Part shown: positions 1 through 64,000 of the stretch, in pieces
How positions within the stretch are numbered: the first letter of the stretch is position 1
Layout: each line of letters starts with the position of its first letter
DNA from: Mucilaginibacter sp.
Lineage (GTDB): Bacteria; Bacteroidota; Bacteroidia; Sphingobacteriales; Sphingobacteriaceae
Assembly (NCBI GenBank): GCA_030445275.1
Contig: JAUCSE010000093.1
Span: 57,289-121,288 of the forward strand
Direction of reading: 5' to 3'
DNA: 64,000 nt
Position numbers and translations under genes: made by a program
The notes under the pieces: model-generated
Told to the model about the DNA's origin: nothing
Seen by the model: only the letters and a program-made list of their open reading frames with translations
Database searches by the model: none

Positions 1-1
1 C

Positions 2-826
2 GATAGCCGATCCATTATAGAACAGTACCGGAATCATCCTAAGGTATCCCATATTATTTACAACGAACAGAACAGCGGTTCCGCATTTAAACAATGGCAA
101 AGGGGCACCGGTTTGGCCGGGGGACAATACATCTGGATTGCCGAAAGTGATGACTACTGTGACTATAGCTTTTTAGAAAAGATGGTGGAGGTTTTTGCCC
201 AGGCTCCCGATAATACGGGACTGGCGTATTGCAAATCAATGCCAGTGGATCATCATAGCCAGGTTTATGATCAAAGCGATTGGTGGATGAAGCGAATCGA
301 CCCTCTGCGATGGGAAAGCGATTTTGTGAATAATGGGAAAAATGAGGTGGCCCATTACCTTGCCGTTCAATGTACTATTCCGAATGCCAGTGCAGTACTT
401 TTCAGCGCCCGTTGTTTTAAGGAGGTAGCCTGGGAAGACCTGGATTTTAAGGTCTGCGGGGACTGGTGTATTTATGTATGTATGTTGCAACGATATGATA
501 TTGCCTACACCGCATTACCCATGAATTATCACCGGAGTCACCAGGCTAACGCCAGGTCTGTTTATGCTCAGGGATCGGTACCGGAGCAGTACAGGGTGCT
601 GCACTTTATCAGTAAGCATTTCAACATCCATAAAAGCCGCGCTTTTAGCAAAGCGCTTGATGAAAGGCTTTCCTTATTGATTTCCCTTGTAAAAAATGGC
701 GGCATTGCTAAAAAAGAGTTTTTCCATCATCTGTTCATGATGCGTAGTTTCGACCCAGGTTATGGGTATCGTTTGCTAAGGGTGCTTTATGCCAAGGTCT
801 TCCATATCAATCTCCACTTCAAATAA
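2..826 (+). CDS. Glycosyltransferase family 2, 5'-truncated by the window edge
   Basis: Frame is open from base 2 (DSRSIIEQYRNHPKVSHIIYNEQNSGSAFKQW...) into the listed ORF at 113; GT2-type IWIAESDDYC motif. Confidence 0.85.
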   Translation, partial: DSRSIIEQYRNHPKVSHIIYNEQNSGSAFKQWQRGTGLAGGQYIWIAESDDYCDYSFLEKMVEVFAQAPDNTGLAYCKSMPVDHHSQVYDQSDWWMKRIDPLRWESDFVNNGKNEVAHYLAVQCTIPNASAVLFSARCFKEVAWEDLDFKVCGDWCIYVCMLQRYDIAYTALPMNYHRSHQANARSVYAQGSVPEQYRVLHFISKHFNIHKSRAFSKALDERLSLLISLVKNGGIAKKEFFHHLFMMRSFDPGYGYRLLRVLYAKVFHINLHFK

Positions 827-1977
827 TGCAGAAAATACTTATTGTTGGTGCCGGTTTCTCCGGTGCCGTTATGGCACGGGAACTTGCAGCAAGTAACCGG
901 TATACCATACTGGTAGCGGAGGAGCGTGATCATGTGGCGGGTAACTGCCACACGCGCCGTGATCCGGAGACTGGCATTATGGAACATGTTTACGGGCCAC
1001 ATATATTTAATACCAGCAACAAGGTGGTATGGGACTATATCAATCGCTTTGGTGAATTTTCGCCCTACATCAACAGGGTAAAGGCAGAGACCAACAGCGG
1101 TACGTATTCCTTCCCGATTAACCTGCATACCATTAACCAGTTGTTCCATAAAAACTTTAACCCGAGGGAAGCCAGAAAATTTGTGGAGGAGTTGGGTGAA
1201 AAAAAAATGGGGGTCCCCGCTAATTTCGAAGAACAGGCGCTGACGTTATTAGGCAGGGAGATTTACGAAAACTTCCTGAAATCATATACGGAAAAGCAAT
1301 GGGGCTGCGACCCCAGACAGCTGCCGGCTTCCGTGCTTAAACGGCTGCCGGTAAGATTCAATTACAATGATAATTACTACAACAGCCAGTACCAGGGTAT
1401 CCCGACAGAAGGTTACACCCACATCATTCAAAACCTGCTTAACCACCCTAACATCACGGTTAAATTGAACAGCAAATTTACCAAAGGGCATGAGGCCGAT
1501 TTTGACTATGTTTTTTACACAGGCCCCATTGATGCGTATTATGGTTTCGCCCATGGCAGGTTGGGCTACAGGACGGTGTATTTTGAACGCCATGTTTTTG
1601 ACGGAGAAGATTACCAGGGTAACGCGGTCATTAATTATTGTCATGATAAAGTGCCTTACACACGGATCCATGAACATAAACACTTCATGCCTCATGAAAA
1701 ACATCCCAAAAGCCTTTATTTCAAGGAATTCAGCAAGGAGACACAGGAAAATGATATACCATTCTATCCAAAATCGCTACCTCATGACCGGGATCTGTAC
1801 GGCATATACCGGTCGCTCGCATTAAAAGAGGAGAAAACATCCTTTTTGGGCCGGCTGGCCACCTACAGGTATCTGGATATGCACCACGTCATCGATGAGG
1901 CGCTGCAATTAGCTCACAAATTCATCAACCGGAAAGGCGACCTGAGAACTTTTCAAAAATTAAGCGATAGCCTTTGA
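826..1977 (+). CDS. glf: UDP-galactopyranose mutase
   Basis: N-terminal FAD motif ILIVGAGFSGAVMARELA, YGPHIFNTSNKVVWDYI, SYTEKQWGCDPRQLP, characteristic of Glf. Confidence 0.93.
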   Translation: MQKILIVGAGFSGAVMARELAASNRYTILVAEERDHVAGNCHTRRDPETGIMEHVYGPHIFNTSNKVVWDYINRFGEFSPYINRVKAETNSGTYSFPINLHTINQLFHKNFNPREARKFVEELGEKKMGVPANFEEQALTLLGREIYENFLKSYTEKQWGCDPRQLPASVLKRLPVRFNYNDNYYNSQYQGIPTEGYTHIIQNLLNHPNITVKLNSKFTKGHEADFDYVFYTGPIDAYYGFAHGRLGYRTVYFERHVFDGEDYQGNAVINYCHDKVPYTRIHEHKHFMPHEKHPKSLYFKEFSKETQENDIPFYPKSLPHDRDLYGIYRSLALKEEKTSFLGRLATYRYLDMHHVIDEALQLAHKFINRKGDLRTFQKLSDSL

Positions 1978-3113
1978 AGATCATCTGGTACAGGCACGGC
2001 CACGAAAACCGGAATGACTGGGTGCGCTATGGCCTGATGCTGCTGCACATTGACGGCCAGGTGGAGTATCTAGAAAAAGACCTGGCGCAGGCAACGGAAA
2101 GCGGGTACAGTCAGGAAGTGTCATCGGGCAAGCATCGCCATTTATCCTTTCTGGTGCTGTTTGTTGACAGGAGTGCCCGTAAGGTTATCATAGACGGCGA
2201 AGACTCATTTATACACTTATCCGATTTGATACAGGAGTCGGATTTGTATTTTACCGCCAGTTATAATAGCGCACTGTACAGGGGTAGGAAGTTCCCGGGG
2301 ATCGATGCCTGGTACAGCGAAACGGATATCCACTGGTATAAAAATAAGGTTGATCAGCTAATTACTCAGCTGGGAGATCAATTCCATAAAATAAAACCAT
2401 TTATACCCATAGGGCCGGATATGAATTGGAAGGAGCAACCAGGGTTTCTGTCAACGAAAATCAACTCGCTGCGATACCGGTTACAAAAAGCGATCTATAA
2501 AACCAATCACTGGCAACCGGTTAAGCGAAACTTTGATAAGCGCTTTACGCAACTGCTGGGATTAAGAAATGAGCAACTGATGTATGACGTAGTGTTGAAG
2601 GATACCCTTTGGGGCTGGCCGTCGCATCGTATACAACTGCACAAACAGCTCAGGCAAATTTCCTGCACAAGAAGAATTTGCGCTGTCTTAAACTGGCATG
2701 AACCAGGTCATCATGATGGCAGTATCCTTTCGCCGGCGGACCGATCCAACTTCCCGATGATAACCGGTGAAGAAATAGAGGATTATGAACTCCTGCTGAG
2801 CCGAAGCAGGCTGGGCACATTTGCCACAGGTTTTCATTGGGGATGGAGAAATATCCTGACACTGGCTCTTTTTGTAGGCATTCCTGTTATCATGGACACC
2901 CCGGTGTTGGAAGCTTATTTTGATATGGGAGAATTCTCCCTGCTATACAATACAAGTGCAGACTGGAATGACCTGGAGGAACACCTCGATAACATCGATA
3001 ACACCCAATGGCTGCGGATAAAGCAGCAAAATCAACAGGTTTTTGATACCAGAATGTCACCACGCGTAACAGCCGCTTACCTCATCAATACGGTTAAACA
3101 AGCATGCGCTTAG
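1974..3113 (+). CDS. Uncharacterised glycosyltransferase-like protein (TTG start)
   Basis: Long coupled ORF overlapping the glf stop; C-terminal GT-B-like segment (LALFVGIPVIMDTPVLEAYFDMGEFSLLYNT). Confidence 0.6.
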   Translation: MKIIWYRHGHENRNDWVRYGLMLLHIDGQVEYLEKDLAQATESGYSQEVSSGKHRHLSFLVLFVDRSARKVIIDGEDSFIHLSDLIQESDLYFTASYNSALYRGRKFPGIDAWYSETDIHWYKNKVDQLITQLGDQFHKIKPFIPIGPDMNWKEQPGFLSTKINSLRYRLQKAIYKTNHWQPVKRNFDKRFTQLLGLRNEQLMYDVVLKDTLWGWPSHRIQLHKQLRQISCTRRICAVLNWHEPGHHDGSILSPADRSNFPMITGEEIEDYELLLSRSRLGTFATGFHWGWRNILTLALFVGIPVIMDTPVLEAYFDMGEFSLLYNTSADWNDLEEHLDNIDNTQWLRIKQQNQQVFDTRMSPRVTAAYLINTVKQACA

Positions 3114-4309
3114 CTTATATATCCTTTGAGCATCCCTTAGGTGAAACCGGGGGTGGAATAGGCACCTATGTGGATCAGATCGCGGCCATCATGGCTGCAA
3201 GGGGCCACGATGTGGAAGTTTTCACCAGCGCTGTGGCTTCGCAGTATACGACCTGCCGGTCTAAAGATTATCTTATACACCAGGTGCCCTCCAAAAACAG
3301 GGGCGATTTCAGCCATGCTGTTGTTCCCGTCTTTGCTGCCGCGAACGCGCAGCGGCGTTTTGATGCCATGGAAAGCGCGGAATATGGTGCAGACGCACTC
3401 GTGGTTAAAACAAACCACCGGGATATACCTTTGGTCGTCAAGTTACATACCCCGCATTTTCTGGTCCGCCGGCTTAACTTCAGTATACCTTCGCTTTTTT
3501 CCAGGCTAAGATTTATGGCGGGTGGCCTGTTCAGGGGACATATACCAAAGCCTTACTGGACCGAAACAGTGAAGGCTGATGAGGAAAAAACCATTTATAA
3601 TTTAGCCGACAAGGTCGCCAGTCCATCACTGAGCCTGGCACAAATTGTTGGGAACGAATGGGGAAAGCGTGACATCGCCATACTGCCGAACCCTTACGTT
3701 CCGTCTGCAGCGATGCTGAACATGGCCCATCAACCAGCTGATGGAAAATGCAGGGTGCTTTTTATAGGCCGGTTGGAGCGGCGCAAGGGAATCTATGATT
3801 TGCTATCGGCCATTCCGGAGATATTGAAGAAAGATGCCGCTATCCTGTTCAGCTTTGCCGGTGCCGACCAACCGTCCGATAAAAAAAATATATCCGTAAA
3901 AACCCTGATGTCCGCACAGCTGCGCTCCTTTGCACAACATATTCAATTTTTGGGTTATGTGAAGCAGGCCGCGCTTCATGAGATTCTCGCGCATACCGAT
4001 ATCTGCATCTTCCCGAGCACCTGGGAGAATTTTCCCAATGTGTGCCTGGAAAGCATGGCCGCAGGGCTGCCGGTGATCGCATCACGCAGCGGAGGGATGG
4101 CGGAGATGATCACGCATGAAAAAGACGGTCTGCTCATTTCCCCGGGGGTACCTGAAGAGATCACAGCCGCCATTTTGAAGCTGGCACAAAACAGACAACG
4201 GAGAAATCAACTTGGTGAGGCGGCAAGGAAAACGATATTGGAGCGATACAATGCGACAGAAATCGGTGCCGCAGCCGAAAAGCTTTTTCAACAGGCCATG
4301 AACGGATGA
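3104..4309 (+). CDS. Glycosyltransferase family 4 (GT-B)
   Basis: GGGIGTYVDQIAAIMAARGHDVEVFT N-terminus; VLFIGRLERRKGIYDLLSAIPEI; FPSTWENFPNVCLESMAAGLPVIASRSGGMAEMI. Confidence 0.9.
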   Translation: MRLAYISFEHPLGETGGGIGTYVDQIAAIMAARGHDVEVFTSAVASQYTTCRSKDYLIHQVPSKNRGDFSHAVVPVFAAANAQRRFDAMESAEYGADALVVKTNHRDIPLVVKLHTPHFLVRRLNFSIPSLFSRLRFMAGGLFRGHIPKPYWTETVKADEEKTIYNLADKVASPSLSLAQIVGNEWGKRDIAILPNPYVPSAAMLNMAHQPADGKCRVLFIGRLERRKGIYDLLSAIPEILKKDAAILFSFAGADQPSDKKNISVKTLMSAQLRSFAQHIQFLGYVKQAALHEILAHTDICIFPSTWENFPNVCLESMAAGLPVIASRSGGMAEMITHEKDGLLISPGVPEEITAAILKLAQNRQRRNQLGEAARKTILERYNATEIGAAAEKLFQQAMNG

Positions 4310-5229
4310 AACTATCAGTCATTATTTGTACCTATAATCCCAAGTCAGCTGCGCTACAACGGGTGCTGCAATCCTTGAGCGCGCAAACACTCCCCCTAAG
4401 TGAATGGGAACTGATGATTGTTGACAATGGCAGCGATAATGATGTACTTGCCTTGTGCGATCTTAGCTGGCATCCCGATCACCGGCTGGTAAAGGAAGAA
4501 AAAGCAGGTCTGGTACACGCTCGTATCTGCGGCGCATTGCTCGCTAAGCATGATATTCAGGTCAGTGTGGATGACGACACGCCCCTGTTTCCGGACTGCC
4601 TTGAAAATATACAGCTCATATACCGACAAAACCCGGGCCTGGGAATCATAGGCGGGCGTACGGTTCCCGAGTTTGCTGTACCTGCCCCCGCCTGGATCAA
4701 AAGCTTTTATTCCCTGCTGGCCATACGCGACCTGGGCGATGATCCGGTCATTGAAATACTAAAGGACGACCAAACCATCAAAAGTTATCCGCAGTCGGCG
4801 GCCGTGGCCGTCATGGCAACCCGCAAAAAGTGTATGCTGGAGTATGTCGAACATTTTAAAAATGACAGCGTGAGCCATAGCCTCGGCAGAAAAGGCAATG
4901 ACCTTTCCTCCGGGGAGGACAATGATATTAACCTGTTCATTTATAAAAACGGCTATGGACTTGGCTATTTCCCGCAACTTCAATTTATACACCTTATTCC
5001 TGAGAGCCGCTTACAGCCCGCTTATCTGGCCAGGCTGCAGTACGCCAGCAGCAAAACCTGGATAAAGGTATTATCCAAATACGGCATTAACCCCTGGCCA
5101 AAAATACCCAGGGTAACGGTGAGACTTAGAAAGATCAAGGCCTGGATAAATTACCGGGCATGGTCATCTCCAGAAAACTACATCAGGTGGCGCGGCGCAT
5201 GCGGCACCTTTGAAGCATTGGCAGAATGA
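4306..5229 (+). CDS. Glycosyltransferase family 2
   Basis: KLSVIICTYNP...LQSLSAQTLP...VDNGSDND...VDDDTP. Confidence 0.9.
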   Translation: MKLSVIICTYNPKSAALQRVLQSLSAQTLPLSEWELMIVDNGSDNDVLALCDLSWHPDHRLVKEEKAGLVHARICGALLAKHDIQVSVDDDTPLFPDCLENIQLIYRQNPGLGIIGGRTVPEFAVPAPAWIKSFYSLLAIRDLGDDPVIEILKDDQTIKSYPQSAAVAVMATRKKCMLEYVEHFKNDSVSHSLGRKGNDLSSGEDNDINLFIYKNGYGLGYFPQLQFIHLIPESRLQPAYLARLQYASSKTWIKVLSKYGINPWPKIPRVTVRLRKIKAWINYRAWSSPENYIRWRGACGTFEALAE

Positions 5230-6236
5230 TCAACAAACGTAACCATATGGTTGAACTGCTGCGCTTCGTTGCAGCATCTTATGTCGCCATTTTCCACTTC
5301 AATGAAACAGTCCCCTATATTGCCAACTGGTACCGCGCATCATTAAAATTGGGTTACCTTGGCGTACCCGCGTTTTTTGTGATCAGCGGTTACTGTATCC
5401 AAATAGCCGCGGCACACGCCCATAATCCGAAGGATTTTATCATCAGGCGATTCTTCAGGGTATTTCCAGCCTATTGGTTGAGCATGGCCATCGTATTATC
5501 CGTTGTTGCATTTGAGATCATCGTCTTTGGTGTCAATTCGGTTACCCCGCTGCCCAAGAGTGTCACCGGCATACTGGCGACCCTTACGCTGTTGACCACC
5601 CCGTTTTCTAATGTGCGCGTCATCAACTGGGTTTACTGGACCTTAACTTACGAGCTGTTCTTTTACCTGATTACATTTATCAGCTTAACCATTCCTGAAC
5701 GTTACCGATTTTATCTCTTTGTAGTGATCTCGGCGCTGGTATTGGTGTTACCCATGCACGAACACTGGCCGCTGTTCTTTCTGCAGCACTGGCCGGCGTT
5801 TGGCCTGGGTACCGTTTTATACCGCATGCTTCACCAGGCGGATAAATTCACCTTCCAAAACCTGGCATTGCTGACATTAAGTACAGTCGGGCTGTTCACC
5901 TTAATTTACCTGCCTTACTACGCGGCAGCCTGCCTGGTAACCACAGGCTTGATAACGCTGAACAATTTTAAACCAATGAAGGGCGGTTTTTTAACCAGCC
6001 TGGGAGATTACTCCTATTCCCTCTACCTGATTCATGTACCCCTAGGTGTTTACGCTTTAGGTGCCGTAAAACAAATAGACTACGTAAAGCAACATATCTG
6101 GGTCAATTGCCTGTGGGATCTTACGCTGCTGGCCATTTTATATGTGCTATCCTATATCATTTTTAAAAAGATAGAACTTCCATCCATACGGTTCGGAAAA
6201 AAACTAACAGATGTCACCCGGAAAGCTGCTGTATAA
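5226..6236 (+). CDS. Acyltransferase family 3 membrane protein
   Basis: MVELLRFVAASYVAIFHFNE...LGYLGVPAFFVISGYCI; multiple TM segments. Confidence 0.9.
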   Translation: MINKRNHMVELLRFVAASYVAIFHFNETVPYIANWYRASLKLGYLGVPAFFVISGYCIQIAAAHAHNPKDFIIRRFFRVFPAYWLSMAIVLSVVAFEIIVFGVNSVTPLPKSVTGILATLTLLTTPFSNVRVINWVYWTLTYELFFYLITFISLTIPERYRFYLFVVISALVLVLPMHEHWPLFFLQHWPAFGLGTVLYRMLHQADKFTFQNLALLTLSTVGLFTLIYLPYYAAACLVTTGLITLNNFKPMKGGFLTSLGDYSYSLYLIHVPLGVYALGAVKQIDYVKQHIWVNCLWDLTLLAILYVLSYIIFKKIELPSIRFGKKLTDVTRKAAV

Positions 6237-7131
6237 CATTTATTATGCCCCTAAGGCACGCTTGGTTGATTTCTGTAAAAGGTTTACCTCCCGATATAAA
6301 AAAACAGCGGCAGGCAAACAGGAAATGGAAAATGCGGCCACAGGCATCACGGAAATCTATTCGGTCAATAACCCGGTGGTGACCGTCAACTTCCTTACCG
6401 GCCAAAAATTCTGGTATCAGAGTATTTTTTGTCTGCATTCCCTGCAAAAAGTTTGTCCTGAAATACAGATTAATGCTGTTTTTTATGATGATGGAAGCCT
6501 GGATGAAAAGGTAAGGAATCGTATGACCACGCAGTTTCCCCACAGCCGCGTTATTTCCGCAGCGGTCATTGAGGAGCAAATCAATGCGCTTTTACCAGCA
6601 GCAAAGTATCCCTGTATCAGAAGGTTAAGAACTTCCTATCCGCATTTAAAAAAGCTGACGGATATACATGCCGGGCAAAAAGGCTGGCAAATTACACTGG
6701 ACTCAGATATGCTTTTTTTTAACTACCCGGCTGAAATAATCAACTGGCATCATAGCCCGTCAAAGGCGCTGGTTTTACAGGAAAATAAACAATCTTACGG
6801 CTATTCGCAAAGCTTTATGGAAGCGATCACCAATAGATCCGTACCCCAATGTATCAATGTCGGCATGACCGGTATACAAAGCGAAAGCATTGACTGGGAT
6901 AAAGTGGAATACTGGGTAGAACGGCTTACCGCAAAAAAAAACAGCTATTACCTGGAACAGGCCATTACCGCCATGCTGCTTTCGGAATGGCCCGTAGAAA
7001 AATTGCCTGCTGACACTTATATCGTCCTGCCCAATGGGGAGGCGGTACAAAAACGTACCGGCATTCTCCATCACTATGTTGCTGACAGCAAATTCATTTA
7101 CTTTTCTCAGGCATGGAAGCAAATCCTTTAG
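6211..7131 (+). CDS. Putative GT-A type glycosyltransferase
   Basis: QITLDSDMLFF (DxD-like) and YLEQAITAML; coupled within the cluster. Confidence 0.55.
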   Translation: MSPGKLLYNIYYAPKARLVDFCKRFTSRYKKTAAGKQEMENAATGITEIYSVNNPVVTVNFLTGQKFWYQSIFCLHSLQKVCPEIQINAVFYDDGSLDEKVRNRMTTQFPHSRVISAAVIEEQINALLPAAKYPCIRRLRTSYPHLKKLTDIHAGQKGWQITLDSDMLFFNYPAEIINWHHSPSKALVLQENKQSYGYSQSFMEAITNRSVPQCINVGMTGIQSESIDWDKVEYWVERLTAKKNSYYLEQAITAMLLSEWPVEKLPADTYIVLPNGEAVQKRTGILHHYVADSKFIYFSQAWKQIL

Positions 7132-8087
7132 TTTCGGTATGCATACCGGTATATAATGCCGACGCCTATCTCCAGGATTGTGTAGCATCCGTCATGGACC
7201 AGTCTTACAAAAACATAGAAATTATCATTGTGGACAACGGTTCCGCTGACGGATCATTAGACTTGGCCAGATCCTTTAATTATCCAAATGTAACTATTGA
7301 AGTGGAACCGTCCAGGGGAGCATCAAAGGCAAGAAACAAGGCATTAACCATGGCAAGGGGCAAATATATCCAGTTCCTGGATGCAGACGATAGGCTGTCA
7401 CCGGATAAAATTGAAGAGCAGGTGAAGATCCTCGAGGCTGCTCCGGGAAAATTGGCGCTATGCAGTACGGTGCATTTTTTTGATGGTGAACCTTTAAATA
7501 AGTTTAAACCATCACCTTATGAGGAACAGTTCCTATACGATACAAACGATCCGGTAGCGTTTATCATCAACCTGTGGGGTGGAAATAATTTTAAAGGTTC
7601 CATGATACAACCCAACGCCTGGCTGATACCCCGCACCATCATCACCGCTGCTGGTGGCTGGAATGAAAGTTTAACGCTTGACGATGACGGCGAATTTTTT
7701 TCCAGGATCATACTGCATTCCGGCGGAATAAGAAGGACTGGCGGGCTTAATTATTATAGAAAATTCAAATCATCCGCAAACAACCTCGCATCGGTTAATA
7801 ATGAGGATTCGGCCAACAGCGCCTTCCATGCGGTATTATTAAAAAGGAGGCATCTGTTTTCACAGGACAGATCTGAAAGTGCAAAAAAAGCCATATACCT
7901 ACAGTTAAGATACTTATCTATAAGATATTACAGAAAATACCCCGCTTTATACAAGCGGGCTGAAGCGGAACTGGGCAACTTTGATCATTATCATTTTGTG
8001 CCCATATTTGGTGGACGGGTAATCAACTTTATCGCTCAGCATATCAGCTGGAAGCTGGCCAGAATTTTACAAACCATCGTTAGATAA
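7113..8087 (+). CDS. Glycosyltransferase family 2
   Basis: PLVSVCIPVYNADAYLQDCVASVMDQSYKNIEIIIVDNGSADGS; LDADDRLSPDKI. Confidence 0.92.
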   Translation: MEANPLVSVCIPVYNADAYLQDCVASVMDQSYKNIEIIIVDNGSADGSLDLARSFNYPNVTIEVEPSRGASKARNKALTMARGKYIQFLDADDRLSPDKIEEQVKILEAAPGKLALCSTVHFFDGEPLNKFKPSPYEEQFLYDTNDPVAFIINLWGGNNFKGSMIQPNAWLIPRTIITAAGGWNESLTLDDDGEFFSRIILHSGGIRRTGGLNYYRKFKSSANNLASVNNEDSANSAFHAVLLKRRHLFSQDRSESAKKAIYLQLRYLSIRYYRKYPALYKRAEAELGNFDHYHFVPIFGGRVINFIAQHISWKLARILQTIVR

Positions 8088-8088
8088 C

Positions 8089-9099
8089 ATGCTGCGACTA
8101 AATATATTCTATGAGGAACCGGATCCCGACCGCTGGTTTAAATATGACCGGTATCCACGTAAATTGATCAGAAGATTCATCCGTGGCAGGCAACGGCCCG
8201 GCGGTGTCATGATGGTGGCTATTAATCTATTAAAAGGACTTGACAGGCTTGATATTCCATACCGGTTTAACGACTTTAAATATGCCTCAAAACATCCCAA
8301 AGAAATCGTGTGTATCATTGGTAAGCCCCAGGTACTTTTCGACAGACAATGGAAAAATCCAATCATATTGGGCGCGGGGATATTTTCACATCCATTTGAT
8401 TATCAGGATATTTTTGAACAGTATCCTAATTTGAAAAAGATCTTAGTACCTGGTGAATGGATGAGACAAATGTTTGAGCCTTATTATGCCGATAAGGTGA
8501 TGACCTGTCCCTCCGGCATAGACACCGCTTATTGGAAACCGACCACGGTTGCACCAGAAAAAAACATATTAATTTATGATAAACTGAGGCCTGATCATGA
8601 CGAGTATATCGATACCATCCTCCACCCCGTCCTTGAATTTATCAAGGCAAATAAATTATCCTATGAGTATATTCAATATGGCTATTATAAACCACAGGAG
8701 TTGCTGAATAAAGTAAATAATTGCCAATATGCTATATTTCTGTCGGAGAACGAAACCCAGGGGCTTGCTTATCAGCAGATATTAGCAACGGGGACACCCG
8801 TTTTAGCCTGGGATCGCGGTGGTTTATGGAAGGATCCGGCATTCTATCCGCATAAAGTTCAATTTAGCGGCGTATCTTCGGTGCCCTACTGGAGCAGGGA
8901 ATGCGGTATGAAATTCAAGAACATCCATGAATTCTATACCATCATACCTCAATTTACAACGGCACTCGAAAATAATGAATTCGCCCCAAGGCAGTATATT
9001 CTGGATAATCTAACGTTGGAAAAATGTGCAACAGCGTATATAAACATCATAAAAAACGAATATTCTCAAATTGGACAAATCCAGCAAAACAGCCTGTAG
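8089..9099 (+). CDS. Glycosyltransferase-like protein (GT-B)
   Basis: KKILVPGEWMRQMFEPYYADKVMTCPSGID; LSENETQGLAYQQILATGTPVLAWDRGG. Confidence 0.7.
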   Translation: MLRLNIFYEEPDPDRWFKYDRYPRKLIRRFIRGRQRPGGVMMVAINLLKGLDRLDIPYRFNDFKYASKHPKEIVCIIGKPQVLFDRQWKNPIILGAGIFSHPFDYQDIFEQYPNLKKILVPGEWMRQMFEPYYADKVMTCPSGIDTAYWKPTTVAPEKNILIYDKLRPDHDEYIDTILHPVLEFIKANKLSYEYIQYGYYKPQELLNKVNNCQYAIFLSENETQGLAYQQILATGTPVLAWDRGGLWKDPAFYPHKVQFSGVSSVPYWSRECGMKFKNIHEFYTIIPQFTTALENNEFAPRQYILDNLTLEKCATAYINIIKNEYSQIGQIQQNSL

Positions 9100-9217
9100 A
9101 ACAGAACATTCATATGCTCTGAGAAACTTTTGGAGGAATATCATTATAAAATGGACTGACTGCATTTGATCATCAGGAATACCGTGATGTACACCAGATA
9201 AAACAAAATATTATAAG

Positions 9218-10222
9218 TTGAAAATTGCCATTACCGCCGATCCTTTTATACCCGTTCCCCCGGTCCTTTATGGTGGAATAGAACGTATCATAGAGCTACT
9301 GATCAATGAATTAACACAGCAGGGGCACGAGGTTACGCTATTCGCGCATAGGGATTCGACCGTCAGCTGCCGGCTGGTGCCCTACCCCGGGGAAAACAAA
9401 GACTTTAAGAATGCCCTGGTGATCAATAAACGACTGATAGCTGAAAAATTCGATCTCATCCACAGCTTCGGCAGGCTGGTATACCTACTTCCGCAACTGT
9501 TCAGGCGCACGCCGGTTTTAATGAGTTACCAGCGCGAACCCACCATCAGGCAAATTAAAAGGGCTATGATGATCTCGCTGAAAGGTACCTTATCCTTCAC
9601 CGGCTGCAGCAATTATATAACCGACCAGATACGCCCGTTTGCACCGGTATATACGGTTTATAATGGGGTGGATATCAGGAAATATACTCCTCAGTATCGT
9701 GTAGCGCAAAATGCCCCTCTTGTTTTTTTAGGCAGAATAGAACCTATCAAGGGGCCACACACCGCAATTGAGATTGCCCTGACAACAGGCAGACCGCTGC
9801 TCATTGCAGGTAACATACCTGCAGACCATACCGATTATTTTGACAGGCAGATCAAGCCATTGCTGAACGATCAGATTACCTACCTGGGACCGGTTAACGA
9901 TGAGCAAAAAAACGAATTGCTGGGTAAGGCCCTGGCGCTGCTGATGCCCATTCACTGGGAGGAGCCCTTCGGCATCGTCATGATAGAGGCGATGGCTTGT
10001 GGCACCCCGGTGCTGGCGCTCAGACGTGGCGCCGTGCCGGAAGTCGTTACCGAAGGTTTGAATGGTTTTTCGGCCGAAACTCCCGAAGGATTGATGGGCA
10101 AGGTTGACCTGCTGGCAGGTATGGACAGAAAAAAGGTCAGGATGAGCGTGGAAAAACTATTTTCCCCGGGAGTCATTACTGCGGAGTATGTTAAAATTTA
10201 TAACCAATTAATTGGTGCGTAA
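9218..10222 (+). CDS. Glycosyltransferase family 4 (TTG start)
   Basis: PPVLYGGIERIIELLINELTQQGHEVTLFAH; PIHWEEPFGIVMIEAMACGTPVLALRRGAVPEVV. Confidence 0.9.
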   Translation: MKIAITADPFIPVPPVLYGGIERIIELLINELTQQGHEVTLFAHRDSTVSCRLVPYPGENKDFKNALVINKRLIAEKFDLIHSFGRLVYLLPQLFRRTPVLMSYQREPTIRQIKRAMMISLKGTLSFTGCSNYITDQIRPFAPVYTVYNGVDIRKYTPQYRVAQNAPLVFLGRIEPIKGPHTAIEIALTTGRPLLIAGNIPADHTDYFDRQIKPLLNDQITYLGPVNDEQKNELLGKALALLMPIHWEEPFGIVMIEAMACGTPVLALRRGAVPEVVTEGLNGFSAETPEGLMGKVDLLAGMDRKKVRMSVEKLFSPGVITAEYVKIYNQLIGA

Positions 10223-10245
10223 GCGCTCCACCTCATTATTAGGTC

Positions 10246-11403
10246 ATGTTTCATCATAAGCGTGTCTTGGTTAGCTGTGGCACTAAATTTCATTCCGATC
10301 ACGTAAGCTGGCAACTTTATAAAAACGGGTTATTGGAAAAAACCGTTACCGCTCACCCTCCCGGTAAATACCTGAACAGGGTTAACCTGCCGCGAAAAAG
10401 GGGCACCTTTCTACCACCCATATTTGTGATACCCTATGTATTGTACAAAATTCCCTATATAGGTAACACGCTGGCCCGGCTGATCGAATACCGCCTGCCG
10501 GCCATCTTCGACTTCATGGCTTCGTTTTTCACTTCTGAGGCCAACATTAGCCTATCATGGTCCTGGGCAAGCTGGTATACCATCAAAAGGATCAAGGCAA
10601 GAAACGGGATCGCTATACTGGAGGAAAGCGGGTCCTGCAATTTATACCAGAATGAACTGCTAGCGGATGAGTATAGCCGCCTCAACTTAAGGTTCCGGAA
10701 CAAAACCCCGGCATATATCATCAGGAGAGAATTACGGGAGGCTGATCTGGCGGATTTTATATTATGCCCGTCACAGCACGTGGCAAACACTTTTATAGAG
10801 CAAGGTATACCAAAGGAAAAATTTGTGATTATCCCCTATGGTGTAAATCTGGAGCGCTTTTCCCCCTCGCCAAACAGTGCCCATAAATTTCGCATTATAT
10901 TCGTGGGCACGATCGGGGTGCGAAAGGGTCTTATCTACCTATTTAAGGCGCTGGAGGCCCTGGGTCACCTGCCGGATCTGGAGTGTATACTCGTGGGAGG
11001 CATTGAAGTGGGCTTCGAGCCTATATTTAAACAATACCAGCATCTCGTTACCTACCTGGGACGGGTGTCGCAGGAAAAGTTGGCCACTATTTATCAAAGC
11101 GGTGCTGTTTTTGTATTCCCCTCACTTGACGAGGGCATGGCACTGGTGCAACTCGAGGCGATGGCTTGCGGGCTACCCGTAATTACCACAATCAACGCGG
11201 GTGCCGATGCCGTGATACAAAATGGTATACAAGGCTTTTTTATACCGGTGCGCGATACTGAGGCATTAAGGGAGAAAATACACTTCCTTTATCAAAACCC
11301 GCTGATCAGAAGGAAAATGGCAGAAAATGCACTTAAACGAGCCCAGGAATTTACGTGGGACCGATACGGTGATCAGTTGTCTGCATTTATCAATACCCTA
11401 TGA
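10246..11403 (+). CDS. Glycosyltransferase family 4
   Basis: RIIFVGTIGVRKGLIYLFKALEAL; FPSLDEGMALVQLEAMACGLPVITT. Confidence 0.9.
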   Translation: MFHHKRVLVSCGTKFHSDHVSWQLYKNGLLEKTVTAHPPGKYLNRVNLPRKRGTFLPPIFVIPYVLYKIPYIGNTLARLIEYRLPAIFDFMASFFTSEANISLSWSWASWYTIKRIKARNGIAILEESGSCNLYQNELLADEYSRLNLRFRNKTPAYIIRRELREADLADFILCPSQHVANTFIEQGIPKEKFVIIPYGVNLERFSPSPNSAHKFRIIFVGTIGVRKGLIYLFKALEALGHLPDLECILVGGIEVGFEPIFKQYQHLVTYLGRVSQEKLATIYQSGAVFVFPSLDEGMALVQLEAMACGLPVITTINAGADAVIQNGIQGFFIPVRDTEALREKIHFLYQNPLIRRKMAENALKRAQEFTWDRYGDQLSAFINTL

Positions 11404-11495
11404 AAAACAAAGAGAAAATATTTTATCTGCTTCGCTCCCTTACCCGCAATCTTTCACTGTTTTTGCGGCCTGGTGCATCCCAAGATGATCAATAA
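11400..11495 (+). CDS. Short ORF (31 aa) ATGA-overlapping the upstream GT stop and overlapping the next GT start; possible coupling leader
   Basis: Read by eye: MKNKEKIFYLLRSLTRNLSLFLRPGASQDDQ*; below the ORF-track cutoff. Confidence 0.3.
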   Translation: MKNKEKIFYLLRSLTRNLSLFLRPGASQDDQ

Positions 11496-12711
11496 CGATT
11501 TTTACCACCGTTTGAAAAAGATCTGCCTGATAACAACCGGTCATATCGCATCCGACCCTCGGTTGGTCAAGGAGGCTGCGAGCCTTATCAAAGCGGGTTT
11601 TGATGTGCATATTGTATTTACGCAATACGTTGCTCCACTGATAGCATATGATAGAGATTTACTTGCCGTCCACCCTAATTTAAGTTTCGATGTCCTGGAT
11701 TGGACAAAGCGCACCATCCGCTCCAGGACGGTGAGGTTCATTTCAGGATTGAAACAAAAACTTGCTAAAACACAGCTTACAAAGATCAATAGAAACTATT
11801 ACTGGCAAACTAAAAAGGCGATAGCAATTAAGGCCGATCTGTATATTGCGCATAACCTGGGTGCTTTGCCTGTTGCCATCAAGGCATCAAAAGTCAATGG
11901 GGCCAAATGCGGTTTCGATGCTGAGGATTTTCATCGTCATGAGTATAGTAACGATCCACTTGATGAAGCTGTGCGACTCAAAACATCCATAGAAGACACC
12001 TACATACCGCAGTTGGACTACATGACCGCGGCAAGCCCCATGATAGCGGATCGGTACACTGCCCTTTACCATATACCCGTACAGCCCATTCTTAATGTTT
12101 TTCCGAAAACTACGCTGCAGGTTTCCGTCAACGAGACCGGCCCATTGAAGCTTTTCTGGTTTTCACAAACCATTGGCGGTCACCGCGGACTGGAATCAGT
12201 ATTAGAAGCGGCGGCACTGGTCAATATCCGGATGGAGTTGCATCTGTTGGGAAACCCGGATCATCACTTTAAAAATACACTGGAACAGCTTCTTCCCAAA
12301 AACGCGGAATTTCGGCTAATTTACCATGGTACCATCAGGCCTGATGATATATTTAACTTAGCAGGTGAATTTGATATCGGCCTGGCTACTGAACTCTCCG
12401 TTCCATTAAATCGGGATATCTGCTTAACCAACAAGATTTTCACGTACATCCAATGCGGCCTCGTCGTGGTAGCAAGCGCCACTTCTGCCCAGCGGGAATT
12501 GCTGCAAAATTTTCCTGGTGCCGGCCATGTATATAAAGACCCTATAGCCCTGGCCAACATATTGACTGATTATCACCTTAACAGAAAGATTTTACAGGAA
12601 ACAAAGGAAAAAAATTATCTTGTGGGTCAACAAACTTTAAAATGGGAAAATGAGGAAATACGCTTTTTAAAAGTTATCGATGCGTGTATAAACCCTATGA
12701 ATGTGTCGTGA
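11473..12711 (+). CDS. Glycosyltransferase (GT-B-like); true start may be ATG at 11485
   Basis: KKICLITTGHIASDPRLVKEAASLIKAGFDVHIVFTQY; GAKCGFDAEDFHRHEY; GLATELSVPLNRDICLTNKIFTYIQCGLVVVAS. Confidence 0.8.
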   Translation: MHPKMINNDFYHRLKKICLITTGHIASDPRLVKEAASLIKAGFDVHIVFTQYVAPLIAYDRDLLAVHPNLSFDVLDWTKRTIRSRTVRFISGLKQKLAKTQLTKINRNYYWQTKKAIAIKADLYIAHNLGALPVAIKASKVNGAKCGFDAEDFHRHEYSNDPLDEAVRLKTSIEDTYIPQLDYMTAASPMIADRYTALYHIPVQPILNVFPKTTLQVSVNETGPLKLFWFSQTIGGHRGLESVLEAAALVNIRMELHLLGNPDHHFKNTLEQLLPKNAEFRLIYHGTIRPDDIFNLAGEFDIGLATELSVPLNRDICLTNKIFTYIQCGLVVVASATSAQRELLQNFPGAGHVYKDPIALANILTDYHLNRKILQETKEKNYLVGQQTLKWENEEIRFLKVIDACINPMNVS

Positions 12712-13991
12712 ATAAAAGAATATTGATCATCTCTCCTTACTTCCCCCCGGTTAATGCCTCCGATATGCAACGTGTGCGCATGAGCCTGCCCTACTTTACT
12801 GAATTGGGTTGGGAGGCAGAGGTGGTCATGGTAAACGAACAATATGCCGATATGACTGAAGATCCCTTGCTTTTACAAAGTGTTCCTGCACATATCAAGA
12901 TCCACAAGATAAAGGCGCTTCATAAAAATATCACCTCAAAGTTTGGCCTGGGCAGTATAGCTTTACGCTCCTTGCTATTTTACAAAATGGCTGTTAATAA
13001 ATTGCTGACTTCGAAAAAATATGACCTGATCTATTTTTCCACCACCCAGTTCCCGGTTTGTATATTGGGCGCATACTGGAGGAAAAAATTCGGGATTCCA
13101 TATGTGATCGATATGCAGGACCCATGGCATTCTGACTATTACCAGGATAAGCCAAGGAAATTAAGGCCGCCAAAATACCGGTTCGCCTACCACTTAAACC
13201 GGATACTTGAACCAGTGGCGCTAAAAAGGGCAAACGGACTCATTGCTGTATCAGATCATTATATCGCGGATCTGAAGGATCGCTACCCCGAAATAAAGGA
13301 CATACCCACTGCTACCATCACCTTCGGTGCCTTTCAGCCCGATATGCAGATAGCCGCAAATCATGCGCATTTGTTTCATAACCTGCTCAGTGCTGATCAT
13401 ACCAATATCGTCTATATCGGGCGCGGGGGTGCCGATATGCATCAGGCAATTATCCCCCTGTTTAAGGCCATACAACATGGCCTTAAAAATCACGTCGATG
13501 GTTATCATAAACTGCGCTGTTATTTTATCGGGACCAGTTACGCAACAACGGGTCAGGGGCTGGCCACTATTCTGCCGCTTGCCCGTCAATATGGATTAAC
13601 AGAGCAGGTAGTCGAACTGACCGACAGGATAAGCTACTACCATACATTGATCACGCTGCAACAAGCCCATGGGTTATTTATACCTGGCTCGGACGACCCT
13701 GCCTATACGGCATCCAAAATCTATCCCTACCTGTTAACCCGGAGGCCCATACTGGCCATATTTAACCCTGCAAGTTCGACGATTCCTATATTAAGGGAGT
13801 ACGGTGTAAAGCATGTATATGATTGTCAAACGATAGATACCGGTCATGTCGATCTTTTTTTAACAGCAATGATCAGCGGTACATCGATGGAGAACTACCA
13901 TACCCAGGCCATTGAAAAATACTCGGCACGCCAAATGGCGATCAACGAGTGCCTTCTTTTTGAACAGACCTTAGCTGCCAATCATAAATGA
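12684..13991 (+). CDS. Glycosyltransferase, GT4-like
   Basis: RILIISPYFPPVNASDMQRVRM; PYVIDMQDPWHSDYYQ; ARQMAINECLLFEQTL. Confidence 0.8.
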   Translation: MYKPYECVVNKRILIISPYFPPVNASDMQRVRMSLPYFTELGWEAEVVMVNEQYADMTEDPLLLQSVPAHIKIHKIKALHKNITSKFGLGSIALRSLLFYKMAVNKLLTSKKYDLIYFSTTQFPVCILGAYWRKKFGIPYVIDMQDPWHSDYYQDKPRKLRPPKYRFAYHLNRILEPVALKRANGLIAVSDHYIADLKDRYPEIKDIPTATITFGAFQPDMQIAANHAHLFHNLLSADHTNIVYIGRGGADMHQAIIPLFKAIQHGLKNHVDGYHKLRCYFIGTSYATTGQGLATILPLARQYGLTEQVVELTDRISYYHTLITLQQAHGLFIPGSDDPAYTASKIYPYLLTRRPILAIFNPASSTIPILREYGVKHVYDCQTIDTGHVDLFLTAMISGTSMENYHTQAIEKYSARQMAINECLLFEQTLAANHK

Positions 13992-15178
13992 GTAACCTAC
14001 CATTACCAAGGCTTGCCATTATAACCACCCATCCCATACAGTACTACGCGCCCGTATTTAAACTGCTGCATCAGCGCGGTCATCTGGCCATAAACGTATT
14101 CTACACCTGGGGCCGGACTTCCCTGACCAAGTATGACCCAGATTTTGGTCAACAGGTTGATTGGGACATCCCCTTGCTGGAGGGTTATCCTTACCAATGG
14201 GTGGAGAACACCGCTTCAAACCCGGGTTCACATCATTTTAAGGGTATTGTCAATCCCGGACTTATTGCGCAAATAAACCAATGGCAACCTACAGCGATAC
14301 TAATATTTGGCTGGGCTTACGCCAGCCATTTAAGAGCACTCGTTTATTATAAGGGTAAACTGCCTGTATGCTTCAGAGGTGATTCCACGCTTCTTGACCA
14401 GACCAACGGCCTTAGAACAGTACTCAGAACAATTTTTTTGAAATGGGTATACAGCCATGTGGAACATAGCTTTTATACAGGCATAAACAACAAGGCTTAT
14501 TTTAAAAAACACGGGTTAAAGGAAGAGCAGCTGAGCTTTGCGCCTCATGCTATAGACAACGACCGCTTTGCTGAAGACCACTTTACAGAGGCTACCGGAT
14601 TGCGGAACAGTTTGGGCATCAGTGCCAGTGACATGCTCATTCTGTTTTCAGGTAAGCTAGAGGATAAAAAGGACCCAGTGTTATTACTGCAGGCTTTTTT
14701 ACAGTTAAACCTGCCACATGTACATTTATTATTCGCGGGTAGTGGGGCGTTAAAAAGCACCCTCCAGCAACGGATCCAGGGGAACAAGCACATCCATTTT
14801 ATTGATTTTCAAAACCAGGGGTATATGCCGGTAGTCTACCAGGCCTGCGATCTGTACTGCCTCCCATCAAAGGGCCCTGGCGAAACCTGGGGATTGGCTG
14901 TTAACGAAGCGATGGCCTGTGGCAAGGCAATTGTAGTATCCGACAAAGTAGGCTGCGCTGCCGACCTGGTGAAAAAGGATAATGGTATCATCGTTAAAAG
15001 CCAAAGTCTGAACGAATTGCTTACCACCCTCCAGTACTTTACCGGCAACCCTGCCCGGCTGCGAAAATTTGGAAGGCAATCTGCTCAAATCATAAGCGAT
15101 TACAGTTTTTTGGCTGTAGCCCGTGCCATAGAACAAGCAATTCTTGCAGATAAAAATTATATTGCCGGCAATCAATAA
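13988..15178 (+). CDS. Glycosyltransferase family 4
   Basis: LAIITTHPIQYYAPVFKLLHQRG; LFSGKLEDKKDPVLLLQAF; WGLAVNEAMACGKAIVVSDKVGCAADLV. Confidence 0.9.
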   Translation: MSNLPLPRLAIITTHPIQYYAPVFKLLHQRGHLAINVFYTWGRTSLTKYDPDFGQQVDWDIPLLEGYPYQWVENTASNPGSHHFKGIVNPGLIAQINQWQPTAILIFGWAYASHLRALVYYKGKLPVCFRGDSTLLDQTNGLRTVLRTIFLKWVYSHVEHSFYTGINNKAYFKKHGLKEEQLSFAPHAIDNDRFAEDHFTEATGLRNSLGISASDMLILFSGKLEDKKDPVLLLQAFLQLNLPHVHLLFAGSGALKSTLQQRIQGNKHIHFIDFQNQGYMPVVYQACDLYCLPSKGPGETWGLAVNEAMACGKAIVVSDKVGCAADLVKKDNGIIVKSQSLNELLTTLQYFTGNPARLRKFGRQSAQIISDYSFLAVARAIEQAILADKNYIAGNQ

Positions 15179-15180
15179 CA

Positions 15181-16587
15181 ATGGACAGACAACTATCTTT
15201 TGAGCGTTTAGCCCTATTATATATGCCTTGGGTACTGGCATGGCTTTTTAAATCAGATCCCACAGTTTCGTATCTTATTGCGTGGAGTGGCTCATTTTTT
15301 ATCTTTTTCATCACGCTAACCGGTTGGATCAGACCAATACCTGCGGACCTCCCTTTATCTGCGCAATTAATGCGACCTATTTTTTTGGTGCATATTATGT
15401 TTGCCGGTTACACCTGCTGTACTTCCATTTTCTATTTCCTCGATGTGCTGGGGTACGTAAACTTCAGTAAAATAAGTAATTCGTTCCTCATAGACATGAA
15501 AAGACTCGAATTAACTGCGCAGTGCCAGCGTTATTATTGCCTTGGGCATGCCGCTCTTATTAGCGGTATGCTAACTTTTATGAAACACCCGGGTCATTAT
15601 AAAAACCGGGTGGTGTCAACTAACGTCAGCGGCTTGCTCTTTTACATTGCCATTATCACCTTACCTTTTTCAATCATCGTTGTAGCGATTCCAGGCCTTT
15701 CCCAGTTTGCCAGACAGTTTGGTTCCTTAAGCTTTATAGCAGGCACCCTTGCCCTGGCATTTGCAATTCCGCAAAAAAAATCATGGAACACCATGATATG
15801 CCTGGGCCTGTATTTCTCCAATTTTTATAGTGCCTCAACATCAGGATTCAAGGAGCCGATCATTATCAGCGTTTTGGTATTAGGCATCTTTTTATATCCG
15901 GTCTATAAAAAGATGGTGTTGATTATTTTTATACCCATTTTATTGGGCTTGTTTTTCTTGCTCCCTACCTACGTACGCGTATTTAGGGAAAATGCATGGG
16001 CAGGCAACGCTTCAACCCACGATGCGACTCAACTGGCACTCAATGCGATCATTAACCAGGACGATGATATCCAAGAAACTAACTGGGATTTTCTCGCTTA
16101 TCGCCTTAGTGAAATAGACATGTTTACAAAATTTGTTCATACGACTCCGTCGCAGATCGATTACTACAAAGAAGATCTATGGAAACAATCGCTGTGGGCC
16201 ATTATACCCAGAGCCTTCTGGCCAGGGAAACCAAATGCCGAGGAATTGGTTATGAAGCGGGTTTATGCCGCAGGCGTGATCAACCCTAATTCAAACGTTT
16301 CCGCTAAACCTGCATTTATCGTTGATGCTTACTTGTCTTATGGTGGGTTTGGGATCTGGCTGTTTATGTTCGCCTACGGCGCTGCGGCGCAGTTAATATC
16401 CCTAAAGGCGGAGCAACTGTTCGGTGGTTACTTACTGGGGACTGCCCTTATTTTCTCGGGGCTTTTTCAGGTATTTTGGCGTGGCTCAAGCCTGGAGTTT
16501 ATTGTCAATACCGTCTTCTGGAGCTATATCAGTATGCTACTCATCGCCTGGGTATTTAAATCTAAAAATATATTAAAGCCAGTATAG
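15181..16587 (+). CDS. O-antigen polymerase/ligase-like multi-TM protein (Wzy-like)
   Basis: Many hydrophobic helices, long ORF at the end of a GT cluster, large loop between TMs; no diagnostic motif seen. Confidence 0.6.
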   Translation: MDRQLSFERLALLYMPWVLAWLFKSDPTVSYLIAWSGSFFIFFITLTGWIRPIPADLPLSAQLMRPIFLVHIMFAGYTCCTSIFYFLDVLGYVNFSKISNSFLIDMKRLELTAQCQRYYCLGHAALISGMLTFMKHPGHYKNRVVSTNVSGLLFYIAIITLPFSIIVVAIPGLSQFARQFGSLSFIAGTLALAFAIPQKKSWNTMICLGLYFSNFYSASTSGFKEPIIISVLVLGIFLYPVYKKMVLIIFIPILLGLFFLLPTYVRVFRENAWAGNASTHDATQLALNAIINQDDDIQETNWDFLAYRLSEIDMFTKFVHTTPSQIDYYKEDLWKQSLWAIIPRAFWPGKPNAEELVMKRVYAAGVINPNSNVSAKPAFIVDAYLSYGGFGIWLFMFAYGAAAQLISLKAEQLFGGYLLGTALIFSGLFQVFWRGSSLEFIVNTVFWSYISMLLIAWVFKSKNILKPV

Positions 16588-16605
16588 CCCTATATCCCCC
16601 TACAC

Positions 16606-16839
16606 TTATTCCTCTAATAACTGGGCAGGTCCTACTTCCAGGATCGTCGCCAGATCAAATAGCAGTGAAATACTGAAATTGACCTTCCCCCTTTCCATTC
16701 GCCCGACTTGCGAATAATCCACATCCAATAAATAGGCCAATTCCTGGATCGTCAGTTTTTTTGCTTTTCTGTATTTTCGGATGTTTGTGGCTAAGATCGC
16801 GATGCCCGCTTCATTCCGTCTCTGTTTCCCCTTAACCAT
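16606..16839 (-). CDS. XRE-family HTH regulator
   Basis: NIRKYRKAKKLTIQELAYLLDVDYSQVGRMERGKVNFSISLLFDLATILEV. Confidence 0.9.
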   Translation of the reverse strand: MVKGKQRRNEAGIAILATNIRKYRKAKKLTIQELAYLLDVDYSQVGRMERGKVNFSISLLFDLATILEVGPAQLLEE

Positions 16840-16868
16840 GATGTAATAAAAAAAACTTTTCCTTTTAT

Positions 16869-16890
16869 AATAGGGATTATACTCCCTATT
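16869..16890. promoter_or_regulatory. Inverted repeat AATAGGGA-N6-TCCCTATT between the divergent HTH and IS110 genes (putative operator)
   Basis: Perfect 8-bp arms read directly. Confidence 0.55.
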
Positions 16891-16910
16891 TTTACAGCCA
16901 ACCTATTGGC

Positions 16911-17939
16911 ATGCTTACTGAACAACAGATAAAAAAGCTCAAATATTTCGTCGGTATCGATGTTTCTAAAAACGAACTGGATTTCGCAGTGATCCGGGAC
17001 AGGGAGCCAATCTTTCACCGGGAGATCAGGAATACGCCGGAAGCCATCGACGACTTATTCAAGGAAATGAAGAACCGGTTCAGATTCAGTCGGTCGAATG
17101 CGCTATTCTGCCTGGAGGACACCGGAATTTATGGCAACCTTTTGCTGCATGCCTTAAGCGGTAAAAAGGCACTTGTGGTGATGGAAAATCCCTTAAGGAT
17201 AAAAAAATCCTTAGGGCTTATCAGGGAAAAGAGTGACAGAAGGGATGCCTTCAGCATTGCATCTTTCGCGCAAAAGAATCTTTACGAATTAAAATTGTGG
17301 TCGCCCAGGCGCCCACTGCTGGAGTCTCTCCGTCACCTGGCGACTTTACGTGATCGCCTGGTGCGTGTTTCCAAGATCCTGAATATGCCGATCAGGGAGA
17401 ATAAAGCTTTTATAAAAGGCTCCTTAAGCAAACTGGCAGAGCAACACTGCAAAACTTCGAATCATGCCGTAAAGAATGATATTAAAAAAATAGCAAAAAT
17501 GATCCGGGATGATGAACGTTTGAAAAGACTAAATGAGGTTATCACTTCGGTGACCGGTGTGGGAAGATTTACAGCGTTGCAAATTATAATTAGCTCTAAC
17601 GAGCATAAAGACATCGTCAATGCAAAAAAATTCGCCCGTTATGCCGGCGTGGCACCCTTTAAATTCGAATCAGGCTTGGTAGTAACCAAATCACGGGTAT
17701 CACATATCGCCAACAAGAAAATGAAACTGTTACCGCATTTATGCGCGACCCGGGCAATTGTTTTCGATCATGAGCTCCGTCAGTATTATTTAAGAAAAAC
17801 CGTTGAAGAAAAGAAGGCGAAAATGCTGGTCTTAAATGCTATCAGGAATAAATTGATCTTAAGGATATTTTCTTGCCTGAATGAAGACCGGTTATATATT
17901 ATAAAGAGTCCCAAACCCGAAAATATGACTTCCACTTAA
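16911..17939 (+). mobile_element. IS110-family transposase (DEDD recombinase)
   Basis: YFVGIDVSKNELDFAV; FCLEDTGIYGN; EKSDRRDAFSIASFAQ; SVTGVGRFTALQII; FARYAGVAPFKFESG. Confidence 0.93.
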
Positions 17940-18100
17940 AAATAAACAGCAGAATGCTTTATTTGTGGCTATTGGCTAAAGACCAAATTTGTGGGATAAA
18001 TACTGCTGTTGACCCGGCACATTGGTAAGGCTTGGAACACGTTCTTAGTTAACGACTAATATCATGGAATAAGCTTACCAAATGTGCTATTGGGCCACCA
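17940..18100 (+). ncRNA. Candidate bridge-RNA-like structured non-coding region 3' of the IS110 transposase
   Basis: Nested stem AACAGCAG(17945-17952)/CTGCTGTT(18003-18010) with inner TTTAT/ATAAA and ATTTG/CAAAT pairs; second stem GCACATTGGTAAGGCTT(18017-18033)/AAGCTTACCAAATGTGC(18071-18087) enclosing a ~37-nt loop. Confidence 0.45.
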
Positions 18101-18208
18101 TCAGTATATGAAGCTCGACTTTCATTTGTCGTGTTTTTTTAAAATCATCTAAGTAGCCTTCCTGCGAAGCCTTAAAAAATCCGGGGGAACGTAATCTTAT
18201 ACCTCCAG

Positions 18209-18421
18209 TTATTGGCGTTCCAAACTGCACAACGTCTTGCCACTCTTCTTCGCATTATCCAGGCTTACTTTGATGATGTGGTGCGTGCAATTATGTAAAC
18301 CAGCACAATCGTCCCGCAGATGATACCGTTTTGTATGCCGGCTGTCACATATGTAGACTACTGAAGGGCTTTGACCATTTTGTCCTATTAACAGCAAAAA
18401 AAGTAATACTATCGTTTTCAT
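18209..18421 (-). CDS. Small exported Cys-containing protein
   Basis: MKTIVLLFLLLIGQ signal; VYICDSRHTKRYHLRDDCAGLHNCTHHIIKVSLDNAKKSGKTLCSLER; preceded by palindrome site C. Confidence 0.65.
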   Translation of the reverse strand: MKTIVLLFLLLIGQNGQSPSVVYICDSRHTKRYHLRDDCAGLHNCTHHIIKVSLDNAKKSGKTLCSLERQ

Positions 18422-18576
18422 TTTTATCAACCAGGCATGTTTAATTAATTATTGCTTCCAATCAGTCACGATTCCAGAAATCCTTAAAATGTGAAAACCG
18501 CTATTCTTAAAATTGCCATCGTATACTATGAACCTTAAGATGTATAGCCCGACATCCCGTTATCAACTAATCAGAA

Positions 18577-18622
18577 CAAAAATAAGACAGGAGCACCGCT
18601 CATTTTTACGGGAAACCATAAT
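18577..18622 (-). promoter_or_regulatory. Regulon site C: -7 box TATTTTTG (minus) at 18577-18584 plus degenerate palindrome TTTACGG-GAAA-CCATAAT
   Basis: Same spacing from -7 box to TACGG as four other sites. Confidence 0.6.
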
Positions 18623-18699
18623 CGGCGTACTTTGCTGTTCCGGATGATTTCATCGCGCGCTTTGTTCAGCGTATCCGGTTGATCTATTACGGATAAACC

Positions 18700-18935
18700 G
18701 CTCAACACCTATCTGCAGTTACCGTCACTTCTCATTTCCTATGGCTATTTACCGGATGAAAAAAGGAGCTGCTTCCTTTTTTCCCGAACAACAGTATTCA
18801 AAAGATAGTCATTCAAAGGTTTCAGTTTTAAATCCGGATTCCTTGGATGAACACCATCCGAAGTATAGAATTCGTACTCCTCTTTTCTTTTGACATACCA
18901 TACTTTTCCGAGCGAGTAAGTATTGTTCGAATAAT
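18700..18935 (-). pseudogene. 3' fragment of the one-TM family gene (paralogue of 24435-25319), truncated by the IS1182 remnant
   Basis: Nucleotide-level similarity to 24400-24640 (e.g. TATTCAAAA..AGTCA..GG.TTCAGTT.TAAATCC.GG), breaking at ~18935. Confidence 0.75.
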
Positions 18936-20158
18936 GGGCGTACAGCAGAAAGCCCTGTACGCATGTTCAAATATCTGTTATTGAAAACAATCTATACGGT
19001 TTCGGATGTTGATGTCGTAGAGCGTTCGCGATATGATATGTCCTTCAAATATTTCCTTGAGATGTCACCCGAGCAGGAAGTTATCGACGCCAGTTCATTG
19101 ACAAAGTTCCGAAAGTTGCGGTTGAAGGATGCTGATCTGCTGAATCTATTGATCGGTAAGACAGTCTCTATAGCTATCGAAAAAGGCATTATCCGCTCCA
19201 GATCCATCATTGTTGATGCTACCCATTCTTTTTCGAGATCCAATCCATATTCCGCATTGGAGGTATTGAGAGAGCGATCAAAACTGCTTCGAAAAGCGGT
19301 TTACGCTATAGATGAGGATATGAAAGACCACATGCCGAAAAAGAATGATTCGGATGCCCTGGAAAAGGAAGTGGCTTATTGTAAAGAACTTGAAAAGCAT
19401 ATTGAATCGGACCAGTTTGATCCCTGCGGTCAAAGAAAAACTGAACCTGTTGAAAAAAACGATAGAAGATACGCAAGAAAACTATACCCTCTCCAAAGAC
19501 AGGGGTGCCAAAACCGGCCATAAATCAGCTGAGAGTTCATTCTTTGGTTACAAAACCCACCTGGCCATGACAGAGGAACGTATCATTACTGCTGCTGTAG
19601 TTACCTCCGGAGAAAAAGGAGACGGCCCGGAACTTCCTAAGCTTTTAGAGAGGAGTCAGGGCAAGGTGAACAGGATATCAAAGTCGTAGCCAGGCTGAAC
19701 CCCTCAATAACGCGGGGCTTCAGAAAGGATCAGGACAGGTCTGATTACAATAAGGATGCTGGCATGTTTGTGTGTCCGGCGGGTCATTTGGCCATTCGAA
19801 AGGCACGTGGGGGAAAAAAGAATATTGGAGAAAACCAGGTAGATACGTATTTTTTTGATGTTGAAAAATGTAAAACCTGTCCACTGAGGGTGAATTGTTA
19901 TAAGCCCGGTGCAAAGACCAAGACCTATTCGGTAGGCATAAAATCAGATGCGCATCTACAGCAGGTAGCTTTCAGGAAACGGACGATTATAAGGAAAAAG
20001 CAAAACAACGGTATAAGATCGAAGCAAAAAATAACGAGTTGAAAAACGTCCACGGATATCGGCGGGCGATATCTTATGGGATTGAAAACATGCAGATGCA
20101 GGGAGCATTGGCAATATTTACGGTTAACCTAAAGAGAATCATCAAACTAACAATCTAA
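18936..20158 (+). pseudogene. IS1182-like transposase remnant, 5'-truncated and frameshifted
   Basis: MFKYLLLKTIYTVSDVDVVERSRYDMSFKYFLEMSPEQEVIDASSLTKFRK...; continues in other frames at 19345-19689 and 19764-20042 (VFVCPAGHLAIRKA...CKTCPLRVNCYKPG). Confidence 0.85.
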
Positions 20159-20260
20159 GGCTCTGAAATCGAGAAAAGCAGACTCAAATACCTGTCACTC
20201 CCCGGTTTAGTACGCAAGTCCTTCAGAAACGACTTTCACAAAATATATGGTTAATAAAAA

Positions 20261-20295
20261 GCGATCAAGTAAAAAATTGTCTTTTACTTGATCGC
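20261..20295. terminator. Perfect 14-bp hairpin GCGATCAAGTAAAA-N7-TTTTACTTGATCGC
   Basis: Read directly; lies between IS remnants. Confidence 0.6.
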
Positions 20296-20373
20296 CTTGA
20301 ATTGCACCTAATTAAAGGGATACTTTTTCAGTGCCCTCACTTAAATATCTCCCTTTTTAATTTAAGCAATTAT

Positions 20374-20616
20374 CTAGGATGTAACTATGGAATAGCCTTT
20401 AAATTTAGCAAAATCCGGAACCAGTAGCGTTATCGGTGTAAGTGTTGTACTGGTTTCCTGTTCAACGTTACGTTTTCTTCTCATAGATTCTCCCTTTAAT
20501 TCGATGCGGTGTGCATCATGAACGATCCTGTCAAGGATAGCATCGGCAATCGTTTTTTCACCAATCACTTCAAACCATTTGCTCACCGGTAACTGCGAGA
20601 TGGTTTCAGGGAACAT
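20374..20616 (-). pseudogene. IstB (IS21 helper ATPase) C-terminal fragment
   Basis: SQLPVSKWFEVIGEKTIADAILDRIVHDAHRIELKGESMRRKR matches the IstB C-terminus. Confidence 0.85.
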
Positions 20617-20647
20617 ATAATCGGCTTATCGTTATCTTGGGTTAGGG

Positions 20648-20833
20648 TTAACAGTTCTCATCAATGAAATCTCCACCAGGCCATTCGAGACCTTGTGCAA
20701 GGCAATATTGTTTTTCTGTTCTATCTTGCTCAAAGAAATCACCAAAACTGGAGTGTACAAACAGGCCATTTTCATAAGTGATCTTTGCAAGCACCCAGGG
20801 TTTAATCACGTTTTTATCTGTACTTTCTGACAA
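20648..20833 (-). CDS. Small hypothetical protein or fragment
   Basis: Short ORF only: MSESTDKNVIKPWVLAKITYENGLFVHSSFGDFFEQDRTEKQYCL. Confidence 0.3.
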   Translation of the reverse strand: MSESTDKNVIKPWVLAKITYENGLFVHSSFGDFFEQDRTEKQYCLAQGLEWPGGDFIDENC

Positions 20834-21000
20834 TACATAAATGGCGGCTTTCTTCCAACAACTTCACGACCTCACCCCATGCATCGATATATTCCGGAAT
20901 GAGGTGCTTGAGTGCCAGGATTATGATCTACATTGAAAGCGTTGTCGCTACTTTGGGCCAAAAGTTGAGATTGCAATAAATAGCCATAAAATATATTTTA

Positions 21001-21261
21001 GTGTATGAATACCTCCCCAAAATAAAAGCTTGGATTAACAAATTAATCGAGGCAAACAAAAAATTCAAAGTATATGACGAGCAAAAGCTATCCATTTATT
21101 TAAACGATCTGTATATCCGAAATAAAACATCTTTAGAACGGGCTTTAAAGAACAGGTCACAAAAGGCTATTGCTATGTTTTATATTAAAACCTTACTCCG
21201 ATGGAAATCTATAATTACACAGTGCTTAATAATAAATAATAAATATCCCCATTTATTTTAA
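21001..21261 (+). CDS. Hypothetical protein
   Basis: 86-aa ORF in an otherwise gene-poor stretch; Lys-rich helical composition; 3' end overlaps the opposite-strand SGNH gene. Confidence 0.35.
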   Translation: MYEYLPKIKAWINKLIEANKKFKVYDEQKLSIYLNDLYIRNKTSLERALKNRSQKAIAMFYIKTLLRWKSIITQCLIINNKYPHLF

Positions 21262-23422
21262 TTGGCACCTTGTGGGTAGAAGGCGTATCGGTGGAGGCGG
21301 TTGGTGTATCCATACCCTTAACGGTCAGTGAACCATCTAATTGAATAAACCTACCCATACCACCCGAAGCAAGCAAAATACTATCATTGTTGACAGAATT
21401 TGGCAAAACAGCATTTGCTCCAATAATTGTGTTATTCCCCCCTGTGCCGTTATTACCGGCTAGCCAACCTACGTATGTATTGTTGTTGCCGACCGCGTTT
21501 TGATGCCCAGCTTGTCTTCCAATAAACACATTTTGAATACCGGTTGTATTCTCCCGACCTGCAAAACCACCTACCGCAACATTGTCATATCCGATGGTAT
21601 TGTTTGATAAAGCATTTAAACCCAAAGCCGCTCCCAACCCATTCGTACCAAATGTCGTTTGCGAACCTTGACCAACTGTAAGGCCGGATATTACCTGATC
21701 TTTATGTGGATCGACGTAATATGTAGATGACCCCATCACAGCTTCAAAAAAAGATCTTGAAACTTGTAAATGCCCTAGGTCATTAGGGTGTAAACCATCG
21801 GTATTATTTACCGTCACATCCCAGTATTTATTGGGATCGACCAATGAAACTGGAAAACCTGAAAATCCAAAAACAGCCATTTTTATAGCGTTGTTTGCAT
21901 TATCAATTACAGATTGTGTCGCCAGTAAGGCAACATCGGGGTGTCCCACAAAATCGATACTGGGGATTAGGCTACAAATAACAGGGGAACAACCTTGCGG
22001 AGCGGATAATTTACCTATATAATCAATTACAGTAGGTGTTGTTGACTTAGTGACTATCTTAACAGTAGCTTGCTCACAACCTTTAATAACAATTACATCC
22101 GGAGCCCATTTTTGACGAGTTACAGGCGTATCTAAAATACTAACGACACCGTGGTTTCTACCGTTAGGGTCATAGGTCATATAAAATACATCATTTATAA
22201 AAATATCAAATGCGCCTAATTCATTTCCGGATCTTCCGTCACTTGAAAGCGTACCAATTACTACTGTATCCTCAAACCAATCTAAAGTAATTGATTTAGT
22301 TGAGCCTATTGTTGTTGATATCGCCGCTTTTAGTGTGCCAAATGGTAGAAATGGCGATTTACCACCCCAATTAGTGGTATCAAAGGTATTATCCCAAGCA
22401 CCAGTTTCCGTACAGTTTGCTCCGCTGGTTGCAGTTGACAAGAAACAAGTTGCCAGAAATGTAGTAACTGCATTTTGTATTGTTGAATATAATACAGCTA
22501 CATCCCCAAAATTCCTACAATCATTTAATCCTACCATCCAAGTTACTAAAGTATCTCTACCTCCTATAGGTAGGTTTTTGTTAGCCAGACCCGTTGAGTA
22601 AATAACTGTGGTACCTGAGAATGCATAATTATTGTATACCTGTGAAAATCCAATTTGAGCAGCAAACCGACGAGTCCATGAACGAAAAGCGTTACTTGCT
22701 CCATATCCTGCAGATATACTATCTCCAAATACGAAATATTTTGCAGTATTTAATAACAATAACGACCCTGTTTGTTTGTTGGCATCAGCATCTGTTTGTA
22801 TAGCACTAATAAAGCCATTTCCATTAATATGAATATTTGCCCCCTGTTTAACCCCCCCCAACACAGAAGTAGTAGCAACCGGCAAAGTGTAGCTTTCAGT
22901 TGGTAAATCATTTATTTGAGCCTGCAACTTACCTACGGCTTGTACTATATTATCAGCTGCTATTACCGCACTGGTATCTCCCAAACCTAAACCTGTTAGG
23001 GCTGATGCAATTGCCCTGGCAGCTGTAAAATATTTATTGGTATCACCTTCACCTATATCATCCGATAACAACAAAACTTCGCCAGTTTGCCCATTCACAG
23101 ATGCTACATCACCGGCACCACCAGCAACCCATATATTATCCGTAGAATCCCAAATGTATTGTACAGCATCGCTTCCTGATCCGGCATCAACAGTTGCATA
23201 TTGTCCGTCACTTCCGGTCGGATGGGCGGTTTGTAAATCGGCTGAACTTGTATAACGGCCAACGTAGTAATTACCGCCTCCAGCAATAGTTACTACTTTT
23301 TGTAATATGGTACCAATGTCGCTACCTGTCATGGCCGGCCTGATAGGTGTAAGGCAATTTTGATGCAACCAAGTAGTTAAGGCTGGGATTGTTGTAATTG
23401 AAGATAATCCGCTTAAATCCAT
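21215..23422 (-). CDS. SGNH/GDSL esterase embedded in a phage-tail-fibre-like protein
   Basis: VASVNGQTGEVLL tail-fibre-like motif; FVFGDSISAGYGASN (GDSL); DGLHPNDLGHLQVS (DxxH); C-terminal NxxIG/NVAVGGFAG.. repeats as in trimeric tail or YadA-head-like repeats. Confidence 0.8.
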   Translation of the reverse strand: MDLSGLSSITTIPALTTWLHQNCLTPIRPAMTGSDIGTILQKVVTIAGGGNYYVGRYTSSADLQTAHPTGSDGQYATVDAGSGSDAVQYIWDSTDNIWVAGGAGDVASVNGQTGEVLLLSDDIGEGDTNKYFTAARAIASALTGLGLGDTSAVIAADNIVQAVGKLQAQINDLPTESYTLPVATTSVLGGVKQGANIHINGNGFISAIQTDADANKQTGSLLLLNTAKYFVFGDSISAGYGASNAFRSWTRRFAAQIGFSQVYNNYAFSGTTVIYSTGLANKNLPIGGRDTLVTWMVGLNDCRNFGDVAVLYSTIQNAVTTFLATCFLSTATSGANCTETGAWDNTFDTTNWGGKSPFLPFGTLKAAISTTIGSTKSITLDWFEDTVVIGTLSSDGRSGNELGAFDIFINDVFYMTYDPNGRNHGVVSILDTPVTRQKWAPDVIVIKGCEQATVKIVTKSTTPTVIDYIGKLSAPQGCSPVICSLIPSIDFVGHPDVALLATQSVIDNANNAIKMAVFGFSGFPVSLVDPNKYWDVTVNNTDGLHPNDLGHLQVSRSFFEAVMGSSTYYVDPHKDQVISGLTVGQGSQTTFGTNGLGAALGLNALSNNTIGYDNVAVGGFAGRENTTGIQNVFIGRQAGHQNAVGNNNTYVGWLAGNNGTGGNNTIIGANAVLPNSVNNDSILLASGGMGRFIQLDGSLTVKGMDTPTASTDTPSTHKVPIKINGDIYYLLLSTV

Positions 23423-24049
23423 TTTATATATTAATTATGGTAATAATATCGAAGTTGGGACAAACCCAGTTTAATATAATTTCATTCAAATATAACTTAG
23501 AATAAAAATCTCACAAGTGTATTGGAAATAAAAAATGCCTGACGTATTTAAACTGAAGGACAGCTCTTTTCTGAAGGAGACAGTAAATACAAGGATACCA
23601 AATTGTAAACAGACGAGGATGAACAAAAGCTCCAGACCCGTTTATTAAATACTTATTACTTTGCCCGTACGAGTATCGAGGAACAGGGTGTTAACTTATT
23701 ATACCTGGCTTTGCTCAATTTTCCCTTGTCTTCAAGTTCGTGGCAAAATAACGGCAGTGAAATTTATAATCAATTTACTTACAGATAATTACGAACAAAT
23801 ATCCTGAACGCTCCGGTTCAATCGATTTTTACCGCATCCATTACCATAATTTTCTTACCTTTATACTAGAAAACGATTTACAGTTATAGGGGCTTTGGTT
23901 TATTAGACCAGGTAGTTGATAGCTGATGATATATACGGGAAAGGCTGATAATTTGCCCGTTTTTGCTCTTTTTAAAAATCGTGGCAATGGAATTTTAACA
24001 ATATATAACTATTTTATTAATAGATAATTATAAGATAAAATTCCAAACC

Positions 24050-24133
24050 CTAGCTGTCACATAGATAGACCACCGTAGGGCTTTGAACCTGTTGTCCAAT
24101 TAACAGCAAAAAAAGCAGTGCAATCGTTTTCAT
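24050..24133 (-). pseudogene. Truncated 27-aa copy of the 18209-18421 exported protein
   Basis: Minus-strand MKTIALLFLLLIGQQVQSPTVVYLCDS* versus MKTIVLLFLLLIGQNGQSPSVVYICDS; upstream sequence also duplicated. Confidence 0.75.
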
Positions 24134-24276
24134 TTTATTAGCCAGTCATATTTAATTAATCATTATCCTCCATCAGCCTCACTTTCAGGGAACCTTTGTG
24201 ATAAACCAATGCACTTAAATTGACATCGTATCTCATTATTCCTAAGGTTTATAGCCAAGTTTTCAACTGATTAGAA

Positions 24277-24322
24277 CAAAAATAAGGCAAGGCCATCCTC
24301 CATTTTTACGGGAAACCATAAT
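24277..24322 (-). promoter_or_regulatory. Regulon site D: -7 box at 24277-24284 plus TTTACGG-GAAA-CCATAAT
   Basis: Same arrangement and spacing as site C; part of a duplicated segment. Confidence 0.6.
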
Positions 24323-24434
24323 CGGTGTACTTTATTTCTCAGGTTATTGCATCGGTCTCCTTGTTCCCTGTATCTGACCATTCTATTGTACGCAACCGCT
24401 CAACGCGGGAGTGCAGCACCGGGACTTTCATTGT

Positions 24435-25319
24435 CTATGGATGCATCTCAGACGGTAAAAGAAGTTGATTCCTCTTTTTCCGGACTACGGTATTCAAAAT
24501 ATAATCAGTCAAGGGCTTCAGTTGTAAATCCCGGTACACCGGATGGACACCGCCCGCTGTAAAGAACTCATACTCATCTTTTCTTTTACTATACCAGACC
24601 TTTTTAATCGAATAGGTCGTCAAAGTATCATATCGAAGGACCATTTTGAAATCTTTCAATTTAACCGGGTCGTACGGAATGACCGAAGGATCTCCCGGAA
24701 AAGCGTCACAAGCAACAACCTCGTATTGTCTTCCATCCCAGCGTATACATTTTTCCTTGATTACATATTGGTAAATCACGAAGAGGCCGACAACCAAGAA
24801 CAAGGAAACCGATAACCATATAGTGTATCCGGAATAAATCAATTTATCTCGCTTTATTTCTTCTTTTTTCATGGTGTCCTCCCCTCTATGACCACTGTCA
24901 CCTGGTGACTGCGTGGTCGTTGGTTTGGTGCCTGCCATTTCAATTGGAACGGGGTAGGTTTTAATATACTCCTGGTAGGGCCTGGGCTTAAAATCTGTCA
25001 GCCAGGCTAACAATTCCACTTGCTTTTCTGCGGGATCAGCGGTCTCTCCATTTAAAAAGTTACGAAGTGCTCTAAAGCAATTTACGTCCTCTTTTTTACC
25101 TATCACCCGTGCATATTCAGCGCCATCTCCGTGGCGTTTAAAAAACGATTCTAGCACATTTTCATCAGATCTTTTAAATCGCGTTTGACAAGCCTTAACT
25201 GCTTCGTCCCTTAGGTTGTTCGCCGTTGGATAATTCAATTCGTGTGAAAGCCCGTTTGCCGCCTTTCGTTCTTCGTAATCTCGGAGTACTGCTACCCGAT
25301 ATTCATTAAACCGATACAT
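24435..25319 (-). CDS. One-TM protein family (paralogue of 43697-44494), function unknown
   Basis: N-terminal helical domain, TM helix IWLSVSLFLVVGLFVIYQYVI, C-terminal RWDGRQYEVVACD...TYSIKKVWYSKRKDEYEFFTAGGVHPVYRDLQLKPLTDYIL. Confidence 0.7.
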   Translation of the reverse strand: MYRFNEYRVAVLRDYEERKAANGLSHELNYPTANNLRDEAVKACQTRFKRSDENVLESFFKRHGDGAEYARVIGKKEDVNCFRALRNFLNGETADPAEKQVELLAWLTDFKPRPYQEYIKTYPVPIEMAGTKPTTTQSPGDSGHRGEDTMKKEEIKRDKLIYSGYTIWLSVSLFLVVGLFVIYQYVIKEKCIRWDGRQYEVVACDAFPGDPSVIPYDPVKLKDFKMVLRYDTLTTYSIKKVWYSKRKDEYEFFTAGGVHPVYRDLQLKPLTDYILNTVVRKKRNQLLLPSEMHP

Positions 25320-25528
25320 TATGATGTTTTATTTATACAATGAGTTGTGTATTGAGATTAAATGGTCAGGCATACTACTTGCAAAAATTTACCAAGACCT
25401 TTACCTGTGGCACGGTCATCGGTTAAACGAGCCGGAGTAATGACCAATGACTTTGATACCTTTGATAGCGTCGATGCAGTATTGACCTGCAAACAACGGG
25501 TTAGTAGGAATGCTCATTTTCCATTCCG

Positions 25529-25981
25529 CTAGCCTTTCAATTCCATTAACCGGTTATGCTTGGCCAATTCAACCTTATCTGCCATATCAATTAAAGCGTC
25601 CGTATCCATCCCCTCCGTGCGGAACACGATCTTTCCACTCCCGTCTGAAGTAATCACGCAAATGTGTTTCATCGTTATGTAATATGCTACTATCAATAAT
25701 ATACCGGTAATCACCGCTATGGTGATAACCCAGCCGTTTTCGGTATCCCCCAGAGAAAGCGCTACCCCGAGCATGATCATCAACAGTCCACCAATCCCAA
25801 GTCCGGGATGAGATATATACAGAATCTGTATGGCACTGATCTTTTCCAGCATGATAGATATGATGTTGGACTGCCCCCAGATCTTATTATTATACCGTAT
25901 CCAGTGGGTCGTTAAGGTGATCGGCCCGTTATCCGTATTTATTAAAAAGCTTTCTCCGGTTATCAGTTGGTCCTGATGCAT
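25529..25981 (-). CDS. DUF6232-like membrane protein
   Basis: ITLTTHWIRYNNKIWGQSNIISIMLEKI followed by two TM helices and a small cytosolic tail. Confidence 0.65.
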   Translation of the reverse strand: MHQDQLITGESFLINTDNGPITLTTHWIRYNNKIWGQSNIISIMLEKISAIQILYISHPGLGIGGLLMIMLGVALSLGDTENGWVITIAVITGILLIVAYYITMKHICVITSDGSGKIVFRTEGMDTDALIDMADKVELAKHNRLMELKG

Positions 25982-26007
25982 AGTGATTGAATTAGGGTAT
26001 TTGATAA

Positions 26008-26571
26008 TTATTTCTTTAATTCCTCAATTTTCGCCTTAGCTCCATCTAACGCTGTTTCCAGTGTCATTTCATCTTTGATGGGCAAAGTGCTGTTAGAGCC
26101 ATATTTTTCCAGCGTAATATACCAGCTGCTTTTCCCCTTGGCCAACCAGTAGCCAACCTGAAAACCATCAACTGTGGTAAACTTATTCTCTAAATAATCC
26201 GGATTAGCGGCCATATCCTTTTCTACATCCTGCTTTAGTACTTTTAAAGCTTTAATCACTTCTAACAAATCCGAATACTCAATAGAAGCAATACTCGTGC
26301 TATACTGGCCTTTTTTCTCGATCTGATAAAAATAGAATGATTCTGTACCATTAATCAATTTTCTGATCCTTGTCTCAGCGCTCCCATAGGATAATTTCAA
26401 ATCGGGCAGTTGCGTATCAATAAACTTAGAGAAAGTCCCCGTTTTAGAAGAAAACTTATCCATTTTAGTCTCAAAGACCTTGGCATCTTTTTTAATTTCC
26501 TGGGAAAAGGCAACAGCAGAAATAAATAGGAACAGCACGATTGCCATACTTCTAGTTAACAGTGATTTCAT
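26008..26571 (-). CDS. Exported protein of unknown function
   Basis: Signal peptide MKSLLTRSMAIVLFLFISAVAFSQ. Confidence 0.65.
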   Translation of the reverse strand: MKSLLTRSMAIVLFLFISAVAFSQEIKKDAKVFETKMDKFSSKTGTFSKFIDTQLPDLKLSYGSAETRIRKLINGTESFYFYQIEKKGQYSTSIASIEYSDLLEVIKALKVLKQDVEKDMAANPDYLENKFTTVDGFQVGYWLAKGKSSWYITLEKYGSNSTLPIKDEMTLETALDGAKAKIEELKK

Positions 26572-26738
26572 GTAATTAAGATTAGATTATATAAAAATTA
26601 GTTATACTTCAAATTAAACGATCCTCGATGACCCGGCCGGGGGCTACAGTTTCCACTTGTGTCTGTAGCGTCCAGTTCATTCCTGCTTCTAAAAGGCAAC
26701 GCAAAACACAGGTATGGTTCAACCCTCCTGACCGGCGC

Positions 26739-27143
26739 TCAGCGGTTTAGTCTTTCCCTGGCCTCGATCTGTTCATTATACCAATATCTCTGAGTACTGT
26801 AATCATAAGGCCAGTCTCTTTCGGCCCTGGCTTTTAACTCTCTCAAGATCCGCTCTCCCTCTATTGTTACTGGGTACTCGACGATCTTTGCAGGGACAGT
26901 GGCGCTCGTATCCATTTTGGTTTCCATGGTATCCATCGTAACCGTTGCTGAATCAACGGCGGTTTCTACGACCCTTTCCTGGCTAGTTGGTGCTATGAGG
27001 TATATAAAAAATACCAGGAATCCTCCATAGATAAAAGATGACAGCGTGGTGGTCGGCTCTTTATGATACCAGAAAAGGCTTGCCCGGGGATTAAAAAAGC
27101 CCAGTATCAATGGAATTGCTGTTGCTAAAATTAGTAAGATCAT
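26739..27143 (-). CDS. Small membrane protein of unknown function
   Basis: Two hydrophobic helices (ILLILATAIPLILGFF; FIYGGFLVFFIYLIA). Confidence 0.6.
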   Translation of the reverse strand: MILLILATAIPLILGFFNPRASLFWYHKEPTTTLSSFIYGGFLVFFIYLIAPTSQERVVETAVDSATVTMDTMETKMDTSATVPAKIVEYPVTIEGERILRELKARAERDWPYDYSTQRYWYNEQIEARERLNR

Positions 27144-27301
27144 ATTTGATAAGATTAACGGTTACTTAAATTTATTAGCAGAATTTCAATGAGGCTTTGC
27201 TAAGGCACCGTGATGGACTTGTCTGTAAAAGTTCACTCACACTACCTTATTTTCCTCCATCACCAATGCCGATACTGACTGATGTGCATTCCGGCAGCCG
27301 A

Positions 27302-28378
27302 TTACGCTTTCGTCTTTTCCAATTTGGCGATGACGGCCAGTAACGCATCGGTATGGGTATAGATCTCATCTAAGGACTGGATCTCATACTTCACTTCCTT
27401 TTTCGCCTCGTCCAGCACGACCAGGTAATTTTTGGCCCCGCCTAAATACAAACGACAGATCGTTTTACGGTTATTATCATCCAGTAGGATCGCGAAATAA
27501 GACTGCGCGTCACGGTAAGTGATCCGCCTAGCTTCCACATGCTGACGTAGCAGGGATTTTACAATATAGAATCCCTCCAGTTCCTCTTCCGTCGTCACGA
27601 TATTCGAGACCGGCTCTGCATTAACAGCTTCCTCTAGCTTGCCCGCTTCCGCTACTTCAAGCTGTTTCTCCTGGTTAAGGGCTGATTTCAGCCGCTCGTT
27701 AATGGCATCGCTGATCAATAAATTAAAAGAGCGCTTAATGATCGGCCCAAACTGTTCTTTCACTTTTGCTGTGAGTACACCGGCATAAATCTGCTTGGTA
27801 AAAAAGGAAACAAAATTATCAGACGGAGAGAGCATTTCCTTATTTAATAAGGTCTTCAGCTCGTTGAGGTATTTTAATTCACTGGCCGTATTGGTAATAC
27901 TTTCCACATCAAAGTAAGACTTATGGAATTTCTTCAGTTCCGCGATCTCCGTCTCTTTGATCTCGGTAATATTAAACTCGAAGAAAGGCGTACTGTCCAT
28001 CTTGTTCTTCTCGTCCAGATCTGTATAAAACCGGTAAGCCAGCCCATTGGTCAACAGACTGAACTTCGCCCGGGTCGTATGAAAATAACGGAACAGCTGG
28101 GAATTGTGAGGGTCAAGTTTCTCCAGATGGTGCTTACACTCGATCAGTATTGTAGGCTCCCCGTCTTTCATGATCGCGTAGTCTACTTTCTCTCCCTTTT
28201 TGATGCCGATGTCCGCAATAAACTCCGGGTTGACTTCAAAGGGATTAAACACCTCATACCCCAATACCTGTATAAAAGGCATAATCAGTGCGTTTTTCGT
28301 GGCCTCTTCCGTTTTGAGCTGCGGTAGCAGTTTTTCTACACGTCCCGCCAGTTGTAAAATTTGATCTTTAAAATCCAT
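27302..28378 (-). CDS. Standalone HsdR N-terminal-like (PD-(D/E)xK) nuclease-domain protein
   Basis: EATKNALIMPFIQVLGYEVFNPFEVNPEFIADIG..KVDYAIMKDGEPTILIECKHH...AKFSLLTNGLAYRFYTDL. Confidence 0.85.
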   Translation of the reverse strand: MDFKDQILQLAGRVEKLLPQLKTEEATKNALIMPFIQVLGYEVFNPFEVNPEFIADIGIKKGEKVDYAIMKDGEPTILIECKHHLEKLDPHNSQLFRYFHTTRAKFSLLTNGLAYRFYTDLDEKNKMDSTPFFEFNITEIKETEIAELKKFHKSYFDVESITNTASELKYLNELKTLLNKEMLSPSDNFVSFFTKQIYAGVLTAKVKEQFGPIIKRSFNLLISDAINERLKSALNQEKQLEVAEAGKLEEAVNAEPVSNIVTTEEELEGFYIVKSLLRQHVEARRITYRDAQSYFAILLDDNNRKTICRLYLGGAKNYLVVLDEAKKEVKYEIQSLDEIYTHTDALLAVIAKLEKTKA

Positions 28379-28605
28379 ATTGATATTGATGATAGTATAG
28401 GTGTGAGTTAAACTCAGCTAATAAGATCCGGAGAAAAGTCAAAGCCCTGTAGGCTACCCCTGGAGTGTTGATGATATCGGTTCCGGCATCATGGATCATG
28501 CTGCTTATTGTCCCTCGCCAACAAAGACCGGCAAAACTTTCACCGGACTTGGGATTGATGCGAGCTTTCTTAACACATTTCGAATAGCTGAGGCCACTTT
28601 CTAAA

Positions 28606-28635
28606 ATTTGGAACCGGAGGGCACCGGTTCCAAAT
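28606..28635 (-). terminator. Perfect 12-bp hairpin (ATTTGGAACCGG-N6-CCGGTTCCAAAT) in the leader between site B and the HsdR_N-like gene
   Basis: Read directly; minus strand continues TTTTAG. Confidence 0.5.
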
Positions 28636-28744
28636 AGTCTGCAATCAGAGCATTTCATCGTATAAAAGGTTTAGGTTAATTTCTTGTCAATTATTAATCC
28701 TCTGTCAATTGAGGCCATAAGCAACCTTAATTGCTTTATCTTCT

Positions 28745-28790
28745 CAAAATTATAAAGTCCGGACGCGCAATTCTTACGGGAAACCGTAAA
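28745..28790 (-). promoter_or_regulatory. Regulon site B: -7 box TAATTTTG (minus) at 28745-28752 plus TTACGG-GAAA-CCGTAA at 28774-28789
   Basis: Perfect palindrome; flanks TCTCAAAATTA and GTAAACAGATGAACTATT shared with site A. Confidence 0.7.
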
Positions 28791-28850
28791 CAGATGAACT
28801 ATTATAAAGGCAATAAGCCGTACAAGGAGGGGCATTTCCCTTGTTATTTC

Positions 28851-29345
28851 CTATTCAAATTCAATGATCATTTGCCTGTAATCTATGGATACCTTACCGA
28901 ACTTTTGTAAAGCAGACTGCCCAAAGAGCAGCGGGGCCCCCAGGTTGTGAACGACAGTAGCCTGGATATTATCCAGCACCTTGTTGCCTATCTTAACCTC
29001 CCTTAAATTGATCAGGGTTCCTTCCGAAATATTACCGCTGGCATCGAAAAACCTTGCAGATCCCTTAATGTCCTCCCGGCTTAACTTACCTTGCTTGTAC
29101 AGAAAGACCGCTTCGGTCTCCGAAATAGATATCATACTGGCACCCGTATCAAAAACGAAGTGCATGGGGATCCCATTTATTTCAACCGGAATCTGATATA
29201 CGCCATCAATCTGTTCAATTTTAACAGTATTGTTTTCTGCCGAAGTTGATCCGTTGATTAGCTCATTGCTCTTCCTGTGGCCGGAACGAGAACATGCCGT
29301 AAGATTGATCATTAAATAGCAGGCCAGCCATATTTTTCTACTCAT
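28851..29345 (-). CDS. Retropepsin-like aspartic protease (lipoprotein)
   Basis: MSRKIWLACYLMINLTACSRS lipobox; YQIPVEINGIPMHFVFDTGASMISISETEA. Confidence 0.85.
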   Translation of the reverse strand: MSRKIWLACYLMINLTACSRSGHRKSNELINGSTSAENNTVKIEQIDGVYQIPVEINGIPMHFVFDTGASMISISETEAVFLYKQGKLSREDIKGSARFFDASGNISEGTLINLREVKIGNKVLDNIQATVVHNLGAPLLFGQSALQKFGKVSIDYRQMIIEFE

Positions 29346-29950
29346 TTGATTTCTCCTATTTTGGGTACGATCTGGATCAGGATACGCTGGTTCTGCTTAT
29401 CCCTGTCCGCAGGGAAACGACCTATTCCTCCTGTACCCGAACCGGAGACCTGAACCTCGCACACCGACTGATCAAGTCTGATATTGTTTTGGATCCACAG
29501 GACCCTGATCGCCTGCGCCCTTTTATAGCTCAGCGGATAATTCTCAATGTATTGATCCCGCGAGGACATGCCCTCGATAATGACGACATATTTGATATCC
29601 TGATTGGCGTACTTAACTTTCAGAGTATCTATCAGTGTCTTGATAGCCGTCCCGACCTTAACCAAATAATCCGTATATTGGGGCTTGATAACATCTTTCT
29701 GTGTCTCAAATTCAATGTTCCTTACCAGCGAGAAGCGTTTATAAAGTGAATCGTAGGCGAAATACTGTTTGGGCAACTCCTTTACCGCAGCCTGAATCTG
29801 TTTAATCTTTTGCAGCTGGTTGTCGGTCGCCTTTCGCTGGTATTCCAACTTTACGTAGGTCAATACATATAAGACCAGCATGATAAAGAAAAGGCTGGTC
29901 ATCAGATCTGTAAAACTGGGCCAGAAGAAACCCGAACTATTCCCTTTCAT
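29342..29950 (-). CDS. MotB/ZorB-like stator protein with OmpA-like C-terminal domain
   Basis: FWPSFTDLMTSLFFIMLVLYVLTYVKL (single TM with Asp); ENYPLSYKRAQAIRVLW OmpA-type motif. Confidence 0.85.
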   Translation of the reverse strand: MKGNSSGFFWPSFTDLMTSLFFIMLVLYVLTYVKLEYQRKATDNQLQKIKQIQAAVKELPKQYFAYDSLYKRFSLVRNIEFETQKDVIKPQYTDYLVKVGTAIKTLIDTLKVKYANQDIKYVVIIEGMSSRDQYIENYPLSYKRAQAIRVLWIQNNIRLDQSVCEVQVSGSGTGGIGRFPADRDKQNQRILIQIVPKIGEIK

Positions 29951-29953
29951 ACC

Positions 29954-31513
29954 TCAATGCTTTTCCTTAATGAACAGACTCCTCAGCCGCTGGGTTAAAC
30001 TGCCTTGCTGGATCTTTTCCAGCAACTGAACCGAATTTTTGAGATTGGTATTCAGCTCCCCGACCAGCAACCCAATCCGATCGCCCTGCGTCGCGGAGCT
30101 GCTTTTAAACTGCGCAACATCCTTATTCAAATCCGCCAGAAAGGAAAGATTGCTGAGGTTTGTCCTGCTTTCCGACAGGGCGGTCTTTAACGCGTCTATC
30201 TCATCTACCGTAAATTGCCTTACCATATCTGTAGAGGTCTGAATATGTTCCCGCAGATCACCGAAAGTACCCGAAATCGCATGCCCTACATCGGCAACCG
30301 CGCCATTGACCAGGTTCTTGTGACTTTCCAGTTGCTGGAAATGGCGGCTCAGAAAGTCCAGCAAGGCCTGACTCTGGTCTAATCTCCCCTGTAGATTCAA
30401 CGCGATATCCTCAAAATTACCTGTTCGAGCTAACAAGGCATCGGCCCTGGATGCCAGTTGCTGCGAGGAATCCACGAATGCATTCATGTTTTTCAGATAG
30501 CTGTTGAATTGCTCAAACTCCTTGATGCTATGTTGAAGTTCCCGAAGAACGGTAATATTAAAATTGGCGATCTGGGAAATATCGATCTTTTCTAACTTGG
30601 TCAATACACGATCCTGGGCCGAGATGGCTTCATAATTGGTCTGAAAGATGCCGGACAGCCGATCAAGGTTACCGGTGAAGTCCTGATTGAACAGCTGCAG
30701 GTTTCTTTGCAGCGATACCAGCGTGAAACCCAGGCTTTGGTTGAGAACCGGCAATAATTCTGTTTGCACAAACGTATAGAAATTATTTTTATTCGCCTCA
30801 ACCTTAGTCCTGGAGCCCTTGAATACATAACCGGAATTGACGATCGTGAGCAACAACCCGGTAAAACTGGAGATCATCGCCACTTTTACGCCACCGATCA
30901 GCAGTGCTATACCCATATTCAGCTGGGCATCCTTTGCGCCGTTATCCAGCACAAGGCCCAAATCAGGAATATTGAACAAACCTATAACAATACCCATCAT
31001 GGTTCCCATCAGTCCAAGGTATAGCGGGATAGATATACTTAGGTTGATTTCTTCTTCCAGGGCGCCTATATTTCGCTCGACAATATCCTTGACCAAATGA
31101 AAGTCCGCTGCCGCACCGTGGTTACGGATAAGGTAGGTATTTATCGACTGTTTGACCGTTTTGAAGACTCCAGTCGCAATAGACCTGCTTTCGATAATAC
31201 TAAGCGTAACCTGATCGCGCCGGATTTCCGGTGCTCGCACTATATCGGTATCCGGTAAAAGTTCAAGCTGCTCTGCGTTGTAATCTGGCTCGATCAGGCT
31301 TCCGCTCTGACTGGTCAGCTGATCCAATATGGTGGCCGGATCAAGGGCCTCCAGCTTTTCCGGATCGATCTTAAACCTGCTCATTCTAAGCTCCGGTCCC
31401 GGAGGCAATGCTTGCTGATAAAGATTGATCTTTTGATAGGTACGGTAAAAACTCCGGAACTGAAAGAAAACAATGATACAGACCAATAGGCCCTCGACAT
31501 ACTCAATTTTCAT
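29954..31513 (-). CDS. MotA/TolQ/ExbB/ZorA-like proton-channel protein with long coiled-coil tail
   Basis: INLSISIPLYLGLMGTMMGIVIGLF...MGIALLIGGVKVAMISSFTGLLLTIVNSGYVF; ~250-residue heptad-rich C-terminus. Confidence 0.85.
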   Translation of the reverse strand: MKIEYVEGLLVCIIVFFQFRSFYRTYQKINLYQQALPPGPELRMSRFKIDPEKLEALDPATILDQLTSQSGSLIEPDYNAEQLELLPDTDIVRAPEIRRDQVTLSIIESRSIATGVFKTVKQSINTYLIRNHGAAADFHLVKDIVERNIGALEEEINLSISIPLYLGLMGTMMGIVIGLFNIPDLGLVLDNGAKDAQLNMGIALLIGGVKVAMISSFTGLLLTIVNSGYVFKGSRTKVEANKNNFYTFVQTELLPVLNQSLGFTLVSLQRNLQLFNQDFTGNLDRLSGIFQTNYEAISAQDRVLTKLEKIDISQIANFNITVLRELQHSIKEFEQFNSYLKNMNAFVDSSQQLASRADALLARTGNFEDIALNLQGRLDQSQALLDFLSRHFQQLESHKNLVNGAVADVGHAISGTFGDLREHIQTSTDMVRQFTVDEIDALKTALSESRTNLSNLSFLADLNKDVAQFKSSSATQGDRIGLLVGELNTNLKNSVQLLEKIQQGSLTQRLRSLFIKEKH

Positions 31514-32738
31514 ATCTAATTTCCATTTTTGACAGAATGACCCATCGGTTCTCTTTCAGTTCCAGCTCTCCCGGCTTGACCAGTTCTATTCTCTGGCTTT
31601 GGGAGTTATAAGCATTCAACGGAATGCAGCAGGGCTCGATGCGTAGTTCGACATATTGCAGGGCAAGCTTAACGGCGGTCACATGTTCATCGATCTGAAA
31701 GATCGCCCTGTTGTCACCTTTCTTGGTCACTTTGTATATGGAGATGCCCTCCCGGTAAACGGGCGAGGCAAAACTATTGTCAAAACTACTATCTTCACTG
31801 GGGGTTGGCAGGTAAACGATTTCACTCGGTGCCTCCTTTGGCATAATCACCGGAGTAATATCCGAAAGCCAATTCCGGGCCTCGGACATTACCGGCGGAG
31901 TACTGTCCCTAATCGAGAGCTCCCGCAACTGCCGGCGGTGTTCCTCCACAAGATTACTTAGCTCCCGCAATTCCTTTTCCAGCCTTTCGGTCGGGTTACG
32001 CCCTGCATTTTCAAAGGCATGCCTGCTCAGTTTTTCCTGTACGTAGTTTCGGAATTTCTCGGGTATTTCAGCAGATCCCCTTTTGCGCCTTACAGCAAGC
32101 ACCGCAATCCCGATAAACAGGGTAAAAAGGATCGAAAAAACGTCAAGCTCAAATTTCACCCCCTCAAACCAGCCCTTTTCCGCCTCGTTATCCCGAGGGG
32201 ATGTGCCGGCCAATACCGGTCTGCTGCCTGCATATCGGGGTGTATCCGCAGCCGCCGCTGTGTTTACCGTTCGCGGCCGCTGGCTGCTATCTCCCTGCTG
32301 CGGAGGTACAAGGCCGGATATCTTTTGCCGGATATCCTGGATGAGACCGTTAAAACCCGGGTCTGTACTGTGCTTGACATAAAAGGCATGTATTTTTTGA
32401 TACCTCTGATCATTGAAGATACCATTGGTCAAAAAAGAGCTGATAAATTCATTACTCCTGAGCGGCTTGAATTCTCTATTTAATTGCTGAATTTCATCAA
32501 GTAATTGTGCATTGACGCTCATACCTCTTTTTTTCAAATAATCCTGCATCCCGGTGACATCCTGGGTGCCGTCGCAGGGGTACGACGTCAAAAAAGAACG
32601 TTGCTGTGTATCCGGTAAGGTATAGGCCGTGATCTTACATCCAAGGTAGTTCAGGTCCTCCAGGTACTGTGCCTTAGCATCCTGGGCAAAAGCCTTAACA
32701 CAGGTTAAGGTCAATAGGGCAAATAAAAGCTTCTTCAT
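31503..32738 (-). CDS. Membrane-spanning adaptor: signal peptide, exported domain, TM, cytosolic domain
   Basis: MKKLLFALLTLTCVKAFAQ; TM FELDVFSILFTLFIGIAVLAVRRKR; 11-bp overlap with the MotA-like gene. Confidence 0.65.
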   Translation of the reverse strand: MKKLLFALLTLTCVKAFAQDAKAQYLEDLNYLGCKITAYTLPDTQQRSFLTSYPCDGTQDVTGMQDYLKKRGMSVNAQLLDEIQQLNREFKPLRSNEFISSFLTNGIFNDQRYQKIHAFYVKHSTDPGFNGLIQDIRQKISGLVPPQQGDSSQRPRTVNTAAAADTPRYAGSRPVLAGTSPRDNEAEKGWFEGVKFELDVFSILFTLFIGIAVLAVRRKRGSAEIPEKFRNYVQEKLSRHAFENAGRNPTERLEKELRELSNLVEEHRRQLRELSIRDSTPPVMSEARNWLSDITPVIMPKEAPSEIVYLPTPSEDSSFDNSFASPVYREGISIYKVTKKGDNRAIFQIDEHVTAVKLALQYVELRIEPCCIPLNAYNSQSQRIELVKPGELELKENRWVILSKMEIRYEN

Positions 32739-32741
32739 ATA

Positions 32742-35700
32742 TTATTGTATAATGGCCGATAATTCACTCAGGAGACTGTTGATGGTTCCGATCAGCGGGT
32801 AAAAGAAAAGGCTCTCTTCGATTTCCCCTGTAGCAATACCATTCATTTTCCTATTGTACTCCAAGCCCTCTTCCAGGAAATCATAAATATGCTTACCAAA
32901 CTCACTGGTAAATGTCTCCATCCCAGCGGGAGATACATTGAAGTTGGTTTTGAAAGAAAACAATGTATCGAGTTTTAGAAAAAATTCGTTGAATACTTTT
33001 ACCTCATGGACAATCCTGTTTTTCGTGGCATCATCCAGCAATTCGTAAGTCAGTACGGGTTCTGCCTGGTCTTCCAGACAGGTATAAATAACCTTTATAC
33101 TTTCCGGGTTAACCGCATCAGCCGCCCGGTTGATCATCAATCCTCCTTTACAGGTCACTTCTTTAGGATGATCCTTTTCCATGATAACCCGGAATCCATC
33201 TTCGTCGAACCGTTCTTCAAATACCTGTTCAAAAATCAGTTCGGAAAGCCTCTCCAGCGCCTTCGTATTGGGCGTGATGATACTCAGTATCTTGGATCCT
33301 GTTCCACTAAAAATGAGATTCTTTGGCAGGCCGATAGCTTTATACCTCATTAACTTGGCGATATGATAAATGATCGCAGAGTAGAAGTAGATGAATACAA
33401 CCTTAATATCTTCATCGTGGGAAAGAAGGTTATTGTAGGAATAAAGTCGGGAATTTGACTTAGCGCGGTTATCCGCTATTGAAAAAAGAAAAGCATTAAT
33501 ATCTTCTGACCTGTTCTTTTCCTTAATCGAATGGAGCACCTTGGCCAGATCAAACTTACTGTTATTCTCCAGCAGCTTTTTATAATGCGCAAAATACTTA
33601 TTGATCAGCTGATTGGAACTTGCTGCACCATATTCGCTGTAAGCATCCCCGAACAGGGTGTTGGCCGCAAATTTAAAACTGGTCAGCAACAAGGGTTTGT
33701 TATTCCTAAATACCACGATGTCCGTTGTTCCGCCACCTATGTCTATCGAAACAACCGGTTTTGAAGCTCCTTTTAACTGGTTATTTTCTTTGAAGTAATA
33801 GTAGGGTGCTAACGATTCAGTCATACTGACGAGCGTGGCTTCATGACTAAAATATTTATAAAAAAGCTCTCGCCATTCATTTTCCAATTGTCCTCTCCGC
33901 CCCTCTGTCATACTGGACGGATAGAACCAGGTGAGCCTGGTCTGGGAAAGCTTTCCCTTGCCAAACAATACCTTGTTTCGCATTAACATGATCAGGTTTT
34001 CTAAGTATGCATGCACGCGCTGGACATTCCCACTTTCCTTTTTCGCCCATTTCAGGTTTGATTGAATCCTGTCCATATCTACCTTTTTTTCATATACAAA
34101 GGGGATATTCAAGTCAGCCAGGGTGAAGGTGTCCATCGCATCGATATTGAGCGAACGGTTCTCCGCTAATACGGTCCTTTGCGGAAAGGCGTATTCCGAG
34201 TCATTACCGATCAACTTCGGTACGAACTCATAATCGATGAGCTGGTAAAGGTCGTCCGCTGAATAGCGGTTGATGGCATCAAGTCTGCCAGGATGAAACA
34301 GCGTAGCGATCTGGCTCTCCGACGCCTTGATATCAAATGGCTTTGGCCCCTCTTCACTGTTTTTAAACTCGATATGCGTATTGGTGGTACCGAAATCAAC
34401 GGCAAACTCGAAGACCTCATTCCCGGGTTCGTAAATGGTCCACTTAGGAATGATAAAGCCGCTCGCCCCATCCCCAGCCAAATTCCTGACACGGATGTAA
34501 TCAAATTCTTCATCGAGTACATAATAAACGGAACTGGCCGTATCGACTCCCTTCGTCCTTCGTTTTCGTAGTGCCGTTTCTTGCACAGCAGCCTGGATTT
34601 TATCCGTAAAGAACTTGAGCTCGAACTGTGCATTTTTTTGCAGACCGAAAACGTCCCGGTCAATCATCTGTATTCTGTAACTAGCGTCAATGGCTGGGTC
34701 CCCAATTTTTATAAATGGAAAGATTGTTAATCCTATCTGGTGCTCCACAATAGCTCCCTTGTTCGTTTCCGGCCGGGCATCCATGGTCGTACCCTCCGAA
34801 GGAGAATAGTAGGTACGTTCAAAGGTGATGTATTCACCCGCCTTTTGAACCGGGATCTTTAAAACCACCTTAACCGAGGCACTCGCCCCCTGTATCATTT
34901 CAATTTTTGGTTTACCTGGATACTGGTCAACCAAATCACCTGCATCAAAATAATCGAAAAAAGCAGGTTTTAACGGCAACAGATAGCTTTTGGAATCGTC
35001 TCCCGCCTCGACCCTGGTATTCCCGTCAAAAAACTTATCCTTGTTGATGGGATAGATGAGCCTGATCAGCTGTGGCTCCAGCAAATCACTATAGGTCAGA
35101 TAAGGGTATTGAATACTGAGACTTGGAAGCCATCGCTGTTCCAGCGGCAAAGGGTCCAGGAACGGTATCACTTTTTTAGTGTCCCATGGGTCCTGAACAT
35201 AGCGAAAACCTGATTTGGTTAAGTTATTCTGCAGAACCAAGGGCGGCTTTTGTCCCCTGAATTTGGCTGAACTGATCCGGAAATCACTCCGGCTGACCGC
35301 ATCCAGAATGCTTTCCGTTTTTCTTTTTCGTAAGGCGACACCCAGAACTTCCACTGTTGCTCCGTTAACACCTGTATCGAGTTCCTGATATTCGTCGGTA
35401 AGTGTAGCCAGGGTCTGTCGCATGATCCGGTTGTATAGGGATGGATTTCTCTGGCCCAGGATCTCCAGATTTTGAACGAGATAGTCATGAAGATACCGCA
35501 TCCTGGAAACGAGTACCGGATTAGCCCTGAATAAGGCGTACAGATAAAACTGAAAGTCTTCATCCCTGGTGTAAAGCGGGGCGAACGTTCCCGAAAAAGA
35601 TACCGCATTGCCGGCCAGATTTATGGCGGCATGACTAAGATCATTGCCGGTAGCAAAGAACATAGTTACGGGGGAAGTACATCCAATAATCCTATGGTTG

Positions 35701-36173
35701 CAGATCACGAGATAGAGACTTGGCATCAGATCAAAGTTGAAAGCATCGCTATCTTCTGACAGGTAGAGATCCAGTGTTTCCGCAAAGCGGCGATGCTCAT
35801 CAAGCCCGTTCCGTAGCTTGGAGAGTTCCAGATCCCTGTCCCATCTCAGCAAACTTACCCGGCCAGCAAGGTTATCGATATTAAACAGGATCTCCGCCAG
35901 GTCAAGTGCGTCCGAAACCTGTTTTTCATTCTCCCGACTGGCAATGATATCCTTATGGGCTGTATAACTCCTTAATTCCGGTGTCCGGCTGATATTTTTA
36001 AACGCCGTTTTGGTCAAATCCATCCTTGCGAATGGCGTCGGGATCGCCGTCGGTAATGATGTACCACTTCCACCCTCCGGGTCACTGATCTGCTCGATCT
36101 CCTTGTCCCCGTATGGATCCGTGTCGAACCAGTCCTGCCCGCCGCGCTTTGAATAACCGAATATCTTTGTCAT
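32742..36173 (-). CDS. Giant actin/Hsp70-fold ATPase (1143 aa)
   Basis: Phosphate-1 FAVDFGTTNTHIEF, phosphate-2 VVSIDIGGGTTDIVVF, adenosine motif LIFSGTGSKIL, in the correct order. Confidence 0.85.
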   Translation of the reverse strand: MTKIFGYSKRGGQDWFDTDPYGDKEIEQISDPEGGSGTSLPTAIPTPFARMDLTKTAFKNISRTPELRSYTAHKDIIASRENEKQVSDALDLAEILFNIDNLAGRVSLLRWDRDLELSKLRNGLDEHRRFAETLDLYLSEDSDAFNFDLMPSLYLVICNHRIIGCTSPVTMFFATGNDLSHAAINLAGNAVSFSGTFAPLYTRDEDFQFYLYALFRANPVLVSRMRYLHDYLVQNLEILGQRNPSLYNRIMRQTLATLTDEYQELDTGVNGATVEVLGVALRKRKTESILDAVSRSDFRISSAKFRGQKPPLVLQNNLTKSGFRYVQDPWDTKKVIPFLDPLPLEQRWLPSLSIQYPYLTYSDLLEPQLIRLIYPINKDKFFDGNTRVEAGDDSKSYLLPLKPAFFDYFDAGDLVDQYPGKPKIEMIQGASASVKVVLKIPVQKAGEYITFERTYYSPSEGTTMDARPETNKGAIVEHQIGLTIFPFIKIGDPAIDASYRIQMIDRDVFGLQKNAQFELKFFTDKIQAAVQETALRKRRTKGVDTASSVYYVLDEEFDYIRVRNLAGDGASGFIIPKWTIYEPGNEVFEFAVDFGTTNTHIEFKNSEEGPKPFDIKASESQIATLFHPGRLDAINRYSADDLYQLIDYEFVPKLIGNDSEYAFPQRTVLAENRSLNIDAMDTFTLADLNIPFVYEKKVDMDRIQSNLKWAKKESGNVQRVHAYLENLIMLMRNKVLFGKGKLSQTRLTWFYPSSMTEGRRGQLENEWRELFYKYFSHEATLVSMTESLAPYYYFKENNQLKGASKPVVSIDIGGGTTDIVVFRNNKPLLLTSFKFAANTLFGDAYSEYGAASSNQLINKYFAHYKKLLENNSKFDLAKVLHSIKEKNRSEDINAFLFSIADNRAKSNSRLYSYNNLLSHDEDIKVVFIYFYSAIIYHIAKLMRYKAIGLPKNLIFSGTGSKILSIITPNTKALERLSELIFEQVFEERFDEDGFRVIMEKDHPKEVTCKGGLMINRAADAVNPESIKVIYTCLEDQAEPVLTYELLDDATKNRIVHEVKVFNEFFLKLDTLFSFKTNFNVSPAGMETFTSEFGKHIYDFLEEGLEYNRKMNGIATGEIEESLFFYPLIGTINSLLSELSAIIQ

Positions 36174-36178
36174 ATGGA

Positions 36179-37678
36179 CTATTTTTTAAAACTGAATTTA
36201 GAAGTGAGTAATTCTTCGGTAGCATGAAAAAACAGATTGATAAATTTCTGCTCTGCCGACCTATAGGTTTTTCCTCTAGCCGTTTTAGACAAAGCGCTAT
36301 CAAAGGCATGCATATCCACTTTGCCCGAAAAGAGGGAAGAATCAGCCTTACGGCCTATGATGAGTGCGTCAAGGGATGAATCCAGACTGAACGGCGAAAA
36401 TGAACGACTGTTCGCCTGTAATTCCCGCAGCCATTCGTCATAAGTTTTTAAAAAGTCAGCTACTCTGGATCGGTAGAAAGTCTCCTGCGGAAACTTCGAG
36501 GTGATCGCGGGAGCATCAATGCTCCATGATTGTTTTCCAAGTGATCCGTTCAGTTGTTCCCTAAGGTACTTGCCAAAAAGTGTAAACTGGGACAATCTTT
36601 TGGCGATAAGCTGTTCGGTATCATCATGCAGGTCATGGAAAGCGAGTGACTGTTTATCCGCCCTGACGGCGAATTCCCTGCAGATCGGGTTAACCACCTG
36701 TCCGTTATTTGTCACCAGATCATCGTCCGGTATCCCCATAAAGTTGATCACGGCCAATGCTCCTACCATTTCGATGAAATGAGCATCATTCTGCTGCCCC
36801 TCATCACCCGGATCATTCTTATAAAGCTTGCCTGTAAAGTCATCCATCAGGTAATACAAAGCGTTCACCGCGTTATTCACGTTGTCCTTGTAATAAGCCA
36901 GCGCCGCCTTGGTCTTGGCAATAAAATCCGACTTCTGAATCGGACTTGAATCGCTGCTCTCCAAATTGAAATAGGGCATCACCGTTAATGCGCCGACCCG
37001 CGCATCAGCTACATTTCCACGTCCGTTGATTTTGTCGTTGTTAATAGCGTTTCGAACGTTTTTTAATATCGTTGGAAAACCGGCAGCGCCTGTTCCTCCA
37101 AAAATGGAACTGATGATAAAAATCCGATCCTCTTTACCGTACTGACCGGCAAATTCACGAAATTCTTCGGAATCCTTAAATTGGTTAAGTACCACACTAC
37201 CGACATTGGGATTTCCTACAAAACCGATATCCATCTCTACGTCAAGCAAACTGGTAGTTTCCCCACGTTTGTTAATGGATTCTCCCGAAAATAATATATC
37301 CGCCAATGCTGCAGTGCTGTTACTCATCTGGCCGAATTCTATATAATCCCGGAAGCGTGTTTGAGCAACCTGCTGTAAGCCCAACGTAAAGCTGCTGGAC
37401 AAACGATGTTCAGAGTTACTGAGTTTTTCCAGCGTGGTTAACCGCGTACCAAAAAAACCATTATCAGTACCTGTAATAGCTGTGATAGCCTGATATTTTT
37501 CCATCAGGGCAACAGTCCTTTTCAGGTCATCGTTGGATTTATGCGGATCAATGATGATCGGAACGATCTCAAAATCCATGTCCGTATCGGGCTTAACGCC
37601 GGCTGCGAGCAGCATGGTCAGGGATTTCAGTACCCTTGAGCCGGTTCCCCCAACCGCAAATAAGAATAAACGAGCCAT
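36179..37678 (-). CDS. Tubulin/FtsZ-like GTPase-fold protein
   Basis: N-terminal LFLFAVGGTGSRVLKSL (T1-like) and IISSIFGGTGAAGFPTILKN (T4-like GGTGxG signature). Confidence 0.8.
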   Translation of the reverse strand: MARLFLFAVGGTGSRVLKSLTMLLAAGVKPDTDMDFEIVPIIIDPHKSNDDLKRTVALMEKYQAITAITGTDNGFFGTRLTTLEKLSNSEHRLSSSFTLGLQQVAQTRFRDYIEFGQMSNSTAALADILFSGESINKRGETTSLLDVEMDIGFVGNPNVGSVVLNQFKDSEEFREFAGQYGKEDRIFIISSIFGGTGAAGFPTILKNVRNAINNDKINGRGNVADARVGALTVMPYFNLESSDSSPIQKSDFIAKTKAALAYYKDNVNNAVNALYYLMDDFTGKLYKNDPGDEGQQNDAHFIEMVGALAVINFMGIPDDDLVTNNGQVVNPICREFAVRADKQSLAFHDLHDDTEQLIAKRLSQFTLFGKYLREQLNGSLGKQSWSIDAPAITSKFPQETFYRSRVADFLKTYDEWLRELQANSRSFSPFSLDSSLDALIIGRKADSSLFSGKVDMHAFDSALSKTARGKTYRSAEQKFINLFFHATEELLTSKFSFKK

Positions 37679-37688
37679 ATGTATAAGT

Positions 37689-38150
37689 TTAAGGTTTCCA
37701 GAAAGTAGTGTACTTACAATTGGTGCTCGCTCTCCTGATCCATGGAAAGGATGTTAACAGCACATACCATAAAAAGGCCCATAAGGCACTTGCCAGTCCG
37801 AAGCCCGCCAGATCACCACCGGTGATATGCAGTTGCTTGCAAACATCCCCGGAATGGACCGAGTTAAGGGCGATCGTAAATGCGAGAACAAAATTTAACG
37901 CGCAAAGCACAGCAATCGTCATCCACCAGCTTCCCTTACCGTTATACCGCGGGCTGTCGATCAAATGATACTGAATCAAATAGGCAAATGCGGTCAATGC
38001 GAGCATCATACAGCCGACATAAGTATACCAGGGTGTGCCGACATAACCGCTGCAGGTCACATCAAAGCCCCGGAGGTGATCACCGAGATCGGTGCCGTAA
38101 AACGGGAGTAGCCCGCCAAACTCATACATACTAGAAAAAAAATCGTTCAT
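37689..38150 (-). CDS. Four-TM membrane protein
   Basis: Hydrophobic segments YVGCMMLALTAFAYLIQY, WWMTIAVLCALNFVLAFTIAL, GLASALWAFLWYVLL. Confidence 0.65.
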   Translation of the reverse strand: MNDFFSSMYEFGGLLPFYGTDLGDHLRGFDVTCSGYVGTPWYTYVGCMMLALTAFAYLIQYHLIDSPRYNGKGSWWMTIAVLCALNFVLAFTIALNSVHSGDVCKQLHITGGDLAGFGLASALWAFLWYVLLTSFPWIRRASTNCKYTTFWKP

Positions 38151-38154
38151 GGTT

Positions 38155-39633
38155 TTATTTTATAATGATATCAAAGCTGCTGATGGCGTTATTCCCATAT
38201 ACCTGATCAAATGCATCATACATCCCATCAACTACATATTGCAATCCAAATGTCTTCTGTTGCTCCTGCAAGTCGGAATTGATCCGCTGGTCATTTTCAG
38301 AGGTAGTATATTTTACCCAAACCGGTACTCCGGCTTTGACCGAAATGGTTAACTTTTCTGGCCTGAGCGCCGTCGTCATCAGATGAAGCTGATGCGTAAA
38401 GCCCTTAAGACTCGGGTCAGCTGTGTTGCTGCTGATCTGCTCGGCTCTTAAGCTGTAATTATCATTGTGCCGATAATTAGTTGTATCCAAAAAGAATGCG
38501 GCATCCTGCAGACTCTCAGAAAAATCTACTGCCACGTGAAAACCGAATTTATTCCTGGTGCGGGGTTGTGTAGAGGCCCTCGCATCTGTGATCGGTCCCA
38601 GTGCACTGTTTGGCAAACGGAACGCGCCGATCTTATCTGCATAAAGAATTTTGTAGTTAGGAGCAAAGGGAATTCGCGTACCCTGAATAAGCAGTTTATG
38701 GAGATAACCGGCCCGGATTCTTTCGATCGTACCGCTTTTAATAATGGTCCTTAACTGTGTCCTACTCCCCATAATCCAGATATAATACGGCCGTCTACAA
38801 TGCATCATCGTCGGTTTATCCATCTGATCATAGTAATAACCAGCAAAATCCGATATCAATTGAATTGCCAATACGGAAAGGTCAAAGTGTTTTAATTTAT
38901 TGGCAAAGTCTACCTTGATGCCAATACTTTGCCCGGCTAGATAATCATGTGCATTTACCCGCCTCCCCGGAGAAAAAACAAAATCCGACACCAGGATTGA
39001 CGCGTTGTTCTCGTTAGTTCTGCCCAACACCGTGCTCATGACCTCTTTTAGATCAGATGATCCTCTGTTTCCTCCACGTCTGCGGAAGCTATCGGGTGTC
39101 AACGTTTGGATAAAATCATGAATAGCGGCTGCTCCCGCCATTTGCCGGGTAAAAGTAACTGTCTTATTGATATAATTCAGGTTAAGGCTATCACAGTAGT
39201 TGTTGATACTGATATCTCCTAATAAGGAGTATATCGCATCTTTGAATGTCGTACTCCCATTCACATATCCATCAATACTGGCGGAGTTCTCTAAATAAAC
39301 ATTGACATTAAACCGGCTGCTCCTACCAAATCGCTCGGAAGCCCTGGATGACCATATCCCGTCAGGAGCTATTTTAATATTTTTGTTCGCGTAAAGCTTG
39401 CTCAGGTAGTTTGCAACTTTAGATGTATCCAGGCGACCGTTATCGTAGAAGAGCCGATTAAAGCTGCTGCCTTTCGCTTTCCTGATATCATTAAGCAATT
39501 GGTCAAATTCGGCCGGTTTTATTTCACCATCCTCCGCCAGCTTAAGGGCATGATCTTGAAAAGCATCAAAATCTGATCGGCATGCGCTTAAACACAGTAT
39601 AGAAAGCAGAAAAAACAAGTATAAATTCCTCAT
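38155..39633 (-). CDS. Lipoprotein with vWA-like features
   Basis: MRNLYLFFLLSILCLSAC lipobox; VNVYLENSASIDGYVNGSTTFKDAIYSLL, GSSDLKEVM, ASILVSDFVFSPG resemble a MIDAS-type vWA order. Confidence 0.6.
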   Translation of the reverse strand: MRNLYLFFLLSILCLSACRSDFDAFQDHALKLAEDGEIKPAEFDQLLNDIRKAKGSSFNRLFYDNGRLDTSKVANYLSKLYANKNIKIAPDGIWSSRASERFGRSSRFNVNVYLENSASIDGYVNGSTTFKDAIYSLLGDISINNYCDSLNLNYINKTVTFTRQMAGAAAIHDFIQTLTPDSFRRRGGNRGSSDLKEVMSTVLGRTNENNASILVSDFVFSPGRRVNAHDYLAGQSIGIKVDFANKLKHFDLSVLAIQLISDFAGYYYDQMDKPTMMHCRRPYYIWIMGSRTQLRTIIKSGTIERIRAGYLHKLLIQGTRIPFAPNYKILYADKIGAFRLPNSALGPITDARASTQPRTRNKFGFHVAVDFSESLQDAAFFLDTTNYRHNDNYSLRAEQISSNTADPSLKGFTHQLHLMTTALRPEKLTISVKAGVPVWVKYTTSENDQRINSDLQEQQKTFGLQYVVDGMYDAFDQVYGNNAISSFDIIIK

Positions 39634-39731
39634 ATATTATGCATTGAATAACTATTTATATATAGAGACTTAATCTAAAGCCGAAACCTATCTTCTCCAT
39701 GACGCCCCCTCTTACCCATCTCTACTGTTAT

Positions 39732-39749
39732 TTTGACGATCGTGTCAAA
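39732..39749. promoter_or_regulatory. Inverted repeat TTTGAC-GATCGT-GTCAAA ~100 bp upstream of the motor operon
   Basis: Perfect 6-bp arms. Confidence 0.35.
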
Positions 39750-39862
39750 GAATGGCTCTATGGTAGTGGACGGGGTCATCTTGCAAAGCGCAAATAGTAT
39801 CCGGTCATCGTGCATTTACCAGTTCACACGGACAGTTTGCCTATCATTGGCATCCTATCTTG

Positions 39863-40078
39863 TTATCTAGTATGACAATCCGGCGAACAGTATTTACAGC
39901 CATCGGCCTTGTAATAGCGCTTTTTAGCCTCTTCAACAGCACCTTTACAGGAAGAAAATTCACCTAGATAAGTTCTATTTTCCAGTTTGGGCAGATATGC
40001 ACAGGATTCCTCATGAACTTCATGATCCCCATTGCTTTGTGCATTTTGATTAACGTAGTATTTATTTTTCATCGTCAT
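39863..40078 (-). CDS. Small Cys-rich protein (start at ATG 40078 or 40072 rather than the track TTG)
   Basis: HEVHEESCAYLPKLENRTYLGEFSSCKGAVEEAKKRYYKADGCKYC; preceded by site A. Confidence 0.7.
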   Translation of the reverse strand: MTMKNKYYVNQNAQSNGDHEVHEESCAYLPKLENRTYLGEFSSCKGAVEEAKKRYYKADGCKYCSPDCHTR

Positions 40079-40099
40079 AAGATTTGGTTTGTGATATCT

Positions 40100-40145
40100 C
40101 AAAATTACACCGGTACAGTCCCCCGTCTTTACGGGAAACCGTAAA
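40100..40145 (-). promoter_or_regulatory. Regulon site A: -7 box TAATTTTG (minus) at 40100-40107 plus TTTACGG-GAAA-CCGTAAA at 40128-40145
   Basis: 7-bp perfect arms; the -7 box lies immediately upstream of the small ORF. Confidence 0.7.
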
Positions 40146-40430
40146 CGATGAACTATTTTCGAAAGACAAACTAGTCGTTGTTTGCGTTTTGTCTTAGGTG
40201 CACCTTTGTCTGAACAAAATGGGACCGGAAACGGGGCTGACGAGCAAGGAAATTCATTGCATGTGGCTGTTAGCGGAGTGAAAGAGGTGCTTTATGTCGT
40301 TGGTAACCGGGAATTATGGAAGTTGGCAGGAGCGTTTGGGACTTTGGCTCAGGCAATGCCTATTTAACAGGTATTGGCTCTTTTTTTATTTAACCTAAAA
40401 TTCTACTTTTACCCCCTTTAAAATATAACA

Positions 40431-40607
40431 ATGGAAAATTTTCAGAAATTAAAGGAATTGATTGTAGCAGCAGAGGCTGATGTTGCAAATTTTTATGACA
40501 AGGGTAATAAAGCCGCTGGAACGCGTGTGCGTAATGCGATGCAGACGTTAAAAGTATTGGCTACAGATATTCGTAAAGAAGTAACGGAGAAAAAGAACGC
40601 ACAATAA
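40431..40607 (+). CDS. Histone H1-like (Hc1-type) small DNA-binding protein, 58 aa
   Basis: Read by eye (below track cutoff): MENFQKLKELIVAAEADVANFYDKGNKAAGTRVRNAMQTLKVLATDIRKEVTEKKNAQ*. Confidence 0.85.
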   Translation: MENFQKLKELIVAAEADVANFYDKGNKAAGTRVRNAMQTLKVLATDIRKEVTEKKNAQ

Positions 40608-40626
40608 TTAAGAATTGTTTTGGGAT

Positions 40627-40649
40627 GGGCCCGGCGGGTAGCCGGGCCC
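40627..40649 (+). terminator. GC-rich hairpin GGGCCCGGC-GGGTA-GCCGGGCCC after the histone-like gene
   Basis: Perfect 9-bp arms, 20 bp after the stop. Confidence 0.75.
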
Positions 40650-40715
40650 TTGGTATTTATCCTAAGTGTCGTATTTGTTTGGCGTTTCTATAATGCCTCG
40701 GACCAAATCGATAGA

Positions 40716-41381
40716 TCAGATAATACCCATGTCCTTGCAGAAAGCGACGAGTTGCTCGTTCTTGGAAAACTCCAGCGTTTCCTTCATCAGGTTAAGCCGT
40801 TTTTCAACGCTACTCAAACCCGACGGCCGGATCTTGTTTTGCTGTAAATAGGTCGGGATGTCCTTTTGCAGCATGCCCTGAGCGAGCAGGTAAATGATCG
40901 TAATATCAAAATCGCTGAAATCGTAAGTATTTTTTTCTTTGATCGCCTGCCGGAGATGGGCAGGAAAATGTTGCTTATTATGATAAATAGATGCGATGGC
41001 GGATTTCAGCTCCTGCGCATCATAACGCGCTTTCCGCACAAAGCCATTGATATGTAATTCGTCAAAGAGCGGTTCGATCACCGCGGCTTTGTGCTCCGCG
41101 GAGAACACGAGTATCTTTAATTCAGGCTGTAAAGACCGTGCAGCCGTAATTAGCGCCGCCCCGCCGGTAACCTGTTGCAGGTTACTATCTTCCTCGAAAG
41201 AAAGGTCTGTGATCAACAGGTCATAAGGCTCCTTATTCCGAAGTCCTATTTGCAACTTCATCAAGGCGTCGTCACAATAATAGGCATATTGAGTATAGGC
41301 GATCCCCAGGTCCTCCAGGGTCTTGCGCACCGAAATACTGGCGCTTTCGTGATCTTCGGCAATTAATACGCTTTTAAACAT
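40716..41381 (-). CDS. Response regulator, LuxR/NarL-type
   Basis: SVLIAEDHESASISVRKTLEDLG; DLLITDLSF; KILVFSAEHK; C-terminal HTH-like DFDITIIYLLAQGMLQKDIPTYLQ. Confidence 0.85.
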   Translation of the reverse strand: MFKSVLIAEDHESASISVRKTLEDLGIAYTQYAYYCDDALMKLQIGLRNKEPYDLLITDLSFEEDSNLQQVTGGAALITAARSLQPELKILVFSAEHKAAVIEPLFDELHINGFVRKARYDAQELKSAIASIYHNKQHFPAHLRQAIKEKNTYDFSDFDITIIYLLAQGMLQKDIPTYLQQNKIRPSGLSSVEKRLNLMKETLEFSKNEQLVAFCKDMGII

Positions 41382-41391
41382 GATCTGGCTG

Positions 41392-43059
41392 TTAAGAAAC
41401 CGGGAACGAGATCAGTATCCTGAGTCCCTTTTTCCGGTTTGTTTCAAAAGTAATCGCCCCCTGAATATGATTTATACGGTTTCCCGTACTGGTAAGCCCA
41501 TTTTTATACTTAACTTCTTTGGGGAGGCCTATACCGTCATCGGTATAGTAAATATGGATCTGGTTACCTTTCCGCTCAAACCTGATCGCGACATTACTGG
41601 CCCCGCTATGTTTCCTCATATTGACCATCAGTTCCTGGAGCACATGCTCAATCTCATATTGCACCGGCATACTGACCCTATTCCACAATTCATTCCTGTT
41701 CCCGGCAAGCACCACCTTCGTGCGCTCCGTGGCAAAAGCCTTGAGCAAGCTCCCCAGTTTTTCGCCGAAATCAAGGGCTGGAAGTTCCGGTTGCTCATAG
41801 GAGATATCACGGGATTTTTCATACATATCCTCTATCCTGTCCAATAAACGCGTTTTATCGATACCCTCCTGGTTATCAATCTCCGTCATCATGCGGTACA
41901 AGCCGTTAGCCACGACATCATGAACCTTTTTCGAGGTTTTGAGCTGACTTTCCCGAATCTTGTTTTGGGCCTCCAAATCCAGACGCTGTTTTCTTTTCCT
42001 GTACCAGATAACCGAAATGACTGTTCCCGTCACCAGCAGGAAAAGTGTGCCGAAAAGGAAGACACGCTGCCGGGCGATCTGGTATCTTTTTTCGGTATTA
42101 TCTCGTTGAAGCTTCAGATTATCTGCTTTGCCTTTTTCCACATCATAGCGAATAAAGGCGAATTGATTCTTTGCGGCATTACGCGACGTCTGTACACTGT
42201 CATTGAGCTGCTGATAGCGATCAAAATATGATTTTGTAAACTGAGGCGGACCAAGCCGGATTAGTTTCTGCAGGGCTTCGAGCTGATCGTCAGGGCTGCT
42301 GAGGCGCCGGGCGACAGTATACATCTGGCTGGCATACGAAAAGGCAGAGTCCGGACGCTTTCGGGTGTAATAATCCGCCAGGTGGGCATAGCTGGCATTC
42401 TGTCCCCAGAAATCATTTTCCTTTTGACGGATACGAAGTGCTTTTAATAGCTCCGGGGCTGCGTTATAATCAGGATGATAAAGCCATTGGGTTCTTGCCA
42501 TATTGGATAATGTTCTGGCATACTCCTTTTCATTCTTCGTCTGTGAGATGATCACCCGGTAGAGTTTTAAGGCACTGACATAACTTCCCTTTTTTTCCAA
42601 AGCCAATGCCTTATTATTTAAGAAGATGAGTTTAAATGCTTCATTCCTGGAAAATTTAATCGCCAATTCATAGAAGGGAATAGCCGCCTCATAATTTTTC
42701 AGGTTGATACTGGTCAGGCCAAGTTCATTATAATCCGAGGAAAGACATGCCTGATCCTTTTCTTTTTTCTCATCCAGGAACCTCAGCGACATCGACAGAC
42801 TTTCCTGGCTCCCGAAATAGTCCCCGGCATCGGACTGGATAACAGCCATATTGTTATAGGCCATCGCGATTTGAAGACTGTCCCTGGAGCTGGCTACAAC
42901 CTTGTTGAAGTAATAATAGGCAGAGTCATTCTGCCGGTATAAAAAGGATTCCGCTTTTCGATAATCAGCTACTTTAACCAGGTGGCCGGGAGATGTTTTC
43001 GTTTGGCAGGAAAATAAGCCCAGCATCAAGACCGGTAAAAGAAATAATAGCTTTTTCAA
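41392..43059 (-). CDS. TPR-containing sensor histidine kinase (NarX/DesK-like HATPase)
   Basis: Lipobox LMLGLFSCQ; TPR-like repeats; one TM (VFLFGTLFLLVTGTVISVIWY); ESQLKTSKKVHDVVANGLYRMMTEI dimerisation His; IHIYYTDDGIGLPKEVKYKNGL. Confidence 0.9.
   Translation of the reverse strand: MKKLLFLLPVLMLGLFSCQTKTSPGHLVKVADYRKAESFLYRQNDSAYYYFNKVVASSRDSLQIAMAYNNMAVIQSDAGDYFGSQESLSMSLRFLDEKKEKDQACLSSDYNELGLTSINLKNYEAAIPFYELAIKFSRNEAFKLIFLNNKALALEKKGSYVSALKLYRVIISQTKNEKEYARTLSNMARTQWLYHPDYNAAPELLKALRIRQKENDFWGQNASYAHLADYYTRKRPDSAFSYASQMYTVARRLSSPDDQLEALQKLIRLGPPQFTKSYFDRYQQLNDSVQTSRNAAKNQFAFIRYDVEKGKADNLKLQRDNTEKRYQIARQRVFLFGTLFLLVTGTVISVIWYRKRKQRLDLEAQNKIRESQLKTSKKVHDVVANGLYRMMTEIDNQEGIDKTRLLDRIEDMYEKSRDISYEQPELPALDFGEKLGSLLKAFATERTKVVLAGNRNELWNRVSMPVQYEIEHVLQELMVNMRKHSGASNVAIRFERKGNQIHIYYTDDGIGLPKEVKYKNGLTSTGNRINHIQGAITFETNRKKGLRILISFPVS
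41445..41488 (-). promoter_or_regulatory. Regulon site E inside the kinase gene: -7 box TACTTTTG (minus) at 41445-41452 plus TACGG-TTTC-CCGTA at 41475-41488
   Basis: Same 23-bp -7-to-TACGG offset; positioned to transcribe the response regulator. Confidence 0.5.
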
Positions 43060-43135
43060 TAGTTAAATTTTTATTTAAAAATAAAGAATTAAAGCTATTA
43101 AATGCTGATGGAGTGGATGGTCTTTTCCAAAAAAA

Positions 43136-43161
43136 GTAAGGCAAGATCACTCTTGCCTTAC
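43136..43161 (-). terminator. Intrinsic terminator: GTAAGGCAAGA-TCAC-TCTTGCCTTAC, T-rich tail on the minus strand
   Basis: Perfect 11-bp stem, 4-nt loop, CTTTTTTT downstream on minus. Confidence 0.85.
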
Positions 43162-43177
43162 GGTGGTCCAGCTAACC

Positions 43178-43330
43178 TTATGGGGTAGGTGGCGTAATAC
43201 CCGGAGGAACATGTCCGCCCTCTCCACCGGTATCATCCAGGACAGTTATCGTAGTACCATGATTGTTTGCGTTATCTGCATGTTTCGGGCATGAGAATGC
43301 CAGAAAGAATGCCAAAAATAAATTGAACAT
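43178..43330 (-). CDS. 50-aa exported Gly/Pro-rich peptide upstream of the kinase
   Basis: Read by eye: MFNLFLAFFLAFSCPKHADNANNHGTTITVLDDTGGEGGHVPPGITPPTP*, followed by a terminator. Confidence 0.5.
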   Translation of the reverse strand: MFNLFLAFFLAFSCPKHADNANNHGTTITVLDDTGGEGGHVPPGITPPTP

Positions 43331-43367
43331 TTTCCAAAAATTTAAAAGGTGAGTAAATACTGCAGGT

Positions 43368-43390
43368 GCTCACGGAATCCGTCCGTGAGC
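43368..43390. terminator. Hairpin GCTCACGG-N7-CCGTGAGC
   Basis: Perfect 8-bp arms. Confidence 0.45.
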
Positions 43391-43600
43391 CGTGCTGCAA
43401 ACCAGGTAAGAAGCGCTTCTTACATTTTTGGGAAGTGTGAGCGTTGATTGCGGAAGCTGGTAACCGCTTCCCAAGCCAGATATCAGCTGCCGCTTTCTCC
43501 GCTCATTTGAAATCCGTTTTGTATATAGTTCCTGATAGCGAACCAGGATCTGAACTGATTTCGACAACAAACATACAAGGGCTAAATAGCTAATTAGCAA

Positions 43601-43669
43601 TGAATTCCGAAGATTCCGCCAATTCCGGCAGCCTTTCCGAACAGGCCTTGTGAATTCCGAAAATTCCGC
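43601..43669. repeat. Two 19-bp direct repeats TGAATTCCGAA(G/A)ATTCCGC, 50 bp apart
   Basis: 43601-43619 and 43651-43669 differ at one base; further ATTCCG/TTTCCG half-sites between them. Confidence 0.7.
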
Positions 43670-43696
43670 TTAATTTCACTTACAATCTTTTGCAAG

Positions 43697-44494
43697 ATGA
43701 CTGAAGAAGATAAAAAAAACCTAATCCTGAACTACCAAAACAAGAAGGCATCAGGTATGCTATCCTCTAATCTGATCAATCCAAGCCCCGGGAGACTGCG
43801 AGCCGAATGCCTGATCGTTTATGGGGAAAAAGGTACGCCTCGGGATGACGATACGCTCCGCTTGTTTTTTGAAACAAAAAGCGCGGAAGACGGCTACAAC
43901 ACGATCATAGCCAATGTGGACATTGATAAATTCAGGCCGCTGGTCTACCTTTTGAATGGCAGAAATAAAAACCCCCATGTCAAGCAATTTCAGCTGTTGG
44001 CTTGGCTGATCGGTTTTGAAACAGGGACTGATAACCTTTCCAGCGAAGAAAACCCGCCGAAGAAAAAGCAAATCGAAAAATTACGGCAAAAAATAACCGC
44101 CAAGCCGAAAATGGTCAGGAAAACTATTATTTCCTTAATCATCTTCAGCTTTGCGGGCATCGGGACTTTCCTGTTATTGAATAACGGAAATACGGAATGC
44201 ATGTACTGGACCGGCGACCATTACCAAGCCATTTCCTGTAACCAAAAAATAAGTGGTACCACTATATATGCCTTGGATACCCTCCAACTGAACCATTTCA
44301 AAAGGATTACCACACCCGACACCATTAAATCTTTGAGAGGTATCTGGTATTCGAAAATAGATAATGTGGTAGAATTCTATACCGCAGATGGCTTTCATCC
44401 AGTGCACACGGCAAGAAAACTAAAACCCCTGACCGATGGCATACGGGAAAAATATATCCTTAATAAAAACCCCTTACCTGCTGGAAATAACTAG
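43697..44494 (+). CDS. One-TM protein family (paralogue of 24435-25319)
   Basis: TM IISLIIFSFAGIGTFLLL; C-terminal MYWTGDHYQAISCN...TIKSLRGIWYSKIDNVVEFYTADGFHPVHTARKLKPLTDGI. Confidence 0.75.
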   Translation: MTEEDKKNLILNYQNKKASGMLSSNLINPSPGRLRAECLIVYGEKGTPRDDDTLRLFFETKSAEDGYNTIIANVDIDKFRPLVYLLNGRNKNPHVKQFQLLAWLIGFETGTDNLSSEENPPKKKQIEKLRQKITAKPKMVRKTIISLIIFSFAGIGTFLLLNNGNTECMYWTGDHYQAISCNQKISGTTIYALDTLQLNHFKRITTPDTIKSLRGIWYSKIDNVVEFYTADGFHPVHTARKLKPLTDGIREKYILNKNPLPAGNN

Positions 44495-44872
44495 CCTTTA
44501 ACTTTTGCGCCAGGGTAAATAATACCGACGCGCTGATTCTATTTTTGAAAAGTATATTGTCATAGGAGAATTGGTAATCTCCCAATAACCGGATCACAGA
44601 ATCACTTACCCTAATCGTTGGCGGTTTATAGAACAATCGGAATAATATCGCTTCTGGCTATGCTCCTGCAACAGTAGCGACAGTATTCCAACGAAATCAC
44701 TCTTGAAGAAATTAACGACCTTACCAAGTACTTACAGCCGTAACTGCTAAAAAAACAAAGCCCTCAACTTTCGCTGAAGGCTTTGTAATCCGTCTGGGAT
44801 TTAGCACTAGATAAGCTGCCCTCTAGGGCATAAACGCCCAAAAGCTTCTTGAGCCCTGCCCGAAACTTGATG
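44262..44872 (+). repeat. Left copy of a ~610-bp direct duplication (one-TM gene 3' end + terminator + Kelch-fragment end)
   Basis: Near-colinear with 49323-49946, including AAAGCCCTCAACTTTCGCTGAAGG(C/T)TTTGTA.TCCGTCTGGGATTTAGCAC. Confidence 0.85.
44750..44785 (+). terminator. Intrinsic terminator hairpin CAAAGCC..CTGAAGGCTTTG
   Basis: 7-bp perfect outer stem plus partial inner stem; duplicated near 49835. Confidence 0.6.
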
Positions 44873-45240
44873 TAGAGTATTTATATCCCAAAAAACATAA
44901 CCGATATTATTGACGCTGGTGGCTGTCGCACCATACCCAAAGGAATCTAAAATGCGCTTTTTCTTTATCCAACTATTGATCGCAGGATCATATTCATATA
45001 CGTAGGCTGATATACCTTCTACCGCATCATAAACACCGCCACCAATATAGCCCTTACCGTTTAATATAAATCGTGATGCCCCCTTGTTACCTGAAGGGAT
45101 CTATCTGAGCCTGATCTTCTTGATAAGCCCGTCATTGATTCCTATGGCACATCTGCTGGCATGATCTAATTGAATGCTATTGATCCCGCTCACGAGGACA
45201 TCGGGTATTGGTCGTACATCAATTATCTTCTCTTTCCCAT
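44810..45240 (-). pseudogene. Kelch-repeat-like protein fragment
   Basis: Minus-strand GYIGGGVYDAVEGISAYVYEYDPAINSWIKKKRILDSFGYGATATSVNNIGYVF. Confidence 0.6.
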
Positions 45241-45422
45241 TTTTTAGTTATATGATATCTTTCTGATCACCGAATAGCCGGCAATATTCCGGAGATAACG
45301 GGAAATAGAACTGGGAGTGCCTGTAAACTTGAAATTATAGGAGCTTTTCTCATCCAGGCTATAACCGGGATTGTTGTTGGTCATTATTTCCTTTTTGAGT
45401 CCAGCTAATACTAGCTGTCCGC

Positions 45423-46346
45423 TCAATTTAACGTATAGCCATGATTCGTATTAATGGGGGATTCCGGCACTGGCTGTCCTGATATTTCCAAAAGGGTCGT
45501 TTCTATCATGAAGGTCATCGCATTCAACGCCAGGTCGTTTGATTCCAGGCCAAAGGGCTCTTCTATTTCATCTGCAATGGCTTCCAGCGCTACAAAAGTA
45601 TAAGCGATGAAAGTAACGATGAGCGGCGTAAACCAGCCAAGGCTGTCTACAAAACCAAAAGGAAGTAAAAAGCAATAAACATAAACCGTACGGTGCAACA
45701 GCACTCGGTAAGTATACGGGATCGGTGTGGAAGCGACCCTTTCGCATCCGCCGATAATATCCGATAATTTGCCCAGGTTGTCATCGAAAGCCACCTGAAT
45801 AATGGAATCCATTCTGTTTTCATCCCTTGATTCCTTGATCCAAAGTCCCATTTCCTTCATTAACATCACGGGTTTGAAAATTGCTCCACTGATCTTGGTA
45901 ACCAATGCCTCAGGCAGCCTTTTTCGTAGGTCTTCCAGCGCGTCAGTTTGTCTCAGTTGATGTTTAAGCGCATAAACGAAGCTGATCAGGTAGTTGATAA
46001 ATAATGTGGTTTCTTTACTATCAGGAGGATAGCCACTTAATACAATCGCCTGCCGCGCTAATGAACGGGTATCATTCAATAAAGCCCCCCAAAGTTTTCT
46101 TGCTTCCCAGAACCTGTCGTAACTGGCATTGTTTCTGAAGCCGAGAAAAAGCGCCAGCGCAATACCAAATAAGGTAAAAGGTGCCGGATTAAGTGGAATC
46201 TTAAAATGGAATACGGTTCCCTTTAAAAACACGATGCTAACCGAAAGTATGAAAAGAAGGATCAGTCGCGGTAAAATCTTGGGCAATACTGATCCATCCC
46301 ATATAAACAACATTCTAAACCAATTTTCATTCTTTCTGACAATCAT
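45423..46346 (-). CDS. Bestrophin-family channel
   Basis: NWFRMLFIWDGSVLPKILPRL; PFTLFGIALALFLGFRNNASYDRFWEARKLWGALLNDTRSLARQ. Confidence 0.92.
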   Translation of the reverse strand: MIVRKNENWFRMLFIWDGSVLPKILPRLILLFILSVSIVFLKGTVFHFKIPLNPAPFTLFGIALALFLGFRNNASYDRFWEARKLWGALLNDTRSLARQAIVLSGYPPDSKETTLFINYLISFVYALKHQLRQTDALEDLRKRLPEALVTKISGAIFKPVMLMKEMGLWIKESRDENRMDSIIQVAFDDNLGKLSDIIGGCERVASTPIPYTYRVLLHRTVYVYCFLLPFGFVDSLGWFTPLIVTFIAYTFVALEAIADEIEEPFGLESNDLALNAMTFMIETTLLEISGQPVPESPINTNHGYTLN

Positions 46347-46773
46347 ATAAAATCATTTACCAATTTACATATATATCAAATTTGCTAGAGTTTTTCTATG
46401 GGTTAATATATTTAATCTGTTATTATGTGTTGTGAGCTTTTTTGAAAATTGGGCTTATTATTCTATTGTATTGAAAATCAGTTTATTGTTTGATTTTATA
46501 ACTTTAAAGAATTATATATTAGAACCATATTACACCTAAACAATTTTCACGTGAAAGCACTCAAAATCTTACTTCTGGTCTTCGCCATTCTCATTGCACA
46601 TAAATCATACTCCCAATCTGTTGACGAGATTTTACGAAATGCAAAAGTCCTGCGGCAGGACGACAAAATCTTTATTGAACCTGAAAAGTGGCTTTTTAAG
46701 CCTTAAAACACTGGATAAAAGGCGGTATTGGGATGAGGACGATGGTGGCGGGCACATTCATGGGGGATTTCAC

Positions 46774-46806
46774 GATATACCGTACGCAAAATGCGTACGG
46801 TATATC
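46774..46806. repeat. 33-bp palindrome GATATACCGTACGCA-AAA-TGCGTACGGTATATC
   Basis: Perfect 15-bp arms with AAA loop at the start of the wzy-like fragment. Confidence 0.9.
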
Positions 46807-47065
46807 TTTCTCCAATTTTTATACTGCCTTGACATCAGGATTCAAGGAGCCGATCATTATCGGCGTTTTGGTATTAGGCATCTTTTATATCCGGTCTATA
46901 AAAGATGGTGTTGATTATTTTTACACCAATTTTATTGGGCTTGTTTTTCCTGCTCCCTACCTATGCACGCGTATTCAGGGAAAATGCCTGGACAGGCAAC
47001 ACTTCCCCGCAAGATGCAACTCAACTGGCACTCCACGCAATCATTGCCCGGGACGATCGCCAAAT
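46800..47065 (+). pseudogene. Internal ~260-bp fragment of the Wzy-like gene (copy of ~15815-16070)
   Basis: High nucleotide identity (ATCAGGATTCAAGGAGCCGATCATTATC.GCGTTTTGGTATTAGGCATC...), with frameshifts. Confidence 0.9.
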
Positions 47066-47247
47066 ATCAGTTATTCAAAGAATGAAAGCAAATCACAACC
47101 AGGTGATGATCGATTGTTCATCGTTGGATATTCAATTGAAGAAGGAAGTTGAGGTGAAGTAAGTTTTTTTTACGAGCTTTTAACGGTGAGTTTATTAAAC
47201 AGTTTAATCAGGTTATTTATAGCTTTAAAAATTATTGGCTATAACCA

Positions 47248-48171
47248 TTAAAAAGGCTTATTTATATCATTTGGGTCATAAGCTGAATTATAGGTAACGT
47301 TAAAACCGCTGCTGCCTCCAGAATTGGTAAATACGTTCCCGGTTAAAGTAGTTATGGTATTGCGCTGCAACATTATATTAGGAATAGTTTTCATATAAAG
47401 AGTTGTACTGTTGATATCCTTAACTTTTATAACTATCGTTACCGGAGAAGCAGTATTTAATAACGGGGATAGTGGCCCAAGAACATGGTTGGTAGTTCCG
47501 ATTAAATTAGCAGTTACAGGAAGATAAACGCTGGGGTTGTAGGTAGAATTAAGAACCACGGATGAGGTATTATCCAAATAAGAATAATATGAATGTAAAT
47601 TAGATATGTCTAAAGTTATATTATTTACTCCTGCAGGAATAGCGTCCTTAATAATTACTTGTAATTTTGAAGTTAATCGTTGCAGTGTAACATCCTGTTG
47701 TAAAGGTTGGGTTCCAACCACAAGGCTTATCTTTTGATAATATGTATCTTGAAACCCTTGGCTGTCAGTAGAACCCGGAGGTGTGTAATGAAAAGTTGCA
47801 CCATCGTCTACAAACTGATCTGTGTCGGTTATCCCTAAAAAAACCACGGTGTAATTGCCCGATGTCAGGCTGTCTTTAACAGTTCCAAAATTAGGTTGTC
47901 CTTTGAGTATCTTTACAGTTTTTTTTAGCGCGTTATTAGAATCGTATATTTTGTAAAGCAACGCTAAAACATTACTCTGATCAGGAGTTACAACGGCGTT
48001 TACTTTAGTTTTTGCACGCTGATCTATAGCTACATTTTGTTGCGTAAAGTTGCTTATGTTAAAAGTAACCGGATATAATTTACCGGCAGGGTTTGTTTTT
48101 GTATGGTTGTCTTTTTTGCATGATAATATTACAATGCTCAATAAGGCGAAGCAGACTAAAGCTTTTTTCAT
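47248..48171 (-). CDS. Lipoprotein, tandem paralogue (possibly fimbrillin/FimB-like)
   Basis: MKKALVCFALLSIVILSCKKD lipobox; KLYPVTFNISNFTQ; LTSKLQVIIKDAIPAGVNNITLDI. Confidence 0.7.
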   Translation of the reverse strand: MKKALVCFALLSIVILSCKKDNHTKTNPAGKLYPVTFNISNFTQQNVAIDQRAKTKVNAVVTPDQSNVLALLYKIYDSNNALKKTVKILKGQPNFGTVKDSLTSGNYTVVFLGITDTDQFVDDGATFHYTPPGSTDSQGFQDTYYQKISLVVGTQPLQQDVTLQRLTSKLQVIIKDAIPAGVNNITLDISNLHSYYSYLDNTSSVVLNSTYNPSVYLPVTANLIGTTNHVLGPLSPLLNTASPVTIVIKVKDINSTTLYMKTIPNIMLQRNTITTLTGNVFTNSGGSSGFNVTYNSAYDPNDINKPF

Positions 48172-48187
48172 TTGGATAGGTTTAAAA

Positions 48188-49105
48188 TTAAAATTGAATT
48201 GTATTGGTATTCCAATCCTGATTAACCATAATTGTAAATTCAGCGTTTCCGGGTGTAAACAGAAAGCCAGAGAGTATGGTTTTTGTATTTGTTTTGCACA
48301 CTACATTTTTAACTGTTTTTGTACCAAGAGGGCCGTTTGGGTTGCTGCCGTAATAGCTTATATTTACGTTAAACGGTTTTACATTGTTTAGCGTGTACAT
48401 GGTTATGGTGTAATTTGTTTTACCTATATCGGCAGCGCTGACAACCTGAGTATTAACACTTGTACCCTGTTTAACGGTTGAGCCGCCTGAACCCAGATCA
48501 AAAGTGTCTACAAAAGTTACAAGTATTTTTGTGGTGCCGGCAGGTATGGCATCTTTAATAACCAAATCTAACCGCGATGTAGCCCGGTCTAAACTCACAT
48601 TGGTACTAACACCAGCTGAAGTAACTGTAATAGGTATACTTTTCAGGAAAGTATCGTCCCACTTATACTCTGGATGCGGGTCGTTTATGAATCCGGTAAA
48701 ATAGGAAAAAAAGTATTCGGTATAAAAGTTTCTAAGTATCAACGCTGAAGATCCGCCACCAAATGTAACCATATAGTTACCCGCTGGTACATTATCAGTA
48801 ACTGAACCAAAGTTCGCGTCACCTTTTTTTGAAGTTTTTGAATTAAGCAACCGATGGCTTGCGTCGGCAGTATAAAGCAGATAATACAACTTTTCCACAG
48901 GAATGGTATCAGTTGCCTGCGTAGTAAGTGCTGTCGTTTTTGCTTTACTTACACCACTAATAGGTATATCAGTTTGTGAAAATCCGGATACATTAAAATT
49001 TATTGGATATAATTTAGCATCGTGTGTATCATCTGCTTTATTGTCTTTTTTGCAGGAAAATATCAGGAGCATGCAAATACAGCAAAGTAAACTTGTATTT
49101 TTCAT
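48188..49105 (-). CDS. Lipoprotein, tandem paralogue (possibly fimbrillin/FimB-like)
   Basis: LLIFSCKKDNKADD lipobox; KLYPINFNVSGFSQTDI; ATSRLDLVIKDAIPAGTTKILVTF. Confidence 0.7.
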   Translation of the reverse strand: MKNTSLLCCICMLLIFSCKKDNKADDTHDAKLYPINFNVSGFSQTDIPISGVSKAKTTALTTQATDTIPVEKLYYLLYTADASHRLLNSKTSKKGDANFGSVTDNVPAGNYMVTFGGGSSALILRNFYTEYFFSYFTGFINDPHPEYKWDDTFLKSIPITVTSAGVSTNVSLDRATSRLDLVIKDAIPAGTTKILVTFVDTFDLGSGGSTVKQGTSVNTQVVSAADIGKTNYTITMYTLNNVKPFNVNISYYGSNPNGPLGTKTVKNVVCKTNTKTILSGFLFTPGNAEFTIMVNQDWNTNTIQF

Positions 49106-49322
49106 AGGTTTAAATTATATACTAAAAATAGAAATTTTTATCAATACTTTAATAATAGTTGATAAAATTACGTCCTCTCCGGGGCTCTCGCAGATTTAAG
49201 TTAACCCATTCCTTGTGATCAGACCTGTTGGTATCGTTACATGGGTATGGGTAACAATTGACTTTTCGGTTATATAGGTCTGTTGTTTTCCCCGTAATTT
49301 CACAATAATAGGTTTCGTTTAG

Positions 49323-49946
49323 TCAGTATATGTCCTCGATACCCTCCAGCTGAACCATTTCAAAAGGATTACCACAACCGACACCATCAAATCCATTAGA
49401 GGCATATGGTATTCGAAAATAGACAATGTGGTAGAATTTTATACCGCGGATGGCTTTCATCCGGTACACCAGGAAAGGAAGCTAAAACCGCTGACCCATC
49501 GTATACTGGAAACGTACATCCTTAATAAAAAACAGGTATCTGCCGGAAATAACTAAGCCTTAGCTTTTATACCACAGCAAACCGTACCTGCGCGCCTATT
49601 TCATTTTTGAAGAGTGTAATGCCATAGGAGAGCTGGTTATCTCTCCCTTCGTCTCGCGATAACCGGATCACAGCATCGCTCATCCTAATTCTTAAGCGGT
49701 TTATAAAACAATCGGAATAATAACAAAATGTAGAAGCTCCAGGTTATGCTCCGACAACTGTAGCTATTAGTATTCAAGTAAAATCAATCCTGAAGAATTA
49801 ACGATATCACCAAATACTTACATAGCTTCAAAAAACAAAGCCCTCAACTTTCGCTGAAGGTTTTGTAGTCCGTCTGGGATTTAGCACGAAGCAAGCTCCT
49901 GTTTAGGGTATAAAATGGCACAAAGTTTTTAGAACCCTGCCCGACA
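49323..49946 (+). repeat. Right copy of the ~610-bp duplication, including a one-TM-family 3' fragment (49330-49556)
   Basis: Colinear with 44262-44872. Confidence 0.85.
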
Positions 49947-50029
49947 ATACCCTCCAACATCTGATAAAAGAAAAAACAAGACTTCTCCAACTAAAATTAA
50001 TAGGAATAGAAGTAGACGAAATGTCGTTC

Positions 50030-51125
50030 TTACTTATCCAAATTATAGGTAAAATTCAGCAAGCCAAAAACATTTCCGTCCTTCGGATCGTATTTCAGAT
50101 CGAGCTTTACCCATGGAGTTGATGGAAGCCGAGCACGGAAATAGGCATCAAAATATATCCTTTTGCGGTCAGTATCTTTAATATAACCATTGGTTGCCCA
50201 GTCGCCTTCCGCGGCGACGTTTAGTTCCATAATAGATAGTTTTTTCTGAACTGCAAGCACCTGGTTATAGCCGGCCTGAAAAGCAATGATATTACGTTGA
50301 AAATTCCGGACTTTGCCCGTAGGGTCATTACCTGAAAGCGTATCGGTTAGTGAAGTTTTAAACTGCCCGATTTTATCGGACCTCAATTTACCAAATCCTT
50401 GCAGAAAGGTAAGGCCACCAACATGGCTGCTGAGAACTGTACCAATGCCATGCGTATAGAGGTAACCAAATGTCAGCAAGGGTTGACGACCGACATATTT
50501 GAGCAACTGACTATAGTCCGCAATTACCTTGTTATTAGCCTCAACCAGGTTATTAGCTTTCAACTGTCCGTTAAGGACAGCATTACTCTTGACTTGCGCG
50601 TCGAGGAAATCAACAATGGATTTTTTGAGGGCTGGCGTGATAAAACTGGCAAAGGCCAGTTCTTTTTTACCAGATGTTCTGATATTATCGTTAATAGGAT
50701 TATTGATTGACTTCCTCGCTTCCAGATCCGCGACCTGATTGATTAAGCCCAGCATTTCAGAACTCAATTCGCCTGCCCTTAAATGTTTCGCCATATCCAT
50801 ATTCAGCTGATCCTGCAATAATTTGACTGCGTCTTCATCTATTTTAATTTCCTGCAGCATGCCGGGAATAGCTGAATTCAATTTCTCCTTCAAATCAGTG
50901 ACGGATACGCCACCATGTTGCAAAGGGGTACACACCGCTACAAATTTGGGAACAAGGATCAATGAAACCTGCGGATAATAGGTTTCCGTGGTATTGTTCA
51001 GTATAATCCCTTCTTCTGTGAATGCATCAGGAAACCGCCTTTCCGAATAGTGTTTTCCCCATAGGCGCAGTGCATGAAATGGTATGTGACAATACGGAAC
51101 AGGCGGCGGTTTTGTAACCGGCTTA
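50030..51125 (-). CDS. Uncharacterised protein; the N-terminal ~70 aa of the track ORF are probably spurious
   Basis: Plausible from ...FPDAFTEEGIILNNTTETYYPQVSLILVPKF; the rest of the track ORF lies antisense to an ImuA-like fragment. Confidence 0.55.
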
Positions 51126-51491
51126 CTATCCGTACTGATGCAGAATGGCGGCGTCTGTCTATGGATCGGGCTTTCCGAAAATTTGTTCCCGATGGCCTTG
51201 AAGGCATTTGATGTCGAGCCGGACCGGGTGATCCTCATCAATCTGATCAAGGATAAGGATGTACTATGGGTCATGGAGGAAGCGCTAAAATGCGCGGGAC
51301 TGGCAGCCGTCGTTGGCGAACTGCGGGAACTTAATTTCAAGCAATCCCGTCGTTTGCAGCTAGCCGTGAAGCAAAGCCATGTAACCGGCTTTGTGCTGCG
51401 TAATCATTCGGATAAAATGGGTTCAACAGCCTGTGCCGCCCGGTGGAGAACAAAGTATAATGTGCTTAGCTGGAAAAATATTTCAGAATGA
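51120..51491 (+). pseudogene. ImuA-like (RecA-fold) C-terminal fragment
   Basis: VEPDRVILINLIKDKDVLWVMEEALKCAGLAAVVGELRELNFKQSRRLQLAVKQSHVTGFVLR. Confidence 0.75.
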
Positions 51492-51768
51492 TGGTCATTT
51501 TAATTAAGCTTTAAATAACACCATGCACGTTGCAATATCTGGACAAATCATGTTTTATTGACTCCTCTTTTGATATACTGGTGACCGTGCTAACCCAACA
51601 ATATGGTACATCCGAATATTCCAACATTGTTTTTGGCACCATACGTGATGCGGCTATCAGCTGACGACTCGGCGGCGCCTCATCGTTATACTATAATACT
51701 TCGGATAGCCATACTCAGTCACAACTCGGTTTTGAAATACACTTGTGGCTGAGTATGTTTTTTTACCC

Positions 51769-53247
51769 TCACTTTAAGAATTGAAGGATATCACCCTCAC
51801 TTTCGCTGAAGGCATTGCTTTGTGTTAATATGCACTGCATATCATCCATACTATCACCCTTTATTGTGGCACTGAATAGTTGAGCCCGTTGCAGCATCTT
51901 GATATATACCTCCGGCTCCTGTTGCCTGCTGAGCTTCCGCAGCGCTCCAGGATAATCAATACGAAAGACATTGGGGATGATGATTTTACATTGGGCCTCC
52001 TTAACCAGTTCGGCATTCATCATCACCCTTGCGATCCTGCCATTGCCGTCGTTAAAAGGATGTACCTCACTGACCAGGAACATTATATAAGCGGCTTTGG
52101 CAAAAGGATCTCTTAAAACGCGATAGTAGTCAAAGCCTCTGATCAGTGTTCCCCTTACCAATTGAAAATCAACAAAAGAGGTGTCGCCTGCACGATTATT
52201 CTGATCTTTAAACTCTCCGGGTTTTTTAGATTCCCGGGCGCTCAGCAGGATCTTATGCCGGTATTGCAGGATATCCAGCATTTCCTCCGGCGTTGCTGGT
52301 GTACTTTGCATCTCCGTTCTACTGCTAACAATCCTGTAGGTCCCAAGGATATCATGTGAGTCTTCATCCCTTGCTTTCATTGGCTTACCCGTCTCGATAA
52401 TCTGTTTTGCTTCCTCAACTTCAAATTTAGTACCCTCGATATAATTAGAAAAATAAGCTTCATAGAACGCGAAATCACGGAATGCCTGCAAGGTTGTGTT
52501 GGGTTCGGGCATAATGGCAAATTCCTGTTGCTGCAGGGCTATAAATAACTTTTCCAGCAAATCAATCCTGGCCTTATCATAAGGTTGCCCGTGTGCCCTT
52601 GCTATAGCAACCGGTGAAACTAATGCTTTGGAAGGTTTTGTGGTCAGCAAAGCGCTAACCAGCCTGTTTAATTTTTCAAACTCCTTTTCCATGCCTGTTT
52701 TTAAGGCAATCTCTCTGGCTTTATCCCGGAATGCATTTAAGCTTTCTTCTCCTTTAACCCGTATAATCTGCTCCAGCTTTTCTTCAATCTCCGGCAGGGT
52801 AAGTGTTTTGGACTGAGGGCCCGGCTTTCTGGATTCCTGAAAATTTTCCAGCACGGCTCTTTCCTGTTGTGAAACAAAAAGGTCTCTGGCGAATTGGTTA
52901 TCTCCCTCAACAGGCCCGGGACCGATCAGTATATTCAAGGTAATTCCTGGAAGATTTACTTTGCGGGCGTAGGTATAGGTAAGGAACATATCGCCGCTGG
53001 CAGTAGGCTTATATTCGAGTGCGGAGCGGTGGCTTAACAGAATTCCGGGGTATAAGTGTCCGAGTATCTGGAAAATATTTCTTCTGATGATGGTTTCCAC
53101 CGGTTCGTTTGAAACCGGGCTGTAAATTTTGGGAGCGATTTTCCTTAATCTCCCCTGCTTTTCCAGTTTACCGATATTACGACTAATTGTGGTGTCACTG
53201 GATGCGAAGATAATTTCCTGCAGATGTAAGGGTACGCTCTTTTCCAT
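51769..53247 (-). CDS. Fic-domain protein with N-terminal AbiEi-like winged-helix/antitoxin-like region
   Basis: HPFNDGNGRIAR (HPFxxGNGR); inhibitory-like SNYIEG; N-term ISRNIGKLEKQGRLRKIAPKIYSP...PGILLSHRSALEYKPTASGDMFLTYTYARKVNLPG. Confidence 0.88.
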   Translation of the reverse strand: MEKSVPLHLQEIIFASSDTTISRNIGKLEKQGRLRKIAPKIYSPVSNEPVETIIRRNIFQILGHLYPGILLSHRSALEYKPTASGDMFLTYTYARKVNLPGITLNILIGPGPVEGDNQFARDLFVSQQERAVLENFQESRKPGPQSKTLTLPEIEEKLEQIIRVKGEESLNAFRDKAREIALKTGMEKEFEKLNRLVSALLTTKPSKALVSPVAIARAHGQPYDKARIDLLEKLFIALQQQEFAIMPEPNTTLQAFRDFAFYEAYFSNYIEGTKFEVEEAKQIIETGKPMKARDEDSHDILGTYRIVSSRTEMQSTPATPEEMLDILQYRHKILLSARESKKPGEFKDQNNRAGDTSFVDFQLVRGTLIRGFDYYRVLRDPFAKAAYIMFLVSEVHPFNDGNGRIARVMMNAELVKEAQCKIIIPNVFRIDYPGALRKLSRQQEPEVYIKMLQRAQLFSATIKGDSMDDMQCILTQSNAFSESEGDILQFLK

Positions 53248-53440
53248 TGCAAAATTATTGGTTATACAAATTTTTCAATCTAATATATGCTTTTATAAGA
53301 TGAATGACAAATTTTTTAATTTAATTCGCTAAAAAGGCAAAAATTTAAGTTTAAAATAAGAAGATGAATAGCTTGTAGATTGGGGCTACAATTTTAACCT
53401 AGCAAAAATTTACGTCTAATGCTGTGTAAATGAATTAAAA

Positions 53441-53485
53441 AGCAAATTTTTGAATATATTTTTGGCATTTAAGCAAATTTTTGAA
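53441..53485. promoter_or_regulatory. Direct repeats AGCAAATTTTTGAA (53441-53454, 53472-53485) upstream of the Fic gene
   Basis: Two perfect 14-bp copies, 31-bp period; related CAAATTTTT blocks nearer the gene. Confidence 0.6.
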
Positions 53486-54127
53486 CATAAATATCAAATC
53501 TTGCAGAAGTCATTATCATCAATTATGAAAAATACCAGGAGAAAGAACCAGATGATAAAGATGCCGCCGCGCGTTTATAGCAATTGTTTAAAAAATAGCA
53601 ATTACTGATTCGGAGCTCCTTTCTCCAAAAGCACACTTATATTTCGCGTGGACACAAGTGGAGTACCCAACCTGCTGGCTGAAGCAATTAAAAGCCAGTT
53701 CACCAGGATACAGGTAATTGCACCGCTATTTACGCTGTCGTCTGAGGTTCTTCTTTTGATTGACCTATGATTGGCATAATTTTATTAATTAACCGCTCTT
53801 CAAACTCCTGCAAGTCTTCCTTAGTTATAATTTCTGCTGCCATAATCATTGTCTATATTGGGTAATTGGATAGAACAAATTTCACGATTTACAAAGGGTA
53901 ATAGTTGGCGCGAAGGACAGCAACTCAAAGTAAGAGAGCCAAGTATCGGTTGATGTCATTAAAAGCGCCTACCCTAAAGTAAGCTCTTCTTTTACTGAAT
54001 TTAGTACCTTTTAATAAATTGGCCACAAGCTATACGACGAACTAATCTCTTTCAAACTTTGTTCCCTATATCTTTATTTTTTCAATTACAAATACTAATT
54101 TTTTTAGCAAAAATATTGAATTTTTGT

Positions 54128-54135
54128 TAACTTTG
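54128..54135 (+). promoter_or_regulatory. Bacteroidota -7 box TAACTTTG
   Basis: Matches TAnnTTTG ~20 bp before the 54154 start. Confidence 0.6.
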
Positions 54136-54153
54136 TACATCAGGTAACAAAGG

Positions 54154-54759
54154 ATGGCAGATAATCATACGCTTATAACAGTTAGTGCATTCTCTGGATT
54201 AGCGGGGGCATTACTGACACAAATGATGACCGGTTTATTCGCTTATCTTAGTGATAAACGCAAGTATAATCAGGAAGTCAGTAACCAGTACCGGGCTAAG
54301 AAAGTGGAAATCGGCGAGAATTTTTATTATATGACCGGCGAGATCATGGTGGTCATTAAAAAGAACATTGGTTACTGGAAGAACTGGAACAGTTCCAGAA
54401 GTGAGGCCAGCCTGGAATTCCTGAACAAGGAAATGATCAAGTTAAACGCCCATATGGATAAGCTGAAGTCGGAAAACTGGAAGTTTAACCTGGTTAACCT
54501 GTATTTTAAGGTATCCATGTCCAACAACGAAGTCATCAGGTACAATACCAGGTCGCAACAACTTTATTTAAAGGTCAGGGATATTATGGACCAGATCAGG
54601 AAGACTGGAGCAGCAGACCAGGAAACATTATATCAGCGATATGCGCTGGCCGTTTTTGATATGTGTTCGCAATATGAAGAGCTCTATGCCAGAATGGAAC
54701 AGGACGCGAATAGGATTCGGGAGGAAATACTCCGGGATTTTTCCAGGAAACATCACTAA
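54154..54759 (+). CDS. One-TM coiled-coil protein of unknown function
   Basis: Hydrophobic N-terminus SAFSGLAGALLTQMMTGLFAYL, then charged helices. Confidence 0.65.
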   Translation: MADNHTLITVSAFSGLAGALLTQMMTGLFAYLSDKRKYNQEVSNQYRAKKVEIGENFYYMTGEIMVVIKKNIGYWKNWNSSRSEASLEFLNKEMIKLNAHMDKLKSENWKFNLVNLYFKVSMSNNEVIRYNTRSQQLYLKVRDIMDQIRKTGAADQETLYQRYALAVFDMCSQYEELYARMEQDANRIREEILRDFSRKHH

Positions 54760-54833
54760 AGGAAATCCCTTTAATAACATCATTTTTATATAGTCACCTT
54801 TAAAAATACCCTCCTGAGGATTAACTTTACCAG

Positions 54834-55970
54834 ATGAATAAACAGCTAAAAAATCTTTCCATAATCTTTCTTTCGATCTTTTCTATCGCCCTGATTTCCT
54901 GGGGCGCCAAAGGCCACCGCGCTGTCGCGGCTATTGCGGAGAAACACTTAACGCTAAACACCGCAAACGCGGTCTTTGTATACTTAAAGGGCGAGACCAT
55001 GCCGGACGCCAGTAACTGGGCCGATGAAATCAGAAATCAACCGGAATACAAAACGACCGGGCCATGGCATTTTGTTAACTTGCCTTTAGGTTTGAACCAC
55101 GAACAATTCGTAGAGGCGGTCGGTAAACAGGATAACGATAACATTTATACAGCCATCCTAAAGACAGAAGCCAATTTAAAAGACAAAACATTAAACCAGG
55201 AACAAAAGAACGAGGCGCTCAAATTTCTTATTCACCTGGTTGGCGACGCCCATCAGCCTATGCATGTCAGCAGGAAGGAGGATAAAGGCGGGAATACGAT
55301 ACAGGTGAGATACGAAGACCGGGGAACTAACCTCCACAGCCTGTGGGATACTAGGCTTATTGATCGGGAGGGACTAAGCAATGCCGAAATGGCTAAGGAA
55401 TATGACCGGGCTACTCCCGCCCAGATTAAACAATGGCAAAGCGACAGCCCCATGCAATGGCTTTGGGAAAGTTACCAGATCAGCACTGAACTTTACGCAG
55501 AAGCGGATAAAAGCAAAAACATTGATGAGGTATATTATAAAAAGTATATCCCGGTCATTCATCAACGGATTGAACAGGCTGGTATCCGCCTGGCGGGTGA
55601 ACTCAATAAGTTGTTTAAGGATGCGCCCGTAAAAATCAGCAACGTAACACTGGCATCACCTCCAGTAGTTGACAAGTCTTCCGATAAACCTGTTGAAATT
55701 AAATTGGAAGATGTAAAGAACCAAATTGGTAAGTATATAAAGGTTACCGGTAAGGTATACAGCAGTAAGGACATCGGCAGTATGGTACTGGTCAACCTTG
55801 GGGCAGCCTATCCTAATCAATTGCTTACTGTGGCCCTCAAAGGAAACGCCAAATCTTTGGCCAATCAGCTCGATGGTAAAACAGTAACTGTAGAAGGGAC
55901 TATTATTACTTACAAGGACAAGCCTGAAGTAGTGATCAGCAGTGCCGATAAACTAAGCATACAACCATAA
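54834..55970 (+). CDS. S1/P1-type nuclease with C-terminal OB-fold-like extension
   Basis: WGAKGHRAVAAIAEKHL; HLVGDAHQPMHVSRKEDKGGNTIQV; NLHSLWDTRLID; C-term IGKYIKVTGKVYSSKDIGSMVLVNLGAAYPNQLLTVAL. Confidence 0.92.
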   Translation: MNKQLKNLSIIFLSIFSIALISWGAKGHRAVAAIAEKHLTLNTANAVFVYLKGETMPDASNWADEIRNQPEYKTTGPWHFVNLPLGLNHEQFVEAVGKQDNDNIYTAILKTEANLKDKTLNQEQKNEALKFLIHLVGDAHQPMHVSRKEDKGGNTIQVRYEDRGTNLHSLWDTRLIDREGLSNAEMAKEYDRATPAQIKQWQSDSPMQWLWESYQISTELYAEADKSKNIDEVYYKKYIPVIHQRIEQAGIRLAGELNKLFKDAPVKISNVTLASPPVVDKSSDKPVEIKLEDVKNQIGKYIKVTGKVYSSKDIGSMVLVNLGAAYPNQLLTVALKGNAKSLANQLDGKTVTVEGTIITYKDKPEVVISSADKLSIQP

Positions 55971-56043
55971 CACCTGAAAGGCTATTATTCATTTGCAGGG
56001 GAAGTGTTGTTATAACCACGCTTCTTATGGCTTATCCATATGA

Positions 56044-56092
56044 CCAGATTCACCTATCCCCGCTGTAATATAGCGGGGATAGGTGAATCTGG
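56044..56092. repeat. Perfect 21-bp inverted repeat with 7-nt loop between the nuclease and the mobilization module
   Basis: CCAGATTCACCTATCCCCGCT-GTAATAT-AGCGGGGATAGGTGAATCTGG. Confidence 0.9.
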
Positions 56093-56130
56093 ATGTTAAG
56101 CGGTATTTTCGTTTGGAAATTTAAGGAATA

Positions 56131-57066
56131 GTGAATCAGATAAGTGCGGAGATGGATTTCAGACAACAAACATATACTTTGAAACAGATCAGGGAGATGG
56201 ACATGGTAGATTTCCTGGCGGCATTGGGATACCAGCCAGAATATATCAAAAAGGGTATCGATCATTGGTATCTTTCGCCCCTGCGGAACGAACAGGAAGC
56301 CAGTTTTAAGATCAACCGGCAACTGAACCGCTGGTATGATCATGGCATCGGCAAAGGCGGCAATCTCATTGATTTTGGGCTGCTTTATTTCACCTGTTCG
56401 GTCAAGGAATTATTGGAGAAATTTAACAGTGATTTTTTACTTCATCAGCTTCCGGAACATGATCGCGTAGTATGGCAAGATAAGCGCACTAAGGAAGCCA
56501 GCATCACGGTCATTTCCGAACGTGAACTGTATGCTTATCCGCTCATTCATTACCTGCAGGAACGGCAAATCCCCCTAGCAATCGCGACGCAGTTTTGTAA
56601 AGAGATTACCTATGGTCTGGATAGTCGTTCCTATTATGGAATTGGATTCAAAAATAATGCCGGTGGCTTTGAGATCCGTAATCCTTATTACAAATGCAGC
56701 AGCTCTCCCAAAGATATCACCACCATTGGAACCGGGTCTGAGGAGGTACATATTTTTGAAGGGTTTATGGATTTTCTTTCGTTTAAAGCCCTGCAGCAAC
56801 ATGATGCTTCGGCATCAGGAGATTTCGTCATTTTAAACGGTGCAGCCATGTTTGAAAGAGCCCGTGCAGTATTGGCAGCCTATCCGGTTAAAAAGCTGTG
56901 GCTTGACCGGGATGCCACGGGAATAGCCTATACCCGATATGCCTTGTCTTTAAAGGAGAACTACCAGGATGAAAGTAAGCTGTATGCCTCCTATAAAGAT
57001 CTGAATGAATGGCTGAAGGCTAAAGGAGGCTTACCTCAAAAAAAATTAAAACCTAAAATCAGATAA
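56131..57066 (+). CDS. Toprim/CHC2-type primase of mobilizable elements (GTG start)
   Basis: HWYLSPLRNEQEASFKINRQLNRWYDHGIGKGGNLIDFGLLYF; VHIFEGFMDFLSF; KKLWLDRDATGIAYTRYAL. Confidence 0.85.
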   Translation: MNQISAEMDFRQQTYTLKQIREMDMVDFLAALGYQPEYIKKGIDHWYLSPLRNEQEASFKINRQLNRWYDHGIGKGGNLIDFGLLYFTCSVKELLEKFNSDFLLHQLPEHDRVVWQDKRTKEASITVISERELYAYPLIHYLQERQIPLAIATQFCKEITYGLDSRSYYGIGFKNNAGGFEIRNPYYKCSSSPKDITTIGTGSEEVHIFEGFMDFLSFKALQQHDASASGDFVILNGAAMFERARAVLAAYPVKKLWLDRDATGIAYTRYALSLKENYQDESKLYASYKDLNEWLKAKGGLPQKKLKPKIR

Positions 57067-57213
57067 ATTGGAAGATATCCTAATAATGTCTTTAGGTCAA
57101 TAGGCTGCCGGTGAAAGATGGCCTTTTATACAATCGGACATCTGCCCCCTCCGAAGTCGGGGCGGAAAGAAAAAGAGTTAAAGATTACTGGATAGGTTTT
57201 GTGAAAAGGAGAC

Positions 57214-57606
57214 GTGATGAAAGAGAAAAAATCGGGAAGGACACGTATTGTCGCCTTCAGGCTGATGCCCGGCGAGTATACCAGATTAGAGACAACCTGT
57301 AAAAAAACGACGATTAGACACCTAAGTGAATGCCTGCGCAGGTTAATTTTCAATAAGCCGGTGACGAGATACGTACGCAACCAATCGCTGGATGAATTCA
57401 TGGCGGAAATGGTGCTCCTGCGGAAAGAATTGAACGCAATCGGCTTGAACTTTAACCAGGCGGTGCGCAGGCTGCATACCCTCGATCATGTATCCCAAAT
57501 GCAGTTTTGGTTAAAGGGATTTGAGCAGGATAAAGACGTGCTGTTCTGCAAGGTCGAAGAGATCAAAAACCGGATCAATTTAATCAGTGACCAATGGTTG
57601 CAGTGA
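57214..57606 (+). CDS. Relaxosome accessory protein, MobC/MbpC-like
   Basis: IVAFRLMPGEYTRLETTCKKTTIRHLSECLRRLIF; AIGLNFNQAVRRLHTL; overlaps the relaxase gene. Confidence 0.85.
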   Translation: MMKEKKSGRTRIVAFRLMPGEYTRLETTCKKTTIRHLSECLRRLIFNKPVTRYVRNQSLDEFMAEMVLLRKELNAIGLNFNQAVRRLHTLDHVSQMQFWLKGFEQDKDVLFCKVEEIKNRINLISDQWLQ

Positions 57607-58898
57607 TCCATTACAGCAGCAGCCTGCGCCATATTTTAAACTATAATGAACAGAAGGTAAAAGCGGGTCTCGCAGTCTGTCTGGAGGCAGCAGAGTACCC
57701 GAAAGATGTAGGCTATTTGAACTTTCATCAAAAGCTTTCCAGGTTGGAAAAACTGACAGCGTTAAACCAGTTAACCAGGGTGAACAGTATCCACATCTCG
57801 CTGAATTTCGATCCTGCCGAGAAACTTTCTGAAGAACGCTTAAAAGAGATTGCGGCAGTCTATATAGAGAGGATCGGCTTCGCCGGTCAGCCTTATTTAC
57901 TGTACCAGCACCATGACGCGGGACACCCGCATATTCATTTGGTGACCACGAATATTAAACCGGATGGCAAACGGATTGAACTGCATAATCTGGCCAGGGA
58001 TCAGTCCGAAAAAGCACGCAAGGCAATCGAGGTAGATTATGAGCTGGTCAAAGCAGAAGAAAGTAAACAGCGGGAAACTGATCGCTTAAAGCCAGCTAAT
58101 TCCCAGAAGGTGATCTATGGCCAGGTAGAAAGTAAAAGGGCGATGGCTAACGTCCTTACCACCGTACTAAGAAATTACAAATACTGTTCCCTGACCGAAC
58201 TCAACGCCGTTTTGCAGTTGTATAATATTACTGCTGACGGGGGTACTGAACATTCCAGAATATTTAGAAATCAGGGGCTGCTTTACCGCATTCTTGATGA
58301 ACAGGGAAACAAGGTGGGTATCCCGATCAAAGCATCCGATTTTGATTTCAAGCCAACGCTTAAATTCTTGGCTGAAAAGTTTTCAGACAACCTGACTGGA
58401 AGGGATCAACACCAAGCACGATTAAGGAATACGATTGACCTGGCTTTACTACGGGATGATCTATCTTTAACCGGTTTGATACAGGCTTTGCAAAAGGACG
58501 GGATTGATACTGTAATGTGGCAAAATCAGGATAAGATGATTTGTGGGATAACTTATGTGGATCATCATAGCCATTGTGTATTTAACGGCAGCGTATTGGG
58601 CAAGACTTATAGTGCCAAAGCTATTTTGGAAAGGTGTACAAGTACAGGAGCCGATGAAAGAAAGACAAGAATCGGCGTGGGTGAAAAAATGCCATTTGGC
58701 GGAACAGCTTCGGGTGGGCAAACCAAGAAGCATGAGTCTAAAAAGCCGGCAGCAAATACCTTTCATTCCGATGAAAAACCCTGGGATATCAGGGAGCTGT
58801 CCGACGCTTTGCTGGAGCCGGGGGATCAACCGGAACGGATAGATTGGGAGCTAAAAAGGAAACGGAAGAAAAAGAAGCGTCAACGACTTGAACCGTAG
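57594..58898 (+). CDS. Relaxase/mobilization nuclease (MobB-like, MOBP)
   Basis: IHYSSSLRHILNYNEQKVKAGLA; PYLLYQHHDAGHPHIHLVTTNIKPDGKRIEL (HxH motif). Confidence 0.9.
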   Translation: MVAVIHYSSSLRHILNYNEQKVKAGLAVCLEAAEYPKDVGYLNFHQKLSRLEKLTALNQLTRVNSIHISLNFDPAEKLSEERLKEIAAVYIERIGFAGQPYLLYQHHDAGHPHIHLVTTNIKPDGKRIELHNLARDQSEKARKAIEVDYELVKAEESKQRETDRLKPANSQKVIYGQVESKRAMANVLTTVLRNYKYCSLTELNAVLQLYNITADGGTEHSRIFRNQGLLYRILDEQGNKVGIPIKASDFDFKPTLKFLAEKFSDNLTGRDQHQARLRNTIDLALLRDDLSLTGLIQALQKDGIDTVMWQNQDKMICGITYVDHHSHCVFNGSVLGKTYSAKAILERCTSTGADERKTRIGVGEKMPFGGTASGGQTKKHESKKPAANTFHSDEKPWDIRELSDALLEPGDQPERIDWELKRKRKKKKRQRLEP

Positions 58899-60933
58899 TG
58901 TTGGCAGGTGATGATGACTTTAATGTGAGGAAGGATGAAGGAGGAGTTATGCAGACAGGGGAAAATGATCAGGCCATGCGCAAGATCCTGGATATGACCA
59001 GGCTGATCAGTATAGCGGTCTTGGCTATACATTTTTATAAAGAATGTTATGGGGCATTTGCCGGATGGCATTGGGTAACACCTTTATCGGACAGGATACT
59101 GGAAAATATCGTAAGCACCGGCTTGTTCAATAATTTTTATAAATCCAAGCTGATCGCTTTAGGATTTTTAGTCATCGCCCTGATCGGTGTAAAGGGCAAA
59201 AAGAGCAAAGAGCAAAATTTTAAGACGGCGGGTATTTATCTGCTGGCCGGATTCGTTTTTTATTTCATCAGCGGCCTGGTATTGATGGCAAAGGGGGAAA
59301 TGAACTGGGTGACCATCGGCTATATGGGCCTGACCACCCTCGGTTACCTGCTATTCCTGAGCGGCGGTACTATGCTGTCCCGCATCATCCGGGATAAGTT
59401 GAAAGATGATATTTTCAATACCGAAAATGAAACCTTTCCCCAGGAGGAACGGTTGATCGAAAACGAATATTCTGTCAATCTGCCGGCCAGGTACAGGCTC
59501 AGGGAGAAAACACGCAATTCCTACATCAACTTTATCAATATGTTCCGGGCGTTACTCGTATTGGGTTCGCCCGGATCGACGTGCCGGGCAAAAGTTATTT
59601 CATTATCCGGCATGTCATCACGCAGCACATCCGGAAGGGCTTTGCCATGTTTGTCTACGACTTCAAAATGCCGGATCTCTCGGTCATTGCCTACAATACC
59701 TGGCTCCATCATAAGAACAAGTATAAAATCGTTCCCCAATTTTATTCGATTAATTTTGATGACCTCTCCCATAGCCACCGCTGTAATCCACTCGACCCTT
59801 CAGCCATGCTGGACATTACGGATGCCGTGGAATCAGCGCGTACCATATTATTGGGGCTGAACCGCGAGTGGATTAAGCGTCAGGGTGATTTCTTCGTGGA
59901 AAGCCCCATCAATTTCCTGACCGCTATTATCTGGTATTTACGAAAGTATAAAGACGGCGAATTTTGTACGCTGCCGCATGTCATTGAGCTCATGCAGGTA
60001 GAATATGACGAACTGTTTACCATCCTGCGGACTCAAAAGGAAATCGACGCCTTGATCAATCCTTTTGTCAGTGCCTACCTGAGGGATGCGGTGGAACAAT
60101 TAGAGGGACAGATCGCCTCAGCCAAGATCACCATGGCCAGGATCTCTTCCCCTGCTTTGTATTATGTTTTATCAGGGAATGATTTCACGCTGGATATCAA
60201 TAACCCGGAGGCACCAAAGATCGTTTGTATGGGTAACAATCCGCAGAAGATACAAATCTATGGTGCGGTGCTTTCTTTGTTTACGAACCGGTTATTAAAG
60301 ATCATCAACCAAAAGAATAAATTAAAATGCAGCCTGGTCTTTGATGAATTTCCAACACTGACAACGGATATCATCCCCACGATCAGTACCGGGAGATCCA
60401 ATTTAATTGCTACCTGTCTGGGAATCCAGGACGCGAGTCAGTTACGCAAGGATTATGGGCGGGAACAGGCTGACGTGATCATGAATATTGTGGGCAATAT
60501 TGCAGCAGGACAAGTCTCCGGGGATACCGCTAAACAAATTTCCGAGCGGATCGGCAAGATCATGCAGGATCGGGAGAGCCTGTCCATCAATCGTTCCGAT
60601 ACATCGATCAGTCAGTCCAAACAACTGGAGGCAGCCGTACCCCCATCGCGCATTTCATCACTGAGTTCAGGCGAATTTGTCGGGATGGTGGCGGATAATC
60701 CGGATTGCAAGATCGATTTGAAGGCCTTTCATTGCGAGATCATCAACGACCATGATGCGCTTAAAAAAGAGATAGATGGCTATGAGGACATACCAATGGT
60801 CCGTCAGTTGGACCATACCATTGTCCAGCGGAATTATATGGAGATTAAACAGGATGTACAGTGGATTATTCAGTCGGAAATGGAGCTACTGCTAAGCGAT
60901 CCAGCCTTGACGCATTTGATTATAAAGAAATAG
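58898..60933 (+). pseudogene. TraG/VirD4-type coupling protein interrupted by a frameshift at the Walker A motif
   Basis: N-terminal TM half in the 58898 frame to FRALLVLGSPGS; remainder GKSYFIIRHVITQHIRKGFAMFVYDFK in the 59581 frame; LVFDEFPTL Walker B downstream. Confidence 0.85.
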
Positions 60934-61248
60934 ATGATGGCAGGAAACCCATCAGAGCGGTTTCTTCCAAATTGCCCTTATTGTCCAGGATAGCCCATCA
61001 TTTCTGCGATCTCAACCGTATCTACAAGAGTGGTTACAGGAGACATCCTTTGTCCCATTATCTTTAGGTTTTCCCAATTAATTTTTTCGGGGCCCGTCGA
61101 AAAACTGATGCAACAATAGGTTAAAGCATTGTACTAACAACGTTTACAATCTTACAAGGCTACTTGTGTTCTTAATGGTTTCTTCATTTTTTAAAGTCAC
61201 CTTAGCAATAATTATTTAGCATATCAGTGTATAATGTTCTAATAATTA

Positions 61249-62847
61249 ATGCCCCTAACTAAAATGAAATTAATTGCTATTATCCCGATCCTTCTGCTGG
61301 CTGTTATAGGCTGCAAGAAAAGCAACCCAGCGTCAGATACTCCAAATAATAGTAATACAAACAGCAATGATCCTAATCAGTATGATATTGTGATCTATGG
61401 AGCAACTTCATCCGGTGTCATAGCAGCTGTACAGGCGGTTAAATTAGGAAAATCCGTCGTGCTGATCTCTAATTACGCCAGAATAGGCGGAATGACCACC
61501 AACGGACTTAGCAATACTGATATTGGAAATGATAAAATTGTGGGGGGATTAACTAAACAGTTTTATGAGAAAATTGGTCATTATTATGGAAATAATAACC
61601 CTATATACCGGTTTGAACCCAAAGCCGCATTACAGGTCTTTAACAGTTATATCAGTGATAACAAAATAGTTGTGCTTTATAATGAAAGGTTACTGTTAAA
61701 AAATGGTGTAGAGAAAGCCGATGGTAAAATAAAAGATATAATTTTAGAATCCGGAAAAAAAATCATGGGTGAGGAATTTTTGGATACTTCCTATGAAGGT
61801 GACTTGATGGCCCAGGCCGGAGTTTCATTTACAATAGGCCGGGAAAGCAATTATGACTATAACGAAACTTATGATGGGCTGGCGAATCCATTTAAAATAG
61901 ACGTGGATCCTTATATCAATGCCGGCGATCCTAAAAGCGGCCTTTTGCCCCGCATCAGTACATTAAACAGTCCGCAAAGAGGGGCAAAAAGCGATCTAAT
62001 AATGTCCTATAATTTCAGGCTTTGCCTTACTAATGAGGCTGGTAACAAAGCTACGATAACTAAACCTGCAGATTATAATGAACAGCAATATGAATTGTTA
62101 TTCAGAGCATTAAAAAAAGATTCCAGCATTTCTCTGTCGGCTATGATTAATCTGCCTGGAAATAAATTTGACGCAAATTCATCCGGTTCACCATTCTCCT
62201 TTGATTATTTAGGCGGGAACAGGGCATATGTCAATGCCGATTATACAACAAGGGAACAAATAAAAAAAGACCATCAAACTTACGACCAGGGTTTACTATG
62301 GACTTTACAAAATGACTCGCGAGTACCAGAGTCGGTTAGGAAATCTTATTCACAATATGGTTTAGCTAAAGATGAGTTTTTGGATAATAACAACTGGCCG
62401 GATGAAATGTATGTGCGGGAAACCCGCCGGATGATCGGGCTAGCCGTTCTTACGCAAAGTAACATTTTAAATAAAGTTACAGTTAATGACCCCATAGGTA
62501 TGGGGTCCTATAAAATTGATTCCCATAATGTCGAGTTTTATGTAACCAATGGTATATTATATGCAGAAGGTGAGGTGGAACAAAATATAAATGGCCCGTA
62601 TGGAATAAGCTACAAAGCAATTGTACCCCAAAGTAAGGACTGTACCAATCTGCTGGTTCCGGTCTGCCTTTCCGCCACCCACGTTGGATTCTGCTCGATC
62701 AGGCTTGAACCTCAATATATGATACTTGGACAATCAGCCGCCATTGCAGCTTCATTAGCAATAGACAATAACACCACCGTACAAGATGTTGACTACGCCA
62801 AACTTAAACCGTTGTTGCTGGCTAATAAGCAAATCCTAAGCTATTAA
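61249..62847 (+). CDS. FAD-dependent oxidoreductase lipoprotein (FAD_oxidored-like)
   Basis: LLLAVIGCKKSN lipobox; YDIVIYGATSSGVIAAVQAVKLGKSVVLISNYARIGGMTTNGLSNTD; EFLDTSYEGDLMAQAGVSFTIGRES. Confidence 0.9.
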   Translation: MPLTKMKLIAIIPILLLAVIGCKKSNPASDTPNNSNTNSNDPNQYDIVIYGATSSGVIAAVQAVKLGKSVVLISNYARIGGMTTNGLSNTDIGNDKIVGGLTKQFYEKIGHYYGNNNPIYRFEPKAALQVFNSYISDNKIVVLYNERLLLKNGVEKADGKIKDIILESGKKIMGEEFLDTSYEGDLMAQAGVSFTIGRESNYDYNETYDGLANPFKIDVDPYINAGDPKSGLLPRISTLNSPQRGAKSDLIMSYNFRLCLTNEAGNKATITKPADYNEQQYELLFRALKKDSSISLSAMINLPGNKFDANSSGSPFSFDYLGGNRAYVNADYTTREQIKKDHQTYDQGLLWTLQNDSRVPESVRKSYSQYGLAKDEFLDNNNWPDEMYVRETRRMIGLAVLTQSNILNKVTVNDPIGMGSYKIDSHNVEFYVTNGILYAEGEVEQNINGPYGISYKAIVPQSKDCTNLLVPVCLSATHVGFCSIRLEPQYMILGQSAAIAASLAIDNNTTVQDVDYAKLKPLLLANKQILSY

Positions 62848-63706
62848 ACCATATCATTTATAACAAGCCAAACGGGACTACGCAGGTAAACAAGTTCTGA
62901 TTGTGCACCTTGCTATATTTTTTAAAGGATAAACATTGATCAGGGTTTATTGAGATCGGCATCGCTATTAGCTTGATTAAAACGCTTCAAAAACAAAGGT
63001 TTATCTTACCTTCAAAAGGTCAACAATGCATTAGTGACCATTTAGATTGGGCACAGATCATTTTCCTGCTTTGTTCTATCATCTGACTATTCTGGTATGT
63101 CACCTGATAACTTTGCTGTATTTTAAACAATTCATCCCCCTACAAATTTAAGCCTTCTTTCGGTATCAATATACTTGTCTATAGTGTTATTTCCGATTGT
63201 ATCGACAGTATATAGGACCTTGTACTTTGGTGGCAGAATAGTGAAAGTACCCCATTTATTAACCAATCTATTCATTCTGGCAGTTAACCTTAGAACTACT
63301 GGTTTACTTTCTGTACCAATGTTTTACGTTTTGACCGGTCTAATCCTTTTCCTATGATATATCTGAAGAAGCCAAACCTAAGCTGAGCAACAATGACTAA
63401 TGCGGAAATCATGACCCTATATACTAAAAGTATCCAACGTTACATCAATTTACTTTAAAGTGGAAAATACCTGAATCGGAAATATTGCCTTGTGAATCGC
63501 GGGTGGTTACCTTCCAGTAACAGGGGGCAAGAAGATTGATACTTCTATAATGGTCCCATATTTTCCTATTTTTGTTTCTTTTCCTGATTTTCAAAACCAT
63601 TTTCACGGAGTTTACGTGTACTAGTTGGCCGTCCTATTATGCCCAGCTATAATATTTACCTTTTCCCCCATTTTAGCTTTATTCCTCCTTTTAGGGGATA
63701 AGGGGG

Positions 63707-64000
63707 CTAAATATATTTAGTTCCGAATTTATTCTTCACATCGGCTACCACCTGTTTCACGTTTTGTTCCTGATCGCGGGGGCAAATGAGCAGGGTGTTG
63801 TTTGATTCTACCACGATAAAGTCATGCAGTCCCTGCAGGATCACCAGCTTTTCGCCAGGTACATTCACCATACAGTTTGAGGAATCATACATGATCACTT
63901 TTTCTGAGGGGATCACCGCATTGCCTACATAATCTTTCTCGGCCAGCTCATAAATGGAGGCCCAGGTACCCAGATCGCTCCAGCCAAATGCCGAGGGCAG
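63707..64000 (-). CDS. Mannose-1-phosphate guanylyltransferase, C-terminal part (continues past the window)
   Basis: Minus frame open to the window end: LPSAFGWSDLGTWASIYELAEKDYVGNAVIPSEKVIMYDSSNCMVNVPGEKLVILQGLHDFIVVESNNTLLICPRDQEQNVKQVV. Confidence 0.9.
   Translation of the reverse strand: MPSAFGWSDLGTWASIYELAEKDYVGNAVIPSEKVIMYDSSNCMVNVPGEKLVILQGLHDFIVVESNNTLLICPRDQEQNVKQVVADVKNKFGTKYI

Follow-up and report, generated by a model that had tools for sequence, protein, structure and literature searches.

What might a bacterium do with a compact set of genes that places a stator-like protein pair beside both an actin-like and a tubulin-like protein? The question is raised by a stretch of 64,000 nucleotides from Mucilaginibacter sp. 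(hereafter the window), in which eight minus-strand open reading frames at 28851-39633 overlap or lie a few bases apart from their neighbours. The first-pass annotation had listed eight compact genes here and had proposed that an ion motor and two cytoskeletal NTPases form a unit. The existence, order, and coordinates of all eight genes are confirmed in the sequence, and the composition of the unit also stands, whereas the stator is not a constant part of it. The unit is, moreover, wider and more modular than first described, with exchangeable hydrolases at its 3′ end, an adjacent two-component pair, and a sister type carrying TerD proteins. The components of the cassette, their order, its modularity, its transfer, and the tag on its hydrolases are observed directly in the loci compared. 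As to its role, we regard it, tentatively and at somewhat under an even chance, as a mobile, modular envelope machine, for which ion-driven surveillance and defence are the leading guess.

The assignment of the 499-aa GTPase encoded at 36179..37678 (minus strand, as for all genes of the cassette) to the tubulin/FtsZ superfamily, already made at first reading, is well supported by sequence comparison. All 46 aligned relatives have a match to PF13809 (best 1.6e-9), and 45 of the 46 also have one to PF00091; the GTP-binding glycine motifs of the superfamily are present in the window family, with GGTG and FGGTG invariant among aligned relatives. The window protein alone matches PF13809 weakly (2.7e-5, score 24.0 versus a cut-off of 27), and the best direct match of the family profile to the PDB is also weak (3zid, E 0.36). 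An actin-type fold, that of a filament-forming actin or an Hsp70-like protein, is likewise well supported for the putative ATPase encoded at 32742..36173 (1143 aa, with a family-specific N-terminal half), in agreement with the original proposal. Alone, this protein matches PF14450 weakly (0.0027); its predicted model (pLDDT 86.5) finds MreB as the best Foldseek match (6.3e-9), followed by ParM and DnaK/Hsp70, and the phosphate and adenosine motifs are conserved in the family alignment.

The gene at 38155..39633 encodes a lipoprotein of 492 aa, in which vWA-like motifs had been noted. Its ExSxS motif is replaced by DxSxS in some relatives, according to the alignment. There is no Pfam match to vWA in the window lipoprotein, 1 of 41 relatives matches (5.9e-4), and the family profile matches no PDB sequence; several vWA domains are among the top Foldseek matches of the model (pLDDT 91.7), none of them below E 0.01. 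The protein may thus be called remotely vWA-like, without a firm match to the vWA family. The next gene (37689..38150) encodes a small membrane protein of 153 aa that had been credited with four transmembrane segments but, by eye, has three hydrophobic stretches. Downstream of the actin gene, the adaptor (31503..32738, 411 aa) combines, as read from its sequence, a signal peptide, one transmembrane segment, a cytoplasmic coiled coil, and a C-terminal domain.

The vWA-like lipoprotein, the small transmembrane protein, tubulin, and actin, usually with the adaptor, constitute the core of the cassette, and their order is almost invariant. Among 75 loci with long enough flanks, all found via the tubulin and including close relatives, so that the counts are non-independent, the lipoprotein lies upstream of the tubulin in 74, the small membrane protein is present in 71, the actin lies downstream of the tubulin in 74, and the adaptor family follows the actin in 68. 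The gene order shared across about 75 other loci is far beyond chance, and the co-occurrence of actin-like and tubulin-like genes with their neighbours, suspected from the window, is indeed widespread.

The MotB/ZorB-like subunit (29342..29950, 202 aa) was correctly recognised by its transmembrane aspartate (D15) and OmpA-like domain: the family profile matches the ZorB structures 8vvn (1.8e-13) and 8qyd (2.3e-8), the window protein matches PADLOC ZorB at 1.1e-13, and D15 is invariant (18 of 18 aligned sequences). For the channel subunit with a long cytoplasmic tail (29954..31513, 519 aa), the proposed MotA/ExbB/ZorA likeness yields weak matches when the window protein is taken by itself (PF01618, 0.43; PADLOC ZorA2, 1.8e-4) but is better supported by its relatives, 6 of 24 of which match PF01618 (best 2.9e-6). 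MotA is found in 32 of 69 loci and MotB in 24 of 69, and the presence or absence of the stator on the tubulin tree needs seven changes; it is therefore a recurrent but optional module. Since it is missing in about half of the loci, the stator cannot be a general sensor. The motor may be physically coupled to the cytoskeletal proteins. In three loci (L086:18529-20364, L088, and L091), a membrane protein of ~590-610 aa is inserted between MotA and MotB. Prevotella-type loci (L053-L092, from Prevotella and relatives) bear zinc-ribbon proteins after the adaptor, at the place occupied elsewhere by MotA/MotB.

A sister type of the cassette, type B (L023-L027, L173, and L174; five of them in the same family), bears a tubulin and a large actin-like protein homologous to those of the window type (profile probability 99.7 and 98.6, respectively); hence, the tubulin–actin pair is the shared heart of both. 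In type B, TerD proteins (PF02342, 2.4e-58) and a protein with an OmpA-like end, recognised from sequence, replace MotA/MotB and the hydrolases, and a protein of the 424-aa class is also present. Like the window cassette, type B has a lipoprotein and a small transmembrane protein upstream; this lipoprotein shows no detectable homology to the vWA-like one. A link between TerD and a tubulin–actin pair is apparently unreported. In a distant genome (L176:548-10381), a gene for a 1615-aa tubulin-type protein is followed by MotA-like and MotB-like genes, which suggests that the association of stators with tubulins is wider than this cassette.

Within the window's family (Sphingobacteriaceae), 13 of 151 genomes have the tubulin, whose distribution is patchy even inside a genus; across the phylum, 14 of 396 genomes have it. 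Among 85,462 species genomes, 431 tubulin relatives were found; the best 80 of these belong mostly to Bacteroidota, but also to Kapaibacteria, Fibrobacterota, Spirochaetota, and Campylobacterota. In the tree, the window's tubulin clade mixes Spirosomataceae, Chitinophagaceae, Saprospiraceae, Cryomorphaceae, and Flavobacteriaceae. Genomes of Cryomorpha ignava (L031, Cryomorphaceae) and Membranihabitans marinus (L035, Saprospiraceae) share ~79% DNA identity across the whole cassette; the similarity sets in close to the beginning of the vWA-like gene and ends shortly beyond the gene that follows the retropepsin. The shared unit comprises nine genes and ends in the retropepsin and a nuclease lipoprotein; outside it, no DNA similarity between the two loci is detectable. 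Such identity between unrelated flanks indicates a horizontally moving cassette. A deeply diverged copy (L175) still keeps MotB, vWA, the transmembrane protein, tubulin, actin, the adaptor, and MotA together. Carriage by phages or plasmids was considered and set aside: there was no phage record, and one Prevotella replicon listed as a plasmid measures 1.77 Mb. Three IMG/VR contigs of putative viral origin (L215, L216, and L217) carry the cassette.

Next to the cassette, and not part of its core, the window contains minus-strand genes for a response regulator (40716..41381, PF00072) and a TPR histidine kinase (41392..43059, HATPase_c and TPR), both found beside type A as well as type B cassettes in the family. 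The kinase and/or the response regulator occur within the retrieved stretch in 7 of the 13 tubulin-bearing family genomes, and a response regulator match, strong or weak, was obtained in 74 of the 151 family genomes. The pair (window 40716-43059; L153-L172) marks a variable locus in many of these genomes, where it might serve accessory systems in general as their regulator or anchor. On the other side of the cassette lies a non-core gene for an HSDR_N-domain protein (27302..28378, minus strand; PF04313, 5.6e-16). In a genome of the same genus, this neighbour is 83% identical versus ~34% for the tubulin, which indicates that the cassette was exchanged beside a conserved neighbour. Two related genes (~265-294 aa; window 24435-25319 and 43697-44494) flank the island on both sides, and most of the other hotspot genomes have members of their family adjoining the kinase gene. 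Small secreted proteins with the motif VYxCDSxxxxxYH...C.GL..C recur near the loci (window 18209-18430, L022:5814-6023, L026:13162-13371).

The cargo of this hotspot was sampled in 20 genomes that have the regulator and in which the tubulin was not found, counting families rather than loci. The genes adjoining the regulator pair encode Cas9, Cas5/6/7/8b (type I-B), DpdF, PsyrT, AbiC-like proteins, and SrfB/SrfC. Defence-type matches, notably to a DRT reverse transcriptase, were also obtained at random control loci in these genomes; hence, the enrichment of the hotspot in defence genes is suggestive, not significant, and this counts against a role of the cassette in defence. Few clear defence genes are found in the cassette flanks of relatives, if one discounts matches to nuclease and protease profiles, which correspond to hydrolases of the cassette itself.

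Of the explanations other than defence, the one that survives best, although we consider it rather unlikely, is a resident machine for envelope maintenance or membrane remodelling, as proposed in 2010. The NTPases would act at the inner membrane, the stator would supply energy across the envelope, the hydrolases would process envelope proteins or scavenge DNA, and the spread of the genes would reflect niche adaptation. Nearly every component is a protein of the membrane or envelope, and in 14 Spirosoma genomes a version lacking MotA/MotB has conserved flanks and looks resident, which favours residence and counts against defence. Patchiness within genera, recent transfer across families as a unit, and exchange of the cassette at the hotspot argue against a resident machine. 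Its other support is the 2010 prediction itself, the nearest published idea, in which, according to the main text of PMC2875224, vWA/FtsZl1/OmpA operons constitute a membrane-remodelling system. The resemblance lies in a divergent tubulin whose aligned relatives match PF13809, membrane proteins, and partners of vWA and OmpA type, whose counterparts here are the remotely vWA-like lipoprotein and the OmpA-type MotB. FtsZl1 proteins, however, have ~1000-1200 aa, with a long coiled coil ahead of a helical domain at the C-terminus, for which the window tubulin of 499 aa has no room; furthermore, the cassette contains actin and often MotA. No actin, MotA, or MotB homologue was found in four classical PF13809 neighbourhoods of the phylum, and no such actin or MotA partner is named in the main-text passages covered of PMC2875224, whose supplementary lists may hold relatives. 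Given this architecture and these partners, the window protein was not assigned to FtsZl1.

At its 3′ end, the cassette often has one or more genes for lipoproteins that adopt a hydrolase fold. In the window this is a retropepsin-type aspartic protease (28851..29345, 164 aa), identified as such from the outset and matched by PF13975 at 1.5e-16; retropepsin occurs in 22 of 69 loci. Elsewhere, the 3′ end bears an HtrA-like serine protease (L043 versus HtrA, 2.5e-23), staphylococcal-type nucleases (by motif and by PADLOC/Pfam SNase profiles), or, in L089, a secreted DNase-I-like nuclease (7.2e-14). Three unrelated folds, those of retropepsin, the HtrA-like protease, and the staphylococcal-type nuclease, have a common basic "SG..RK" tag after the lipid-carrying cysteine (CSRSGHRK in the window). 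Defined as C, then SG within a dozen residues, then basic residues (window: TACSRSGHRKSN), the tag is present in 30 of 39 cassette hydrolases versus 2 of 233 other lipoproteins from the same and control loci, a looser definition chosen after seeing the data; an earlier, tighter one gave 12 of 43 versus 3 of 177. Many rows of this test are close relatives, and the Fisher value overstates the evidence; the occurrence of the tag on unrelated folds holds independently of the counts. The surface-lipoprotein export signal of Bacteroidota is acidic (PMC5080379), and the basic tag of the cassette is therefore a different motif. The tag offers a concrete and testable means of telling which enzymes are part of the machine.

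It is conceivable that the tag serves as an address by which the machine brings the lipoprotein hydrolases to the outer membrane, or across it, for use against neighbouring cells, so that the cassette would deliver effectors in inter-bacterial competition. The excess of tagged hydrolases of three unrelated folds, placed at the 3′ end of the cassette, is in line with this idea, which we nevertheless judge quite improbable: no immunity gene and no secretin, needle, or outer-membrane channel were recognised among the cassette genes, and the hydrolases are general nucleases and proteases.

Zorya resembles the cassette, clearly for ZorB and weakly for ZorA, in its MotA/MotB-like ZorAB pair, with a transmembrane aspartate, an OmpA-like peptidoglycan-type domain, and a long tail of the A subunit, and differs in lacking actin, tubulin, the vWA-like lipoprotein, and the tagged hydrolases; besides, the stator is optional in the cassette. 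That the latter is a Zorya subtype with exchanged effectors, as the ZorB-like and weaker ZorA-like matches might suggest, is very improbable, given that none of the eight proteins matches ZorC, ZorD, or ZorE and that MotA/MotB are missing from the core in about half of the loci. The first-pass annotation was right in seeing no ZorC or ZorD; neither ZorC and ZorD nor ZorE was seen with the ZorAB-like pair here, and none of the three is among the families listed (25 of 33) for 141 flanking proteins of relatives. The SrfABC operons, too, include a large actin/Hsp70-type protein in an accessory setting, and the hotspot of one genome that lacks the tubulin (L170:3172-8970) holds an SrfB/SrfC gene pair next to the regulator pair. 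The actin-like protein matches SrfB (PF07520) at E 0.13 over 20 residues, and in profile comparison the phosphate motif alone aligns (44 columns, probability 73.9); with no full-length SrfB homology and no SrfC homologue in the cassette, SrfABC membership was rejected. A survey of MotAB relatives mentions Zorya and not tubulin (PMC12505986). In agreement with the first reading, no system of this composition was found in the literature searched, in which few subscription journals or preprints were covered.

The defence model remains our leading guess. It is based on the nearness of MotB to ZorB with its invariant ion-path aspartate, since, in Zorya, defence depends on this aspartate of ZorB, on the binding of peptidoglycan, and on the tail of ZorA (PMC11890865). 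It is also based on the strict core order in ~75 loci; on nine-gene transfer across families, patchiness, and cassette exchange, all typical of accessory defence or conflict genes; on hydrolases, including nucleases and proteases, with a common tag; and on the presence of Cas9, type I-B Cas, DpdF, PsyrT, and AbiC-like genes at the regulator locus in other genomes. The absence of the stator from about half of the loci is counted against it, as is the possibility that the retropepsin and nuclease lipoproteins serve in housekeeping.

According to the defence model, MotB would be anchored to peptidoglycan, and the ion channel would be engaged when the envelope is disturbed, as by an entering phage, in the way proposed for Zorya. 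Force or a change of conformation may then be relayed through the MotA tail and the adaptor to the cytoplasmic actin/tubulin pair, which would switch its state and thereby deploy or activate the tagged proteases and nucleases at the envelope; these hydrolases would guard the cell from phages or DNA that invade it. Expression of the cassette may, in the window's family, be controlled by the neighbouring kinase/response regulator pair.

To our knowledge, there is no earlier description of an operon in which an actin-like and a tubulin-like protein are nearly always found together and which, in many lineages, also includes an energised transmembrane stator. In the boldest version, which we consider unlikely though worth stating, the operon would encode a previously unknown kind of envelope machine, powered by ions and spread horizontally, whose actin and tubulin act as one unit to deploy lipoprotein proteases and nucleases that are addressed by the tag; their targets would most likely be phages or other invaders. 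The cassette would show a way of connecting cytoskeletal NTPases to an ion gradient, and the ZorAB principle would extend beyond its known partners.
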